48,866 nt of DNA from a virus: IMG/VR virus record IMGVR_UViG_3300049491_000970, positions 1 to 48,866 of that record. One strand, written 5' to 3'. Numbering within the stretch: the stretch's first letter is position 1; each line of letters starts with the position of its first letter. Below the pieces are notes generated by a model. That model saw only the letters and a list, made by a program, of their open reading frames with translations, was not told the DNA's origin and ran no database searches. Below, piece after piece: positions 1 to 48,866 of the stretch. The position numbers and the translations under genes were made by a program.

Positions 1-132
1 AAATCCGCCGGTCAGGTTCCCCGTGACTCTCCGTAGGCAGTCCGAGCACTCTCAGCAGTCGTTTCGTCGACGCCCGTAACCCTCTGTGCCGCAAGGGTTT
101 TCACAACACGAAACCGGCTGTACCGCACTGGT
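1..132. other. Left window edge, no supported gene
   Basis: No gene can be supported here. One plus-strand frame is open from the edge to a TAG at 34-36 and could be the tail of a gene lying outside the window, but there is too little to judge. The part from 78 onward holds two hairpins, described separately, that lie just past the end of the leftward operon. Confidence 0.4.
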
Positions 133-137
133 TTACG
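78..137 (-). repeat. Twin hairpins with a shared 10-base loop
   Basis: Two inverted repeats follow each other. The first pairs AACCCT (78-83) with AGGGTT (94-99) around the loop CTGTGCCGCA. The second pairs AAACCGG (111-117) with CTGGTTT (128-134, one G-T pair) around the loop CTGTACCGCA, and two more pairs form past a bulged A at 135. The loops differ at one base while the stems differ almost completely, so a structure with a fixed loop seems to be kept. The second hairpin overlaps the TAA of the gene ending at 133. A tandem terminator is the simplest reading, although neither has a run of U; a protein-binding RNA or DNA element is possible. Confidence 0.6.
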
Positions 138-480
138 GGATGGGATCCCACTGCAGCTCGTTGAGCAGCAGCCCGGTGACGACGTAACGCCCGGGAGGCT
201 TCGGCGAACCGGGTTGCAGGGTCAGCCACTGGTACAGCCCGCAGGTGAACACGCCCTCGTCCAGGCGTTCGACCATCGGGTGCTGGACCGCGTGGGCGTC
301 CTCGTCAAGCTCGACGATGTGTCGCGGACCCTGCTCCAGCTCGAGCAGTTCGGCCAGTGCGGTCGGCCGCGGGCACTCCTGCTCCAGGCAGGTCAGTGCA
401 CCGCTCTGATCGACCGCCAGGGCCCTGGCTCCGCACGCCGGGCAGGCGCCGGCAACAAAAGTGACAACGTTGTCGCTCAT
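133..480 (-). CDS. Zinc-knuckle phage protein (DUF6085-like)
   Basis: This 115-residue protein has two cysteine pairs, CPAC at 13-16 and Cys31/Cys36 in CLEQEC, spaced like a small zinc-binding module. A second conserved-looking part follows, with HPMVERL (about 67-73) and CGLYQWL (80-86). The layout resembles the DUF6085 family of actinophage proteins, whose function is unknown; that assignment is from memory of the family. The ATG at 480 is preferred over a longer frame because the next upstream gene ends in the same ATGA. It is the last gene of the leftward operon and is followed by the twin hairpins. Confidence 0.75.
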   Translation of the reverse strand: MSDNVVTFVAGACPACGARALAVDQSGALTCLEQECPRPTALAELLELEQGPRHIVELDEDAHAVQHPMVERLDEGVFTCGLYQWLTLQPGSPKPPGRYVVTGLLLNELQWDPIP

Positions 481-647
481 GGGGGTTCTTCTCGCTCGAC
501 CTCGCGCCTCAGCGCGTCGAGCAGTTGGCCGACATCGGATGCGGCGAAGCGCCAATGATCGTCACCGATGTCGGAACTGTGGATCAGGGTCACCAGCGCA
601 ACTGCCACGGCTGACGCCTCGACGTCGCTGAGTTCCAGAAGAATCAC
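477..647 (-). CDS. Small coupled protein, unknown
   Basis: This 56-residue protein starts at a GTG inside GTGA (overlapping the stop of the frame ending at 644) and stops inside the ATGA that starts the next gene, so it fits exactly into a translationally coupled chain. It is acidic and probably helical (VEASAVAVALVTLIHSS, then DVGQLLDALRREVEREE). Third codon positions are mostly G or C, like its neighbours. No family was recognised. Confidence 0.65.
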   Translation of the reverse strand: MILLELSDVEASAVAVALVTLIHSSDIGDDHWRFAASDVGQLLDALRREVEREEPP

Positions 648-748
648 GTGGGCTTCTTGATCGGTGGTGGGGCGGCGGGGATGGCGTGGGTGAGGTGGTC
701 CAGGCAGACCGCGAGGCCATCTGCGACGGTCTCGGCGCGCCGAGCCAC
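644..748 (-). CDS. Very small possible protein
   Basis: A GTG at 748 opens a 34-residue frame that ends in the TGA overlapping the next GTG start. An AGGGTG stretch upstream could serve as a weak ribosome site. The product has a helical centre and a proline-rich tail (IPAAPPPIKKPT). The same frame continues upstream through a single TAG at 758-760 to a GTG at 823, which is itself coupled to the previous gene. The true extent is therefore uncertain. Support is only the coupling and the codon use. Confidence 0.4.
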   Translation of the reverse strand: MARRAETVADGLAVCLDHLTHAIPAAPPPIKKPT

Positions 749-819
749 CCCGTCACCCTACAGCAGGCAAACGGCGCACGCCAGTGGCCTCAGAGAGCCG
801 CGCAGCGCCCATGGCTGCC

Positions 820-1347
820 TCACGGCAGGCTCCGATCGATCTGTGCCCGAGGACAACGCAGGTACAGCTTCCCGCGAACCGTTCGGATCGGCCGCCAGCC
901 GGCGCGGCGGTAGCAGTATCCGGGGATGGCGCTGGTGACGGCCCGCACGTCGATCTCTGTCCGAAGGTCCTCCTCGGGCAGGTCTCCGTAGCGCTCCGTC
1001 CAGGCCTGCACGGTCGAGATGACAGCTGACCTGATCAAGGTGCTCGAGGTGATCTCGCCGAGGTTGCGGAACATGTTGTTCCGCCAGACCCAGCGCGTGG
1101 CCGCCGTCACTCCATCCCGCCCGCGGGAGGATCCGCTACCGCGTGGTGCCGGCACCCGCTGACGGACGACCGCCCAGACCGCTCCGGACGGATGGGTCAG
1201 GACGACTTCCTGGCCGACTCCGGTGAACGTCCTCGAGCCCGGGGTCCGGCGGGAGTAGTGCGAGCCGAAGGCGGCGTAGGTGCCGACCCCGTCGACCAGG
1301 TCCAAGGCGTACCGATCGCTGCTCGACGACAACATCCAGCCGCTCAC
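820..1347 (-). CDS. Conserved actinophage protein, unknown function
   Basis: This 175-residue protein starts at a GTG overlapping the methyltransferase stop (GTGA). It has an N-terminal part rich in aromatic and glycine residues (DLVDGVGTYAAFGSHYSRR), a middle WRNNMFRNLG motif and a C-terminal TEIDVRAVTSAIPGYCYRRA segment. Proteins with this architecture recur in actinobacteriophages, usually near replication genes, without a known role; that is recalled knowledge, not a search. Placement next to a methyltransferase suggests a DNA-related task, but nothing in the sequence proves it. Confidence 0.8.
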   Translation of the reverse strand: MSGWMLSSSSDRYALDLVDGVGTYAAFGSHYSRRTPGSRTFTGVGQEVVLTHPSGAVWAVVRQRVPAPRGSGSSRGRDGVTAATRWVWRNNMFRNLGEITSSTLIRSAVISTVQAWTERYGDLPEEDLRTEIDVRAVTSAIPGYCYRRAGWRPIRTVRGKLYLRCPRAQIDRSLP

Positions 1348-2543
1348 GACGCCCCCTCAGCGGCACGCAGGACGACGTGGGCCAGCAGAGGCGGGACGGC
1401 GTCGCCCACCTGGCGGAAATGGGCGGTGCGGTTGCCCTGCCAGGGGTAGTCCACGGGGAACGACTGTAGGACGGCGGCTTCCTCGACGGTGACCCGGCGG
1501 ATCGCCTCGCGGCGCTCGTAGACCATCTGCTCATCGATCGGCCCCTCCTCCCAGCGCATGTTGCCAGACCTGGCCGCGAAGATGGCCGGCGCGGGCTCGT
1601 CGAGGCGCCGGCGCGTAGCCCGTGGCCGGGCGTCCCCGGCGATCCAGGCCGCGGTGCCCTTGCCAGTGATGGTGTGTGCCGGCTCGTCTAGGTCACGGGG
1701 GATCTGGCCGGCGGTGACCTCGGAGGTCGCACCTGCGCCGGCGAAGCGCCACATGTTTCGGTCGATCTTGCTCGTCACGGTCGGTGCGGGTTGGTCGAGT
1801 CGGCGGATTCCGCGGGCGCGCGGGTCGCCGCCGGTCCCGTAGTTGCTGCGCATGACGCCGTCACCCTCCAGGCCGAGCGCCTCGGCCATGGACACCCACT
1901 TGGCGACGCCGGGGTCCAGGCGGGTCCGGTCGCGGGAGTAGTACCTCGAGTGGGTCGGGGTCGGCGGGGCGACCGGGCGGCGCCGGTTGGCGATCAGGAA
2001 GGCCCGCGTGCGGGTTTGCGGCACGGAGAACTGCTCCGCGTGCAGCTTGCCCGCCCAGACGCACCAGCCGTGGCGCTCCAGCGCCCGTGCGCACGCCTGC
2101 CAGATCGGCAGGACCGCGGGCACCTGCTCCCACGCCAGGACCTCCGCGTGGGTCTCCAGGGCCCACCGGAGGGGCTGAAGGACCAGCGGGCTGCGGTGGT
2201 CGGCGCAGGCCCGGACGAGGCTGTCGTTGACGTACTCGGGGTCGACGCCATCGGCGAGGTCGTCGACGGCTCGCAGGATGAGCCCGATGTCGCCGCGGCC
2301 GAGCCGCAGACCGGCAGCGCTGAACCCTGGGCACGGAGGACTCGCGATCAGCCGCCGAATCGAGCCGCGCGGCGGGACGGGCACCGCGGTCACGTCCGCT
2401 TGCTCGCGCTTGTGGCCGGCGGCGCGAGCGGTGGCACAGGCATCGGCGTCCCACTCGTAGCCGGTCAGGTCGTCGCCCAGTCCGGCGAACCGATGACCCT
2501 CGCTGAAGCCGCCGGGTCCGGCGAACAGTTCGACGTCGCTCAT
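1344..2543 (-). CDS. DNA (cytosine-5) methyltransferase
   Basis: This enzyme transfers methyl groups from S-adenosylmethionine to cytosine C5, probably masking phage DNA from host restriction. Visible motifs are I (ELFAGPGG, residues 5-12), IV (SPPCPGFS with catalytic Cys71), VIII (QTRTRAF, 176-182) and X (QVGDAVPP, near the C-terminus). Motif VI, usually ENV, reads WEQVP at 138-142, so Gln replaces the usual Asn after Glu139. At 399 residues it has normal length. The start at 2543 has a clear GGAGGGTG ribosome site. No restriction partner is adjacent, so it is probably an orphan. Confidence 0.93.
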   Translation of the reverse strand: MSDVELFAGPGGFSEGHRFAGLGDDLTGYEWDADACATARAAGHKREQADVTAVPVPPRGSIRRLIASPPCPGFSAAGLRLGRGDIGLILRAVDDLADGVDPEYVNDSLVRACADHRSPLVLQPLRWALETHAEVLAWEQVPAVLPIWQACARALERHGWCVWAGKLHAEQFSVPQTRTRAFLIANRRRPVAPPTPTHSRYYSRDRTRLDPGVAKWVSMAEALGLEGDGVMRSNYGTGGDPRARGIRRLDQPAPTVTSKIDRNMWRFAGAGATSEVTAGQIPRDLDEPAHTITGKGTAAWIAGDARPRATRRRLDEPAPAIFAARSGNMRWEEGPIDEQMVYERREAIRRVTVEEAAVLQSFPVDYPWQGNRTAHFRQVGDAVPPLLAHVVLRAAEGAS

Positions 2544-2799
2544 ATATCACCCTCCGTAACTAGGTTGCTGTATGTAGATGAGTCGTAACTCTGGGGGTAT
2601 GGAGGTTTGGGAGGAGTGATTCCTACCGCTCCACTGTGTAGAACATGTATGTGTACATATCAGACATGTGTATATGTGTAATATGTCTGAATTTTTTGGT
2701 ATACGACTAGTAGGGAATCACTCTTCCCAAACATCCAAACCTCCCAGTCGTAGGATGAATTGCGCCCCTGATCATGGAAATCAGACTCTTGATCATGGG
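2544..2799. other. A+T-rich gap, candidate replication origin
   Basis: This 256-base gap lies between the methyltransferase and the primase-helicase and is far richer in A+T than the rest of the window. It contains a long imperfect inverted repeat, a smaller perfect one (TCAGACAT 2660-2667 with ATGTCTGA 2683-2690), three copies of AGTCGTA (2581-2587, 2746-2752, and inverted at 2702-2708), and two TGATCATGG copies (2769-2777 and 2790-2798). Base composition, repeats and replication neighbours together suggest an origin. Regulatory use for the methyltransferase is the alternative. Confidence 0.5.
2591..2747. repeat. Long imperfect inverted repeat
   Basis: The left arm (2591-2626) and right arm (2710-2747) are near reverse complements, with a core of about 19 bases (GTTTGGGAGGAGTGATTCC on the left, GTTTGGGAAGAGTGATTCC on the right when inverted) and weaker matches outside. 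The 83-base spacer is A+T-rich and contains the smaller palindrome. Arms this long would allow a cruciform or paired binding sites. Confidence 0.75.
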
Positions 2800-5388
2800 T
2801 CATCCGACGAATCGCTCGACGCGATAGAGCTTTGAGTGCTTCTGGGGACCTATGTCCACCTTGCCCACGTTTCGGATGCACAGATTGGCCACCCAGCGGC
2901 CCTCCCGGTTGCTCAGCCACCGGCCGATCGATCGCTCTGCGTGGCCGGTCCTGGCTCGCTCAAGGATCATTCCGGGCACGAGTTCGCGGGCGATGCGACC
3001 GCCCGGGGTCTCCTCGGAGTAGTCGCCCTCGATCCTCGAGGCGATGTCCCGCCCGGTGAACGGGTGGTGGCCGAAGTGCTCCTCGAGGACCTGGAGGAAG
3101 ACGCCCCACTCGGCGTCGTCCTCGCTGACCTCGGTCGGTGCGGAGGCACCGTCGTCGGCGAACAGGCCGTCACGCATGTCGAAGCCGGCCACCTCCTGGA
3201 TGCCGCGCACGGTGCCGATCCAGGTTGCGTAGTCATCGGAGCGGGTCACCTGGTGGACGGGTTGGCCCTCCATCGCCCAGGCCCGCACCAGGGTCAGCAG
3301 GGCGCTCAGGTAGGCGGCGCGGTGCTTGGCTACCCATGCCACGGGGTTGAGGTCGAACCGGCGGCGTTGCGGGTCGGGAACGCCGGGGTCGATCTCGCAG
3401 CGCAGGATCCGCCGCGCCAGGTCTCCGCCGTACGTGGCGTTGTTCCCTGTCATGATCCAGAGCCGGTCGTTGGCCAGCCGGACGGTCCGGTCGTTGCGTC
3501 CCAGGACCCGGTCGGCGATCTCGGGCAGGGTGAGCAGCCCCTCCAGGTAGCTGGACTTGATCACGCCGCGGACGTTGTCGAAGGCGATGATCGGCGCGGT
3601 GGTGGCCGACAGCAGGGCTGGGACCACCTTGGACCACTCCTCGTTGGTGGCCGGTAGGGCGGAGCGGACCGCGGCGGAGTGGATCAGGCGCAGGATGGCC
3701 AGCAGGTAGGACTTGCCGGAGCCGGGGTTGGACGCCTCGATGATGCCCAGCTGGTAGGGCGGCGGGACGATGGTGCGGATCAGCGGGGTGAGCGCCATGC
3801 CCAGCCAGTTCGCCCGGTGCACGGTGGAGACGAACGGGAACTCGCGGATCGGGGTGAGCACGAACTCGCGGGCCGCGGCGATCTCGCCGGGGCTGGGCAT
3901 CTCGGGGACCTTCACCGCGCCCATCCCGGCGGTCGGCAGGTACAGCAGCTGGGTCGAGGTGTCGTAGCCGGGTTCGTCGAGGACGGTTCCCTCGGGGCGC
4001 ACGATCGGGGTGTGGGTGACCCCGGAGATCTCGGACAGGTTCGGGCAGAGCTCGGCGCTCGCGGCGCCGAGCAATCGTTCGGCGAACCCGACGGGTAGAT
4101 GCTTGGGCAGGATGGCGCCTTTCGGGGTGACCATGATCACCTGGTAGGCGTTGTCGACGGTGGCGCCGAGGAGGTGCTTGTCGACGGCGCGGATCTGGGC
4201 GGGGCCGTCGTCGGCGAGCGGGTGGCGGGGCGGGATGTACCCCTCGGCGCCCATCCGCGGGGTGTGCATGACCCGCCCGTCGCGCAGGTAGAGCCCGGAC
4301 AGCCGGCCGGCGCCCAGTTCGACCTTGAGCCGATCGAGGGCCTCTCCGCTGTGGGTGATGTCGAGCTGGGGTTTGCCGGAGGCCACGGCTTGGGGCGTGT
4401 CGGCAGCGCCCCGCGGCTCGTAGCCGGGTGGTGTCGGCTTGGGGTCGAGGATGTCCTGACCGGGGAACCAGGCGACGTGCGGCGCGGCGGCCTCCCAGGT
4501 CCGGGGCTCACTCATCCCGTCGTGGACGCCCTTGGCGATCTGGCGTTCGAGGGCGATCCGGTCGCCGGGTCGTCTCCAGTCCCAGTCCTCGATCGCGGAG
4601 ATCAGCAGGGCGATGGTGTCGTCGGGGTCGGCCTGGCCGGCGCCGACGTACTGGCCGGCCATGTAGGCCAGTCGGGAGGCGCCGTTGGCGCCGTTGCCGT
4701 CCGGCAGCTCGGCGATCTCGTCGCGGATCTGCAAGAGGCGCTCGCGGACGCTGGCGGCGGAGGCCGGGTCGACGGTGGTGGCGGCCCGGCGCATCGCGGT
4801 GCGGGCGGCCTGGTCGTCGCGGTAGAGCCGTTCGATCCAGGCGGGCAGCGGCGCGACGGGGAGGTTCTCGGCGACAGCGTAGGTGCCCTGGACGTCGCCG
4901 TCGTCGACGTAGCTGCCGGGCACGACGACGTAGCCGCCGGTGGAGCGGATGTCGATGCCGGGGCCGAGCAGGGCGCGGGTGGTGACGGTCAGGTCGGCGG
5001 GCAGGCGGTAGTAGAAGTGCCAGCCGCCGGACGGGGTGCGGACGGTGAAGGTGGGGATGTGCCCCTCGCGCGCACAGTGTTCGCGCCAGTTGTTCTCACC
5101 GTTGTCGGGGTGGGGCTTCTTGTTGTCGACGTCGATGATGAACAGGCTGGCCGCTCCGGCGTGCAGACCCCAGTTGCAGTCGGGGTAGGCGTTCGTCCAG
5201 CCCTGCAGCACCTGGATCGAGGTGGTGGCGTCCCAGCACCCGTGGCCGACGTTGCCGCACTCGCCCTTGCAGACCCCGCGGCGTGGGTCGCCCACCGGGT
5301 GCGCGGAGCGGATGGCGGGGATCTTCGTGCGGGTGCGCAGCGGGAAGGCTGGCCAGCCGCTGGCGACGACGTCGTGGAAAAGGGTCAC
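2800..5388 (-). CDS. Primase-polymerase / helicase, bifunctional
   Basis: This 862-residue replication protein joins two activities. The N-terminal archaeo-eukaryotic primase domain (about 1-200) shows DVD (86-88), SGGWH (His124) and GIDIRSTGG (Asp146), the metal- and nucleotide-binding pattern of phage prim-pol enzymes. A cysteine cluster (CKGECGNVGHGC, 40-51) may bind zinc. The C-terminal ATPase has a Walker A (NPGSGKSYL, near 550) and a Walker B (IIAFDN, near 598), as expected for a replicative helicase. It probably primes and unwinds at the fork. The GTG start at 5388 overlaps the upstream stop (GTGA). The gene ends beside the A+T-rich gap. Confidence 0.9.
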   Translation of the reverse strand: MTLFHDVVASGWPAFPLRTRTKIPAIRSAHPVGDPRRGVCKGECGNVGHGCWDATTSIQVLQGWTNAYPDCNWGLHAGAASLFIIDVDNKKPHPDNGENNWREHCAREGHIPTFTVRTPSGGWHFYYRLPADLTVTTRALLGPGIDIRSTGGYVVVPGSYVDDGDVQGTYAVAENLPVAPLPAWIERLYRDDQAARTAMRRAATTVDPASAASVRERLLQIRDEIAELPDGNGANGASRLAYMAGQYVGAGQADPDDTIALLISAIEDWDWRRPGDRIALERQIAKGVHDGMSEPRTWEAAAPHVAWFPGQDILDPKPTPPGYEPRGAADTPQAVASGKPQLDITHSGEALDRLKVELGAGRLSGLYLRDGRVMHTPRMGAEGYIPPRHPLADDGPAQIRAVDKHLLGATVDNAYQVIMVTPKGAILPKHLPVGFAERLLGAASAELCPNLSEISGVTHTPIVRPEGTVLDEPGYDTSTQLLYLPTAGMGAVKVPEMPSPGEIAAAREFVLTPIREFPFVSTVHRANWLGMALTPLIRTIVPPPYQLGIIEASNPGSGKSYLLAILRLIHSAAVRSALPATNEEWSKVVPALLSATTAPIIAFDNVRGVIKSSYLEGLLTLPEIADRVLGRNDRTVRLANDRLWIMTGNNATYGGDLARRILRCEIDPGVPDPQRRRFDLNPVAWVAKHRAAYLSALLTLVRAWAMEGQPVHQVTRSDDYATWIGTVRGIQEVAGFDMRDGLFADDGASAPTEVSEDDAEWGVFLQVLEEHFGHHPFTGRDIASRIEGDYSEETPGGRIARELVPGMILERARTGHAERSIGRWLSNREGRWVANLCIRNVGKVDIGPQKHSKLYRVERFVG

Positions 5389-5642
5389 CGCTCCTCCGAC
5401 GGCACCCAGCCGATGGCGAGCAGGGCGGCGCGGGTCTCGTCATCGACGTCGATCTTGGCGCCGTCGAGGTTGATGGACACCGACCTGGGCTCCAGGGTGA
5501 GCGTGACGCAGGGGTACTCACCCACGGAGCTGGTCACCGTCACGGCGGCGGTCAGCATGCTGATGTCGACGTCACCGATCGCGACCTTTCCTCGCCCCTC
5601 GAAGAGGTCGATGGTGACGTGGCGGTCTTCGCGAGCAATCAT
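5385..5642 (-). CDS. Small beta-rich protein, unknown
   Basis: This 85-residue protein starts at an ATG with a strong AGGAAGGG site and overlaps the primase start by GTGA. Alternating hydrophobic residues (VTIDLFEG, VAIGDVDIS, AAVTVTSS, VTLTLEPRSVSINLDG) suggest an all-beta fold with a short helix at the C-terminus. No family was recognised. Coupling to the primase-helicase suggests a replication accessory role, but this is inference only. Confidence 0.75.
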   Translation of the reverse strand: MIAREDRHVTIDLFEGRGKVAIGDVDISMLTAAVTVTSSVGEYPCVTLTLEPRSVSINLDGAKIDVDDETRAALLAIGWVPSEER

Positions 5643-5935
5643 GGGCGGGGCCCTTCCTGGTGACCCGGCCACCCGATCGCTCGAGCTGGTCCGGGAAGCT
5701 GACGATAGGTGGCGGCGCCGACCCCGGGCGCCTGTTCGTGCAGGTGGAGCACGTTGTAGGTGATGTTGATCGTGGTCGGCGCCGCGACGGCCGGACGGCG
5801 ATGGCGAACGGCCAAGACAGTCAGCGGGACCATGACGGCCGCGGTGAACAGCAGGCTGATCAGGATCAGCCATGGAGAGATCGTCATCATGACGAGGGCT
5901 CCCCCGGCGACCCCGGCCCCGATGTAGCGCGTCAA
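5639..5935 (-). CDS. Small membrane protein
   Basis: The protein has one long hydrophobic stretch (MTISPWLILISLLFTAAVMV) that should cross the membrane once or twice, followed by a polar tail of about 55 residues. The start is uncertain. TTG at 5935 gives 98 residues and overlaps the previous stop (TTGA). ATG at 5890 gives 83 residues and has a better ribosome site (GGGGGAG, eight bases away). The stop overlaps the next ATG. Function is unknown; early membrane proteins in phages often affect superinfection or host physiology. Confidence 0.65.
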   Translation of the reverse strand: MTRYIGAGVAGGALVMMTISPWLILISLLFTAAVMVPLTVLAVRHRRPAVAAPTTINITYNVLHLHEQAPGVGAATYRQLPGPARAIGWPGHQEGPRP

Positions 5936-6084
5936 AACGGTGGCTCCGGGATCGTCCCCGGCGTCGGTCGGCAACACCGTGGGCCGGCCACGAGCGCCTC
6001 CAGGTCGGCCGTGGTGAGTTCGCCGAGGTCTGGAGTGGTTCGTTCTTCGCCGCAGTTCAGGCAGATCCTGGCGTAGACGGTCAT
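5932..6084 (-). CDS. Tiny cysteine-containing protein
   Basis: This 50-residue protein starts in the ATGA that ends the exonuclease gene and stops in the TTGA junction of the next gene. It has CLNC near the N-terminus and a CC pair near residue 37, which could form a small zinc-binding knuckle (the zinc is inferred). The rest is acidic (LGELTTADLEALVAG) and ends in a proline-rich tail. No family was recognised. Confidence 0.65.
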   Translation of the reverse strand: MTVYARICLNCGEERTTPDLGELTTADLEALVAGPRCCRPTPGTIPEPPF

Positions 6085-6620
6085 GACGAGATCCCGTGTA
6101 TCGCGTCCCAGGTCGCCTTGATCCAGCGGACGTCGCCCATCGCGGTGTGCCGCTCGGGTGACGGCGGGACGCCGACGGCGAGGGAGAGCAGGTTGGAGTC
6201 CCAGGGCAACTTCGCGGTGATCCCGTACTTGCCGCGCAGGTATCCAGCGATGTAGGTCTCGATGTCGATCAGGTGGTAGTGCCAGCCGGGCAGCAGGTCG
6301 TAGTTGCGCAGGATCTGGGCCAGCCGCTCGGTGTCGAAGTTGGGCACGGCGCCGATGACGTGCGGGCGACCGTCCATCAGGTTGGTCAGCACGGTAGCTA
6401 GGGTGTGCCGGTCGATCGCCGCCGCCGGGTCGTATCGCGCGCCGTGGTCGGCGCGGAACCACTCGGGCAGTTTCGCGGCCTTGTCGAGGTCGTGCTCGAC
6501 GAAGTGGTGGTGCTCGGCCACGTCACGGTCGCCCTCGCGTCGGATGGCGGCGACCTCCCAGATCTCGGCGTCGTGGCCGAGTCCGGTGGTCTCGGTGTCC
6601 AGGAATACCAGTGCGGTCAT
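6081..6620 (-). CDS. DnaQ-like 3'-5' exonuclease
   Basis: This 179-residue protein shows the DEDD exonuclease pattern: Exo I FLDTETTG (Asp8, Glu10), Exo II GAVPNFDTE near the middle, and Exo III HTAMGDVRW near the C-terminus with the His five residues before the Asp (DEDDh type). It should remove nucleotides from 3' ends using two metal ions, for proofreading or end processing. The ATG at 6620 is chosen because it follows the helicase stop in TGATG and the protein then begins directly with the Exo I strand. It lies between the helicase and a tiny coupled gene. Confidence 0.88.
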   Translation of the reverse strand: MTALVFLDTETTGLGHDAEIWEVAAIRREGDRDVAEHHHFVEHDLDKAAKLPEWFRADHGARYDPAAAIDRHTLATVLTNLMDGRPHVIGAVPNFDTERLAQILRNYDLLPGWHYHLIDIETYIAGYLRGKYGITAKLPWDSNLLSLAVGVPPSPERHTAMGDVRWIKATWDAIHGISS

Positions 6621-7906
6621 CAGAGATCTCCCTCGAATCGGGGCCAGGACGCGACGCGGTCGGCGGCGCGGGTCAGTGCGGTGTAGAGCCAGGGCTGGAT
6701 GTCCCAACGGGCGCGGAACTGGCGGGACGGTTCGATGACGAGGTCGACGGCGGGCCATTCGGAGCCCTGCGCCTTGTGGACGGTCATCGCGTTGGCGAAG
6801 GTGAACAGGCCGATGTCGTCACGCCAGCCGGCGCCGCGGGCCTTGAGGTCCTTCTCTCCGGCGAGCCCGGTGAACGCCTTCGGATGGGCCTGGACGTCCC
6901 AGTCGTCGCCGAGGTCGTCGCGCAGGGCCAGCTCGAGCAGGCCGTCGCGTTGTTCGTGGGCCTCGAGGACCTCGAAGGTCTGGCCGTTGAAGACGCCGAG
7001 GTCGCGGTTGTTGGTCAGGCAGATGACCGGGTCGCCGGGTTCGGGCATCCCGGGTGTGCGGCCCTGCATCGCCCGGATCGCCTCGATGATCCGCCAGCGG
7101 GTGTCGTTGAACGCGACGAGGACCTGACCGCCGATATCCCGCACGGTCATCGCTGGTGCGCCTTCCAGAGCCGCGGCGCGCTGCTCGACGGCGTACTGGG
7201 GGACCTCGCGGACCCAGGTGGCGTAGCGGATGACGGCGGAGTCCAGCTGCTGGCGCAGGACGGTGGACAGGTGCAGGGTCTCGAACCGGGCGGCCGGCGC
7301 GGTGAAGAACCCGCCGCCCTCGATCGGCGGCAGCTGGTGCGGGTCGCCGACGACGAGGATCTTGGTGTCGTAGGAGAGTAGGTCCTTGCCGAGCTTCTCG
7401 CCGACCATCGACACCTCGTCGCAGATGAGCAGGTCGGCCGTGGCGATCGGGGAGTCCTCGCTGCGGGCGAACGCCATCCGCCGCGCGGGTCGCTCCAGCT
7501 CGGCGGCGCGCCGTTCGAGGCGGAGCCGTTCGAGGGGGTCCATCACCTCGCGTTCGAGGCCGGGTGCGCCACGGACGAGGTCGTCCAGGTCGAGCTGGTC
7601 GAGGATCTCGTCCCGCTCGACCTTGGCCGGGTTGGTGGTGCGGACCTGGCACAGCGAGTGCAAGGTGGCCGCGTCCTCGCAGCCCTTGGTCCGCAGGACG
7701 TGGGCGGCTTTGCCGGAGTAGGCGCCATAGAGCACCGAGAGGTCGGTGTCGAGATTTCTTCGCAACTGTCCGACAAGAGTGGTCTTTCCGGTGCCGGCGG
7801 GTCCGAAAAGTCGCAGGACCTGTGGAGCCTTCGGGTCCTCGTACCAGCGCAGGATCTCGTCGTGGACGTCCTGCTGCTCACTTGTGAGATCCGGGGTGGG
7901 TCGCAC
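6620..7906 (-). CDS. SF1 DNA helicase, RecD-like
   Basis: This 428-residue ATP-driven helicase has Walker A GPAGTGKTT (35-43), Walker B LLICDEVSM (near 185), the SF1 motif VVGDPHQLPP, and C-terminal VHKAQGSEW and TALTRAADRV motifs typical of the UvrD_C_2/RecD2 group. It probably unwinds DNA during phage replication or recombination. The GTG at 7906 is preferred because GGAGGGAGG stands just upstream; a longer ATG start at 7939 would place that site inside the gene. It is the first gene of the leftward operon and faces the terminase operon across the control region. Confidence 0.9.
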   Translation of the reverse strand: MRPTPDLTSEQQDVHDEILRWYEDPKAPQVLRLFGPAGTGKTTLVGQLRRNLDTDLSVLYGAYSGKAAHVLRTKGCEDAATLHSLCQVRTTNPAKVERDEILDQLDLDDLVRGAPGLEREVMDPLERLRLERRAAELERPARRMAFARSEDSPIATADLLICDEVSMVGEKLGKDLLSYDTKILVVGDPHQLPPIEGGGFFTAPAARFETLHLSTVLRQQLDSAVIRYATWVREVPQYAVEQRAAALEGAPAMTVRDIGGQVLVAFNDTRWRIIEAIRAMQGRTPGMPEPGDPVICLTNNRDLGVFNGQTFEVLEAHEQRDGLLELALRDDLGDDWDVQAHPKAFTGLAGEKDLKARGAGWRDDIGLFTFANAMTVHKAQGSEWPAVDLVIEPSRQFRARWDIQPWLYTALTRAADRVASWPRFEGDL

Positions 7907-7990
7907 GGTGCCTCCCTCCGTTGACGACGCGCTTATCATGGCATGACAACGCGTTGGTAAGCGAGCCTCGCTTGACAACCCGCCGTCAAC
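7907..7990 (-). promoter_or_regulatory. Leader and probable promoter of leftward operon
   Basis: Upstream of the helicase start lie several GTTGAC-type elements: TTGACG near 7920, CATGACAAC near 7941, CTTGACAAC near 7970 and GTCAAC just beyond. A CATGAT/GATAAG stretch on the minus strand could be a -10 box, but no well-spaced -35/-10 pair stands out. The cluster looks like operator sites around a promoter. Assignment rests on position and on the same motif recurring in the other control gaps. Confidence 0.4.
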
Positions 7991-8050
7991 GACCTCATCC
8001 TGATGAAGTCAATGCGGTTGCCTCCGCCGTGACATCGTGTGAGACGGTTC

Positions 8051-8093
8051 GGCCCCGCTCCTCCCTGACGCGCATCCGGGAAGGGGCGGGGCC
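8051..8093. terminator. Strong G+C hairpin in control region
   Basis: GGCCCCGC at 8051-8058 pairs with GCGGGGCC at 8086-8093, and the stem extends inward (TCC/GGG with one wobble, then further pairs past a mismatch) to about 15 base pairs. There is no U-run. It may block transcription between the divergent operons or form part of the DNA packaging region upstream of the terminase gene. Confidence 0.5.
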
Positions 8094-8140
8094 GAGTGGC
8101 GTTCCGGGCAGGCGTGGCCAAGGCCAGCACTGCTAATGCG

Positions 8141-8169
8141 TTGACAACACGCTTGCAATGCGTCATCAT
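8141..8169 (+). promoter_or_regulatory. Candidate late promoter before terminase
   Basis: A perfect -35 box, TTGACA (8141-8146), is followed after 17 bases by CATCAT (8164-8169), which matches four of six positions of the -10 consensus. The transcript would start about 70 bases upstream of the terminase start. The -35 lies inside a small dyad (GCGT TGACAAC ACGC) that could be an operator. Confidence 0.5.
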
Positions 8170-8187
8170 CGAAGTGAGCCCCCCCTT

Positions 8188-8246
8188 CCATCCGGAGTTG
8201 CGGAGACCCGGATGGTCGGGCGGGTGCAACGCCTACCATCCGGGTC
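8188..8246 (+). repeat. Competing hairpins abutting terminase start
   Basis: Three segments can pair in two exclusive ways. CCATCCGG (8188-8195) complements CCGGATGG (8208-8215). The longer GACCCGGATGG (8205-8215) complements CCATCCGGGTC (8236-8246), with a further GGCG/CGCC stem inside its loop. The last segment ends at the base before the terminase ATG, and no purine-rich ribosome site is visible. This could be an RNA switch on terminase translation, a binding site for terminase itself, or both. Confidence 0.6.
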
Positions 8247-8741
8247 ATGGGAACCAGAGGACCCGCGCCGTCGCCGACCGCCCTGCGCCGCTCCCGCGAC
8301 CGGGAGAACTGGCGACGACTGCCACCGCACGGCCTGACCACCGACTACGACATCCCCGAGTGGCCGACCGAGACCGACGCTCCGTCCACAGCTGAGCTGG
8401 CTTTGTGGACAAGGCTGTGGAGAACCAAACCCGTTGCGTGGGAGTGGCTTCGGTACGGCTTGGGTGACCAGGTCGCACTCTACGTCCGCTACACCTTGCG
8501 GGCCGGTGAAGTCGTGAATCCGTCCCTGGCTGGCGAGGCCCGCCGGATGGGGACGGCGTTGTGGCTGGACGTCGAGTCGATGCGCCGCTCGAAGATGGAC
8601 ATCGACCCGGACATCTCCGAGCCGATCAACGGCCTAGACGTCCCCGAGGAGGTGCGTGAGGAGAAGGCCCCCGGCACGGTGACGCGGCTGCCGTCGGCGC
8701 GTGATCGGATGGGCGGCAACGGCAAGGGCGATAAGCCGTGA
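8247..8741 (+). CDS. terS: Terminase small subunit
   Basis: The N-terminus MGTRGPAPSP is the signature opening of many phage terminase small subunits, and the 164-residue length fits. The protein should bind the packaging site and bring the large subunit to the DNA. A helical middle (LWTRLWR; EARRMGTALWLDVESMRR) and a charged C-terminal tail are visible. It is the first gene of the rightward late operon. The start has no clear ribosome site and sits directly behind a strong hairpin. The large subunit follows one small gene later. Confidence 0.85.
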   Translation: MGTRGPAPSPTALRRSRDRENWRRLPPHGLTTDYDIPEWPTETDAPSTAELALWTRLWRTKPVAWEWLRYGLGDQVALYVRYTLRAGEVVNPSLAGEARRMGTALWLDVESMRRSKMDIDPDISEPINGLDVPEEVREEKAPGTVTRLPSARDRMGGNGKGDKP

Positions 8742-9016
8742 AACCGCAGCAGCTGGACGTGATGCTGGAGATCCCGATGGCCGAGGCGAACCGGCTGGCG
8801 GCCCGTCGCGGCGAGATCGGCCCCGAGATCATCGACATGTCCCGCCAGCGGGCCGAGGAGCTGTGCCGCGAGGCCGGCGCGACGCTGCGCACCGACCGGG
8901 TGCCGGAGTTCGTGTTCAGCGAGGCTCAGTCCCCGCTGCTCGGCGACATGCTGTTGGTCGGTTCGCGGTGGTGGGCCGAGGTGCCCGAGGGTTTCCACCC
9001 CGTTGTCGGCCCCTGA
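8738..9016 (+). CDS. Small protein between terminase subunits
   Basis: This 92-residue protein starts at a GTG overlapping the TerS stop (GTGA) and ends within the start of TerL. It is mostly helical in the first half (MAEANRLAARRGEIG, MSRQRAEELCREAGATL) with a VPEFVF/SPLLGDMLLVGSRWW part after it. No family was recognised. Position suggests a packaging or head-assembly accessory, which is inference. Confidence 0.75.
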   Translation: MKPQQLDVMLEIPMAEANRLAARRGEIGPEIIDMSRQRAEELCREAGATLRTDRVPEFVFSEAQSPLLGDMLLVGSRWWAEVPEGFHPVVGP

Positions 9017-11801
9017 TGCCCACGTCGTCGACTTCCCGACGCTGTGGGTGGCCGCCGACTGGATCGAGAACCACTGCGTCGTCCCGGACCGTTTCGAGCG
9101 GGGCAACCCGTTCGTCCTGACCGAGTGGCAGCTGTGGCTGGTGGTCAACCACTACCGGGTCAAGCCCGACGCCCCGCTGCCCGACGCCTCCCGTCCCGCC
9201 ATCGGCGCTGCGGCGTTCCACTACCGCCGCTCGCAGGTTGTCTTACCTCAAAAATCGGGCAAAGGCCCCATAGCGGCAGCAATGGTGCTGCTAGAGGGCT
9301 GCGGCCCGACGATGTTCGCCGGCTGGTCCAGCGACAAGGAGGTCTACCGCTGCTCCGACCACGGTTGCCCGTGCGGCTGGCGTTACGAGTACCGCCCCGG
9401 CGAGCCGATGGCGATCCCGCGGCCGACGCCGCTGATCCAGCTGACCGCCTACTCCCAGGAGCAGGTGGACAACGTCTACGGCGCACTGCGCCCGATGGTC
9501 GACTACGGCCCGCTGTCCGAGGTGGTCCCGGTCACCGGTGAGGCGTTCACCCGGCTGCCCGGCAACGGCCGGATCGATGTCGTGACGAGCTCGCAGCGTT
9601 CCCGCCTCGGTCAGCGGGTCACTTTTGTGATCGAGGACGAAGTCGGTATCTGGTTGCCGCAGAACAAGATGGACGAGGTCGCCAAGACCCAGCGACGCGG
9701 CGTCGCCGGTATGGGCGGGCGCCTGGTCGAGCCACTCGCCCTGGACACTCCGGTGCCGACGCCGACCGGCTGGTCGACGGTCGGTGACCTCGACGTCGGT
9801 GACCTGGTCTTCGACAGCGCGGGCATAGCAACGCCGGTCAGCCGTCTCACTCCGGTCCAGCGTGGTGAGCCGTGCTATCGGGTGACCTTCGACGATGGCG
9901 AGCAGATCGTAGCCAGCGCGAGCCATGGGTGGACCGTCCGGCTTCGCAACCGCAAGAAGTTTGGCCTAGACAGTGAGATCACGCTCACCACCGAAGAGTT
10001 GGCCACTCGCCTTGGGCGCTACACGGCGTCCATGCCGATCGTGGCCCTGCGTGGCCTACCTGACATCGACTTCCTGGTGGATCCGTATTTCCTCGGTCTG
10101 TGGCTGGGCGATGGAGCTTCAGGCGATGCGGCAGTCTGCTGCGCCCACGATGTCGTCGACCAGATCGCAGACAACATCCGAGGCGCGCTGGAGGCACACG
10201 AAGACCTCGTCATCGACCTCAGTAAGCCGGCTGCGATCCTGAGGTCACGACTTCGACGCCGCCTCTGCCGCTACGGACATGACTGGGCCGACGACGAGAT
10301 GGGCAACGGCACCCTGCGTAGTGGGCGTCCATCAGTGACGTGCGGGGAGTGCCAGCGTCGCAAGAGCCGGGGAGAGCCCCGCGGAGCACCTCTGTCGACG
10401 ATGCGGGAGCGGCTTCGCGCGATCGGAGTATTGAACGACAAGCATGTTCCGCCTGAGTACCTGCGCGCCTCGACGGAGCAGCGACGGGCCCTCCTCCAGG
10501 GACTGATGGACAGTGACGGCTCCGTGGCCGAGAACGGGGTGGCGAGCTTCGTCAACACCAACCGCCGGTTGGCGGAGGCGACGCTGGAGATCGTGGTGTC
10601 GCTGGGGCACAAGGCGACCCTGAAGATCTACGACTACCCGCATCGTGGACTTCCCGCTTACACCGTGTCATTTCGCCCATTGCGCGACCAGCCGGCGGCG
10701 CGGCTCAAGCACAAGGTCGATCGTCACCGACCGGCCTTGGTCGATGAGCGGACGGGGCGACGCTTCATCCGATCGGTTGAGCCGATCGATTCGGTACCCG
10801 TTCGCTGCATCGGCATCGACACCGGGGACCACCTCTTTCTGGTAGGTCGTCACGCAACGCTCACGCACAACACCACCAACGCGTGGGACCCCTCGGAGAA
10901 CAGCGTCGCCCAGACCACGTACCAGGCGTCGCTGAAGGTGAACGACATCTTCCGGATCCACCCGTTGGCCCCGGCGGGGCTGTCGTTCACGAACAAGGCT
11001 GAACGGCGCCGGATCCTGCGCCACGTCTACGCCGGCAGCCCGTGGATCGACATCGACAACGAGATCGAGCCGGAGGCCGCCGAGCTGATCCAGCACGACC
11101 CGGGCAACGCCGAGCGTTTCTTCGGCAACCGGATCGTGGCCGGTCTGGGTGCCTGGATCGCGGAGAAGACCTGGGACGACGCCCGCGGCGACGTCCGGGT
11201 GGTCCAGCGCGGGACGCCGGTGGCCGCCGGCTTCGACGGTTCGGAGTCCGACGACTGGACGGCGATCACCCTGGAGACCCAGGACGGGTACTCGTTCCTG
11301 CCGACGTACGGCCCGGACCGGCGTCCGACGTACTGGGATCCGCGCGAGTGGGGCGGGGCGATCCCGCGCGGGGAGGTGGACGCCGCGGTGCACGAGATCG
11401 CCACGACGTACCGGCTGCGCCGGCTGTACGCCGACCCGCGGGACTGGCGCAGCGAGATCGGGGCGTGGGCGCTGGAGTTCGGTGACGAGGTGGTTTTCGA
11501 GTTCGACACCTATGTGATCTCTCGGATGTTCCCGGCGCTGTACCGGTTCCGCACCGACGTGATCGAGAAGCGGTGCCGCCACGACGGCCACCCGATCGTC
11601 AAGGACCACGTGCTGAACGCGCGGAAAGCGGCGAAGCCGGGGGACAAGTACCTGCTGGTCAAGCCGGACCGGGCCCGCAAGATCGACCTGGCGATGACGT
11701 CCGTCCTTGCCCACGAGGCCGCAGCGGATCTGCACACTGAGGCAGCATGGGGCGAGCCGTCGGCCGTGCGCTGGGCCGTCGGCAAGACTTGGGTGCGGTG
11801 A
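9003..11801 (+). CDS. terL: Terminase large subunit containing an intein
   Basis: This is the ATP-driven DNA packaging motor and nuclease. The 932-residue precursor holds an intein at 244-623, and removing it leaves 552 residues, a normal size. The motor part has a variant Walker A (PQKSGKG, about 82-88) and a Walker B (FVIEDE, about 207-212). The coupling motif is rebuilt by splicing, with VE joined to TTNAWDP. The nuclease part follows (GFDGSESDDW, LYADPRDWR, and a C-terminal KIDLAMTSVLAH). The start is read as TTG at 9003, overlapping the previous gene by 14 bases; a GTG 15 codons later is possible. Confidence 0.92.
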   Translation: MSAPDAHVVDFPTLWVAADWIENHCVVPDRFERGNPFVLTEWQLWLVVNHYRVKPDAPLPDASRPAIGAAAFHYRRSQVVLPQKSGKGPIAAAMVLLEGCGPTMFAGWSSDKEVYRCSDHGCPCGWRYEYRPGEPMAIPRPTPLIQLTAYSQEQVDNVYGALRPMVDYGPLSEVVPVTGEAFTRLPGNGRIDVVTSSQRSRLGQRVTFVIEDEVGIWLPQNKMDEVAKTQRRGVAGMGGRLVEPLALDTPVPTPTGWSTVGDLDVGDLVFDSAGIATPVSRLTPVQRGEPCYRVTFDDGEQIVASASHGWTVRLRNRKKFGLDSEITLTTEELATRLGRYTASMPIVALRGLPDIDFLVDPYFLGLWLGDGASGDAAVCCAHDVVDQIADNIRGALEAHEDLVIDLSKPAAILRSRLRRRLCRYGHDWADDEMGNGTLRSGRPSVTCGECQRRKSRGEPRGAPLSTMRERLRAIGVLNDKHVPPEYLRASTEQRRALLQGLMDSDGSVAENGVASFVNTNRRLAEATLEIVVSLGHKATLKIYDYPHRGLPAYTVSFRPLRDQPAARLKHKVDRHRPALVDERTGRRFIRSVEPIDSVPVRCIGIDTGDHLFLVGRHATLTHNTTNAWDPSENSVAQTTYQASLKVNDIFRIHPLAPAGLSFTNKAERRRILRHVYAGSPWIDIDNEIEPEAAELIQHDPGNAERFFGNRIVAGLGAWIAEKTWDDARGDVRVVQRGTPVAAGFDGSESDDWTAITLETQDGYSFLPTYGPDRRPTYWDPREWGGAIPRGEVDAAVHEIATTYRLRRLYADPRDWRSEIGAWALEFGDEVVFEFDTYVISRMFPALYRFRTDVIEKRCRHDGHPIVKDHVLNARKAAKPGDKYLLVKPDRARKIDLAMTSVLAHEAAADLHTEAAWGEPSAVRWAVGKTWVR
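9732..10871 (+). mobile_element. Class 3-type intein with LAGLIDADG endonuclease
   Basis: This 380-residue in-frame insertion begins PLALDTPVPTPTGW and ends in THN before Thr+1. Residue 1 is Pro, not Cys or Ser. The class 3 signature is present: Trp67 in block B (SHGWTV), Cys359 in block F (VRCIGID) and Thr378 before the terminal His379-Asn380. In that class the block F Cys replaces the first residue as nucleophile. Two LAGLIDADG motifs (FLGLWLGDG near 122; LLQGLMDSDG near 258) mark a homing endonuclease. Between them lies a Cys/His segment (CRYGHDW, CGEC) that may bind zinc. It sits in the conserved motif after Walker B. Confidence 0.88.
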
Positions 11802-11816
11802 GAGGGGACGGCGGGC

Positions 11817-13343
11817 GTGGCCCTGACGCAGCAGCTCGAACCGCTCACCCCTCGCTGGTGGATGCGTCGGCTCTACGCCCAGCTGGTCCAGCGGCGCTAC
11901 GACAACGAGGTACTGCGCGACTACTACGCCGGCCGGCACCCGGTTCCGTGGTTGACCAGCGAGGCCCGCGAGGAGTTCGCGCGGATCCTGGTGCTGACGA
12001 AGTCGAACTACCTGGGCCTGGTGGTCGATGCCCAGGTGGAGCGCCAGGAGGTGGTGGGGTTCCGGGTCGGCGAGCAGGGAGACGACGCGGGTCGCAAGCT
12101 CGACGCCGACGACGACATGTGGAAGATCTGGCAGTACAACGGCCTGGACTCCTGGTTCGACACCGGCCTGCTGGAGTCGGCGATCACCGGTGCGGCCTAT
12201 CTTCTGGTGGAGCCCCCGGGCCGCGGCGAGAACGTCGCGCGGATCCACATCGAGCACCCTGACGAGTTCGTCGTCGAACATCAGCCGGGCACGAACCGGC
12301 GAGTGACGGCGGCGGCGTTGAAGCTGTGGCTGGACGACTGGACCGGCAAGACGATGGCGACGCTGTACCTGCCGGGATTCCTGTGGAAGTTCGCCTCGTC
12401 CAGCCAGCTCGGCGCGGTGCTGCCCTCGGACCCGACGTGGCTGCCGCGCGCGGACGGGCTCGGTGAGCCGGTCGCGGAGCGGACGGGCCTGGACATCGTC
12501 CCGGCGTGGGAGTTGCCGAACAACCCGCTGCTGGGCACCGGTGGCCGCTCCGAGATCGAGGACCTGATCCCGATCCAGGACCGGATCAACAAGGGCCTGG
12601 CCGACCGGATGATCACCCAGGACTTCGGGGCGTTCCCGCAGAAGTGGGCGACGGGCTGGCCGGAGATCGACCAGTTCGGCAACCCGACCCAGACGATCAA
12701 GGTGGGCCAGCACCGGATCGTGTCGACGGCGGCGATCGACACGAAGTTCGGCCAGTTCGTCGCGGCCGACCTAGAGGGCTACATCGCGACGAAGAACGCC
12801 GACGTGAAGGACATCGCCTCGCGTTCGCGGACGCCGGCGCAGTACCTGCTCGGCGACGTGACGAACGTGGCCGGCGACACCCTGCGGATGGCGGAGTCGG
12901 GCCTGGCGGCGAAGGTCCGCCAGCGCAACCGGCCGCACTCGCTGTCGCTGGAGAACGCAATGCGCTGGGCGCGGCGACTGTCGGGGATGGGCGAGCTGTC
13001 CCGCGACGTGGTGGTCGAGACGCTGTGGCGCAACCCGGAGTTCCGCTCCGAGGGTGAGCTGGTCGACGCACTGACGAAGATGTCGACGATCGGGGTGCCG
13101 CAGGAGGCGCTGTGGGAGCGCTGGGGCGCGACCCCGTCGGAGATCAAGAAGTGGCGAGCGATGCGCGAGGAGGAGCTGCGCCGGATGCAAGCGATGGATC
13201 CGCTGGCGGCGCTGGCTCCGCGTTACGGCCAGCAGATCCAGCAGGGCGCACCGGGCGTCGGGGCGAACACTCCGAACGGCCAGCGCCCGGGTGCGTCCGC
13301 GAAGGCGTCGCCGACCCGCACCTCGAGCGCCGTCGGCGCGTAG
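11817..13343 (+). CDS. Portal protein (SPP1 gp6-like)
   Basis: This 508-residue protein should form the dodecameric ring through which DNA enters and leaves the head. Typical SPP1 gp6-like features are the N-terminal YYAGRHPVPW, the LTKSNYLGLVVDAQVERQ segment, a central EIEDLIPIQDRINKGLADRM, and a late helical stretch with LRMAESGLAAKVRQRN. The C-terminus is a long charged helix and a disordered Q/G/P-rich tail. The GTG at 11817 follows GAGAGGGGA. It lies directly after TerL, the usual place. Confidence 0.9.
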   Translation: MALTQQLEPLTPRWWMRRLYAQLVQRRYDNEVLRDYYAGRHPVPWLTSEAREEFARILVLTKSNYLGLVVDAQVERQEVVGFRVGEQGDDAGRKLDADDDMWKIWQYNGLDSWFDTGLLESAITGAAYLLVEPPGRGENVARIHIEHPDEFVVEHQPGTNRRVTAAALKLWLDDWTGKTMATLYLPGFLWKFASSSQLGAVLPSDPTWLPRADGLGEPVAERTGLDIVPAWELPNNPLLGTGGRSEIEDLIPIQDRINKGLADRMITQDFGAFPQKWATGWPEIDQFGNPTQTIKVGQHRIVSTAAIDTKFGQFVAADLEGYIATKNADVKDIASRSRTPAQYLLGDVTNVAGDTLRMAESGLAAKVRQRNRPHSLSLENAMRWARRLSGMGELSRDVVVETLWRNPEFRSEGELVDALTKMSTIGVPQEALWERWGATPSEIKKWRAMREEELRRMQAMDPLAALAPRYGQQIQQGAPGVGANTPNGQRPGASAKASPTRTSSAVGA

Positions 13344-13374
13344 GTGGCGGGGCGGCATTCCATGATCACAGATG

Positions 13375-13668
13375 TCAGTCCCACGCCTCCCCCCATGCGC
13401 CGCGCCTCCCGTCGGCGGTTTCGATGGCCCATTCGACGCGGGCCCGGACGACGTCGGCGACCGGGCGGTCACAGATGACCCAGTCCCCACCGACCAGTCG
13501 CTGGTAGTCGGCCTCGACGCTGCGGAAGCGCGCCGGCGCCCACCCGTGCTGGCCGAGCCCCTGCTCAGCTGCGTCGGACAGGAACAGGAGTCGCGCCTGG
13601 TCATCGAGGTCGTCCCAGAGTGTGACCGGGATGTGATGCACGGTCACGTAGGACCTCAGCTGGGGCAT
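13375..13668 (-). CDS. Lone reverse-strand protein inside late operon
   Basis: This 97-residue protein is on the opposite strand to all surrounding virion genes. Codon use is strongly G/C in third positions, and the translation looks protein-like (VTVHHIPVTLWDDLDDQARLLF; a central helix; VICDRPVADVVRARVEWAIE). The plus-strand frame opposite it looks like a shadow. No family was recognised. Its own control region lies at 13669-13762. A separately expressed lone gene like this may act during lysogeny or against other phages, but no motif supports a specific function. Confidence 0.7.
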   Translation of the reverse strand: MPQLRSYVTVHHIPVTLWDDLDDQARLLFLSDAAEQGLGQHGWAPARFRSVEADYQRLVGGDWVICDRPVADVVRARVEWAIETADGRRGAWGEAWD

Positions 13669-13762
13669 GTCTTCGACTCTACCACCGTTGACAGCGTGCG
13701 GTAAACTAGTCTACCGTTGAGTTGCGATGCCGGACCAGCATCCCTGCCGCCATCATGAAGGC
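13669..13762. promoter_or_regulatory. Divergent control region in head module
   Basis: TTGACA at 13688-13693, a near-palindrome GGTAAACTAGTCTACC at 13700-13715, and two direct copies of ACCGTTGA (13684-13691 and 13712-13719, 28 bases apart) lie between the reverse gene and the MuF gene. The near-palindrome contains TAGACT on the minus strand, which fits a -10 for the reverse gene, but no matching -35 is obvious. The region looks like a repressor-bound promoter. Confidence 0.45.
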
Positions 13763-14701
13763 ATGAGCGTCCAGGTAGCTGAGCAAGGGATCGACGCGCA
13801 GGCGCTGGCCGAGGCGCAGGTCCAGCGCCGGCTGGTGGTGCAGCTGGCGGCGGCGGGTGCGGTGGTGGCGACGTGGCAGCAACTGAACCCGGCGACGCTG
13901 TTCGCGGACTGGGTGGCCGGTGCGGGGAGCCGGATCTTCGCGGCATTGTCGCTGGCGCAGGAGGCGATTGCCGCGATGGCGCCGTCGTTCGTCGAGGATG
14001 TCCTGCTGCTGACCGGTGACGACGTGTTCGGCGCGGCGTTGGACCCGCTGGCGTTCGCCGGCCGCTCGTTCGATGTCGATGCCGACCTGCGGGACGTCCT
14101 CAGAATTGCTCCCGCCCGCGTCACGGCATTGCTGCGCTCGGGAGTCAGTGAGCCGGTGGCGCTGGAGCGGGGTCAGCGCTTCCTCGAGATGGTGACGATG
14201 ACCGAGACCGCCGACGCCGGCCGGGCCGCCGACCAGGTCGCGTTGATCGGCGCCGAACCCGCCGATCCGGGCAAGGTGTGGAACTACGGCTGGGTCCGGG
14301 TGATCGAGCCGGGCGCGTGTTCGCGGTGCGCGATCCTGGCCGGCCGGTTCTACAAGTGGAACGAGGGCTTCGAGAGGCATCCTGCCTGTAGGTGTATACA
14401 CGTTCCGTCACGAGTCGCCACGGCGGGTAGCCTAGCGTCCGACCCGCGCGCCTACTTCAACTCCCTGTCGCTGGCCGAGCGGAACCGCCTGTTCGGCAAG
14501 GCGGTCAGCGAGGCGATCGAGGCCGGCGGAGATATGAACCGGATCGTCAACGCGGCGACGAAGGGGAAGGTCTGGATCGCCGGTGACGGCACCCGGACGA
14601 AGAGTGGCAGGCGAACCCCCTGGCAGTTGATCAAGGACGCCGCCGGTGATCGCGCCGAAGCGACGAGGTTGCTGCGCCAGTTCGGCTACATTCGCGCCTG
14701 A
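13763..14701 (+). CDS. MuF-like head morphogenesis protein
   Basis: This minor capsid protein probably bridges portal and capsid. The C-terminal half has the cysteine-rich signature of MuF-like proteins, CSRCAILAGRFYKWNEGFERHPACRC split across 26 residues: two close Cys, the aromatic FYKW, and a final His-x3-Cys-x-Cys. The N-terminal half is helical (AQALAEAQVQRRLVVQL; FAALSLAQEAIAAM). The ATG at 13763 gives 312 residues and a natural N-terminus. An in-frame ATG at 13727 would add 12 His/Pro-rich residues inside the control region. It lies between portal and scaffold, the usual order. Confidence 0.82.
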   Translation: MSVQVAEQGIDAQALAEAQVQRRLVVQLAAAGAVVATWQQLNPATLFADWVAGAGSRIFAALSLAQEAIAAMAPSFVEDVLLLTGDDVFGAALDPLAFAGRSFDVDADLRDVLRIAPARVTALLRSGVSEPVALERGQRFLEMVTMTETADAGRAADQVALIGAEPADPGKVWNYGWVRVIEPGACSRCAILAGRFYKWNEGFERHPACRCIHVPSRVATAGSLASDPRAYFNSLSLAERNRLFGKAVSEAIEAGGDMNRIVNAATKGKVWIAGDGTRTKSGRRTPWQLIKDAAGDRAEATRLLRQFGYIRA

Positions 14702-14761
14702 GCGACCCACAGCCGCAACGGTGAGGGCGGTCCCCGCAACGGGAAGGGCACCACCACGATC

Positions 14762-15340
14762 ATGCGTACTCGCCTGCACCGCTACAGCTACTCCTCCGAG
14801 GGCACCATCGGTGGCGCAACGCCGCCGGGGACCGTCGGAACCCTGACCAGCGAACCCGCAACGGGGACGCAGACCGACCAGGGCAAGGACGGCCAGCAGC
14901 AGCAGCCCGATGCGACCAGGCTCCAGGCGGAGCTGGACCGCTGGAAGGCACAGGCCCGGGAGAACGAGACCCGAGCCAAGGCGAACGCCGACGCGGCGAA
15001 GCGACTCGCTGAGATCGAGGATTCCACCAGGTCGGACACCGAGCGGCTGACGGCGAAGTCGGCCAAGCTCGAGGCGGACCTGGGTACGGCGAACGGTGAG
15101 ATCGCGCGTCTTCAAGCAGCGATCGAAGCCGGCCTGAGCGAGGAGGACCTGGTCCTCCTGCCGAAGGGCCTGAGCGCCGAGGAGACCTCGAAGGCGGCGA
15201 AGCTGCTCGCGGAGCGGATCGGTGGAGGGGCCCGCCAGTCAGATCCCCCGTCCTTCGACGGCGGAGCTCGCGGCAAGCCCGGGACGGACCAGTCGTTCGG
15301 CGACGAGGTGCGAAGGGTGCTGCAGAACCGTCGTCACTGA
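14762..15340 (+). CDS. Capsid scaffold protein
   Basis: This 192-residue protein is disordered and Q/G/T-rich at its N-terminus, then has a long charged coiled coil (about 52-125), and ends in a basic tail with EVRRVLQNRRH. A coiled coil, a basic C-terminus and the position directly before the major capsid gene are the marks of siphovirus scaffolds, which guide procapsid assembly and then leave. GGAAGGG lies somewhat far (about 14 bases) from the ATG. Confidence 0.85.
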   Translation: MRTRLHRYSYSSEGTIGGATPPGTVGTLTSEPATGTQTDQGKDGQQQQPDATRLQAELDRWKAQARENETRAKANADAAKRLAEIEDSTRSDTERLTAKSAKLEADLGTANGEIARLQAAIEAGLSEEDLVLLPKGLSAEETSKAAKLLAERIGGGARQSDPPSFDGGARGKPGTDQSFGDEVRRVLQNRRH

Positions 15341-15362
15341 CCCCTCGAAAGGGGCCACTGCG

Positions 15363-16379
15363 ATGACCACACCCTGCCGCGCCGATGGCCGGCCGATCCA
15401 CAAGTACAGCTACTCGGCCTACAACTCCCTGACCTCCCGCACCGACGTCTCGGCGCTGATCCCCGAGCAGGTCGTCAGCGACATGCTCGGCAAGGCGACC
15501 GAGGAGAGCGCGGTCCTGGCCCTGTTCCCCCGCATCCCCGTGGGTGGCGGACAGATCCGGTTCCCGATCCTGAGCGCCCTGCCGATCGCCTACTGGGTGT
15601 CCGGCGACACCGGTCTCAAGCAGACCACCGAGCTGTCCTGGGCGAACAAGTACATGACCATCGAGGAGATCGCGACGATCCTCCCGGTGCCCGAGAACGT
15701 GGTCGACGACTTCACGATGGACATCTGGGAGGAATCGAAGCCGCTGCTCGTCGAGGCGATCGGCCGAGTCCTGGACGAGGCCGTCTTCTTCGGCGCGAAC
15801 GCTCCGGCGTCGTTCCCGACCAACATCCTCGCCGCCGCGGCAGCCGCGGCCAACGTGGTCGACGAGGGTACGAACGCTGCCGCCGCCGGCGGCTTCCTGG
15901 GCGACGTCGACGACCTGTACGCCAAGATCGAGGCGGACGGCTACGACGTGACCGGCTTCCTCGGCCCCGTATCGCTGCGCTCGAAGCTGCGCAAGACCCG
16001 GGCCACCGATGGTCAGCGCCTAGACGCCGGCCGGGTGGCCGGCGACCTGAACAGCCTGGACGGCTACCGGATCGTCTACCCGATGCGCGGCCTGTGGCCG
16101 GTCTCGGGTGGCGTCGGAGTGAACGGCGTCCGGCTGCTCGGCGGATCGTGGGGTCAGTTCCGGGTCGGCATCCGCAAGGACGTCTCCTACAAGGTCCTCG
16201 ACCAGGCGGTGATCACCGACAACACCGGTGCCATCGTCTACAACCTGCCGCAGCAGGACATGATCGCGCTGCGGGTGACCTTCCGGGTCGGCTGGCAGGT
16301 CTCCAACCCGATCAACAACGACCAGCCCACCGAAGGCAGCCGGTACCCGGTCGGGTACATCCGGACTGTCGGCGCCTGA
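15363..16379 (+). CDS. Major capsid protein (HK97 fold)
   Basis: This 338-residue protein is the probable shell subunit. Features of the HK97-fold family are an early EESAVLALFPRIPVGGGQIRFPIL strand-loop segment, an ETTELSWANKYMTIEEIATILPVPENVVDD-type E-loop/P-domain part (similar wording near residues 88-118), an Ala-rich middle, and a C-terminal DMIALRVTFRVGWQVSNP. The ATG at 15363 follows GAAAGGGG; a longer frame upstream overlaps the scaffold and is rejected. It lies between the scaffold and the small head proteins. Confidence 0.9.
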   Translation: MTTPCRADGRPIHKYSYSAYNSLTSRTDVSALIPEQVVSDMLGKATEESAVLALFPRIPVGGGQIRFPILSALPIAYWVSGDTGLKQTTELSWANKYMTIEEIATILPVPENVVDDFTMDIWEESKPLLVEAIGRVLDEAVFFGANAPASFPTNILAAAAAAANVVDEGTNAAAAGGFLGDVDDLYAKIEADGYDVTGFLGPVSLRSKLRKTRATDGQRLDAGRVAGDLNSLDGYRIVYPMRGLWPVSGGVGVNGVRLLGGSWGQFRVGIRKDVSYKVLDQAVITDNTGAIVYNLPQQDMIALRVTFRVGWQVSNPINNDQPTEGSRYPVGYIRTVGA

Positions 16380-16397
16380 GACCAGGAGGACACGGAC

Positions 16398-16799
16398 ATG
16401 CCAGATCAGGCACCCCTCATCCGCAAGTACGAGGCGGAGGTCTCGGCGGTCGCAGCCGCCGCGACCGACTCCGCCCCGATCCGTGCCGAGTACGCCGGCA
16501 CGGTCACGTCGGTCACCTACGTCCCCAAGGCGGCGATCACCGGCGCGGCGACGAACAACCGGACCGTCTCGGTGGTCAACCGGCTCCAGGACGGCACCGG
16601 CTCGGCGGTCGTGGCCTCGCTCAACTTCGCCTCGGGCATCAACGCCGCGGCGTACGACGAGAAGACCATCACCCTGTCCGGCACGCCCGCGAACCTCGTC
16701 GTCGCCGAAGGCGACGTCCTCGAGGTCCGCTCGGCGGCGGTGGGCACCGGTATCGCCGACCCCGGTGGCACCGCTTTCGTCACGATCAGCCGCAGCTGA
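16398..16799 (+). CDS. Probable capsid decoration protein
   Basis: This 133-residue beta-rich protein is full of Ala, Thr, Val and Gly (VTSVTYVPKAAITGAATNNRTVSVVNRL; GSAVVASLNFASG), as in head decoration or spike proteins. It follows the major capsid gene by 18 bases with a strong AGGAGGA site. Position and composition are the only evidence; no sequence motif identifies a named family. Confidence 0.65.
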   Translation: MPDQAPLIRKYEAEVSAVAAAATDSAPIRAEYAGTVTSVTYVPKAAITGAATNNRTVSVVNRLQDGTGSAVVASLNFASGINAAAYDEKTITLSGTPANLVVAEGDVLEVRSAAVGTGIADPGGTAFVTISRS

Positions 16800-16813
16800 G
16801 GAAGGACATCGTC

Positions 16814-17113
16814 ATGACCGAGGAGAACAAGAGCGCCGCGAAGTCGGCGGAGAAGCCGACGGCGGCTCCGCAGCGCAGGGCGCAGCAGGTGCAGACCACC
16901 AATCCGCCCCGCCAGGACCTGCTGGCCGCGAATGCGGTGGCCGACGAGCCGGGCGCGGCCGCTCTGCAGAACTTCGTCAAGGAGCAGTCCGACCGGCACG
17001 CTGCGCAGGGTCACCGGGGCGACAAGACCGATCGGACCCCGAACGAGAACTACACCGTGGCGGGTGTCGGGGCGGGCCTGCCCACCCCGGAGACGACCGT
17101 CGTCCAGGAGTGA
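16814..17113 (+). CDS. Disordered small head-region protein
   Basis: This 99-residue protein starts at an ATG with AGGAAGGA upstream. It is largely disordered and rich in K, E, A, Q and P (TEENKSAAKSAEKPTAAPQRR), with one likely helix (AAALQNFVKEQSDRHAA). No family was recognised. Its place between decoration protein and head-tail connector suggests a minor head or assembly role. Confidence 0.7.
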   Translation: MTEENKSAAKSAEKPTAAPQRRAQQVQTTNPPRQDLLAANAVADEPGAAALQNFVKEQSDRHAAQGHRGDKTDRTPNENYTVAGVGAGLPTPETTVVQE

Positions 17114-17116
17114 TCG

Positions 17117-17608
17117 ATGCCGTTCGCCGCAACGGTCGGTGACGTCGAGGCTCGGTACCGGGAACTGGCCGGTACCGAGTCCGACCTCGCCGCGGTGCTG
17201 GTGCAGGACGCGCTGACGAAGCTGCGTGGCCTGCGCCCTAGTGTCCCCGGCCTGATCCAGACGGCCGACACCGCGGCGGCAGCGGTCGGCGCGACGCCGG
17301 CGCAGACCCAGACGGCCGCCGACTGGGCTCGCCTGGTCAAGCTGGCGGTGGCCGAGGCGGTGATCAGGGTCCTGGTCAACGCCGAGCAGTTCAGATCCAC
17401 CTCGGTCGGTGCGGACGGTTCGATCTCGGTCAGCTACACCGTGGCGGCCGAGGTTCCCCGGGCCCGCCTGGCGTTCTCGGGGGACGACCTGGCCGACCTG
17501 GACCGCAAGATCCGCCAGACCACCGGTTCGGGGTCGGTGGTCACCATCGGGTTGACCGCGCTGGCCACCGAGGCCGAGACCGCGCCTTCGACGCTCCCAT
17601 TGCCCTGA
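17117..17608 (+). CDS. Head-tail connector (Gp19/Gp15/Gp42-like)
   Basis: This 163-residue protein opens with a helical domain (VGDVEARYRELAGTESDLAAVLVQDALTKL, about 7-36), continues with a helix rich in A/V (WARLVKLAVAEAVIRVLVN), and ends with FRSTSVGADGSISVSY, a Q/R-type strand that is characteristic of actinophage connector proteins of the Gp19/Gp15/Gp42 group. It should join the portal ring to the neck. ATG with AGGAG. Confidence 0.75.
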   Translation: MPFAATVGDVEARYRELAGTESDLAAVLVQDALTKLRGLRPSVPGLIQTADTAAAAVGATPAQTQTAADWARLVKLAVAEAVIRVLVNAEQFRSTSVGADGSISVSYTVAAEVPRARLAFSGDDLADLDRKIRQTTGSGSVVTIGLTALATEAETAPSTLPLP

Positions 17609-17619
17609 CAGGAGATCGC

Positions 17620-18324
17620 ATGAACCACAGCAGCACAGCGACGGGTCGACTGGCCGGGGTGGCGTTGCGGCTGCCGTCCCAGCCGGCGGTGCGCACCACC
17701 GACGACGCCGTCCGGCACGGTCAGCGCTGGCGTCGCTGGCGGCCCACCATCAGCCTGACCCGGCTTCAGCGCCAGGGGCTGGAGTGGCAGCGGGAGAACG
17801 CCGAGCACTTCGAGCGCAGCCTAGACTCGATGCGCCGTTTCGAGTCGAACCCGGGTCCGATGGGCACGCTGTGGGGCGCGGTGCTGCGCCCGAGCGGTGA
17901 GGTCCTCGATCTCGGCCTGATGTCCTGCCGAGTGGTGACCGACACGGGGACGGCGTACCTGATCGATTCCCTGCAGGGCCTGGTGGAGCCGGAGCTGCTG
18001 CGCTACCACGGGATCGGGACGTCGACCACGGCGGAGTCGGCGGCTCAGACCGCCCTGGTCACCGAGCTGACCACCCAGTACAACCCGTCGAACACCCGGG
18101 CGACCGGTTCGCAGGGGGAGCAGTCCGGAGACTCCAAGACGTACGAGACGATCGGCACGAACACGGTCTCGGCGACGGTCGCGATCACCGAGCACGGCCT
18201 GTTCAGCCAGGCCGCGGTCGGTGGTGGCACGATGCTGGACCGCAGCGTTTTCAGCGTGGTCAACCTGGTCTCCCCCGAGTCGTTCGCCACGACCTACCGG
18301 TACACCCTGCCGTCCGGCGGGTAG
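17620..18324 (+). CDS. Conserved virion protein, unknown role
   Basis: This 234-residue protein has a basic N-terminus with a charged helix, then a beta-rich domain with VTDTGTAYLIDSL, LLRYHGIGTSTTAESAAQTALVTEL and ITEHGLFSQAAVGGGTMLDRSVFSVV. I recognise this domain as common in siphovirus structural modules, but its position in the particle is not known to me. The ATG follows AGGAG. It lies between the connector and a repeat-bearing beta protein. Confidence 0.7.
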   Translation: MNHSSTATGRLAGVALRLPSQPAVRTTDDAVRHGQRWRRWRPTISLTRLQRQGLEWQRENAEHFERSLDSMRRFESNPGPMGTLWGAVLRPSGEVLDLGLMSCRVVTDTGTAYLIDSLQGLVEPELLRYHGIGTSTTAESAAQTALVTELTTQYNPSNTRATGSQGEQSGDSKTYETIGTNTVSATVAITEHGLFSQAAVGGGTMLDRSVFSVVNLVSPESFATTYRYTLPSGG

Positions 18325-18327
18325 CCC

Positions 18328-19356
18328 GTGACCACCTACGCCTCCGACTCGTTCACGGGGGCCGACGATGCACCGTGGTCGACAGGGACCTGGGCGTTCG
18401 CCAACTCGACGACGGGGTCGCTGACGTTCCTGGCCGGCAATCAGGGCCGGATGGACGCCGGCAGCCTGACCAGCTACGCGGGAAAGTGCGCCCGCGTCCT
18501 CGTCGCGACCTCGGTGGTGCCCGCCCGGATCCGGAAGCGGGTGACCTTCCGGTTCACCGGCGACGGGGCGATCCGCGGTTACCTGCGCGCCGACTCCTCG
18601 CTGGATGACCGGACCGGTTACGTCTTCACGATGAACCGGGCCCTGCAGGTCGTGACGGTGTACCGGGTGGTGAACTACGCCGTCCAGCCGCTCGGTTCGG
18701 TGTCGTACACGATCGCCCAGGACGTCACTCACGAGGTCGACTTCCAGGCGATCGGCAACCAGATCTCGTTGTGGGTGTGGCTGGTCGGGGATGCGAAGCC
18801 GATGACGCCGACGATCCAGGTGACGGACGGCACGATCACGGCGCCGGGGTCGATCGGTCTGGTGGCGATCGGTGGGAGCGCGGCCTGGTTCAAGGTCGAC
18901 ATCGAGGACTTCGTCGCCTCCGACGGCCAGGGTGAGATCACCCTGACCGGGTCGGCGACGGCGACGGGTACGCTGCTGCGCCAGCCGCGACGGATCTTCT
19001 CCGGGTCCTCCACCGCCACTGGTGTCCGGCTCGGCAGCAAGGTGATCCTGCGGACCTTCACCGGGTCCGCGAGCGCCACCGGCACTCTGCTGCGAGCTCG
19101 GCTGCGCACCCTGACCGGGTCGGCGACGGCGACAGGCACGCTGCTGCGCCAGCCGCAGCGGATCATGACGGGCACCGCGTCTGCGACCGGCACGCTTCGT
19201 CGAGGCCTGCTGCGCACCCTGACCGGGTCGGCGACGGCGACGGGGACCCTGGTTCCTCAGTTCCTCGGCCGCATCGTGGGCGACTCGGCCACGGTCCAGA
19301 TGGCCGCACGGGCTCTATCGTGGGTGCGGATCACGGCGCGGAAATGGACGAGTTGA
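18328..19356 (+). CDS. Beta-sandwich virion protein with C-terminal repeats
   Basis: This 342-residue protein starts at GTG. Residues 1-200 resemble a LamG/concanavalin-type sandwich (DSFTGADDAPWST; GNQGRMDAGS; EVDFQAIGNQISLWV; PGSIGLVAIGGSAAWFKVDIEDF). From about 205 to 318 it has six units of 18-20 residues with consensus LTGSATATGTLLR. Such modules often bind sugars or form surface appendages. Its position among head-tail connector genes rather than tail fibres is unusual. Role inferred only. Confidence 0.7.
   Translation: MTTYASDSFTGADDAPWSTGTWAFANSTTGSLTFLAGNQGRMDAGSLTSYAGKCARVLVATSVVPARIRKRVTFRFTGDGAIRGYLRADSSLDDRTGYVFTMNRALQVVTVYRVVNYAVQPLGSVSYTIAQDVTHEVDFQAIGNQISLWVWLVGDAKPMTPTIQVTDGTITAPGSIGLVAIGGSAAWFKVDIEDFVASDGQGEITLTGSATATGTLLRQPRRIFSGSSTATGVRLGSKVILRTFTGSASATGTLLRARLRTLTGSATATGTLLRQPQRIMTGTASATGTLRRGLLRTLTGSATATGTLVPQFLGRIVGDSATVQMAARALSWVRITARKWTS
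18942..19253 (+). repeat. Six GSATATGTL peptide-coding repeats
   Basis: The DNA codes six tandem units of 54-60 bases within the preceding gene. Units alternate in their linkers (QPRRI or QPQRI in some, ILRT/RLRT/LLRT in others), so the pattern is a two-unit super-repeat. Sequence identity is highest in the ACCGGGTCGGCGACGGCGAC core, which suggests recent duplication or recombination. Confidence 0.8.
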
Positions 19357-19365
19357 GGAGGTCAT

Positions 19366-19668
19366 GTGCTGACTCCTGTTCAGGCCGACTCCCGGGAGAT
19401 CTACGTCGGACAGGCCCTCGAGGTGAGCGCCGAGTTCCGGGTCAAGGGCGAGCCCAAGGACCCGACCGTCCTGTACTTCCGCACCAAGACACCATCGGGG
19501 ACCACGTCGACGAAGGCGAAGGCGGCCCTGGACACCACCGAGACCGGCTTCTGGTCCTCGGTGGTCGTGGTCACCGAGCCGGGCTGGTGGGTGTTCCGCT
19601 TCGAAGGCTCGGGGGTGGCCGACGGCGTCAACGAGCTGAGGGTGTACGTCAAACCGTCCGAGTTCTGA
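19366..19668 (+). CDS. Small Ig-like head-tail protein
   Basis: This 100-residue protein starts at GTG with a strong GAGGAGG site. The alternation of strands (REIYVGQALEVSAEFRV; PTVLYFRTKTPSG; TGFWSSVVVVTEPGWWVFRFEGSG) suggests an immunoglobulin-like sandwich. It is located among connectors. A decoration or neck role is likely but unproven. Confidence 0.7.
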   Translation: MLTPVQADSREIYVGQALEVSAEFRVKGEPKDPTVLYFRTKTPSGTTSTKAKAALDTTETGFWSSVVVVTEPGWWVFRFEGSGVADGVNELRVYVKPSEF

Positions 19669-19684
19669 TCCGAGGAGATAGACC

Positions 19685-19861
19685 GTGCCGAACCGCGAAG
19701 AAGACACCAAGCCCGCACCGGAACCGACCCCGGCGCCGGCCGCCGCCCCGGCGCAGGAGCCGGTCGTCGGTGACTACCCGGAGCGCCCGTACGCCCAGGC
19801 CGTGACCGCCGAGCACCGCGCGGTGCTCGAGGAGGCCGGCCAGTTCCCCGCCGAGGAGTGA
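19685..19861 (+). CDS. Small proline-rich acidic protein
   Basis: A GTG with GAGGAG upstream opens a 58-residue frame that stops three bases before the next ATG. The first half is Pro/Ala-rich and disordered (KPAPEPTPAPAAAPAQEP); the second half has YPERPYAQAVTAEHRAVLEE, a short helix. Spacing and codon use support a real gene although it is short. No family was recognised. Confidence 0.7.
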   Translation: MPNREEDTKPAPEPTPAPAAAPAQEPVVGDYPERPYAQAVTAEHRAVLEEAGQFPAEE

Positions 19862-19864
19862 GCG

Positions 19865-20263
19865 ATGCCCGACGTCCGCAGGATCGTCGCGATCGGGCGC
19901 CGGTTGATCGGTGAGACCCTCCTCGACGAGGCGGTGATCGGCGACCGAACCCTGGTGGCCGACGGGTACGGCGGCTGGACCGAGACCTGGACGAACCGAA
20001 CGAGCCGCGTCCCGTGCCGTTACGTCGCCCGCCAGGCCGGCGCCCAGGCCGACTCCGACCCGCGTACCGGGCTGGGCGAGTACGGATTCCCCGAGGGGGT
20101 CGCGGTGCTGCTCGCCTACGACGTGCCGATCGAGGAGGGCGACCGGATCACCGACCCGCGCACCGGGAACCGCTGGATCGCGACGGCCCGCCGCTCCCCG
20201 GACTCGGTCCTGTCGACGCTGACCCGGGTGATCGTGCGCGAGATGGACGACGGCACCCCATGA
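19865..20263 (+). CDS. Head closure/stopper protein (DUF6093-like)
   Basis: This 132-residue protein has an N-terminal helix (RRIVAIGRRLIGETLLDEAV) followed by beta strands with YGGWTETWTN, VAVLLAYDVPIEEGDRITDPRTGNRWI. The strand-turn pattern ending in GDRITDPRTGNRW is typical of siphovirus head-closure proteins and of the DUF6093 group in actinophages. It should sit under the connector and hold DNA inside. The stop overlaps the next start (ATGA). Confidence 0.75.
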   Translation: MPDVRRIVAIGRRLIGETLLDEAVIGDRTLVADGYGGWTETWTNRTSRVPCRYVARQAGAQADSDPRTGLGEYGFPEGVAVLLAYDVPIEEGDRITDPRTGNRWIATARRSPDSVLSTLTRVIVREMDDGTP

Positions 20264-20613
20264 CCAGGTGGCGGGTCAAGCGCAACGACTTCCCGAAGGT
20301 CGTCGAGGCGATGGGTCGCAAGATTCCCGATGGGGTGACCCGGACCGGTACGGAGATGCAGGAGCACCTGCAGCCGATCATCTGGATCGACACCGGCGTC
20401 CTGCTCGGCACGACACGGGTCGACTCGACGGGGCGGACCTCCGTCCAGGTCGCGGTCGGCTGGAACACCGGCGTCGGCTTCTACGCTGCCTACCAGGAGT
20501 TCGGCACGAGTCGGCAGCGGGCCCGCCCGATCGTCGGCCCGACGGCGATGCTGTTCGAGCCGCGCTTCGCAAAGATCATGGCCGACGTGGTCAGGGAGGC
20601 GTGCCGGGTATGA
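20260..20613 (+). CDS. Tail completion protein (HK97 gp10-like)
   Basis: This 117-residue protein shows the HK97 gp10-like pattern: an N-terminal helix (DFPKVVEAMGRKIPDGVTRTG), the DTGVLLGTTRV strand, GFYAAYQEFGTSRQRARP and a final helix. The FGTSRQRARPIV motif is the clearest mark. It links the neck to the tail tube. The start is in ATGA with the previous stop, and the stop is in ATGA with the next start. Confidence 0.85.
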   Translation: MTRWRVKRNDFPKVVEAMGRKIPDGVTRTGTEMQEHLQPIIWIDTGVLLGTTRVDSTGRTSVQVAVGWNTGVGFYAAYQEFGTSRQRARPIVGPTAMLFEPRFAKIMADVVREACRV

Positions 20614-21032
20614 GCACCGGGATCGAGGTCGTCGACATCGCCGACCGCTGGTTGCTGGCCACCCTGACCGGCGACTCGACGCTGTCGACGATGGTCGGCG
20701 GCCGGATCAGCGGCGACGAGTACCCGACGGAATGGGCGAACCCGCTGGTGCACTTCGACATGTCCTCGACCCGCGACATCTACGGGGTCGGTGCGGTCCG
20801 GATCGGAGTGCAGGCGGTCTACCTGGTCAAGGTGATCGGGGAGGGGTCGAGCTACGCCGCGCTGCGCCCGATCGCCCGGCGCGTCGACGAGTTGCTGCAC
20901 GACGCGAGGGCGACGACGGCCTACGGGCACATCGAGTGCTGGCGCGAGGCGGCAGTCCGCTACGGCGAGACGATGGTCGGGGTCAGGTACCGGCACCTGG
21001 GCGGGATGTACCGCGTCTTCGCGGCGACATAG
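20610..21032 (+). CDS. Tail terminator protein
   Basis: This 140-residue protein has an N-terminal helix (VVDIADRWLLATLTG), a short strand with GGRISGDEYP, then a strand with VGAVRIGVQAVYLVKVI, a helix with LRPIARRVDELLHDAR, and a last YRHLGGMYRVFAAT strand. This order matches tail terminator proteins (the lambda gpU/DUF3168 type) that cap the tail tube. Placement directly before the major tail protein supports this. Confidence 0.75.
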   Translation: MSTGIEVVDIADRWLLATLTGDSTLSTMVGGRISGDEYPTEWANPLVHFDMSSTRDIYGVGAVRIGVQAVYLVKVIGEGSSYAALRPIARRVDELLHDARATTAYGHIECWREAAVRYGETMVGVRYRHLGGMYRVFAAT

Positions 21033-21092
21033 CACGAGGGCGCCGGGCTAGCCTGACGCGCGAAGGCCTGACCGCGCACCAGAGGAGACCCA

Positions 21093-22094
21093 GTGGCCGA
21101 GCGCAGCTCCATCAGCCAGGGTGTGTCCCTGGGTGTCGAGACCACCCCCGGCACCGCGGTCGCCGCGACCCGCCGCCTCGGCTCCATCGGCTTCAGCCCC
21201 GGCGTGAAGGCGGAGTTCACCGAGCAGCGCCCGATGGGCCAGAAGTGGCTCAACGCGGCGATCATCGGCAAGGAGTGGAGCGAGTCGGCGATCGAGGGGT
21301 CGCCGTGCTACACCGAACTGCCCTACATCTTCGCCTCGCTGCTGTCGACGCCGACGATCACCGCGATCCTCGACGGCGCCACATCGACCGGTGGCCGGAC
21401 GTGGCTGTTCGGGACCAGCTCCAGCAACGATGACACCCCGAAGACGTACACGGTCGAGCAGGGGTCCTCGGTCCGTGCGCACCGCGCCGGCAACGTCATC
21501 ATCAACGAGATGACGCTGGGGTTCTCCCGCGAGGAAGTGACCCTGGAGGGATCCGCACTGGGACAGGCGATCGAGGACGGGATCACCCTGTCGGCCGGGG
21601 TCACCCAGCTGCCGCAGGTGATGGCGATCCCGAAGAACTTCAGCGTCTACCTGGACACCACCGCGGCCGGCCTGGGCACCACGAAGCTGACCCGGGTGCT
21701 GTCCGGAGAGATCGGCATCAGCGACCGGTACGGTCCGCTGTGGGTGGTCGATGCGGCCAAGCCGTCGTTCGTGACCACGATCGAGACCACGCCGACCGGG
21801 TCGGCGAAGCTGCTCCTCGAGGCGGACGCCCAGGGCATGGCGCCGCTGGTGGACATGCGTGCCGGTACCACGAAGTTCCTGCGGGTCGAGGCGGTCGGCG
21901 CGAACATCTACACCGGCGGGGTGACGGTCAACCACCGGCTGCGCTGGGACGCCGCGGTGCAGGTCTCGGAGCCGGAGGAGTTCTCCGACGAGGACGGCGT
22001 CTACGCGATGGGCTGGGGCTTCTCGTTCGTGCACGACGCGACCTGGGGCAAGGCCACTTCGGTCGAGGTCATCACGACCACCACGGCGCTCTAG
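21093..22094 (+). CDS. Major tail tube protein
   Basis: This 333-residue protein starts at GTG with AGAGGAG upstream. The N-terminus (SLGVETTPGTAVAATRRL) is typical of siphovirus tail tube subunits that stack into hexameric rings. A central ITLSAGVTQLPQVM and late strands (YTGGVTVNHRLRWDAAVQV) support a beta-rich fold. The order terminator, tube, chaperones, tape measure is the standard one. Confidence 0.85.
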   Translation: MAERSSISQGVSLGVETTPGTAVAATRRLGSIGFSPGVKAEFTEQRPMGQKWLNAAIIGKEWSESAIEGSPCYTELPYIFASLLSTPTITAILDGATSTGGRTWLFGTSSSNDDTPKTYTVEQGSSVRAHRAGNVIINEMTLGFSREEVTLEGSALGQAIEDGITLSAGVTQLPQVMAIPKNFSVYLDTTAAGLGTTKLTRVLSGEIGISDRYGPLWVVDAAKPSFVTTIETTPTGSAKLLLEADAQGMAPLVDMRAGTTKFLRVEAVGANIYTGGVTVNHRLRWDAAVQVSEPEEFSDEDGVYAMGWGFSFVHDATWGKATSVEVITTTTAL

Positions 22095-22107
22095 TACTCT
22101 CCGCTGC

Positions 22108-22428
22108 GTGAAGATCTCCGAGGCCCTCGGCGCCGCGAAACCCCTGATCGTCCCGATCGGCGACGGCACCCTGAACGTGACGTACGTGCCCGCCGACTAC
22201 ACCGCGCTGGAGCTGGAGGAGATCGTCGCCGGGGAGTCTGACACCCGGATCCGTGCGGTGGTCGACCTGTTCGTCAAGCACGTCAAGGCGTGGGACCTGG
22301 AGTTCAACGACCGCAACGAGCTGATCCCGCTCGATTCGGAGGTACTGCGTACCGAGGTCCCGATGCACATCCTCGCCGCGGTGCTCAAGGCAGTGCAGAA
22401 GGAGACGAGCCCAAACCCGGAAGCGTGA
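22108..22428 (+). CDS. Tail assembly chaperone, first (gpG-like)
   Basis: This 106-residue acidic protein (VPADYTALELEEIVAGES; DLFVKHVKAWDLEF) lies between tube and tape measure genes, where the gpG-type chaperone belongs. It should coat the tape measure during tail assembly. The GTG start has no clear ribosome site. Near its end the frame carries C CCA AAC at 22410-22416, a canonical X XXY YYZ slippery site in the correct phase, so a fraction of ribosomes probably shift to -1 and make a fusion with the next gene. Confidence 0.82.
   Translation: MKISEALGAAKPLIVPIGDGTLNVTYVPADYTALELEEIVAGESDTRIRAVVDLFVKHVKAWDLEFNDRNELIPLDSEVLRTEVPMHILAAVLKAVQKETSPNPEA
22410..22416 (+). promoter_or_regulatory. 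Predicted -1 ribosomal frameshift site
   Basis: The heptamer CCCAAAC is read C CCA AAC in the gpG-like frame. Slipping back one base continues as PGSVKLLKRYL in the -1 frame of the second chaperone, passing the stop at 22426-22428. Phage tail genes classically use such a shift (lambda G/GT). No downstream hairpin was worked out. Confidence 0.72.
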
Positions 22429-22625
22429 AGCTCCTCAAGCGCTACCTGGTGACGGGTGGCCAGCTCGGGGAGATTCCCTTGTGGTACCGGATCATCCGGT
22501 CTGCCCGCTACCTGAAGGTGGCTCCGTGGGAGCTGGCCTCACGCTCGGCGTTCTGGCTGCACGCGGCCGAATCGGCGCAGGCCGTCGAGGCCGATGTCCA
22601 GAATAGGGCGCAGTCGAGACGCTGA
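22425..22625 (+). CDS. Tail assembly chaperone, second (gpT-like part)
   Basis: This frame lies -1 relative to the first chaperone and codes 66 residues from a GTG in the GTGA junction. It is probably made chiefly as the C-terminal part of a fusion through the slippery site at 22410-22416 (whole product 22108-22625, about 172 residues). The sequence (LLKRYLVTGGQLGEIPLWYRIIRSARYL) is basic and helical. The separate GTG could also be used. Confidence 0.75.
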   Translation: MKLLKRYLVTGGQLGEIPLWYRIIRSARYLKVAPWELASRSAFWLHAAESAQAVEADVQNRAQSRR

Positions 22626-22643
22626 GCAGCCGAGGGAGGCGAC

Positions 22644-25600
22644 GTGGCCAAGGTCGCCGAACTCTCGGTGGACATCGACGCCGACGACCGCGCCACCGCC
22701 AAGATCGCCGCCGTCGACGCCCTGATCAAGGGTCTGGGCGGCGACGTCGAGACGGTCATCGACGTCAACATCAAGAACGCCGAGCGCGACCTCGCCGCGA
22801 TCATCAAGCAGATCAAGGAGGTCGACGGCAAGAAGATCAAGGTCGATGTCGACGTCGATCAGATCGGTAAGACGCTCGACGACATCGCCAAGAAGACGAT
22901 GAAGATCGACGTCGACTTCGACCAGTCGGGCATCCTGGAGATGCGCCGGCTGATCGGCCAGGACGTCACCGTCGATGCCGATACCCGCGCCGCCCTGGCC
23001 TCCCTTGCTGCGCTGCGAGCCCAGCTGGCCGCGCTCTCGGACGAGTCGATCGACATCGACCTGGACACCGGCGCGCTACTGGCCGAGATCGCGGCGATGG
23101 AGACGGCGATCCGCGCGGTCACTCGGGATCGCGAGATCGAGGTCGACGTCAACGTCGAGGGCCTGTTCGACCTGGACCGGTTGGCGTCCTCGGCGACCCG
23201 GACATCGGGCCAGATCCGCGGAGTGACGGCCGCGGTGGCCGCCCTCGGCCCAGCTCTGGTCCCACTCGGCGGCGCGGCGCTGCTGGCCGTCGGGGCGCTC
23301 GGCGCCGGTTTTCTGGCTGCCGCCGCGGGGGTCGTCGCGTTCGGCGGGGTGACCTACTCGGTTTACAAGCCTGTCGTCGACGCCCTCGACAAGATGAAGA
23401 CTCAGCAGGACGCCTTCAACCGGGCGGTCACCGACAAGCAGCGCGACGCGGCATTGGAGAAGCAGAAGGCGATCTGGGAGTCGCTGACCCCGGCGCAGAA
23501 GCAGGCCGCCGACGGTCTGAGCACCCTCACGTCGGCCTGGAACGATCTCGTCGACGCGATGACTACGGACGTGCTCCAGGTGACCGGCCGGGGGATGGCC
23601 ATGGTCGGTGCCGCGATCCCGGCGCTGTTGCCGATGCTGCGCAACATGGCCTTCCAGTTCGACAGCCTGCTGACCTCGCTCGAGAAGAACGTGAACAGCC
23701 CGTTCTGGCAGGAGTTCCTGACCAACATGTCCTTCATGGCGGGGCCGATGACGGCCTCGCTGGTCCGTTCGTTCGGCAACATCATCACCGGCATCGCCGG
23801 GATCCTGAGCGCTTTCATCCCGATGTCCGGCACGATGATGCAGGGCTTGGAGCAGCTGACCGCCCGGTTCGCCGAGTGGGGCAAGAACCTCGGTGACTCC
23901 CCGGGGTTCAAGGCGTTCACGAAGTACGTGCGCGACAACTGGCCGCTGGTCGAGTCGACGATCCGCGCGGTGAGCCGCGCGGTGGTCGAGCTGATCCAGG
24001 CGATGTTGCCGATCGGCGGCTTCGTCCTGAAGGGGATCCGCGAGCTGGCCGAGGCGATCACCAAGCTCGGCGAGGAGCACCCCAAGCTGCTGAAGTTCGC
24101 GGTGGCTGTGGCCGGATTGGGTCTGGCGTTCCTGAATCTGATCGGCCCGGCGGCCTCGATCATCGCGACGCTGGCTCGGGTGGGCGGCGCCTTCTCTGCG
24201 GTCGGGGTGTTCCTGAGAGCGCTCCTGATCCCGCTCGGGCTGTCTCTGGGCCCGTTCCTCCTGGTCGCCGGCGCCGTCGCCGCCCTGGGCGCGGCGATGG
24301 TGATCGCCTACAAGCAGTCGGCGAACTTCCGCGAGCTCGTCGACTACATCGGCGACAAGGCCGGCAAGGCGTTCGGGCGGTTCAAGGCGGACGTCCAGGA
24401 GGCGCTCGATGGGCTGAAGTCGTTCATCGACGAACAGAGCGCCGACTGGAAGAAGTGGTGGCAGGAGAACGAGAAGGCGGTCCGTGAGGCCGGCACCAAC
24501 ATCAAGGCCGACATCAAGAGCCTCGTCGACGGCATCGGCGCAGCTTTCGGGCCGATGTGGGCGCAGTTCACGACGATCACCCGACTGTCCTGGGCGGTGA
24601 TCACCGGGATCTTCGACGGCGCGATGCAAGTGATCCGCGGCAGCCTCAGGGCGTGGGCCGCCGTGGTGAACGGGGACTGGAGTGAGCTCTGGAACGGCCT
24701 GGTCGACATCGCCAAGGGCTTGGGCAACATGATCCTCGAGCCGATCAAGCGACTCTGGAAGGCCATCGACGACGAGTTCGCCAGGAACGGCGTCAACCTC
24801 AAGCAGAAGTGGGACGACTTCTGGAACGGCCTCGCTGCCGACGGGTCGTGGGACTGGACCCCGATGGTCAGCGAGATCTGGGCGTCCATCACCTCGGCGT
24901 TCGACGGTCTCGACACCTCCTCGCTGAGCACGTGGTGGAGCAACCTCTGGGACGGCCTGGCTGGCGACGGGTCGTGGGACTGGACCCCGACGGTCGGCGA
25001 GGTCTGGGACGGTCTCACCTCGGCGTTCGAGGGCCTCGACACCTCGGCGATCGGCACCTGGTTCAGCGGGCTGTGGGAGGGACTCGGCGGCGAGGACGTC
25101 GACTGGTCCGGCGCGATCTCCTCGGTATGGAACAAGCTGGTCGACACCCTGACGCTGGACGCCGGTGAGCGGGCGGCGATCAAGGAATGGTTCAGCGGGC
25201 TGTGGGAAGGACTCGGCGCCGAGGACATCGACTGGTCCGGAGCCGTGGCCGCGGTCGGGGCTGCGCTGATCACCGCGCTGCTCGGGTCAGTGGCCGGCCT
25301 GGCCGCGCAGGTCGGCACCTGGTTCGTCGGCCTGTTCGCCAACCTCGGCGGTGAAGCCTCGAAGGTCAACTGGAGCGGGATCGGTTCGACGATCGGGACC
25401 GCGCTGATGGGCGCCCTGACCGGTTCGACGGCCGGCCTGGCCTCTCAAGTCGGCGCCTGGTTCGTCTCCCTGTTCAGTGACCTGGGTAGCAAGGCATCGC
25501 AGATCAACTGGAACGCGGTCGGCACAGCCGTCGGCACCGGCCTGATGGGCGCGCTGAACGGGTCGACACTCGGGCTGTCCCAGCAGGTCGGCACCTGGTT

Positions 25601-27752
25601 CACCACGCTGTTCGGCGACATCGACCTGGGCAAGACGATCTCGGAGTGGTGGGACAAGGCGTGGACCGGGATCAAGGGCTTCGGCTCGATGATCAAGGAG
25701 AAGCTGTTCGGCGGCGGTGACGGTGGCGCCGGGGACGCCAAGGCGCAGGTCACCACCGAGATGGACAACCTGATCCGGACGATGCAGGAGAAGTTCGACC
25801 GGCTCAACGAGGTCTGGATCGACGGTTGGACCAGGCTGTCGGCGCTGAACACCACGACCTGGGTCGGGATCAACGCTGCTGTCGGCCAGCAGATGGATGC
25901 GATGGCTGCCGAGGTCAGCGCCGGGTTCGCCGACATGAACAGCGCCTGGATCGACGGCTGGGCCACTCTGTCCGCACTGAACACCACCGCCTGGGTCGGT
26001 ATCCAGGGCGCGGTGACCCAGCAGATGACCACGATGGGCGCCACCATCACCACCGGGTTCGCGACCATCACTGTGTCGTGGAGCGCCGGCTGGACCGCGC
26101 TGGCCGCCTCGACGACGGCGGCATGGATCCCGATCCAGACGATGGTCGCCCAGCAGTTCCTCACCCTGCAGGCCACGTTCGCGGCTGGGTTCCTCGTCCT
26201 GGGTAGCGCCTGGACCCTGGGCTGGGCGACGCTGGCCACGGCGACGGCCACCGGATGGGCACCGATCCAAACGGCGATCGCCCAGCAGTTCCTCACGATG
26301 CAGACCACGTTCGCGGCGGGGTTCCTCGTCCTCGGGTCGGCCTGGACGCTGGGCTGGGCGACGCTGGCCGCGGCAACAGTGCCGGCGTGGGCGCCGATCC
26401 AGACGACAGTCGCCCAGCAATTCCTCACCCTGCAGACGACATTCGCGGCCGGCTTCGTGGTGCTCACCAGTTCGTGGACCCTGGGTTGGACGACGCTGGC
26501 GGCGGCGACCGCGCCAGGGTGGGTGCCGATCCAGGCCGCGGTCACGGCGCAGTTCGTCCTGCTCCAGACCACCTTCACCACCGGGTTCGCCGTGCTAACG
26601 ACCACGTGGACGGCTGGCTGGGCCACCTTGGCCACCGCGACGGCGACCGGATGGGTGCCGATCCAGGCTGCGGTCGCCCAGCAGTTCCTCACTTTGCAGG
26701 CCACGTTCACCGCGGGGTTCACCGTCCTGAACACCGCGTGGGTGGCTGGCTGGACCCTGCTCGTCACGTCGCTGACCACGATCTGGGCGCAGATCCAGCT
26801 CTTGACCGCCCAGCAGTTCCTGCTACTGACCACGGCGTTCACCGCCGGGTTCGCGGCGCTCAACGCCACGTTCGTCGCCGGCTTCGCCGTGTTGCTGGCC
26901 ACCTGGACTGCAGGTTGGTTGAGCATCACCGACTCGACGACGCTCGGCTGGGCGCAGATCCAGGCCGCCTCCCAGGTCGGGGTCACCGCTCTCCTGACCC
27001 TGGTGACCGCCACGTCACTGCAGCTGATCACCCTGTGGACGACCCTGTGGACTCAGATGATCACGGTGACCACCAACGGGTGGATCCAGATCATGACCGT
27101 CACACAAGTCGGCCTGGCGACGCTTCTGGCCGCGTTCACGGCCGCCACCGCCCAGATGACGTCGGTGTGGATCTCGATGTGGAACCAGCTCGTCTCGACC
27201 ACCGCGAGCTCGTCCGCGCAGGTCGTCTCGATCATCGCCGCGATGGGCAACCAGATCATCGCAACCCTGCAGTCGGTGGCCTCGCGCGCGCAGGCCGCCG
27301 GTGCCTCGATCGGCGCGAATCTCGCCGCCGGTATCCGCTCCCAGGTCGGCGCCGTGGCGGCCGCCGCGCAGGCGTTGGCGGCCGCCGCTTCCGCGCCGCT
27401 GCCCGGCTCGCCGGCGAAGACGGGGCCGCTGTCCGGACGGGGTTACGCGTTGCTGCGCGGTGAGCGGATGGTTCAGGATCTGGCCCGGGGCCTGGGTGTG
27501 ACAGGTCCGGTGTCGACGGCGATGGGCGACATCGCCGACCTGATGGCGCTGAGCATGGCGCCGCGCTCGGCGATGGCGGCGATCACCTCGGGTCGCAACG
27601 TCCTCGGTCAGGGGGGCGGCAACATCGTCGTCGAGGCCGGCGCTGTCACGGTGAACCTGCCCCCCGGCGCCGATCTCGCCGCGGCCCGCGCGGCGTTCTC
27701 CGACGCCGGCGAGGAACTGGCCTCGCTGCTGAGCACTCTGCGTCGGCAGTAG
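22644..27752 (+). CDS. Tape measure protein
   Basis: This is the longest gene in the window: 1702 residues, starting at GTG with GAGGGAGG. It should span the tail tube, set its length and leave at DNA ejection. Near the N-terminus are repeated short strands (VDVDVDQ, IDVDFDQ, VDVNVEG), then hydrophobic stretches around 195-235 and 480-560 that could reach a membrane. Three W/G-rich repeats fill about 730-860, and eight 44-residue repeats fill about 1058-1409. At roughly 0.15 nm per residue the tail would be near 255 nm. No peptidase or transglycosylase motif was seen. Confidence 0.93.
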   Translation: MAKVAELSVDIDADDRATAKIAAVDALIKGLGGDVETVIDVNIKNAERDLAAIIKQIKEVDGKKIKVDVDVDQIGKTLDDIAKKTMKIDVDFDQSGILEMRRLIGQDVTVDADTRAALASLAALRAQLAALSDESIDIDLDTGALLAEIAAMETAIRAVTRDREIEVDVNVEGLFDLDRLASSATRTSGQIRGVTAAVAALGPALVPLGGAALLAVGALGAGFLAAAAGVVAFGGVTYSVYKPVVDALDKMKTQQDAFNRAVTDKQRDAALEKQKAIWESLTPAQKQAADGLSTLTSAWNDLVDAMTTDVLQVTGRGMAMVGAAIPALLPMLRNMAFQFDSLLTSLEKNVNSPFWQEFLTNMSFMAGPMTASLVRSFGNIITGIAGILSAFIPMSGTMMQGLEQLTARFAEWGKNLGDSPGFKAFTKYVRDNWPLVESTIRAVSRAVVELIQAMLPIGGFVLKGIRELAEAITKLGEEHPKLLKFAVAVAGLGLAFLNLIGPAASIIATLARVGGAFSAVGVFLRALLIPLGLSLGPFLLVAGAVAALGAAMVIAYKQSANFRELVDYIGDKAGKAFGRFKADVQEALDGLKSFIDEQSADWKKWWQENEKAVREAGTNIKADIKSLVDGIGAAFGPMWAQFTTITRLSWAVITGIFDGAMQVIRGSLRAWAAVVNGDWSELWNGLVDIAKGLGNMILEPIKRLWKAIDDEFARNGVNLKQKWDDFWNGLAADGSWDWTPMVSEIWASITSAFDGLDTSSLSTWWSNLWDGLAGDGSWDWTPTVGEVWDGLTSAFEGLDTSAIGTWFSGLWEGLGGEDVDWSGAISSVWNKLVDTLTLDAGERAAIKEWFSGLWEGLGAEDIDWSGAVAAVGAALITALLGSVAGLAAQVGTWFVGLFANLGGEASKVNWSGIGSTIGTALMGALTGSTAGLASQVGAWFVSLFSDLGSKASQINWNAVGTAVGTGLMGALNGSTLGLSQQVGTWFTTLFGDIDLGKTISEWWDKAWTGIKGFGSMIKEKLFGGGDGGAGDAKAQVTTEMDNLIRTMQEKFDRLNEVWIDGWTRLSALNTTTWVGINAAVGQQMDAMAAEVSAGFADMNSAWIDGWATLSALNTTAWVGIQGAVTQQMTTMGATITTGFATITVSWSAGWTALAASTTAAWIPIQTMVAQQFLTLQATFAAGFLVLGSAWTLGWATLATATATGWAPIQTAIAQQFLTMQTTFAAGFLVLGSAWTLGWATLAAATVPAWAPIQTTVAQQFLTLQTTFAAGFVVLTSSWTLGWTTLAAATAPGWVPIQAAVTAQFVLLQTTFTTGFAVLTTTWTAGWATLATATATGWVPIQAAVAQQFLTLQATFTAGFTVLNTAWVAGWTLLVTSLTTIWAQIQLLTAQQFLLLTTAFTAGFAALNATFVAGFAVLLATWTAGWLSITDSTTLGWAQIQAASQVGVTALLTLVTATSLQLITLWTTLWTQMITVTTNGWIQIMTVTQVGLATLLAAFTAATAQMTSVWISMWNQLVSTTASSSAQVVSIIAAMGNQIIATLQSVASRAQAAGASIGANLAAGIRSQVGAVAAAAQALAAAASAPLPGSPAKTGPLSGRGYALLRGERMVQDLARGLGVTGPVSTAMGDIADLMALSMAPRSAMAAITSGRNVLGQGGGNIVVEAGAVTVNLPPGADLAAARAAFSDAGEELASLLSTLRRQ
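25815..26870 (+). repeat. Eight 132-base repeats in tape measure gene
   Basis: Eight contiguous units of exactly 44 codons begin with W-x-x-G-W and run to a GF(x)xLxxx end; the consensus includes GWxPIQ, QQFLTLQ and TFAAGF. Unit 1 starts at 25815. Units 3-7 are the most alike, and degenerate copies continue to about 27200. The strict period points to expansion or loss by recombination in steps of 44 residues. Confidence 0.88.
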
Positions 27753-27770
27753 GAGCGGGAGAATCCGAGC

Positions 27771-30700
27771 GTGCCGACCCAGATCACCACTGCCACCCAT
27801 CAGGACTCGCTGTCCGGATCCAGCGAGAAGCGCCTGGACATCGACTCGGCAGGCGTCCTGTGGCTGGCCTTCGCCGACACCAACCGGGTTCGCTTCTACT
27901 CCTCGAGCACCTCTGGTGCATCGTGGGAGGCGGCAGCGGGTTCCGACCTCGTCTACGGCACCGGCCAGGACACCGCGGCCCCCTCGTTCTACATCGACGC
28001 CGACGGCTACGCGCACTGCACGTTCGTGCGCTGGCAGCAGACCCCGCAGACCCTGGTCTACGCCCGGGGTACGCCCCGCATCGGTGGCGGCTGGGAATGG
28101 AAGACCCTGATCGTCTCCCCGGCGGGCGGGCGGATGAACGTCGACTCCGACGTCGTCGCCTTCCGCAACGGCACCGGCTGGGTCGCCTGGGTCACCTGGT
28201 CGTACGGATCGACCGGGGGGTCGCGGGTCAGCCGGATCGACGTCTCCGCCTCGGGCGTCCTCACTCTCGCCACGCTGGTCCACGGCCCGGCCTCCGGCGA
28301 CGCCGCCTGGCAGTTCGGGGCGCTCGCGTTCGCCTCGGACCGCAAGGTCCCCCAGGCATCCCCGCACGTCTTCCTGGTCTCCTCGAGCCAGACGACGTCC
28401 TCGCCGGTGTACGCCCACCGGGCCCAGTACTCCTCGGGCAGCTGGACGTGGGGCTCGCCGATCTCGGTGGCTACCGGCGTCACCAATCCCGATACCACCC
28501 TGTGCTGCGCCCATGACGGTACCCGGCTGATCATCGCGTGGTCTCCGAACAGCGCCGCGGTCAACGTCAGCCAGTGGGACGGGATGGCCGGGTCGGCGAC
28601 GGCGATCAACCCGCTGGCGCTGTCCCAGGGCACCGTCAAGGGCATCTCGCTGTCGGTGGACCCCTCGACCGCGGACATCTACCTGGTCGCCCACGACGCC
28701 ACCAACGGTGATGTGTTCTGGACGAAGTACACCCGGGCCACCACGTCGTGGACGACGTGGGCCTCGCTGATCTCGCGATCCCCGAATGGTCAGGACGGCG
28801 ACGTTCAGCTGGTCCGCAACCCGACCCAGGACGCTGTCGACCTGGTGTACGCGATCGGTACCTCTCCGAACATCACCGTGCTGCATGCCAAGGTCGCCAC
28901 CTTGACCCGGACGCCCAGCGCGCCGCAGCTGATCTCCCCCGCGCCGGGAGTGAGGGTGGACCTGGCGGCCGGTGGCACGTTCGTCTGGAAGCACTCCAAG
29001 GTCTCCATGAGCGATTCCCAGTCCCAATGGCAGCTGCGCCGCATCGACGGCGCCACCACGGAGTTCTGGAACGTGGCCACCCAGGCCTGGAACAGCGGGG
29101 TGTCCTTCTCGGATGACTTCACCACCCAGAACGGGGCGGCCTGGGCGGGCTACGGACCGAACGTGGCCGTCGTCAGTGGCCGAGCCCGGATCACCCCGAC
29201 GTCGGGCTATCCACCGCTGCTGCGGACCGGGCAGGTGCTGACCGCCTCGAGCGTCACGGTCAAGGTCCCGACGCTGCCGAACGCCGGCAACGGCACCACC
29301 GAGGCGCTCCTCTTCTTCGAGGTCAGCTCCGGCAACCGGATCCAGATGGAGTGGCACAACGGGAACCTGAAGTTCATCGAGACGATCAGTGGCGCCCAGG
29401 ACACCACCCAGATCACCTACAACGGCACCGACCACCTGTGGTGGAGGATCCGCGAGGCGTCCGGCACCGTCTACTGGGAGACCAGCCCGAACGGCAGCAC
29501 CTGGACGACGCGGCGCTCGAAGTCGACGACGCTGAACCTGGCCTCCGGCATGGCCTTCCTGTCCGCGGGGTTCTACGGCACCGAACCGTCACCGGGGTTC
29601 GCCGAATTCGACGACTTCTCCCAGGGCGGCAACGACGGAGTCTGGAACGCCTCGGCGGCCGTCGCCCCCGAGCAGGTCACCTTCGGCGCGGGGAAGTGGA
29701 CCAGCGGCACCACCTACAGCTGGACGGTGCGGACCAAGTCGGCCGACGGGTCCGCCTCCCCGTTCGCCGCCGACCGCACGGTGATCGCGACCGCCGCGCC
29801 GGTGGTCGTGGTCACCGCGCCGTCCGGCATCGTCTACGACACCTCGACGCCGACAGTCGTCTGGACCTACACCTCCGCCAAGCCGCAGCGGGACTACGAG
29901 GTCCGCATTCTCGATCCGGCGGCCGGGGCGATCGACCCGAACGACCCGATCCCGGCGGTATGGACCAGTGGGGTCGTCGCCTCTCCGGTGGCTCGCTCGG
30001 TCACGGTCAGCACCGCTCTGCCCGACCCGGCCGGGACCTACCGCGCCTACGTTCGCTGTCTCGACAACGACGGCATCGCTTCGACGTGGGTCTACTCGAC
30101 GTTCTCGTTGTCGGCGGTTCCGCCGATCGGCCCGTCCTTGAGCGCCGAGGCGCACAGCCCGTACGAGACGGCGGTACCCCGGTGCCGCCTGCGGCTGACC
30201 GGCCGGTGCAACTACCTCGCCGCGGCGCAGGCCGCCGGCGGCACCGGGTGGGACTCGGTGTCCAACGCCACGGTGGCCACCCTCACCGAGGACTCCCTGC
30301 TCGGGCGGCTGGCCGGGTTCTCGATGACCACCACCACGTCGGGCACCTCAGCCGTCCGTACCGCCGCCGGGTCGCCACCCGAAGCGCCGTTCGGCCGGCC
30401 GGCGCTGACCGGGCCGCTGGACTTCCCCACGGTGCCCGGACTCAGCTACACGGCGATAGCGTCGCTGCGCGCCGCGGCCGGCGGCGCGACCCGCGCCGCT
30501 CGCGTCCTCATCGAGTGGTACAGCGCCGACGACGGATCGTCGCCGACCCCGCTGGAGACCACCACGGGGCTGCAGGGCAACGTCACCGATGCCGGCTACA
30601 TCCAGGTGGTGGTGCAAGCGATGGCCCCCGCCGGCGCCGTCCGGGCCCGCCTGGTCGTCCAGGTGCTCGCAACCGCCGCCGCCGCCGAGGTGTTCTATGT

Positions 30701-31328
30701 CGCCCGGATCTCGTTGGCCCCCGGGTCGAGCACCGCATGGCGCCCCGGCGGCAACGCGCAGCGCCAGACGGTGCGGATCGAGCGCAGCGTCGATGATCGG
30801 ACCACGTGGTCGCAGATCGCCTCGGGCTACAAGACCGACTACTGGCAGCAGATGATCCTGGACGACCGGGTCGTCCCGCTCGGCACGACGGTCGCCTACC
30901 GGGCGTGGTCGGACATCACCGAGGTCTCCGGTGCCCGGACCGTCTCGGAGGCGTCACTGGTCGCCGAGGTGGTCGTCGAGTCGCCGACCTGGACGCTGCG
31001 CGACCCCGACGAGGACACCGCCGAGGTCCTGCTCTACGTCACCGCCTACAACCGCACCGAGGACGACGGGGCGGTGGTCACTTGGACGGCGGGGGCGGCA
31101 TACCCGGTGGTCGACGTCGAGGACGTGCGGGTCGGTGGTGGATCGGTCACCGCCTATGTCCGGCGGACCTACGTGGACGCGACGTCGAGCGTGCTGCGCC
31201 GCGCCGTCCCGCTGGTCCTGTCCTCCCCGGTCGGCGAGGTGCTGCGGATCAGAGTGCTCAGCCGCTCCTTCGACGCCGCTCACCCCAGCGACCGGGAGTA
31301 CACCGTCGATTTCGCCGTGGTGACCTGA
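27771..31328 (+). CDS. Large minor tail protein with propeller-like domain
   Basis: This 1185-residue protein starts at GTG. Residues 1-380 contain repeated strands such as GVLWLAFADTNRVRFYSSST and NGDVFWTKYTRATTSWTTW, resembling the BNR/sialidase beta-propeller. A LamG-like domain (about 440-620) follows, then FN3-like domains (TPTVVWTYTSAKPQRDYEVRI; RTVSEASLVAEV) and a further sandwich. Likely role: host surface binding at the tail tip. The stop overlaps the next start in TGATG. No enzyme active site was identified. Confidence 0.8.
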   Translation: MPTQITTATHQDSLSGSSEKRLDIDSAGVLWLAFADTNRVRFYSSSTSGASWEAAAGSDLVYGTGQDTAAPSFYIDADGYAHCTFVRWQQTPQTLVYARGTPRIGGGWEWKTLIVSPAGGRMNVDSDVVAFRNGTGWVAWVTWSYGSTGGSRVSRIDVSASGVLTLATLVHGPASGDAAWQFGALAFASDRKVPQASPHVFLVSSSQTTSSPVYAHRAQYSSGSWTWGSPISVATGVTNPDTTLCCAHDGTRLIIAWSPNSAAVNVSQWDGMAGSATAINPLALSQGTVKGISLSVDPSTADIYLVAHDATNGDVFWTKYTRATTSWTTWASLISRSPNGQDGDVQLVRNPTQDAVDLVYAIGTSPNITVLHAKVATLTRTPSAPQLISPAPGVRVDLAAGGTFVWKHSKVSMSDSQSQWQLRRIDGATTEFWNVATQAWNSGVSFSDDFTTQNGAAWAGYGPNVAVVSGRARITPTSGYPPLLRTGQVLTASSVTVKVPTLPNAGNGTTEALLFFEVSSGNRIQMEWHNGNLKFIETISGAQDTTQITYNGTDHLWWRIREASGTVYWETSPNGSTWTTRRSKSTTLNLASGMAFLSAGFYGTEPSPGFAEFDDFSQGGNDGVWNASAAVAPEQVTFGAGKWTSGTTYSWTVRTKSADGSASPFAADRTVIATAAPVVVVTAPSGIVYDTSTPTVVWTYTSAKPQRDYEVRILDPAAGAIDPNDPIPAVWTSGVVASPVARSVTVSTALPDPAGTYRAYVRCLDNDGIASTWVYSTFSLSAVPPIGPSLSAEAHSPYETAVPRCRLRLTGRCNYLAAAQAAGGTGWDSVSNATVATLTEDSLLGRLAGFSMTTTTSGTSAVRTAAGSPPEAPFGRPALTGPLDFPTVPGLSYTAIASLRAAAGGATRAARVLIEWYSADDGSSPTPLETTTGLQGNVTDAGYIQVVVQAMAPAGAVRARLVVQVLATAAAAEVFYVARISLAPGSSTAWRPGGNAQRQTVRIERSVDDRTTWSQIASGYKTDYWQQMILDDRVVPLGTTVAYRAWSDITEVSGARTVSEASLVAEVVVESPTWTLRDPDEDTAEVLLYVTAYNRTEDDGAVVTWTAGAAYPVVDVEDVRVGGGSVTAYVRRTYVDATSSVLRRAVPLVLSSPVGEVLRIRVLSRSFDAAHPSDREYTVDFAVVT

Positions 31329-32410
31329 TGTGGGCGACCACGACCGCGTTCGAGACGGCCCTGAGCGCGCCGGCCCGGCGCTGGCGCAGCAAGGTGGAGG
31401 TCCTCTACGGCGGTCAGTATGTCGTCTCCCTGGAGGTCCTGGTCGACGGCAAGGTGTCCTTCGACGACGTCGCCGTGCGGCGCAGCGCCGACCTGGACCT
31501 GCTCGACGTGCACGGCACGCTGACCCCGGTGGAGGCGACGGACCTGCTCAGCCCCAAAGGCACCGAGCTGCGCCTGTCGAAAGGCCTGGTGGTCGCCGGT
31601 GGCGCGGTCGAATGGGTACCGCTGGGTGTCTTCGGTATCGATGAGCCGCAGGTGCGCAGCCACGACGGCGCAACCCAGGTCTCCCTGTCCGCCACCGATC
31701 GGGTGAACGCCGTGCGGGCCCGCCGATTCAAGGCGCCCTACCCGATCGCCTCCGGCACGGCGACCACCGCGGCGATCGTCGCGATCGTCACCTCCCGGCT
31801 CACCGTGTCGACCCGCGTCGTGACGACCGGGCACACCACCCCCGAGATCGTCTACGAGGAGCTCAGCGATCCGTGGGACGCGGTCGAGGACCTTGCCGAG
31901 GCCGACTCGCTGATCGCCTACTTCGACCCGCTCGGCACCTTCGTCGTCGAGCCGCGCCAGCCGAGCGACACGGGACGGCGGTACAGCGACGACGGCGAGG
32001 GGCATCTGGTGACCTGTAGGCGCGGGATCAGTGCCGACCAGACCTACTCGGGGGTGATTGTCAAGGGTGAGCACCCCGACTTCGACCCGGTCCGTTACGA
32101 GATCTGGGACGAGAACCCGGCGAGCGCGACGTACCGGCTCGGCCCGTTCGGTGAGCGCCCCTACGGCTTCACCTCGCCGTTGATCAAGGACCTGGCGATG
32201 GCCCAGGCGTCCGCGCAGACGATCCTGACCCGGGTCACCGGGATGGTGCAGCCGGCCGAGATCGAGACCGCGGGCCACCCCGGCCACGACATCGGCGACG
32301 TCGTGGTCCTCGACGACGAGGCCTCGCGCACCCACGGCGACTACGAAGTGATCGGCGGGACGATACCGCTGCGTCCAGGGACGAACACCCTCAAGCTGCG
32401 GAGGATCTGA
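31328..32410 (+). CDS. Tail tip/hub protein (DUF5047-like)
   Basis: This 360-residue protein begins with TTTAFETALSAPARRWRSKVEVLYGG and has LDVHGTLTPVEATDLLSPKGTELRL, then a segment with VYEELSDPWDAVEDLAEADSLIAYFDPLGTFV. This matches the DUF5047 minor tail proteins of actinophages, thought to belong to the baseplate hub. The ATG overlaps the previous stop. It lies after the propeller protein and before the beta-helix protein. Confidence 0.82.
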   Translation: MWATTTAFETALSAPARRWRSKVEVLYGGQYVVSLEVLVDGKVSFDDVAVRRSADLDLLDVHGTLTPVEATDLLSPKGTELRLSKGLVVAGGAVEWVPLGVFGIDEPQVRSHDGATQVSLSATDRVNAVRARRFKAPYPIASGTATTAAIVAIVTSRLTVSTRVVTTGHTTPEIVYEELSDPWDAVEDLAEADSLIAYFDPLGTFVVEPRQPSDTGRRYSDDGEGHLVTCRRGISADQTYSGVIVKGEHPDFDPVRYEIWDENPASATYRLGPFGERPYGFTSPLIKDLAMAQASAQTILTRVTGMVQPAEIETAGHPGHDIGDVVVLDDEASRTHGDYEVIGGTIPLRPGTNTLKLRRI

Positions 32411-33847
32411 ATGGACCTGATCCGCGAGCTCGCCGCGGCGATCGAGGACTCCGCGCCGGCTGGGCCGCTGCGGCTGCGCATCGCGAAGGTCACCGTGGTC
32501 AACGGCGACGGCCGGCTGAAGACCGATCTGACCGGCGACGCCCTGTTGCGACGTAACCTCAACGCCAGCAACTTCGCCGTCAACGATCGGGTGCTCGTCC
32601 TGCAGCAGGGCGCGACCGCGGTGGTCGTCTGCCGGGTCAGCGGCGCGCTGGGGGACGGGGGCAGCGGAAGCGGCGGCAACGTCCCGTCCGGGGGCGCCGC
32701 GGGCCAGATCCTGGTCAAGGCGTCGGCTGCCGACTACAACACCAGCTGGCTCAGCCGCCCGTTCGTGGCGACGTCGACCCATGGGGTCAGCATGGGCGAC
32801 ACCGGCAACCAGGCCGGCGCCGTCCACAACGCCCGCGACCAGGCCGTCGCGCTCGGGGTGCCCCTGGTGTTCGACCAGCCCGGCATCTGCCGGATCACGT
32901 CCAGCCTGGACATCCGTCGCGAAGGCTTGAAGGTGTACGGGCTCGGCGAGAACAAGACGCGGATCAAGCAGGCCACCCCGAACATCCCCGTCGTGCTGGC
33001 CGGAATGCGCGACAACACCCTGACCGACATGAGCCTAGAGTACGCCGCGCAGCCCTCGGCGAGCGACACCGGCGCCGTCGCGCTGCAGCTCTACAACGGT
33101 TTCATGGGCTACTACGCCCGGCTGGCCATCATCACCTCCTACCAGTCGATCGGCCTCGGCCAGAGCGAGTGGCCAGTGGGCAACGGTCAGAACACGGTGT
33201 TCTCCACCACGTTCGAGAACATCCGCTGCCTCGGCTGGCGTAAGAACGCCCTGGACCTGCGGTCCTATGTCGGGGCCTCGACGGCCAATCTGTGGCTGAA
33301 CACCTACCTGCACAACAACTACGGCGGCTCGCCCGAGACGTCCTCGGACTGCGCAGTCCTCGTCCAGGGTTTCGACGACACCGTGTTCAGCGTCCTCAAC
33401 ATCGAGCAATGCATCTTCTCCGGTTCGCATGCGTTCGTGAACAACGGCAGCGGCGTCACCATCGACGGCCTGCACTACGAGTCGGTGACGATGCAGGCCT
33501 CGGGGACGGCGTTGTTCCAGTCCTACGACCGGGCACTGTCGGTGATCCGGAACTTGAAGGTGCAGAGCACGACATTCTCGAACGCCACCGGCCACGCCAT
33601 CCTCAACTCCGGAGGCGGCTCCGGCTCCGGCACATCGACGGTGATGCCCCGCACCCGCCTCGACGGATGGCGCTGGCTCGGCGGGAACCCAACCCCCGCC
33701 GGGCAGCTGTTCCTGCACCGGTCCAGCGACGGTTCGATCTGCCGCGTGGTGGTTGACCCGAACGACCCCCGTTGCCCCGTTACCGCGCTGCGCAACAACG
33801 GCGGAGGATCGTCGGTCGTCGTTGTCGACGGCGTGTCCGGAACGTGA
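32411..33847 (+). CDS. Beta-helix tail spike (pectate-lyase fold)
   Basis: This 478-residue protein has a small N-terminal oligosaccharide-binding-like domain (RLRIAKVTVVNGDGRLKTDL), a Gly/Ser linker (about 80-95) and then a long right-handed beta-helix pattern: AVALGVPLVFDQPGICRITSSL, NVVL-type turns, FENIRCLGWRKNALDL, ILNSGGGSGSG. Such spikes bind or cleave host surface polymers. No catalytic residues can be assigned from the sequence alone. The ATG directly follows the previous TGA, with GGAGGA upstream. Confidence 0.78.
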   Translation: MDLIRELAAAIEDSAPAGPLRLRIAKVTVVNGDGRLKTDLTGDALLRRNLNASNFAVNDRVLVLQQGATAVVVCRVSGALGDGGSGSGGNVPSGGAAGQILVKASAADYNTSWLSRPFVATSTHGVSMGDTGNQAGAVHNARDQAVALGVPLVFDQPGICRITSSLDIRREGLKVYGLGENKTRIKQATPNIPVVLAGMRDNTLTDMSLEYAAQPSASDTGAVALQLYNGFMGYYARLAIITSYQSIGLGQSEWPVGNGQNTVFSTTFENIRCLGWRKNALDLRSYVGASTANLWLNTYLHNNYGGSPETSSDCAVLVQGFDDTVFSVLNIEQCIFSGSHAFVNNGSGVTIDGLHYESVTMQASGTALFQSYDRALSVIRNLKVQSTTFSNATGHAILNSGGGSGSGTSTVMPRTRLDGWRWLGGNPTPAGQLFLHRSSDGSICRVVVDPNDPRCPVTALRNNGGGSSVVVVDGVSGT

Positions 33848-33987
33848 TCCGGAGCCGCTGACCAGGCGCTTTTCACGGCGCCGGACCGAGCATGTCACCT
33901 ACCGTCGGGGAGACCAGTCCCACCGGCCGACGCGAGGGTGAAGGTGACCGTCCGAGTAGCTCGATCGTCGCGACCGAGGGGAGGGAC
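33848..33987 (+). other. Structured gap before the lysis cassette
   Basis: This 140-base gap carries nested inverted repeats: GTCACCT (33894-33900) with AGGTGAC (33942-33948), and inside it CGTCGG (33903-33908) with CCGACG (33927-33932). It could end the tail transcripts or control lysis gene translation. An ATG at 33892 is in frame with the next gene but lies within the outer stem. Confidence 0.4.
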
Positions 33988-34278
33988 ATGTCGCACCCGG
34001 ACACGCCGTTGTCGATGCCGTTGCCGAGGAATCCGAGGATGAACGACGACATCACCCTCGGTGAACTGGGCCGACGGATCGCCGACGTCCAGACGACCGT
34101 TCACGGCTTGACCACGAAGCTGGACCGCGACTACGTGCGCACCAGTGACCTGACCGGCCTGGTCCGCCGGGTCGAGTCCTTGGAGTCGATCATCAGTTGG
34201 GCTCAGCGCACTGTCGGCGCAGTGATCATCGTCGGTCTGATCGGGTTGCTGTTGACCCGACCGGGGAGCCTTCCGTGA
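33988..34278 (+). CDS. Coiled-coil membrane protein, candidate holin
   Basis: This 96-residue protein starts at an ATG with GAGGGGAGGGAC just before it; a later ATG at MNDDITLGE is possible. The middle is a charged coiled coil (LGELGRRIADVQTTVHGLTTKLD; LVRRVESLESI) and the C-terminus is one membrane helix (VGAVIIVGLIGLLLT) with a short tail. This shape fits XhlA-like or other lysis-cassette membrane proteins. It is the first of four coupled genes ending in amidase and holin-like proteins. Confidence 0.65.
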   Translation: MSHPDTPLSMPLPRNPRMNDDITLGELGRRIADVQTTVHGLTTKLDRDYVRTSDLTGLVRRVESLESIISWAQRTVGAVIIVGLIGLLLTRPGSLP

Positions 34279-34781
34279 GGTACGCCAAGGTCCAGGTGGT
34301 CATCATCGGTGTCCTCGCCGTCGCGCTGGGCGTCCAGTGGTGGGCCGCCCGCGAGGTCGACCGCCTCGACTACCCCCAGCAGAAGGTGATCTCGCGCCTG
34401 CCCGGTCTGGCCTACGCCGGGACGACGTACGACCACCCGCTCGAGGTGGTCGCCCGCAAATGTGTCATCGGCGACGAGCCGATCTCGGTCACCGGGATCC
34501 TGTCGTGGTCGGCGCTCGAACCGGTCGTCTCGGTCGTCGAGATCAGTCGGGGCGCCAACGTCCTCCAGCCCGGCACCTGCCCGGAGAGGCGCTACGTCAA
34601 CAACATCCCGGAGCAGGTCGTCAAGCGCAACGACGAGCTGCTCGGCGCTGTCGGCGGCATCTGCATCCGGTGGAAGATCACCGGGGTCGAGACGCCCACC
34701 GATCGGCGGATCAGGCCGGAGACCTGGTCGACCGAGCCGTTCTGGTTGTGCAGCGAGCCACCGAAGGCCGAGACGAAATGA
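34275..34781 (+). CDS. Signal-anchored lysis-cassette protein
   Basis: This 168-residue protein starts at GTG in GTGA and has one N-terminal membrane anchor (VQVVIIGVLAVALGVQWW). The rest should lie outside the membrane. It has four Cys (RKCVI, GTCPE, GGICIRW, WLCSE) that could form disulfides. No family was recognised. Its place between the coiled-coil membrane protein and the endolysin suggests a spanin-like or regulatory lysis role. Confidence 0.65.
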   Translation: MRYAKVQVVIIGVLAVALGVQWWAAREVDRLDYPQQKVISRLPGLAYAGTTYDHPLEVVARKCVIGDEPISVTGILSWSALEPVVSVVEISRGANVLQPGTCPERRYVNNIPEQVVKRNDELLGAVGGICIRWKITGVETPTDRRIRPETWSTEPFWLCSEPPKAETK

Positions 34782-35536
34782 GCATCTACCCGGGGGCGGA
34801 CCCCAGGCCGCAGTGGTTCGGCACCGGTGGCCCGGCCGTCGAGCCGCAGGTGATCGTCCTGCACACCACCGAGGGCCGCACGTGGCCGGCGTACGCGGGC
34901 GGGAGCAAGGCTCCCCACCTGACCGTGATGCCGGTGATGGACCAGGCACGCCTCGACTGGCGGCAACACTTCTCGCTGGACCGGTCTGCCCGGGCCCTCG
35001 CCCACCCGTCGGGCACCGTCGAGACGAACAACCGCGGCGCGATCCAGGTCGAGCTGATCGGGACGTGCAGCCGTACCGGTCCAGGCCTGTACTGGCCGTC
35101 GGCTCCGGCGTGGGCGCTGCGCGCCCTGGCTCAGTTCGTGGCGTGGGCGGTGAGCCGGTTCGAGCAGGTCGAGCTGCTCGCGCCGGCCGCCTGGCCCGCC
35201 TATCCCAGTTCGGCCGGACGCAGCGTCGCTCGCTTCACCGATGAGCAGTGGCTGGCGTTCCGCGGCATCTGCGGGCACCTGCACGTCCCGAGCAACACCC
35301 ACGGGGATCCGGGGAACTTCCCGATCCAACGCCTGATCGATCTGTGTCGAGGAGACGACATGCCACTGAGCAAGGACGACCTGGACCGGATCTCCACGTC
35401 GGTGTGGAGCGCGAAGTTCGGCCGCGGCGACGAACGCGAGTCGGCCGGCGACCGTCTCGACAATGTCGCCACTCAGGGTGACTTACTGGCCCTGGAGCAA
35501 CGGCTGCTCGCCGCGATCGAGAAGGCGTCGGCATGA
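34778..35536 (+). CDS. Endolysin, N-acetylmuramoyl-L-alanine amidase
   Basis: This 252-residue protein is an amidase-2/PGRP-type endolysin that should cut the bond between N-acetylmuramic acid and L-alanine. Probable zinc ligands are His29 (VIVLHTTEG), His167 (GHLHV) and Asp177 (HGDPGNFP). Residues 1-190 form the enzyme. The C-terminal 60 residues (MPLSKDDLDRISTSVW, AGDRLDNVATQGDLLALEQRL) form a separate helical module with no known wall-binding repeat. No signal peptide is present, so a holin should release it. Coupled by ATGA on both sides. Confidence 0.9.
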   Translation: MSIYPGADPRPQWFGTGGPAVEPQVIVLHTTEGRTWPAYAGGSKAPHLTVMPVMDQARLDWRQHFSLDRSARALAHPSGTVETNNRGAIQVELIGTCSRTGPGLYWPSAPAWALRALAQFVAWAVSRFEQVELLAPAAWPAYPSSAGRSVARFTDEQWLAFRGICGHLHVPSNTHGDPGNFPIQRLIDLCRGDDMPLSKDDLDRISTSVWSAKFGRGDERESAGDRLDNVATQGDLLALEQRLLAAIEKASA

Positions 35537-35946
35537 GCGTGAACGGCGCCGTCATTCGGGACTTCGCCGAACGGATGATCCGCCAGCTGTCCCAAGTGGC
35601 ACTGCCGATCCTGGTGGCCGCCGCCGCATCGCCGACCGGGGGTTGGCGGATCGACTGGGTGACCTTCACCTCGGCGGCGATCGTCACGATGACGGTCACC
35701 GCGGCGAAGGTGTCCATCGCGGTCCTCGCGGACTGGGAGACGACCACCTGGTGGAAAGACCTCGTCGATCGCAGCGCCAGCGCCGGACTGACCACCTTCG
35801 TCGGGTTCTTCCCGATCTCGGTGGTGCAGCCCGGCGCCGTCGACTGGCGACTGGTCTCCTACATGAGCGCCCTGTCGGCGCTCATCGCGGTCGCTCAGTT
35901 CTTCACCTCTCCCCCGACGTACTCCACGGGTCGCCACGTCGCATGA
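35533..35946 (+). CDS. Holin-like membrane protein
   Basis: This 137-residue protein has three or four hydrophobic segments: LPILVAAAASPTGG, WVTFTSAAIVTMTVTAAKV, LTTFVGFFPISVV and YMSALSALIAVAQFF. It directly follows the endolysin with an ATGA overlap. That arrangement, with several membrane spans, fits a holin that times lysis. It is the last convincing gene of the rightward late operon. Confidence 0.75.
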   Translation: MSVNGAVIRDFAERMIRQLSQVALPILVAAAASPTGGWRIDWVTFTSAAIVTMTVTAAKVSIAVLADWETTTWWKDLVDRSASAGLTTFVGFFPISVVQPGAVDWRLVSYMSALSALIAVAQFFTSPPTYSTGRHVA

Positions 35947-36205
35947 CATGGGTCGGGAAGGGCAGGCTTGTCGTTTGGATCGGGAAGGCCTGGTCCGTCG
36001 GTCAGGGTCGGTCAGGTTCGTCGGATGGGGGGGCGTGGTGCGGTTGGTCGTTCGGGCACGGTTCGGCTAGTCGCGGCGAAACATGGTCCGGCTCGTCAGA
36101 CGGTACGGGGTGGCGTGGCTTGTCGGCCAGGCATGACGTGGCGTGGCTTGTCGCTTCGGGTCGGCGAGAATAGTCATCAGGGTCGGGAGTGGGACGGGTA
36201 GTCGA
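35947..36205 (+). repeat. G-rich degenerate tandem array
   Basis: After the holin-like gene the plus strand becomes very G/T-rich and falls into about nine degenerate units of 23-28 bases, most ending in GTCG. The clearest copies contain GTGGCGTGGCTTGTCG (near 36107-36152). Several frames are open because stops are rare in such DNA. One 76-residue frame begins in the ATGA of the holin-like stop, but its third codon positions are not enriched like the true genes. It separates convergent operons. A transcription-ending, recombination or packaging role is possible. Confidence 0.6.
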
Positions 36206-36208
36206 AAC

Positions 36209-36976
36209 CTAATCGCGTCGGTCCCAGCGGACGACCTTGAAGGTACCGAAGCCCTGGGAGCGGTCGGCGCCGATGCCCTGCTCCTCGCCGGTGACGAGGA
36301 GGTGGCCCCAGGACCGCGGGTCCGCGCCCGGCTTGGCCCGCTCGGCGTCCAGGTCGAAGTCGGCGTGAACCACGAAGGACAGTTGGACACCGTCGACGTA
36401 CTCGGCCAGCTTGATCGCGGCACCGAAGCGCGCATGGACGAAGTCCTGGGCGACACCGTCCGGCTCGGTGACGGGGTTCCCGTCGGCGTCGCAGATCAGC
36501 ACCTTCTCCTGCGGGACGAACACGTGCTCGGCGAAGAACGAGCGGGTGCCCTTCGCGGAGGGTCCCCAGCGGTCCTTCGGCCAGCGAATGTTCGCCGCCT
36601 CCTTGATCATGGCCTTGATCTGCCGGCCGTCGATGTAGAGGTAGCTGGCGTCACGCTTGAACCCGTTCAGGCAACGGGTGTCGGCGACCTCGGCGATGGC
36701 AGCGTCGACGGCCTCGGGGGTCCGCGAGGTCTGCTCGTCGCCGTTGCGGGCCGACATGGTCTCGGCGACGAGCTCGCGGATGACCGAGTCCTTGTCGCGG
36801 AACTTCGTCCGGATCCATCCTTCGGCGATCTTCGGGTCGGACGGGACTCCGCCGCGAAGCGTGCCGACGACGATCGTCGCGTCGTAGGTGTACCTGTAGA
36901 CGGCGGCCTTCAGGTCGCGGAACACCGACCGGCTGTCGGTGTAGAGCCCGCGTTTGTCGACAGTGGTGGTGGGCAT
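36209..36976 (-). CDS. Conserved phage protein with glycine-rich C-terminal loop
   Basis: This 255-residue protein starts at an ATG with GAGGAGG. It includes VVGTLRGGVPSDPKIAEGW (about 35-53), ASYLYIDGRQIKAMIKEAANIRW and ends with LLVTGEEQGIGADRSQGFGTFKVVRW. The protein recurs in actinophages without a known function, by recall. The final G-x-G-x5-GFG pattern recalls the glycine loop of RAMP-fold (Cas-type) RNA-binding proteins; that is a pattern match only. It is transcribed alone from the gap near 37020. Confidence 0.72.
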   Translation of the reverse strand: MPTTTVDKRGLYTDSRSVFRDLKAAVYRYTYDATIVVGTLRGGVPSDPKIAEGWIRTKFRDKDSVIRELVAETMSARNGDEQTSRTPEAVDAAIAEVADTRCLNGFKRDASYLYIDGRQIKAMIKEAANIRWPKDRWGPSAKGTRSFFAEHVFVPQEKVLICDADGNPVTEPDGVAQDFVHARFGAAIKLAEYVDGVQLSFVVHADFDLDAERAKPGADPRSWGHLLVTGEEQGIGADRSQGFGTFKVVRWDRRD

Positions 36977-36989
36977 GCGGTGCCTCCTC

Positions 36990-37045
36990 GGATCGGGGTC
37001 GGTGAGTCGTATCTTCGCGTCTTGACAGTGAGTTGTCAACATGAC
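36990..37045 (-). promoter_or_regulatory. Operator-like dyad and probable promoter
   Basis: TTGACA (37022-37027) and TGTCAA (37034-37039) form a perfect 6-base inverted repeat with a 6-base spacer. On the minus strand the second half reads TTGACA and could be the -35 for the gene starting at 36976. A -10 box is weak (GAAGAT at 17 bases). The dyad would let a repressor block the promoter. Confidence 0.45.
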
Positions 37046-37076
37046 GATACCCCCGTCCGGGGGGAACGGGGGTATC
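37046..37076 (-). terminator. Perfect 11-base-pair hairpin
   Basis: GATACCCCCGT (37046-37056) pairs perfectly with ACGGGGGTATC (37066-37076) around a 9-base loop. It lies 40 bases past the leftward operon ending at 37116 and upstream of the promoter for the next gene, so it most likely ends the former. There is no U-run, as is common in high-G+C hosts. Confidence 0.65.
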
Positions 37077-37081
37077 GAGGC

Positions 37082-37106
37082 GACGCCAACGGGGGGGGGT
37101 GGCGTC
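37082..37106 (-). terminator. Second hairpin, G-run loop
   Basis: GACGCCA (37082-37088) pairs with TGGCGTC (37100-37106) around a loop with nine consecutive G. Together with the hairpin at 37046-37076 it forms a tandem terminator directly after the stop at 37116. Confidence 0.55.
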
Positions 37107-37115
37107 ATCATCAGG

Positions 37116-37547
37116 CTACGTCAGGTGTTGGTGGGCGACGTGGTCCTTGCCGGGCTCGGTGTGCAGCGTGTCGTGCAGCGCCGACAGGTTCGCGGCGACG
37201 TCCCGGTCGTCGGGGACCTCCTGCGCCGTCGTCCCATGGAAGATCCACAGATGGGCGCGGATCGTCCCCGAGTCGGGGAAGTCCTTCAGCGCCGAGACCG
37301 GCGGCCACTCGTCCGTCGTCGCAGTGATCGGCGCGACCGCCGCTGCGGCGGTGTGCACGACCTCGTCGGCCGTCCGGGTCCGCTCGACGCTCGGGCTGCC
37401 CGGCGAGCCCTCCCAGCACCAACCGTCAACCAGCCGGGTCAGCCGCACCCGGGCGAGCTGGTGGTCGATCCTCTCGACCTGCCACAGCTCGCCGCCCTGG
37501 GACAGCTCGTCACCCGCTCGGACGTCTACCCAGCCCACGGTGGTCAT
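37116..37547 (-). CDS. Small protein, unknown
   Basis: This 143-residue protein starts in ATGA with the previous gene's stop. The N-terminal 40 residues look like a small SH3-like beta fold (VGWVDVRAGDELSQGGELWQVERI), followed by a low-complexity A/V/T stretch and a His-rich C-terminus (DHVAHQHLT). No family was recognised. It is last in a three-gene leftward operon. Confidence 0.68.
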   Translation of the reverse strand: MTTVGWVDVRAGDELSQGGELWQVERIDHQLARVRLTRLVDGWCWEGSPGSPSVERTRTADEVVHTAAAAVAPITATTDEWPPVSALKDFPDSGTIRAHLWIFHGTTAQEVPDDRDVAANLSALHDTLHTEPGKDHVAHQHLT

Positions 37548-37930
37548 TGCGTCGACCCGTTCGCGGTCCAGCGATAGGTCTCGTCGATTGTGAGCCAGTG
37601 CCGGATGCTCGCCGGCTCCGGCTCCGTTCCTTCGTCGAGGAACAGTGCCAACGCGCGAGCCGCGCGATTGACCGTCTCCGCCAGGTGAGGAAATTCCTCG
37701 CCGACGGCCTGGACTCCGCGCTCGACGCTCCTGATCCGGGCCGCGGAAAAGGCGGCCCTGGTTTCCCTGACGTCCCTGGCATCTTCTAGGATCTTCACAG
37801 ACAGCGCCTCGCCGGGCTGGTGCTCACCCCCGAAGACGACCTCCATCATCGAATCGAGGTCGTGCGGGATCTCGTAGCCGCCGGTGACCTGGTCGTTGAC
37901 GGCGAGCAGCGCGTCGATCTCGGTGAGCAT
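37544..37930 (-). CDS. Helical protein, unknown
   Basis: This 128-residue protein starts at an ATG with GGGAGGT and overlaps the previous stop (TGATG). It is acidic and largely helical (DVRETRAAFSAARIRSVERGVQAV; LAETVNRAARALALFLDEG). Pairing in one operon with the next two genes suggests a shared role, possibly in lysogeny control because the operon faces the RHH gene. No motif confirms that. Confidence 0.72.
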   Translation of the reverse strand: MLTEIDALLAVNDQVTGGYEIPHDLDSMMEVVFGGEHQPGEALSVKILEDARDVRETRAAFSAARIRSVERGVQAVGEEFPHLAETVNRAARALALFLDEGTEPEPASIRHWLTIDETYRWTANGSTQ

Positions 37931-38445
37931 CAGACCTCCCGAGCCAGACGCAGGTGGCCGGGTGGGATCCGCTCGTCGTCGACGAAGCGGAAGTACTCGC
38001 GGGCGACGGCCGGCACGATCATGGCCGGATGCCTGGCCCAGACCAGCCGGCGGGGGTTGGTGTCGAACCGAGTTCGCGAGCTGGTGATGTCGAACATCCG
38101 GGCCAGCAGCCCGGAGGAGAAATCGGCGACGTCGAGGCGTTCCTCCAGCAACTCCCAGTCCGGCCCGGTGATGCCCGGCACCGACGGCCACGCCGCGGCG
38201 ATGGCTGCGACGTGGATCTTCATCTCGTAGAGCGGCTCGACGCCCGGAGCGAGCACGTGGTCGTGCTCGACGAGCCGGCGACGTAGATCCTCGCGCGCGC
38301 TGTCGACCGTGGCCTTCATCGCATCGAGCACGTCGGCGACGCTGTCCAGGTCGTGGATCGCTCGGGACATCCCGAACCCCCCGATGCGGCAGGACTCGAT
38401 GGTCAGGCCCTCGACCTGACGGGCGGAGCGGGGGAAGTCGTGCAC
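37930..38445 (-). CDS. First gene of leftward control operon, unknown
   Basis: This 171-residue protein starts at GTG with GAGGAGG, directly downstream of the dyad-rich control region. It contains likely helices (DVLDAMKATVDSAREDLRRRLVEHDH; WELLEERLDVADFSSGLLARM) and a basic patch (RTRFDTNPRRLVWARH). The position, sharing one operator region with a divergent RHH gene, is where an immunity or early repressor gene is often found, but no helix-turn-helix could be identified with confidence. Confidence 0.72.
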   Translation of the reverse strand: MHDFPRSARQVEGLTIESCRIGGFGMSRAIHDLDSVADVLDAMKATVDSAREDLRRRLVEHDHVLAPGVEPLYEMKIHVAAIAAAWPSVPGITGPDWELLEERLDVADFSSGLLARMFDITSSRTRFDTNPRRLVWARHPAMIVPAVAREYFRFVDDERIPPGHLRLAREV

Positions 38446-38461
38446 TCGGTGCCTCCTCGCC

Positions 38462-38528
38462 TTGACGGTAGTTGACGCGCGTCGTTGACAGTAGTTGACG
38501 CGCTGTCAACTGGTCAACTACTGTCAAC
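38462..38528. promoter_or_regulatory. Divergent promoter with symmetric operators
   Basis: TTGACAGTAGTTGAC (38485-38499) is repeated inverted and perfectly at 38513-38527. A third copy, with one change, lies at 38462-38476 in direct orientation. The dyad builds two overlapping promoters by symmetry: plus TTGACG (38495-38500), 18 bases, TACTGT (38519-38524); minus TTGACC (38517-38512), 18 bases, TACTGT (38493-38488). A bound repressor would shut both. The best candidate binder is the RHH protein encoded just downstream. Confidence 0.7.
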
Positions 38529-38572
38529 CCTGGATGCGCACACCGACCGGACCCAGGAAAGGCCCCCCCTCG

Positions 38573-38842
38573 ATGAGCGTTCCCCGCAGATACACCCACA
38601 GCTTCGGTGTCGTCCTCACCCGCGAGGAGTACGACGCCCTGACCGAAGCCGCCGCAGGCAGCTTCATGAGCAAGGCTGCCGTCGCCCGCGAGGGCTTGGA
38701 GGTCTGGCTCGACCCCAGGGTGTCCGAGATCGCGGTTAGCCTCGGCAAGCCGCGCAGGGAAGTCTTGCGCGACGCCCTGAACGACTACTTCGACAGCGCG
38801 TCCGCTGTCGGGACCGACAGGAAGGGACGACGCAGAGCATGA
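38573..38842 (+). CDS. Ribbon-helix-helix DNA-binding protein
   Basis: This 89-residue protein resembles the Arc/CopG class: a basic start (MSVPRRY), a strand (THSFGVVLT), a helix (EEYDALTEAAAG) and a second helix (SKAAVAREGLEVWL), then a C-terminal EVLRDALNDYF helix. These proteins bind DNA as dimers through the beta strand and often repress their own promoter. The gene sits 45 bases from an operator-rich promoter. The ATG has AGGAAAGG nine bases away. RHH was judged by pattern, without a profile search. Confidence 0.7.
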   Translation: MSVPRRYTHSFGVVLTREEYDALTEAAAGSFMSKAAVAREGLEVWLDPRVSEIAVSLGKPRREVLRDALNDYFDSASAVGTDRKGRRRA

Positions 38843-39882
38843 CCGACATCCTCGCCCCGGCAACGGGCCCGCTCATCTATGACGGGATCGAACGTCCGTA
38901 CCGGGTCGAGGACTACATCGCCCGCGACCACAACAAGCGGCCCTACATCCTGGTCGCCGACGGCCGCGGCGGGCTGACCGGGGAGCGGACCACGTACACC
39001 CGAGTCACGACGTTCATCAAGGGCATCGACGACAAGCGCAACCTCGAGGACTGGATCCTGCGCCAGACCTTGAAGGGGTACACCCTGTCCCCGTCGGTCT
39101 ACTCCGCGCGCCTGGCCGTCGTCTTCGGCGCCCAGGACGAGAAGGCCCGGATGAACGAGCTCATCGAGGAGATGCAGACGTTCGCCCGGATGAGCGAGAA
39201 GGCGTTGCTCGGCACCGCGATCCACGCCCTCACCGAGCGGCACGACCTGAACATCCCGACGCCGATCTTCCCCGACCCCTACCGCCCGCACCTGCAGGAG
39301 TGGATCCGGCTCACCGCGCCCTGGCAGCCGTTCACCCCCGACGAGATCGAGCGGTTCGTCGTCAACGACGATCTGAAGACCGCCGGAACCGGGGACCGGC
39401 GGGGACAGCTGCGCAGGCCGTGTCGCAAGTGCGGTGGCCGTTGGACGATGATCGACCTCAAGACCGGCCGGGTGGACGACTTCACCCAACGTGAGGCCGA
39501 GATGCAGCTCGCGACCTATGCCCGGTCGATGGCCTACGACCCCAACACCGGGCTGCGGACACCGCTGATGATGTGCGTCTGCGAGGGCTACATCGTCCAC
39601 ATCCCCTCCGAGACCGGGCGTGGCCGATTGCTGCGCTTCGACCTGGAAAGGGGCTGGGAGCTGTGCCGGACCCTGATGCCGGCGATCCGCGAGGCTCGCC
39701 GGTACCGGCCGAAGCCGACCGAGGTCGACCCGCTGGCGCTGGCGATCGCCGACGCGGAGACGACCGAGGACCTCCGCATCATCTGGGAGAGAGCCACCGG
39801 GTGGACACCCATCCACACCGAGGCAGCCCGGGCACGCCGCCTGGAGCTGGAAGCACTATCGACAAATGGAGGTACCGCATGA
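38839..39882 (+). CDS. RecB/Cas4-like exonuclease
   Basis: This 347-residue protein fits the PD-(D/E)XK nucleases of the RecB family: GTAIHALTERHD (His129), GTGDR (Asp186), IDLKTG (Asp206 and Lys208), and QLATYA (Gln223-Tyr227, motif QxxxY). A CRKCGG between the motifs may help bind zinc. It probably resects phage DNA ends for recombination together with the SSB-like protein that follows. Coupled to the RHH gene by ATGA. Confidence 0.85.
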   Translation: MTDILAPATGPLIYDGIERPYRVEDYIARDHNKRPYILVADGRGGLTGERTTYTRVTTFIKGIDDKRNLEDWILRQTLKGYTLSPSVYSARLAVVFGAQDEKARMNELIEEMQTFARMSEKALLGTAIHALTERHDLNIPTPIFPDPYRPHLQEWIRLTAPWQPFTPDEIERFVVNDDLKTAGTGDRRGQLRRPCRKCGGRWTMIDLKTGRVDDFTQREAEMQLATYARSMAYDPNTGLRTPLMMCVCEGYIVHIPSETGRGRLLRFDLERGWELCRTLMPAIREARRYRPKPTEVDPLALAIADAETTEDLRIIWERATGWTPIHTEAARARRLELEALSTNGGTA

Positions 39883-40790
39883 GAGACGTATTGCAGAGCG
39901 GCGGGGTCGGACACCCGTCGGTCAGCTGGAAGGGCGCCCCGGTCGGCGCGGCGATCGAAGGGATCGCCATGCCCCAGTGGGACGAGGAGAAGGGCCGCGA
40001 GAGCGGCTACCTCTCCGTTCCGCAGACCGACATGGAGGGCAACGTCAAGACCTGGGCGGACGGCAGCGAGCGACCGCAAGCTCAGATCATCCTGCTGACC
40101 GCTTTTCGCAACCGGGAGGCCCTGTCGCTCGCGTTCACCGCGGCCAACCCGCAGTTCGAGGACGACGGGTACCGAGCCTGCCACATGCCAGGCAAGGAAG
40201 AGCTGCTCGACCTGCGGCGGGGGGTTGGTGCGCTCGGCGGGGACATCGTCCCCGGGACGTATGTCCGCTGGGCGTTGATCGAGCTCAAGCCCAACACCAA
40301 GGGCGCCGAGCCGATCAAGATCCGCAGCGTTCAGCTGCGGCAGCCGGATGCCGCGTCCCTGGCTGCGGTGGCGGCCTACCGCGCTGCCCACCCGCGTCTG
40401 GCCGCGGCACCCAAGCCCGACGTGATCGCCGGCGGCTGGGGTCAGCAGCCCGCTGCTCAGCCAGGGTGGGGGCAGCAGGCTCCGCAAGGACCGCCTTCGC
40501 AGCAGCCCGCTTGGGGCGCCCCCCCGCCTCAGCAGCCCGCTGCTCAGCCAGGGTGGGGGCAGCAGGCTCCGCACCAGCAGCCCCAGGGACCTTCCCCCGC
40601 TCAGCCGGGGTGGGGCGCTCCTCCTCCACAGGGACCGCCTTCGCAGCAGAACTGGGCTCAGCCCCAGGCCGAGGCGCCCCAGGGACCGCCTCCGCAGCCG
40701 GCCGCGCCAGCTGATCCATGGGCCCAGTCCCCCCCCGCTCAGCCAGGGTGGGGACAGCAGCCGACGCCCGGCGCCGAACCGCCGTTCTGA
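39879..40790 (+). CDS. SSB-like single-strand DNA-binding protein
   Basis: This 303-residue protein has an N-terminal folded domain of about 185 residues with beta strands, then a long disordered linker of G, Q, P, W and A, and a terminal GAEPPF. Folded domain, Q/G/P linker and an acidic-aromatic tip resemble bacterial SSB, whose DDIPF tip binds partner enzymes. Here acid is weak and Glu-Pro-Pro-Phe replaces it. It is coupled to the RecB-like nuclease by ATGA. A perfect 44-base duplication lies in the linker. Confidence 0.72.
   Translation: MRDVLQSGGVGHPSVSWKGAPVGAAIEGIAMPQWDEEKGRESGYLSVPQTDMEGNVKTWADGSERPQAQIILLTAFRNREALSLAFTAANPQFEDDGYRACHMPGKEELLDLRRGVGALGGDIVPGTYVRWALIELKPNTKGAEPIKIRSVQLRQPDAASLAAVAAYRAAHPRLAAAPKPDVIAGGWGQQPAAQPGWGQQAPQGPPSQQPAWGAPPPQQPAAQPGWGQQAPHQQPQGPSPAQPGWGAPPPQGPPSQQNWAQPQAEAPQGPPPQPAAPADPWAQSPPAQPGWGQQPTPGAEPPF
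40443..40573 (+). repeat. Exact 44-base duplication in linker
   Basis: The stretches 40443-40486 and 40530-40573 are identical and code the same QPAAQPGWGQQAP linker peptide in one frame. Shorter related copies follow (QPGWGAPPPQG, QPGWGQQP). An exact copy of 44 bases indicates a recent duplication. Confidence 0.9.
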
Positions 40791-40792
40791 CA

Positions 40793-41074
40793 GTGGCGGC
40801 GAAAGGGGTCACCGCACGGGTGGTCGCCCTGGCCCGGCTCGAGAAGAGGATCGAGACGGCGATGGCGAAGCGGGACAAGACCCAAGAGGCGCTCGACGCC
40901 GCCGAGACTGCTGTCCAGGCCTTGCGGGACGAGTGGGCCTGGGTGGGCGTCCCGCCCGCCTCGGACAGGGGCTGGCCGAAGCCCAAGCCCCCGGTCGACA
41001 TCCTCGAAGGGGCTGAGGAGTTTGCCGACAACGGCGAACCGGAGGCTGACGTCAAGGGCGAAGAGTCCGAGTGA
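40793..41074 (+). CDS. Coiled-coil early protein, unknown
   Basis: From the GTG at 40793 this is 93 residues. It has a coiled coil (LEKRIETAMAKRDKTQEALDAAETAVQAL), then WAWVGVPP and an acidic tail. The start is unclear: a second GTG at 40820 is better placed relative to GAAAGGGG. It follows the SSB-like gene by two bases and ends shortly before a strong hairpin. No family was recognised. Confidence 0.7.
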   Translation: MAAKGVTARVVALARLEKRIETAMAKRDKTQEALDAAETAVQALRDEWAWVGVPPASDRGWPKPKPPVDILEGAEEFADNGEPEADVKGEESE

Positions 41075-41082
41075 ACACCGAC

Positions 41083-41113
41083 GGCGCCGGGAGCAGGGCA
41101 TGCTCCCGGCGCC
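41083..41113 (+). terminator. Perfect 12-base-pair hairpin
   Basis: GGCGCCGGGAGC (41083-41094) and GCTCCCGGCGCC (41102-41113) are exact complements with a 7-base loop. It lies 9 bases after a stop and 32 bases before the next ATG. It should end or weaken transcription between the recombination genes and the small-protein genes downstream. Confidence 0.7.
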
Positions 41114-41144
41114 GCCACCAACCGACTGGAGGCACCACCACATC

Positions 41145-41435
41145 ATGACTGACAAGCCGACAACCAAACAGATCAATGAGGCGTGGGAAAGCATCCGGCG
41201 CGGAGTGGGTCTACCGTTGCGATCCGAGGCCGGGTTCGGGCACCCGCCGCGTGCTCAGGTCCGCGCCGACGACGGGGATCTCTACGGTTACCAGGTACGC
41301 GCCGCAGTGGCGGTGCAACTCGCTGCCGACGTTCTGAGCCACGACGGGTCGCTGCCGGCCGACCGAGAGCCCTGGGTCACGGTCATTGCCCAGTTCATCC
41401 TCGGCGGCGGCGACCTTGAGGAGTCGGGCGCGTGA
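41145..41435 (+). CDS. Small protein, unknown
   Basis: This 96-residue protein starts at an ATG after the strong hairpin, with GGAGG about 12 bases away. It is a mixed alpha/beta sequence (TKQINEAWESIRRG; YGYQVRAAVAVQLAADVLSH; WVTVIAQFILGGGDLEE). Coupled to the next gene by GTGA. No family was recognised. Confidence 0.7.
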   Translation: MTDKPTTKQINEAWESIRRGVGLPLRSEAGFGHPPRAQVRADDGDLYGYQVRAAVAVQLAADVLSHDGSLPADREPWVTVIAQFILGGGDLEESGA

Positions 41436-41710
41436 CGCGGGTCGAGATCAGTCAGGAGTGGCTGGGCAGGCTACGCGCCGGTCGAGTCAGCTGGGTTCCG
41501 CACGAGGGGGCGTCGGGAGCGCAGCGCGGTGATCAGGTGACCCTGGTGGTTCCGGGAAAGAACCGGGAGCCTGAAGCGCAGATCACCGCCGAGGTCACCG
41601 ACGCCACATTGATCACGACCTGGGCCACATTGATCACGACCTGGTCCGATGATCAGGCTCGTCGAGAGCTCGTCGTCGTCACCGTCATCAGCGTGAAGCT
41701 GCTCGGCTGA
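41432..41710 (+). CDS. Small beta-rich protein with internal duplication
   Basis: This 92-residue protein starts at GTG in GTGA. It is beta-rich (RVSWVPHEGAS; GDQVTLVVPGK; AQITAEVTD; RRELVVVTVISVKLLG), with TLITTWATLITTW as a seven-residue tandem repeat coded by an exact 21-base duplication (about 41605-41646). It resembles ASCH-type small domains in outline, but this is weak. Neighbours are early small genes. Confidence 0.68.
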   Translation: MTRVEISQEWLGRLRAGRVSWVPHEGASGAQRGDQVTLVVPGKNREPEAQITAEVTDATLITTWATLITTWSDDQARRELVVVTVISVKLLG

Positions 41711-41713
41711 GCC

Positions 41714-42298
41714 GTGGCCAAGGCGCGCCCGGGTTGCGTCGACAAGGGCTGCGACCTGCCCAAGTGCAGGCAGTCGACCCGCTGGTGCTGGGAGGGGTGG
41801 CTGCGGCGTCAGCCGATCGGGATCCGCGAAAAGCAGCGTCAGCGTCGCCTCGCACTGGTCCCGCCGGACCTACGCCGCAAGGTCTGCCCGGAGCGCCTGT
41901 GGCCACCGGGGCGGCGCTGGTGCTCGGGCTGCCAGTCGTTCGTCCTGCTCACCGACTGCACCGGCGCGCGCTGCCGGACGTGCGCCTCGGTGGCCGGCCA
42001 CGCCGGGCGACTGATCGCCGAGTACGGCGTGACCCGCGAGTTCTTCGAGGCGCTACTGGAGCTGCAGGGCGGGGTCTGCGCGGTGTGCGGGGCGAACATC
42101 CGTGCGCGGCGTCCCGCGATGGACCACGACCACGTCACCGGCCGGCCGCGCGGCCTGGTCTGCGCCGACAACGACTGGGGGTGCAACATGAAGATCCTCG
42201 CCAAGATGGACCACTCGGGCGATCCGCTGGCCATGGCGTACCGATTGGTGGGCTATTTCACGGCACCGCCAGCGGCGAAGGTGCAGGCCAGGGCATGA
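41714..42298 (+). CDS. Recombination endonuclease VII-like protein
   Basis: This 194-residue protein has an HNH/endonuclease VII core in its C-terminal half: CAVCG, then MDHDHVTGRPRGLVC and a following CN (the zinc pair and the catalytic DHDH). The N-terminal half has more Cys (CVDKGCDLPKC; WCSGCQ; ARCRTC) that could bind a second zinc. Endonuclease VII cuts branched DNA, so it likely resolves recombination or replication junctions before packaging. GTG start. Confidence 0.88.
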   Translation: MAKARPGCVDKGCDLPKCRQSTRWCWEGWLRRQPIGIREKQRQRRLALVPPDLRRKVCPERLWPPGRRWCSGCQSFVLLTDCTGARCRTCASVAGHAGRLIAEYGVTREFFEALLELQGGVCAVCGANIRARRPAMDHDHVTGRPRGLVCADNDWGCNMKILAKMDHSGDPLAMAYRLVGYFTAPPAAKVQARA

Positions 42299-42307
42299 TT
42301 CGCCCTG

Positions 42308-43096
42308 ATGAACCCCTTCACCCTCCCGGCGTCCCTCGAGGCGGAGATGCTCGAGCACGCCGGGCACGGTCACCCGCACGAGGTGATGGGGTTCCTGGTC
42401 GGAGCGAGCGAGCGATGCAACGAGCCGTACCGGGCGGTCCGGATGGACAACATCGCGAACGATCCAGCCTGGTATTGCGAGCCGCCGGCCGAGCAGGTCG
42501 AGGCGATGTTCGCCGACCTGGACGACCGCAAGGAAGACCACCACGGGGTCTACCACTCCCACCCGGTGTCCCCGTCGGCGACGCCATCGGACAGGGACAT
42601 CGCGAACTGCGAGGACCTGGACACAGTGCATTTGATCGTCGCGCCGAACGCGACGCCAGCGGTGCGGGCCTGGCGGATCAGCGAGCACGAGAACGGCCGA
42701 CGCTCGGCGGTCGAGGTGCCGATCGTGCGGACCTCCAGCGCCGACCAGGTGATCACGATGCAGGCGCACCTGGTGGTCGACAACGTCGTGGCGATCTCCT
42801 ACCAGTCCCAGACCGGCGACATCCGCGAGCTCACTCGGGTCCGGGTCACCCGGCTGCAGACCGACTCCGTCGTTATCACCTACGAGCGACGCCAGGTCAC
42901 CATCGGTCTGGACCGGATCCGCTCGGTGCAGCTGATCGAGGAGGCGACGCTCGGCGCCCGGCGTCGCGCTTTCGCCGCCAAGCTGCTCCGCCAGGCCGCC
43001 GAGCTGATCGACGAGCACCGCATCGGCGACGGACGCTCGGCCATCGAAGCCGCCTGTCACGCCCTACCCGGCCTACGCCCCCGCATGGGCGAGTGA
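42308..43096 (+). CDS. JAMM metalloprotease with possible WYL-like domain
   Basis: This 262-residue protein has a JAMM/MPN core: PHEVMGFLVG (Glu25) and HSHPVSPSATPSDRD, giving His83, His85, Ser94 and Asp97, the zinc site of M67-type isopeptidases. The spacing from the second His to Ser is one residue longer than usual. Residues 130-220 form a beta-rich part (VVAISYQSQTGDIRELTRVR; RQVTIGLDRIRSVQL) that resembles the WYL fold. No NlpC/P60 domain is fused, unlike tail-tip enzymes, and it lies far from the tail genes. It may remove ubiquitin-like tags. Confidence 0.8.
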   Translation: MNPFTLPASLEAEMLEHAGHGHPHEVMGFLVGASERCNEPYRAVRMDNIANDPAWYCEPPAEQVEAMFADLDDRKEDHHGVYHSHPVSPSATPSDRDIANCEDLDTVHLIVAPNATPAVRAWRISEHENGRRSAVEVPIVRTSSADQVITMQAHLVVDNVVAISYQSQTGDIRELTRVRVTRLQTDSVVITYERRQVTIGLDRIRSVQLIEEATLGARRRAFAAKLLRQAAELIDEHRIGDGRSAIEAACHALPGLRPRMGE

Positions 43097-43105
43097 GGAG
43101 TCACA

Positions 43106-43324
43106 ATGAGTGAACCGCTGCACGAGCCAGCCGACCACGGCACCGAAACCGCCAACTGGCATGCGGTCGGCTGCCGCGGTGGCCAAGTCACGGTGATGAT
43201 GCCGCCGGTCACGATGAGCGCCGACGCGGCCCTCCTCCACGCCGCGTGGCTCGTCGCGGTCGCTGAAGCCCTTGATCCGTCGCAACCCTTCGAGGCTTAC
43301 CTCGCTGCCGTGAGATCGACGTGA
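43106..43324 (+). CDS. Small protein, unknown
   Basis: This 72-residue protein starts at an ATG with GAGGAG. It has a beta-like middle (GGQVTVMMPPVTM) and a C-terminal helix (ALLHAAWLVAVAEALD). Coupled by GTGA to the next gene. No family was recognised. Confidence 0.65.
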   Translation: MSEPLHEPADHGTETANWHAVGCRGGQVTVMMPPVTMSADAALLHAAWLVAVAEALDPSQPFEAYLAAVRST

Positions 43325-43533
43325 GCCGCGCTTGCCACCGCTGCGGCCACGACCGCGACATCCACGAGCACCTGCGCCGCGGCAGCGACTGCGCGTTGTG
43401 CGGCTGCCCGAAGCTCGTCCGCGACATCTCGGTGAGGGCCATCCTGCACCGGCTCGACCAGGTGGTCGGCCTCACCCTCGCGATCGTCGTCACCCGCCTA
43501 CCCGAACGGATCACCAGGAGGTTCCTGCCGTGA
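43321..43533 (+). CDS. Cys-rich mini-protein with membrane helix, copy 1
   Basis: This 70-residue protein starts at GTG in GTGA. CHRCGHDRDIHEH and CALCGC are two Cys pairs for zinc. The C-terminus LDQVVGLTLAIVVTRLPERITRRF contains a hydrophobic stretch followed by basic residues. It is clearly related to the 52-residue protein at 44616-44774 over this C-terminal part. Function unknown; a membrane-attached zinc protein is likely. Confidence 0.7.
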   Translation: MSRACHRCGHDRDIHEHLRRGSDCALCGCPKLVRDISVRAILHRLDQVVGLTLAIVVTRLPERITRRFLP

Positions 43534-43577
43534 GCGGACGGCACCTCAACCGAGCCCTACACCGACAGGAGCGCACC

Positions 43578-44015
43578 ATGAGAGCCATCGCCCGCCGCGC
43601 ATCAGCGCTACTCGCAGTCCTGCTCGCCGCGATCATGTTCAACCCGGGCCCGGCCGCAGCCGCCACGGCCAGCTGGACATCCCACACCTACTGCTCGAAC
43701 AACATCCAGGTGCAGGGCCACTACCTGTACTACTACTCGGGCGGCCTGCGATACGTCCGAGCCGACGGCTACGCCACCTACCTCGGTTCCGGCACCGGCT
43801 ATCTACGCGGGGTCGTCGTGTCAGAGCTGCGCAACGGGCAGACATGGGGCGTGCGTTCCCTGAACTTCACCGGTACCCAGAAGTCCTCGTCGCTGACGGG
43901 CATCACCGAGTCCTACCTTCCCTACGTCCTGAGCAGCCCGACGAGCGTCGTCGATATCAACGTGGATGTCTGGGACAGCTTCGGTAACCACTGCACCCTC
44001 TACCGGCGGCTGTAA
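43578..44015 (+). CDS. Small secreted protein
   Basis: This 145-residue protein has a textbook signal peptide: a basic start (MRAIARR), a hydrophobic core (ASALLAVLLAAIMF) and an Ala cleavage region (GPAAAA near 24-29). The mature part is rich in Tyr, Ser, Gly and has two Cys (TYCSNN and NHCTLY) that could pair. It is likely released outside the cell. AGGAG precedes the ATG; a GTG at 43530 in frame would add 16 basic residues. Exported small proteins in phage early regions can act in superinfection exclusion or lysogenic conversion, but no such family was recognised. Confidence 0.8.
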   Translation: MRAIARRASALLAVLLAAIMFNPGPAAAATASWTSHTYCSNNIQVQGHYLYYYSGGLRYVRADGYATYLGSGTGYLRGVVVSELRNGQTWGVRSLNFTGTQKSSSLTGITESYLPYVLSSPTSVVDINVDVWDSFGNHCTLYRRL

Positions 44016-44049
44016 TCGTGACGTCCCACACCGACAGGAGCACCACACC

Positions 44050-44619
44050 GTGAAGAAGATCCCGACGCTGTACGGACGCACCGAGGACCGTAAGAGTCTG
44101 ACCGACGAAGTCACCCCGGGCTGCGAATGGGTCCTCAAAGGCGAGGGCGCGCCGACCCGGAAGTACGACGGCACCTGCGTTCTGCTGAACCACAACGGGG
44201 CATGGTGGGCGCGGCGCACCGTGAAGCCCAAGAGGATGCCGCCCTCCGGCTTCGTCGAGATCGAGCGCGACCCGACCACCGGCATCACCGTCGGCTGGGA
44301 ACCGATCAGCCAATCATCGTTCGCTGCATGCCACGCCGACGCGCTGGAGTTCGACGGTCCCCGCACCACGGTCGGCACCTACGAGCTGATTGGGCCGAAG
44401 ATCAACGGCAATCCCGAGAGGGTCGAGCGTCACGCCCTGATCCGGCACGAGATCCCCCACGTGCAGGAACTGAACGCATCCCTTGACCCGCTCGCCCTGA
44501 TGGACCTGTGCGCTAGGTACGGCTACGAAGGCGTCGTCTGGCATCACCGCGATCGGCATCTCGGCGACGAACGGATGGCCAAGCTCAAAGTTCGCGATCT
44601 ACTCGGTGGTCGGCCATGA
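44050..44619 (+). CDS. RNA ligase (DUF5565-like)
   Basis: This 189-residue protein is a nucleotidyltransferase: the motif KYDG (Lys38, with EGAPTRKYDGT around it) holds the lysine that takes AMP, EGVVW near residue 160 matches motif IV and KLK near 178 matches motif V. It opens VKKIPTLYGR as in DUF5565 family RNA ligases of actinophages. It probably reseals RNA cut by host antiviral anticodon nucleases. GTG start; the stop is in ATGA. No polynucleotide kinase partner was seen nearby. Confidence 0.85.
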   Translation: MKKIPTLYGRTEDRKSLTDEVTPGCEWVLKGEGAPTRKYDGTCVLLNHNGAWWARRTVKPKRMPPSGFVEIERDPTTGITVGWEPISQSSFAACHADALEFDGPRTTVGTYELIGPKINGNPERVERHALIRHEIPHVQELNASLDPLALMDLCARYGYEGVVWHHRDRHLGDERMAKLKVRDLLGGRP

Positions 44620-44774
44620 CCCGCTGCTCGTGGTGCGGGTGGCGCGACTGCGACTGCCCGGACCTGTCCCGCACGGCGCGTGTCGTCCGATGGCTGGACG
44701 AAGCCGCAGGGCTGACCGCGGCGATCGTGATCGTGCTTCTACCCGAACGACTGACAAGGAGGATCGGCTTGTGA
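44616..44774 (+). CDS. Cys-rich mini-protein with membrane helix, copy 2
   Basis: This 52-residue protein starts in ATGA and stops at 44774, overlapping the next GTG (GTGA). CSWCGW and DCDC are the Cys pairs, and AAGLTAAIVIVLLPERLTRR is a hydrophobic stretch with a basic end. The C-terminal half aligns with copy 1 (LD, GLT, AIV, LPER, TRR in the same order). The pair points to a duplicated family of tiny membrane proteins. Confidence 0.72.
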   Translation: MTRCSWCGWRDCDCPDLSRTARVVRWLDEAAGLTAAIVIVLLPERLTRRIGL

Positions 44775-45460
44775 CCGACTCGGCCGCCCGCTACTGGCAA
44801 GCACACCGCGACCCGTCGGGGGCCCCTATCTCGTTTGATTCCCGGCTGGTTGACACGATGGTCGGGTACGCCTGCCGCGACGGGGTGACCGTCACCCGGG
44901 CCGTCGCCGAACAGGCACTGCATGGGTTCGTGTTCGAGATGGGCGGGATATTCCGTGACGGGCTTGACTACCTGACCTGCGTCGCCGTCGACGTGTGGCA
45001 GGACCGGCACGACATCCTCAACCCCGACGATGACCTTGACGACCCGGTGTACCCGTCCCCCGAGTGGGAGACCGTCGGCACCGTCACGCCGACACCGCCC
45101 CGGGGCGAGGCTGTGGCGGCCCCTGCGCTTCCTGCAGCGTTGGTCTTAGCCGACTCGGTCAAGAGTGTCCGCGAGACGTTGTGCGTAGCGCAGGCAGCCG
45201 TCGCCAAGAGCCGTCGCCCTGACCCTGGCGTACCGGGACACGTGCAGCGTCTCGGCCGGTTGATCGCCGAATGCGACCGGCATCGGCCGCTCGGAACCAA
45301 CGGGAAGCACGGGTCTCTGCACACCGCGACGTGCGGCTGCGAGGGCGTCTCGGAAGGAACCAGCTGGTACGAGCCGGAGTCTGTGGCTGAGGTCGCGGAC
45401 GCGTTCGATCGCGGCGAGAAGCACATGACCAGCGACCCGCGCCTGACCAGGGGCGCCTGA
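44771..45460 (+). CDS. Protein of unknown function
   Basis: This 229-residue protein starts at GTG in GTGA. The first 110 residues look folded (FDSRLVDTMVGYACRDGVTVTRAVAEQALHG; MGGIFRDGLDYLTCVAVDVWQ), the middle is a proline-rich linker, and the last part has short Cys/His segments (HTATCGCEG). No family was recognised. It lies between small early genes and ends in TGATG with the next gene. Confidence 0.7.
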   Translation: MTDSAARYWQAHRDPSGAPISFDSRLVDTMVGYACRDGVTVTRAVAEQALHGFVFEMGGIFRDGLDYLTCVAVDVWQDRHDILNPDDDLDDPVYPSPEWETVGTVTPTPPRGEAVAAPALPAALVLADSVKSVRETLCVAQAAVAKSRRPDPGVPGHVQRLGRLIAECDRHRPLGTNGKHGSLHTATCGCEGVSEGTSWYEPESVAEVADAFDRGEKHMTSDPRLTRGA

Positions 45461-45894
45461 TGGGCGCGGTGCCCGGCGACGTGTGGCAGTGCCGAGATTT
45501 CAGTGAGCCCGTCATCGCGGAGTTCGACGGCAACACCGCGGTGTGCACCCTCTGCAAGGCCCCGCTGGACGACGGGTCGCACGAGTTCATTGTCAATGCC
45601 AAGGCGTTGCGGAGAAACCAGGGGCGGCTCGCGTTCACCGGCGACCCGCAAGGGACGACGCTGGGCGTCGACCTGGAGATCAAGGACGGCGCGTGGCTTC
45701 CCTACGTGGGGTCCACGCCGCTCTTCGGGCGGCTGTCCCGGATCGGCGTCCTTCCGGGCGGGATGGTCGGCGGCCGACCGTCGGCGGCGTTGCTGGTCAT
45801 CCTGGACGACGGCCGCGCAGTGGTCGCGCAGACGTCGTGGCGGAACCTTGCACTGGCCGCTGTCGCGCTGATCGGGAGATGGGGGACGCCGTGA
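45460..45894 (+). CDS. Protein of unknown function with CTLC pair
   Basis: This 144-residue protein starts in TGATG. It has a CTLC pair (about 29-32) and Cys11, beta strands (HEFIVNAKAL; TLGVDLEIK) and a glycine-rich stretch (GVLPGGMVGGRPSAALLVILDDG). The last 30 residues may form a helix. No family was recognised. Coupled by GTGA to the next gene. Confidence 0.68.
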   Translation: MGAVPGDVWQCRDFSEPVIAEFDGNTAVCTLCKAPLDDGSHEFIVNAKALRRNQGRLAFTGDPQGTTLGVDLEIKDGAWLPYVGSTPLFGRLSRIGVLPGGMVGGRPSAALLVILDDGRAVVAQTSWRNLALAAVALIGRWGTP

Positions 45895-46118
45895 GCGACA
45901 ACCAGTTACCCGACTCGATCAATCAGCTGACCGACCGAATCGCGGCGGCACTGGCGATCCACGCGCCGCACTGCAGTCGATGCCTGCGGCCTGTGGTGAA
46001 ATGCAGCGGTCAAGAGCGCTGGCGGGGCGAGTTCACCCACGACGCTGATCCTCAATGCGTCGCCTGTGCCGCTTCTTGGCCCTGTCCGACCATCCGCGTC
46101 CTCGGAGCCACCCCGTGA
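45891..46118 (+). CDS. Small cysteine-rich protein
   Basis: This 75-residue protein starts at GTG in GTGA. The N-terminus is a helix (LPDSINQLTDRIAAALAIHA). Three Cys pairs follow (CSRC; a lone VKCSG; QCVACAASWPC) and may hold two zinc ions. No family was recognised. The stop overlaps the next GTG start. Confidence 0.68.
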   Translation: MSDNQLPDSINQLTDRIAAALAIHAPHCSRCLRPVVKCSGQERWRGEFTHDADPQCVACAASWPCPTIRVLGATP

Positions 46119-46324
46119 GCGAGCACGTCGACCAGGTACTGGTCACCGTCGAGATCGAGACGCCGCTCGCCAAGGGTGACTTCATCGCCGTGCCCTGGGA
46201 CGACCTGCGCACCAAGCTCGAGGCGATCCGGGCCGTCGAGGGTGTCGAGCTGGGCCGCGAGCGCCTGGTGGTCGGGCTGGCCGTCGAGATGCACCCGCAC
46301 GCTGAGAGTGATCGCTTCCTCTGA
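46115..46324 (+). CDS. Small acidic protein, unknown
   Basis: This 69-residue protein starts at GTG in GTGA. It alternates strands (DQVLVTVEIETP; DFIAVPWDD; RLVVGLAVEMH) and has a helix LRTKLEAIRAVEG. No family was recognised. It is the last gene of the second early operon and is followed by a gap of 72 bases. Confidence 0.68.
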   Translation: MSEHVDQVLVTVEIETPLAKGDFIAVPWDDLRTKLEAIRAVEGVELGRERLVVGLAVEMHPHAESDRFL

Positions 46325-46396
46325 TCCGCTGTCCCCGCTCCTGATCCGCCGTCGCCGCGCCCCGTCTCGTTACCCTGCCCGCGAGGGAGGATCGAG

Positions 46397-46717
46397 ATGG
46401 ATCGTGCAGCACTGCTCTCCGCACCGCCGAACGCGTGGGCATGCACCGCTTGTGGTCGCCAGTACCTGGCACCGGCCGGCAAGGCGGGTGTGCCGCTGCA
46501 CCCCTGCCCGAAGATGGCCGGCCTGATGACCCCGTTCACCAGGCCCGGGGTCTCGGCTGGCGTCGTCCGTGTCGAGCGCGAGGACTACTCGGCCGGCCAG
46601 ATCCTCGCTCGTGACGACGAGGGCCGGGTTGCCGGTGCGGTTTCCGTCGTCCGGGACGACGGCGAGGACCGCGCGGTCTTCGCCCCCACCGCTGTTGCCG
46701 ACCTGAGAGGGCACTGA
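46397..46717 (+). CDS. Small zinc-type protein opening second virion block
   Basis: This 106-residue protein has a GAGGGAGG site before the ATG. CTACG, then HPCP at about 36-39, could hold zinc. The second half is beta-rich (GVVRVEREDYSAG; AVSVVRDDGED). It is coupled to the next gene by TGATG. Its role is unknown; the genes after it are virion-type. Confidence 0.68.
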   Translation: MDRAALLSAPPNAWACTACGRQYLAPAGKAGVPLHPCPKMAGLMTPFTRPGVSAGVVRVEREDYSAGQILARDDEGRVAGAVSVVRDDGEDRAVFAPTAVADLRGH

Positions 46718-47010
46718 TGGACGACGAGAAGGCTGCCGCATTCGCGGCGGCAGCGGCAGCGCACGGCGCGCAGCAGGTCGAAGTGCTCGAAGAGGCGCTC
46801 GGTCGGCTGCGCGACAAGGCCGACCGGTTCGAGCAGTTGGCCGGGCAGATCCGCTCGGACATCGAGGTCGCCGAGACCGCGCTCGAGGCGGCCAGGGCCG
46901 AGCAAGCGGAGTGGGCGACGAAGGCCGCTGATGCGGTGCCCGCCGAACTTACCGAAACCACCACCGCCGAAGCCAGCGTGGCCGAGGCCCTCGGGGAGGC
47001 GAAGCTCTGA
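46717..47010 (+). CDS. Coiled-coil protein, unknown
   Basis: This 97-residue protein is nearly all helix: an Ala-rich start, then a long heptad-like stretch (VEVLEEALGRLRDKADRFEQL, IEVAETALEAARAEQAEWATK). TGATG overlaps join it on both sides. It may assist assembly of the virion proteins coded next. No family was recognised. Confidence 0.7.
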   Translation: MDDEKAAAFAAAAAAHGAQQVEVLEEALGRLRDKADRFEQLAGQIRSDIEVAETALEAARAEQAEWATKAADAVPAELTETTTAEASVAEALGEAKL

Positions 47011-47480
47011 TGGCATGGACTGACAGCAAGATCTTCCGGCCGTTCATCGCGGACGTCCTGGACAACACGTCGGCCCTCGACCTGGGCGCCGACACGCCCA
47101 AGGCAGCGCTCTACAACAACACGATCACTCCGGACAACGACGTGACGTCTGCGAACTCGGCGTACAACGTGGGGCAGTGGGCGACCGCGCAGGAAGTGTT
47201 CCAGGCGGGCCAGTACGCCCAGGGCGGCGTGGCGCTGTCCGGCGGCACGCTCAACTCCGCCACCGCCGACGTCGTGTTCTACGACGCCACCGACACGTCC
47301 TCGGGCACTGCAGCGACCCTGACGAACGTCTACGGAACCCTCGTGTACGACGACACGGCCACCACGCCCGTGGCCGACCAGGGGATCTCGTACAACTACT
47401 TCGGCGGCGTCCAGTCGGTCACCGCCGGGCAGCTGACCATCGTGTGGAACGCTCTCGGGATCGTTCGCATCACCTTGTAA
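47010..47480 (+). CDS. Conserved virion protein
   Basis: This 156-residue protein opens MAWTDSKIFRPFIADVLDNTS and contains AALYNNTITPDNDVTSANSAYN and a C-terminal TAGQLTIVWNALGIVRITL. I recognise it as a common phage structural protein, typically found among tail-region genes. Its beta-rich, Thr/Ala/Gly-rich make-up fits a surface or tail-associated subunit. Start in TGATG. Confidence 0.75.
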   Translation: MAWTDSKIFRPFIADVLDNTSALDLGADTPKAALYNNTITPDNDVTSANSAYNVGQWATAQEVFQAGQYAQGGVALSGGTLNSATADVVFYDATDTSSGTAATLTNVYGTLVYDDTATTPVADQGISYNYFGGVQSVTAGQLTIVWNALGIVRITL

Positions 47481-47509
47481 TCCACGGCCCGAGCGAGAGG
47501 AACCGACGC

Positions 47510-47983
47510 ATGGCCAAGGCTGGGTATACCCTCCGGACCGGGGCAGCGGTCGCGTTGACCGCGGCGACCGCGAAGACGGTGTTGTGTCTCATCGCTCCCG
47601 CCCAGTTCGGGATCGACCTGAAGAAGGTCAAGGTCGGTTTCGACGGGGTCACCGCGTCCGCAACCCCGGTGCTGTGCGAGCTGATGTACAGCACCCTCGC
47701 GAGCAACTCGACGCCGGGTACCGGCAACACCACCGGCACCGTGACTCAGCTCTACGGCCGGTCGATCACGGCAGGGTTCACCGGGTTCTACGCCGCGACG
47801 TCGGAGCCGACGGTCCTGACCGAGTTCGATTCGTGGCCGCTCACCCCGACCGGCGGGCTGCTCTTCTACGACTGGCCCCTCGGCGACACCCCCGACTCCG
47901 CAGTGTCCAGCGGGATCGTCCTGCGGTGCACCGCCCCCGCCGCGGTCAACGTGAGAGCCAGCTTCTCGTTCGAGCGCTGCTGA
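47510..47983 (+). CDS. Beta-rich virion protein
   Basis: This 157-residue protein starts at an ATG with GAGAGGA. It is rich in Thr, Ala and Gly (TLRTGAAVALTAATAKTVL; STPGTGNTTGTVTQLYG) and ends FSFERC. The composition and its position after the previous gene suggest a second structural subunit of the same appendage. TGATG joins it to the GH16 gene. No family was recognised with certainty. Confidence 0.7.
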   Translation: MAKAGYTLRTGAAVALTAATAKTVLCLIAPAQFGIDLKKVKVGFDGVTASATPVLCELMYSTLASNSTPGTGNTTGTVTQLYGRSITAGFTGFYAATSEPTVLTEFDSWPLTPTGGLLFYDWPLGDTPDSAVSSGIVLRCTAPAAVNVRASFSFERC

Positions 47984-48866
47984 TGAGGCAGCCCGTCCGC
48001 CCGCACACGCGGGTGGCCGGGTCGGCTCCCTCGGCCCCGACCGCGGTCACGTCGATCACGTCGGACGGGGCGGCGTCGGTGGCGTTCCTGGCGCCCGCGG
48101 ATACGGGCAACAGCGCGATCACGTCGTACACGGTGACCCCTTACGTCGGGGCGACACCGCAGTCTCCGACGACGGTGGGGGTCGGCTCGACAACGACGAT
48201 CGCCGCCTCGAACGGATCGACGTACCGGCGGGCCGCGGTGACCGGGCTCACGAACGGCACCGCCTACACCTTCACGGTGAAGGCGACGAACAATGACGGG
48301 ACGGGACCCGACTCGACGGCGTCCGGAGCGAACACCCCGCTGTCAGGGTTGGTGTTCGGGGACGAGTTCAATGGCCCGGTCGGGGAGAACCTGGACCCGG
48401 AGTGGTGGGTGTACGACCGGTGCGGGTTCCTCGCTCAGAACGAGATCCAGTGGTACAAGCCGTCCCATTGCGTGCTGACCGGTGACGGCCGGCTGCAGGT
48501 CCGGGCTCAGCAGCTGTCGACGTCGGGACCTCGGTACCCGTCGGACCCGTCGTACCCGGGGACGATCAACCAGCCGTGGCGCTCCGGTGCATGCCAGTCC
48601 AACACGCGACTGTTCACGCCGACCAGCGGGAACACGATGACGTTCGAGGCTCGGTTCCAGGTCAACGCCCATGCGGGTGACGGCTTCTGGCCAGGGTTCT
48701 TCTGGTTGGAGGGTCAGACGTACCTGAACACGTGGAAGACCGACCCGATCCAAGAGGGCTGGGACGACACCGGTAAGGCCGAGATCGACGTTGCCGAATG
48801 GAATCAGTCGGGGGCTCCGGGCAACTACGGCAACGTCTCGTGGGCCGGGTCGAACGAGATCACGAA
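47983..48866 (+). CDS. FN3-GH16 glycoside hydrolase, truncated by edge
   Basis: The open frame runs from an ATG in TGATG to the window edge, 294 complete codons without a stop. Residues about 18-118 look like a fibronectin type III domain (SDGAASVAFLAPADTGNSAI; TGLTNGTAYTFTVKATNNDG). From about 125 it matches GH16: FGDEFNGPVGENLDPEWW, then EIDVAEW with catalytic Glu267 and Glu272 in the ExDxxE pattern. GH16 enzymes cut beta-glucans, agars and related polymers. As part of a virion it should break down a surface polysaccharide. Confidence 0.88.
   Translation, partial: MRQPVRPHTRVAGSAPSAPTAVTSITSDGAASVAFLAPADTGNSAITSYTVTPYVGATPQSPTTVGVGSTTTIAASNGSTYRRAAVTGLTNGTAYTFTVKATNNDGTGPDSTASGANTPLSGLVFGDEFNGPVGENLDPEWWVYDRCGFLAQNEIQWYKPSHCVLTGDGRLQVRAQQLSTSGPRYPSDPSYPGTINQPWRSGACQSNTRLFTPTSGNTMTFEARFQVNAHAGDGFWPGFFWLEGQTYLNTWKTDPIQEGWDDTGKAEIDVAEWNQSGAPGNYGNVSWAGSNEIT

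What the first reader, a model, noticed from the sequence alone, without database searches (positions are those of the whole stretch)
9732..10871. Class 3 intein in terminase with homing endonuclease
The insert starts with Pro, so standard class 1 chemistry cannot work. Instead Trp67, Cys359 and Thr378 match the WCT set of class 3 inteins, where a block F Cys starts splicing. It also keeps two LAGLIDADG motifs plus a Cys/His insertion, so it may still be mobile. It interrupts a motif that the motor needs, so packaging would depend on splicing.
Basis: partly seen in the sequence, partly recalled or inferred. Interest (0 to 1): 0.75.

Follow-up and report, generated by a model that had tools for sequence, protein, structure and literature searches.

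The report
Class 3 intein in phage terminase
A self-removing protein segment (an intein of the known class 3 type, still carrying a DNA-cutting homing domain) sits inside the DNA-packaging motor of an actinobacterial-type phage; it is a genuine new member of a known kind at a new position in the gene, and a close relative without it has an unusually recoded version of exactly that position.

Summary
An intein-free sibling phage (L006, 94% identical TerL) shows the exact empty site, RLLE|STNAW. WCT, block-B His and terminal Asn are conserved in all 15 phage relatives checked; a 57-sequence profile hits solved class 3 DnaB inteins (E ~1e-46) for the splicing part and PI-SceI for the endonuclease part. 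So it is a class 3 intein; Pro1 and the Cys/His module recur in relatives. What is new is modest: it occupies the ATPase coupling motif (0 of 138 related terminases carry one there). Its nearest relatives form a clade at another terminase site ('c') with a similar downstream target, which suggests a site jump. The published C-motif terminase intein (Chandler) is class 1. One unexpected result: in the intein-free sibling all nine codons around the site are changed, seven silently, the densest silent change in the shared 4.2 kb; this may be a homing-resistant allele or a conversion scar. Splicing and cleavage are inferred, not tested.

The parts
9003..9731 (+). TerL N-extein (ATPase domain, 243 aa, TTG start)
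   Evidence: sibling L006 94% identical; relatives in Arthrobacter/Gordonia/Streptomyces phages; PHROG terminase large subunit for the L006 homologue
9246..9269 (+). Walker A region PQKSGKGP (class 3 intein site in relatives L227, L229, L237)
   Evidence: motif assignment by alignment and established knowledge
9624..9641 (+). Walker B region FVIEDE (class 3 intein site in L227, L229, L237, L023, JonJames)
9717..9731 (+). upstream half of insertion site, codons 239-243 (GRLVE); all five codons differ in intein-free sibling L006
9732..10871 (+). class 3 intein, 380 aa, Pro1 to Asn380
9924..9932 (+). block B His65-Gly66-Trp67 (W of WCT, B:12)
   Evidence: conserved in 15/15 phage relatives and all of A4
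10089..10115 (+). LAGLIDADG motif 1, FLGLWLGDG (res. 120-128)
10266..10352 (+). Cys/His module C179-x2-GH183 ... C204-x2-C207, candidate zinc-binding part of the endonuclease
   Evidence: same kind of module in 27 of 80 IMG/VR class 3 inteins; low model confidence in part of this stretch
10491..10520 (+). LAGLIDADG motif 2, LLQGLMDSDG (res. 254-263)
   Evidence: Pfam LAGLIDADG_3 1.8e-5; invariant G257, D262, G263
10806..10808 (+). Cys359, block F:4, predicted first nucleophile
   Evidence: invariant
10863..10871 (+). Thr378-His379-Asn380, block G (T of WCT, penultimate His, terminal Asn)
   Evidence: T378 and N380 invariant; H379 is Arg only in YungMoney
10872..11801 (+). TerL C-extein starting with +1 Thr and the C (coupling) motif TTNAWDP; nuclease domain
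   Evidence: +1 Thr in 79 of 80 empty-site relatives; Pfam TerL_nuclease weak

Best explanation
The insert is a full-length class 3 intein with a LAGLIDADG homing endonuclease, inserted in the ATPase coupling (C) motif of the terminase large subunit. Predicted steps, by analogy with studied class 3 inteins: Cys359 attacks the Glu(-1)-Pro1 peptide bond with help from His65/Trp67/Thr378, giving a block-F thioester; Thr+1 takes over the N-extein; Asn380 cyclises with help from His379; the ester shifts to a normal peptide bond, restoring GRLVE-TTNAW and an active motor. The endonuclease would cut intein-free terL at this site and so copy the intein in. Its closest kin sit at another terminase site ('c'), so it probably reached the C motif by jumping to a similar target. 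Shown here: boundaries, residues, relatives, predicted fold, empty site, phylogeny. Inferred: splicing, cleavage, direction of the jump.
For: Exact ends and residues; exact empty site in sibling L006 and in 80/80 related TerLs; W, C, T and block-B His in 15/15 phage inteins, and W, C, T, both His and Asn invariant in 57 aligned inteins; profile matches 6rix/6bs8/6riy class 3 DnaB inteins at 1e-46 and PI-SceI at 1e-18; AlphaFold2 model pLDDT 92.7 matching PI-SceI as a whole and class 3 mini-inteins for the splicing part. Pro1 also in Petp2012, Anglerfish, SOVA965. Kelley et al. (PMC5050341): the terminase inteins tested splice; the TerL1-c intein (Bethlehem gp10) splices and cleaves intein-free TerL. 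Clade with site-c inteins, bootstrap/SH-aLRT 100/99, site-c sub-clade 98/97; downstream target similarity, L023 12/15 nt.
Against: No direct splicing or cleavage data. The catalytic geometry could not be measured (model coordinates not available). The endonuclease could be inactive without visible motif damage. L006's site differs at 12 of 27 nt from the window's, so that allele may not be a substrate. The jump could have gone from C to c.
Confidence: 0.93

Rival explanations
1. Class 3 splicing intein whose endonuclease is dead (it splices, but is no longer mobile).
For: Only the window, of 139 related TerLs, has an intein at this site, which fits either a recent arrival or a stranded element; the sibling site is strongly changed.
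Against: Both LAGLIDADG motifs, their acidic residues (D127, D262) and Lys237 are intact and the frame is open; dead endonucleases in relatives are visibly eroded or deleted (L227 Walker A intein 133 aa, L237 Walker B intein 132 aa).
Confidence: 0.3
2. Class 1-like or class 2 intein with an altered first residue.
For: Pro1 alone would be compatible with a change away from class 1 chemistry.
Against: Complete WCT and grouping with class 3 inteins; no Cys/Ser at -1 in the empty sites.
Confidence: 0.02
3. Non-splicing in-frame insertion or endonuclease domain that TerL tolerates.
For: The frame is open throughout.
Against: All splicing residues are conserved; the insertion splits a nearly invariant E|TTN motif, which TerL would hardly tolerate unspliced.
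Confidence: 0.03

Closest known systems
TerL1-c type class 3 inteins of Fromanvirus mycobacteriophages (Petp2012, Violet, Anglerfish here; Bethlehem gp10 in Kelley et al. 2016, PMC5050341)
   Same: Class 3, Pro1, WCT, two LAGLIDADG motifs, terminase host, +1 Thr; same clade (100/99); 43-44% identical
   Different: Inserted at site c (SQDQ|TKNTF) upstream of Walker B, not at the C motif; no Cys/His module in Petp2012/Anglerfish. That Petp2012's site is Kelley's 'c' is my reading; Bethlehem's record was not found in the collection.
TerL6-f intein of mycobacteriophage Chandler gp6 (C-motif insertion, PMC5050341)
   Same: Terminase C-motif region insertion, spliced in the published assay
   Different: Class 1 by sequence (starts Cys, ends SHN|T), another TerL family, no significant similarity to the window intein
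Mycobacterial DnaB class 3 inteins (MchDnaB1 6rix/6riy, M. smegmatis 6bs8)
   Same: Splicing-domain profile match about 1e-46; His65 and Trp67 carry the same numbers in MchDnaB1
   Different: Mini-inteins without endonuclease; host is DnaB
PI-SceI
   Same: Whole-length fold match, LAGLIDADG endonuclease in a Hint domain
   Different: Class 1, yeast VMA1, 15-16% identity

Membership tests
Class 3 intein | No Cys/Ser nucleophile at position 1 | tested here: met
   Pro1; boundary fixed by the empty site in L006
Class 3 intein | WCT triplet at B:12, F:4, G:5 | tested here: met
   W67, C359, T378; aligned and invariant; definition from PMC5050341
Class 3 intein | Block F Cys is the initiating nucleophile (block F branched intermediate) | not testable with these tools
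   needs C359A and intermediate trapping
Class 3 intein | Hint fold like class 3 structures | tested here: met
   profile about 1e-46 to 6rix/6bs8; Foldseek probability 1.00 to 6riy, 6rix, 6bs8
Class 3 intein | Penultimate His, terminal Asn, Cys/Ser/Thr at +1 | tested here: met
   H379, N380, Thr+1
LAGLIDADG homing endonuclease intein | Two LAGLIDADG motifs with acidic ends between blocks B and F | tested here: met
LAGLIDADG homing endonuclease intein | Site-specific cleavage of the intein-free allele | not testable with these tools
   bench assay needed
TerL1-c intein allele family | Shared descent with site-c terminase inteins | tested here: met
   8-member clade 100/99
TerL1-c intein allele family | Same insertion site (site c) | tested here: not met
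   inserted at 243|244 (C motif), while site c is 154|155 in this TerL; so kin of that family, not an allele of it
TerL6-f intein | Class 1 intein at the C motif of TerL6 | tested here: not met

The most novel reading that the evidence does not exclude
Phage terminases in this lineage evade homing endonucleases by silently recoding intein target sites: the intein-free sibling has changed all nine codons around the C-motif site (seven silently), and the same allele pair shows dense changes at the Walker A and Walker B points where related terminases carry other class 3 inteins.
Probability: 0.3. Interest if true: 0.6.

Novelty: new member of a known kind. Interest (0 to 1): 0.35.

Why it matters
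It confirms a correctly read class 3 intein in a phage group with no near GenBank relative and adds an insertion site (C motif of a TerL1-like terminase) that the published mycobacteriophage survey does not list for class 3. The intein-bearing and intein-free sibling pair, with a recoded site, makes a concrete test possible of whether phages escape homing by silent changes, and the relation to site-c inteins gives a testable case of an intein moving to a new site through a similar half-target.

Tried and rejected
PF14890 (Intein_splicing) search of the record found nothing, a sensitivity limit of that model, since profile and fold comparisons are strong. Megablast of 20 kb of the window against GenBank phages: no match. 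Scan of bacterial genomes with the intein: one distant hit only. Idea that Pro1 or the Cys/His module is unusual: rejected, since both recur. Idea that a class 3 intein at the C motif was already known: Chandler checked and found class 1. Idea that motif codons generally diverge fast in TerL: rejected by 157 control pairs. Idea that recoding is usual at class 3 terminase sites: Petp2012/HanShotFirst and Anglerfish/HanShotFirst show none. The Bethlehem record and Tori and Perler 2011 were not held. The careful 101-row tree did not finish; a 30-row careful tree was used as well.

Full report
1. The observation. The TerL frame runs 9003-11801 (+). The best proof of the boundaries is L006 (IMGVR_UViG_3300049917_000275), a 4.2 kb contig of a sibling phage: its TerL is 552 aa, aligns without any gap to the window's TerL with the insert left out (94% identical residues), and reads GMGGRLLESTNAWDPSENS across the site. 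None of 80 related IMG/VR terminases has anything at this point; -1 is Glu in 80/80 and +1 Thr in 79/80 (Ser in L006).

2. What it is. tblastn found 744 GenBank phage records with relatives of the insert, in terminases, Cas4/RecB-like exonucleases and DnaB. Fifteen were extracted and aligned: His65, Trp67, Cys359, Thr378 and Asn380 are identical in 15/15; the penultimate His is Arg in YungMoney only. In a second set of 57 (window plus IMG/VR) these columns are invariant. A profile from that set matches the solved class 3 inteins 6rix, 6bs8 and 6riy at about 1e-46 and PI-SceI at about 1e-18. An AlphaFold2 model (57 rows, mean pLDDT 92.7) matches PI-SceI over its length and the class 3 mini-inteins over the splicing part. 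Kelley et al. define class 3 by a missing A1 nucleophile and WCT at B12, F4, G5 (PMC5050341). These features are met. Splicing itself was not tested.

3. Features that looked special but are not. Pro1 occurs in Petp2012, Anglerfish and SOVA965 and in a minority of the 80 IMG/VR inteins. The Cys/His insertion, CxxGH...CxxC, occurs in 27 of those 80; it is probably a zinc-binding DNA-contact module of the endonuclease (inference).

4. Where it sits. The joint E243|T244 is the start of TTNAWDP, aligned with the C (coupling) motif. The most similar published case by place, TerL6-f of Chandler, was fetched: its intein starts with Cys, ends SHN|T and has no significant similarity to ours, so it is class 1 by sequence. 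Kelley's class 3 terminase inteins are at other sites. Of 138 other related TerLs spanning the site none carries an insert here.

5. Where it came from. In a 30-row tree the window's intein and seven inteins at terminase site c form a clade (ultrafast bootstrap 100, SH-aLRT 99), with the site-c inteins a sub-clade (98/97) (same in a quick 101-row tree). Site-c C-exteins begin T-x-N-[TV]-[WYFM]; the C motif begins T-T-N-A-W. At DNA level the first 15 downstream bases of site c agree with the window's site at 8-12 positions; for L023 at 12, reached by 0.04% of registered 15-mers in that locus. The simplest story is a jump between two sites in TerL through a similar downstream half-target. The direction is not fixed by the tree. 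The window's own site c reads QEQ|VDNVY, with Val at +1, so it could not serve a splicing intein there.

6. An unexpected result at the empty site. Between window and L006 (8.9% nt divergence) all nine codons 239-247 around the junction differ, seven silently, plus V/L and T/S; flanking codons are identical. This is the most divergent 27-nt window of 545 in the gene, the longest run of changed codons, and the densest silent change in all shared genes. In L006 the codons are AT-ending (GC3 0.44 against 0.90 for the gene), in the window GC3 is 1.0 there. Two more clusters lie at Walker A (codons 77-99) and Walker B (201-218). These turned out to be places where related terminases carry class 3 inteins: L227/L229 have three in one ORF (Walker A, site c, Walker B), L237 two, L023 two. 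With junction-centred windows the window/L006 pair is above all 157 control pairs at Walker A and C, above all but two at Walker B, and not raised at site c; random triplets of positions in the gene reach the observed sum with p about 0.0006, or 0.005 if site c is included. The Walker clusters were first seen in this pair, before the L227 junctions were known; the C window was set beforehand. Control pairs are not independent of one another. Explanations: silent recoding that hides the target from a homing endonuclease; short conversion tracts left by past intein gain and loss (L227 shares AGA, GAA and a TCN Ser with L006 at the C site); or chance in one pair. Against resistance: mycobacteriophage pairs with site c show no recoding, and Kelley reports cleavage of a partner site only 75% identical (PMC5050341), whereas ours is 70% over 40 nt (12 of 40 changed). 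I put the resistance reading at about 0.3.

7. Verdict. It is a new member of a known kind at a new site, with a side result on site recoding that deserves a bench test.

Noticed in passing
window 9717-9731 and 10872-10883 vs L006 (TerL codons 239-247): All nine codons around the intein joint differ in the intein-free sibling, seven silently; densest silent change in the shared 4.2 kb.
   Followed up: yes
window 9231-9299 and 9603-9656 vs L006: Further clusters of mostly silent changes at Walker A and Walker B, with low GC3 in both siblings; these are class 3 intein sites in related terminases.
   Followed up: partly
L227, L229 (TerL ORF): One terminase ORF with three class 3 inteins (Walker A mini-intein 133 aa ending TGN; site c 343 aa; Walker B 341 aa).
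   Followed up: partly
L237, L023 (TerL ORFs): Terminases with two class 3 inteins each; the L237 Walker A endonuclease looks eroded, the L237 and L023 Walker B ones are mini-inteins.
   Followed up: partly
L016 (Acidovorax phage ACF1) 460-1512, L019 (Mycobacterium phage Dietrick) 1498-2490: Inteins with full WCT that also have Cys or Ser at position 1, so two candidate first nucleophiles.
   Followed up: no
window 9873-9875 (intein Cys48): A Cys in 'CYRV' of the splicing domain is invariant in the 57-row IMG/VR set though not part of WCT; Petp2012 lacks it.
   Followed up: no
L004 and other Arthrobacter/Gordonia phages: The nearest GenBank terminases are split into separate ATPase and nuclease ORFs, while the window's TerL is one ORF.
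   Followed up: no
window 42308-43096: ORF with a Prok-JAB domain (Pfam 2.8e-15), role not examined.
   Followed up: no
L008 (Gordonia phage YungMoney) 1498-2478: Class 3 intein with Arg instead of the penultimate His (TRN|S).
   Followed up: no
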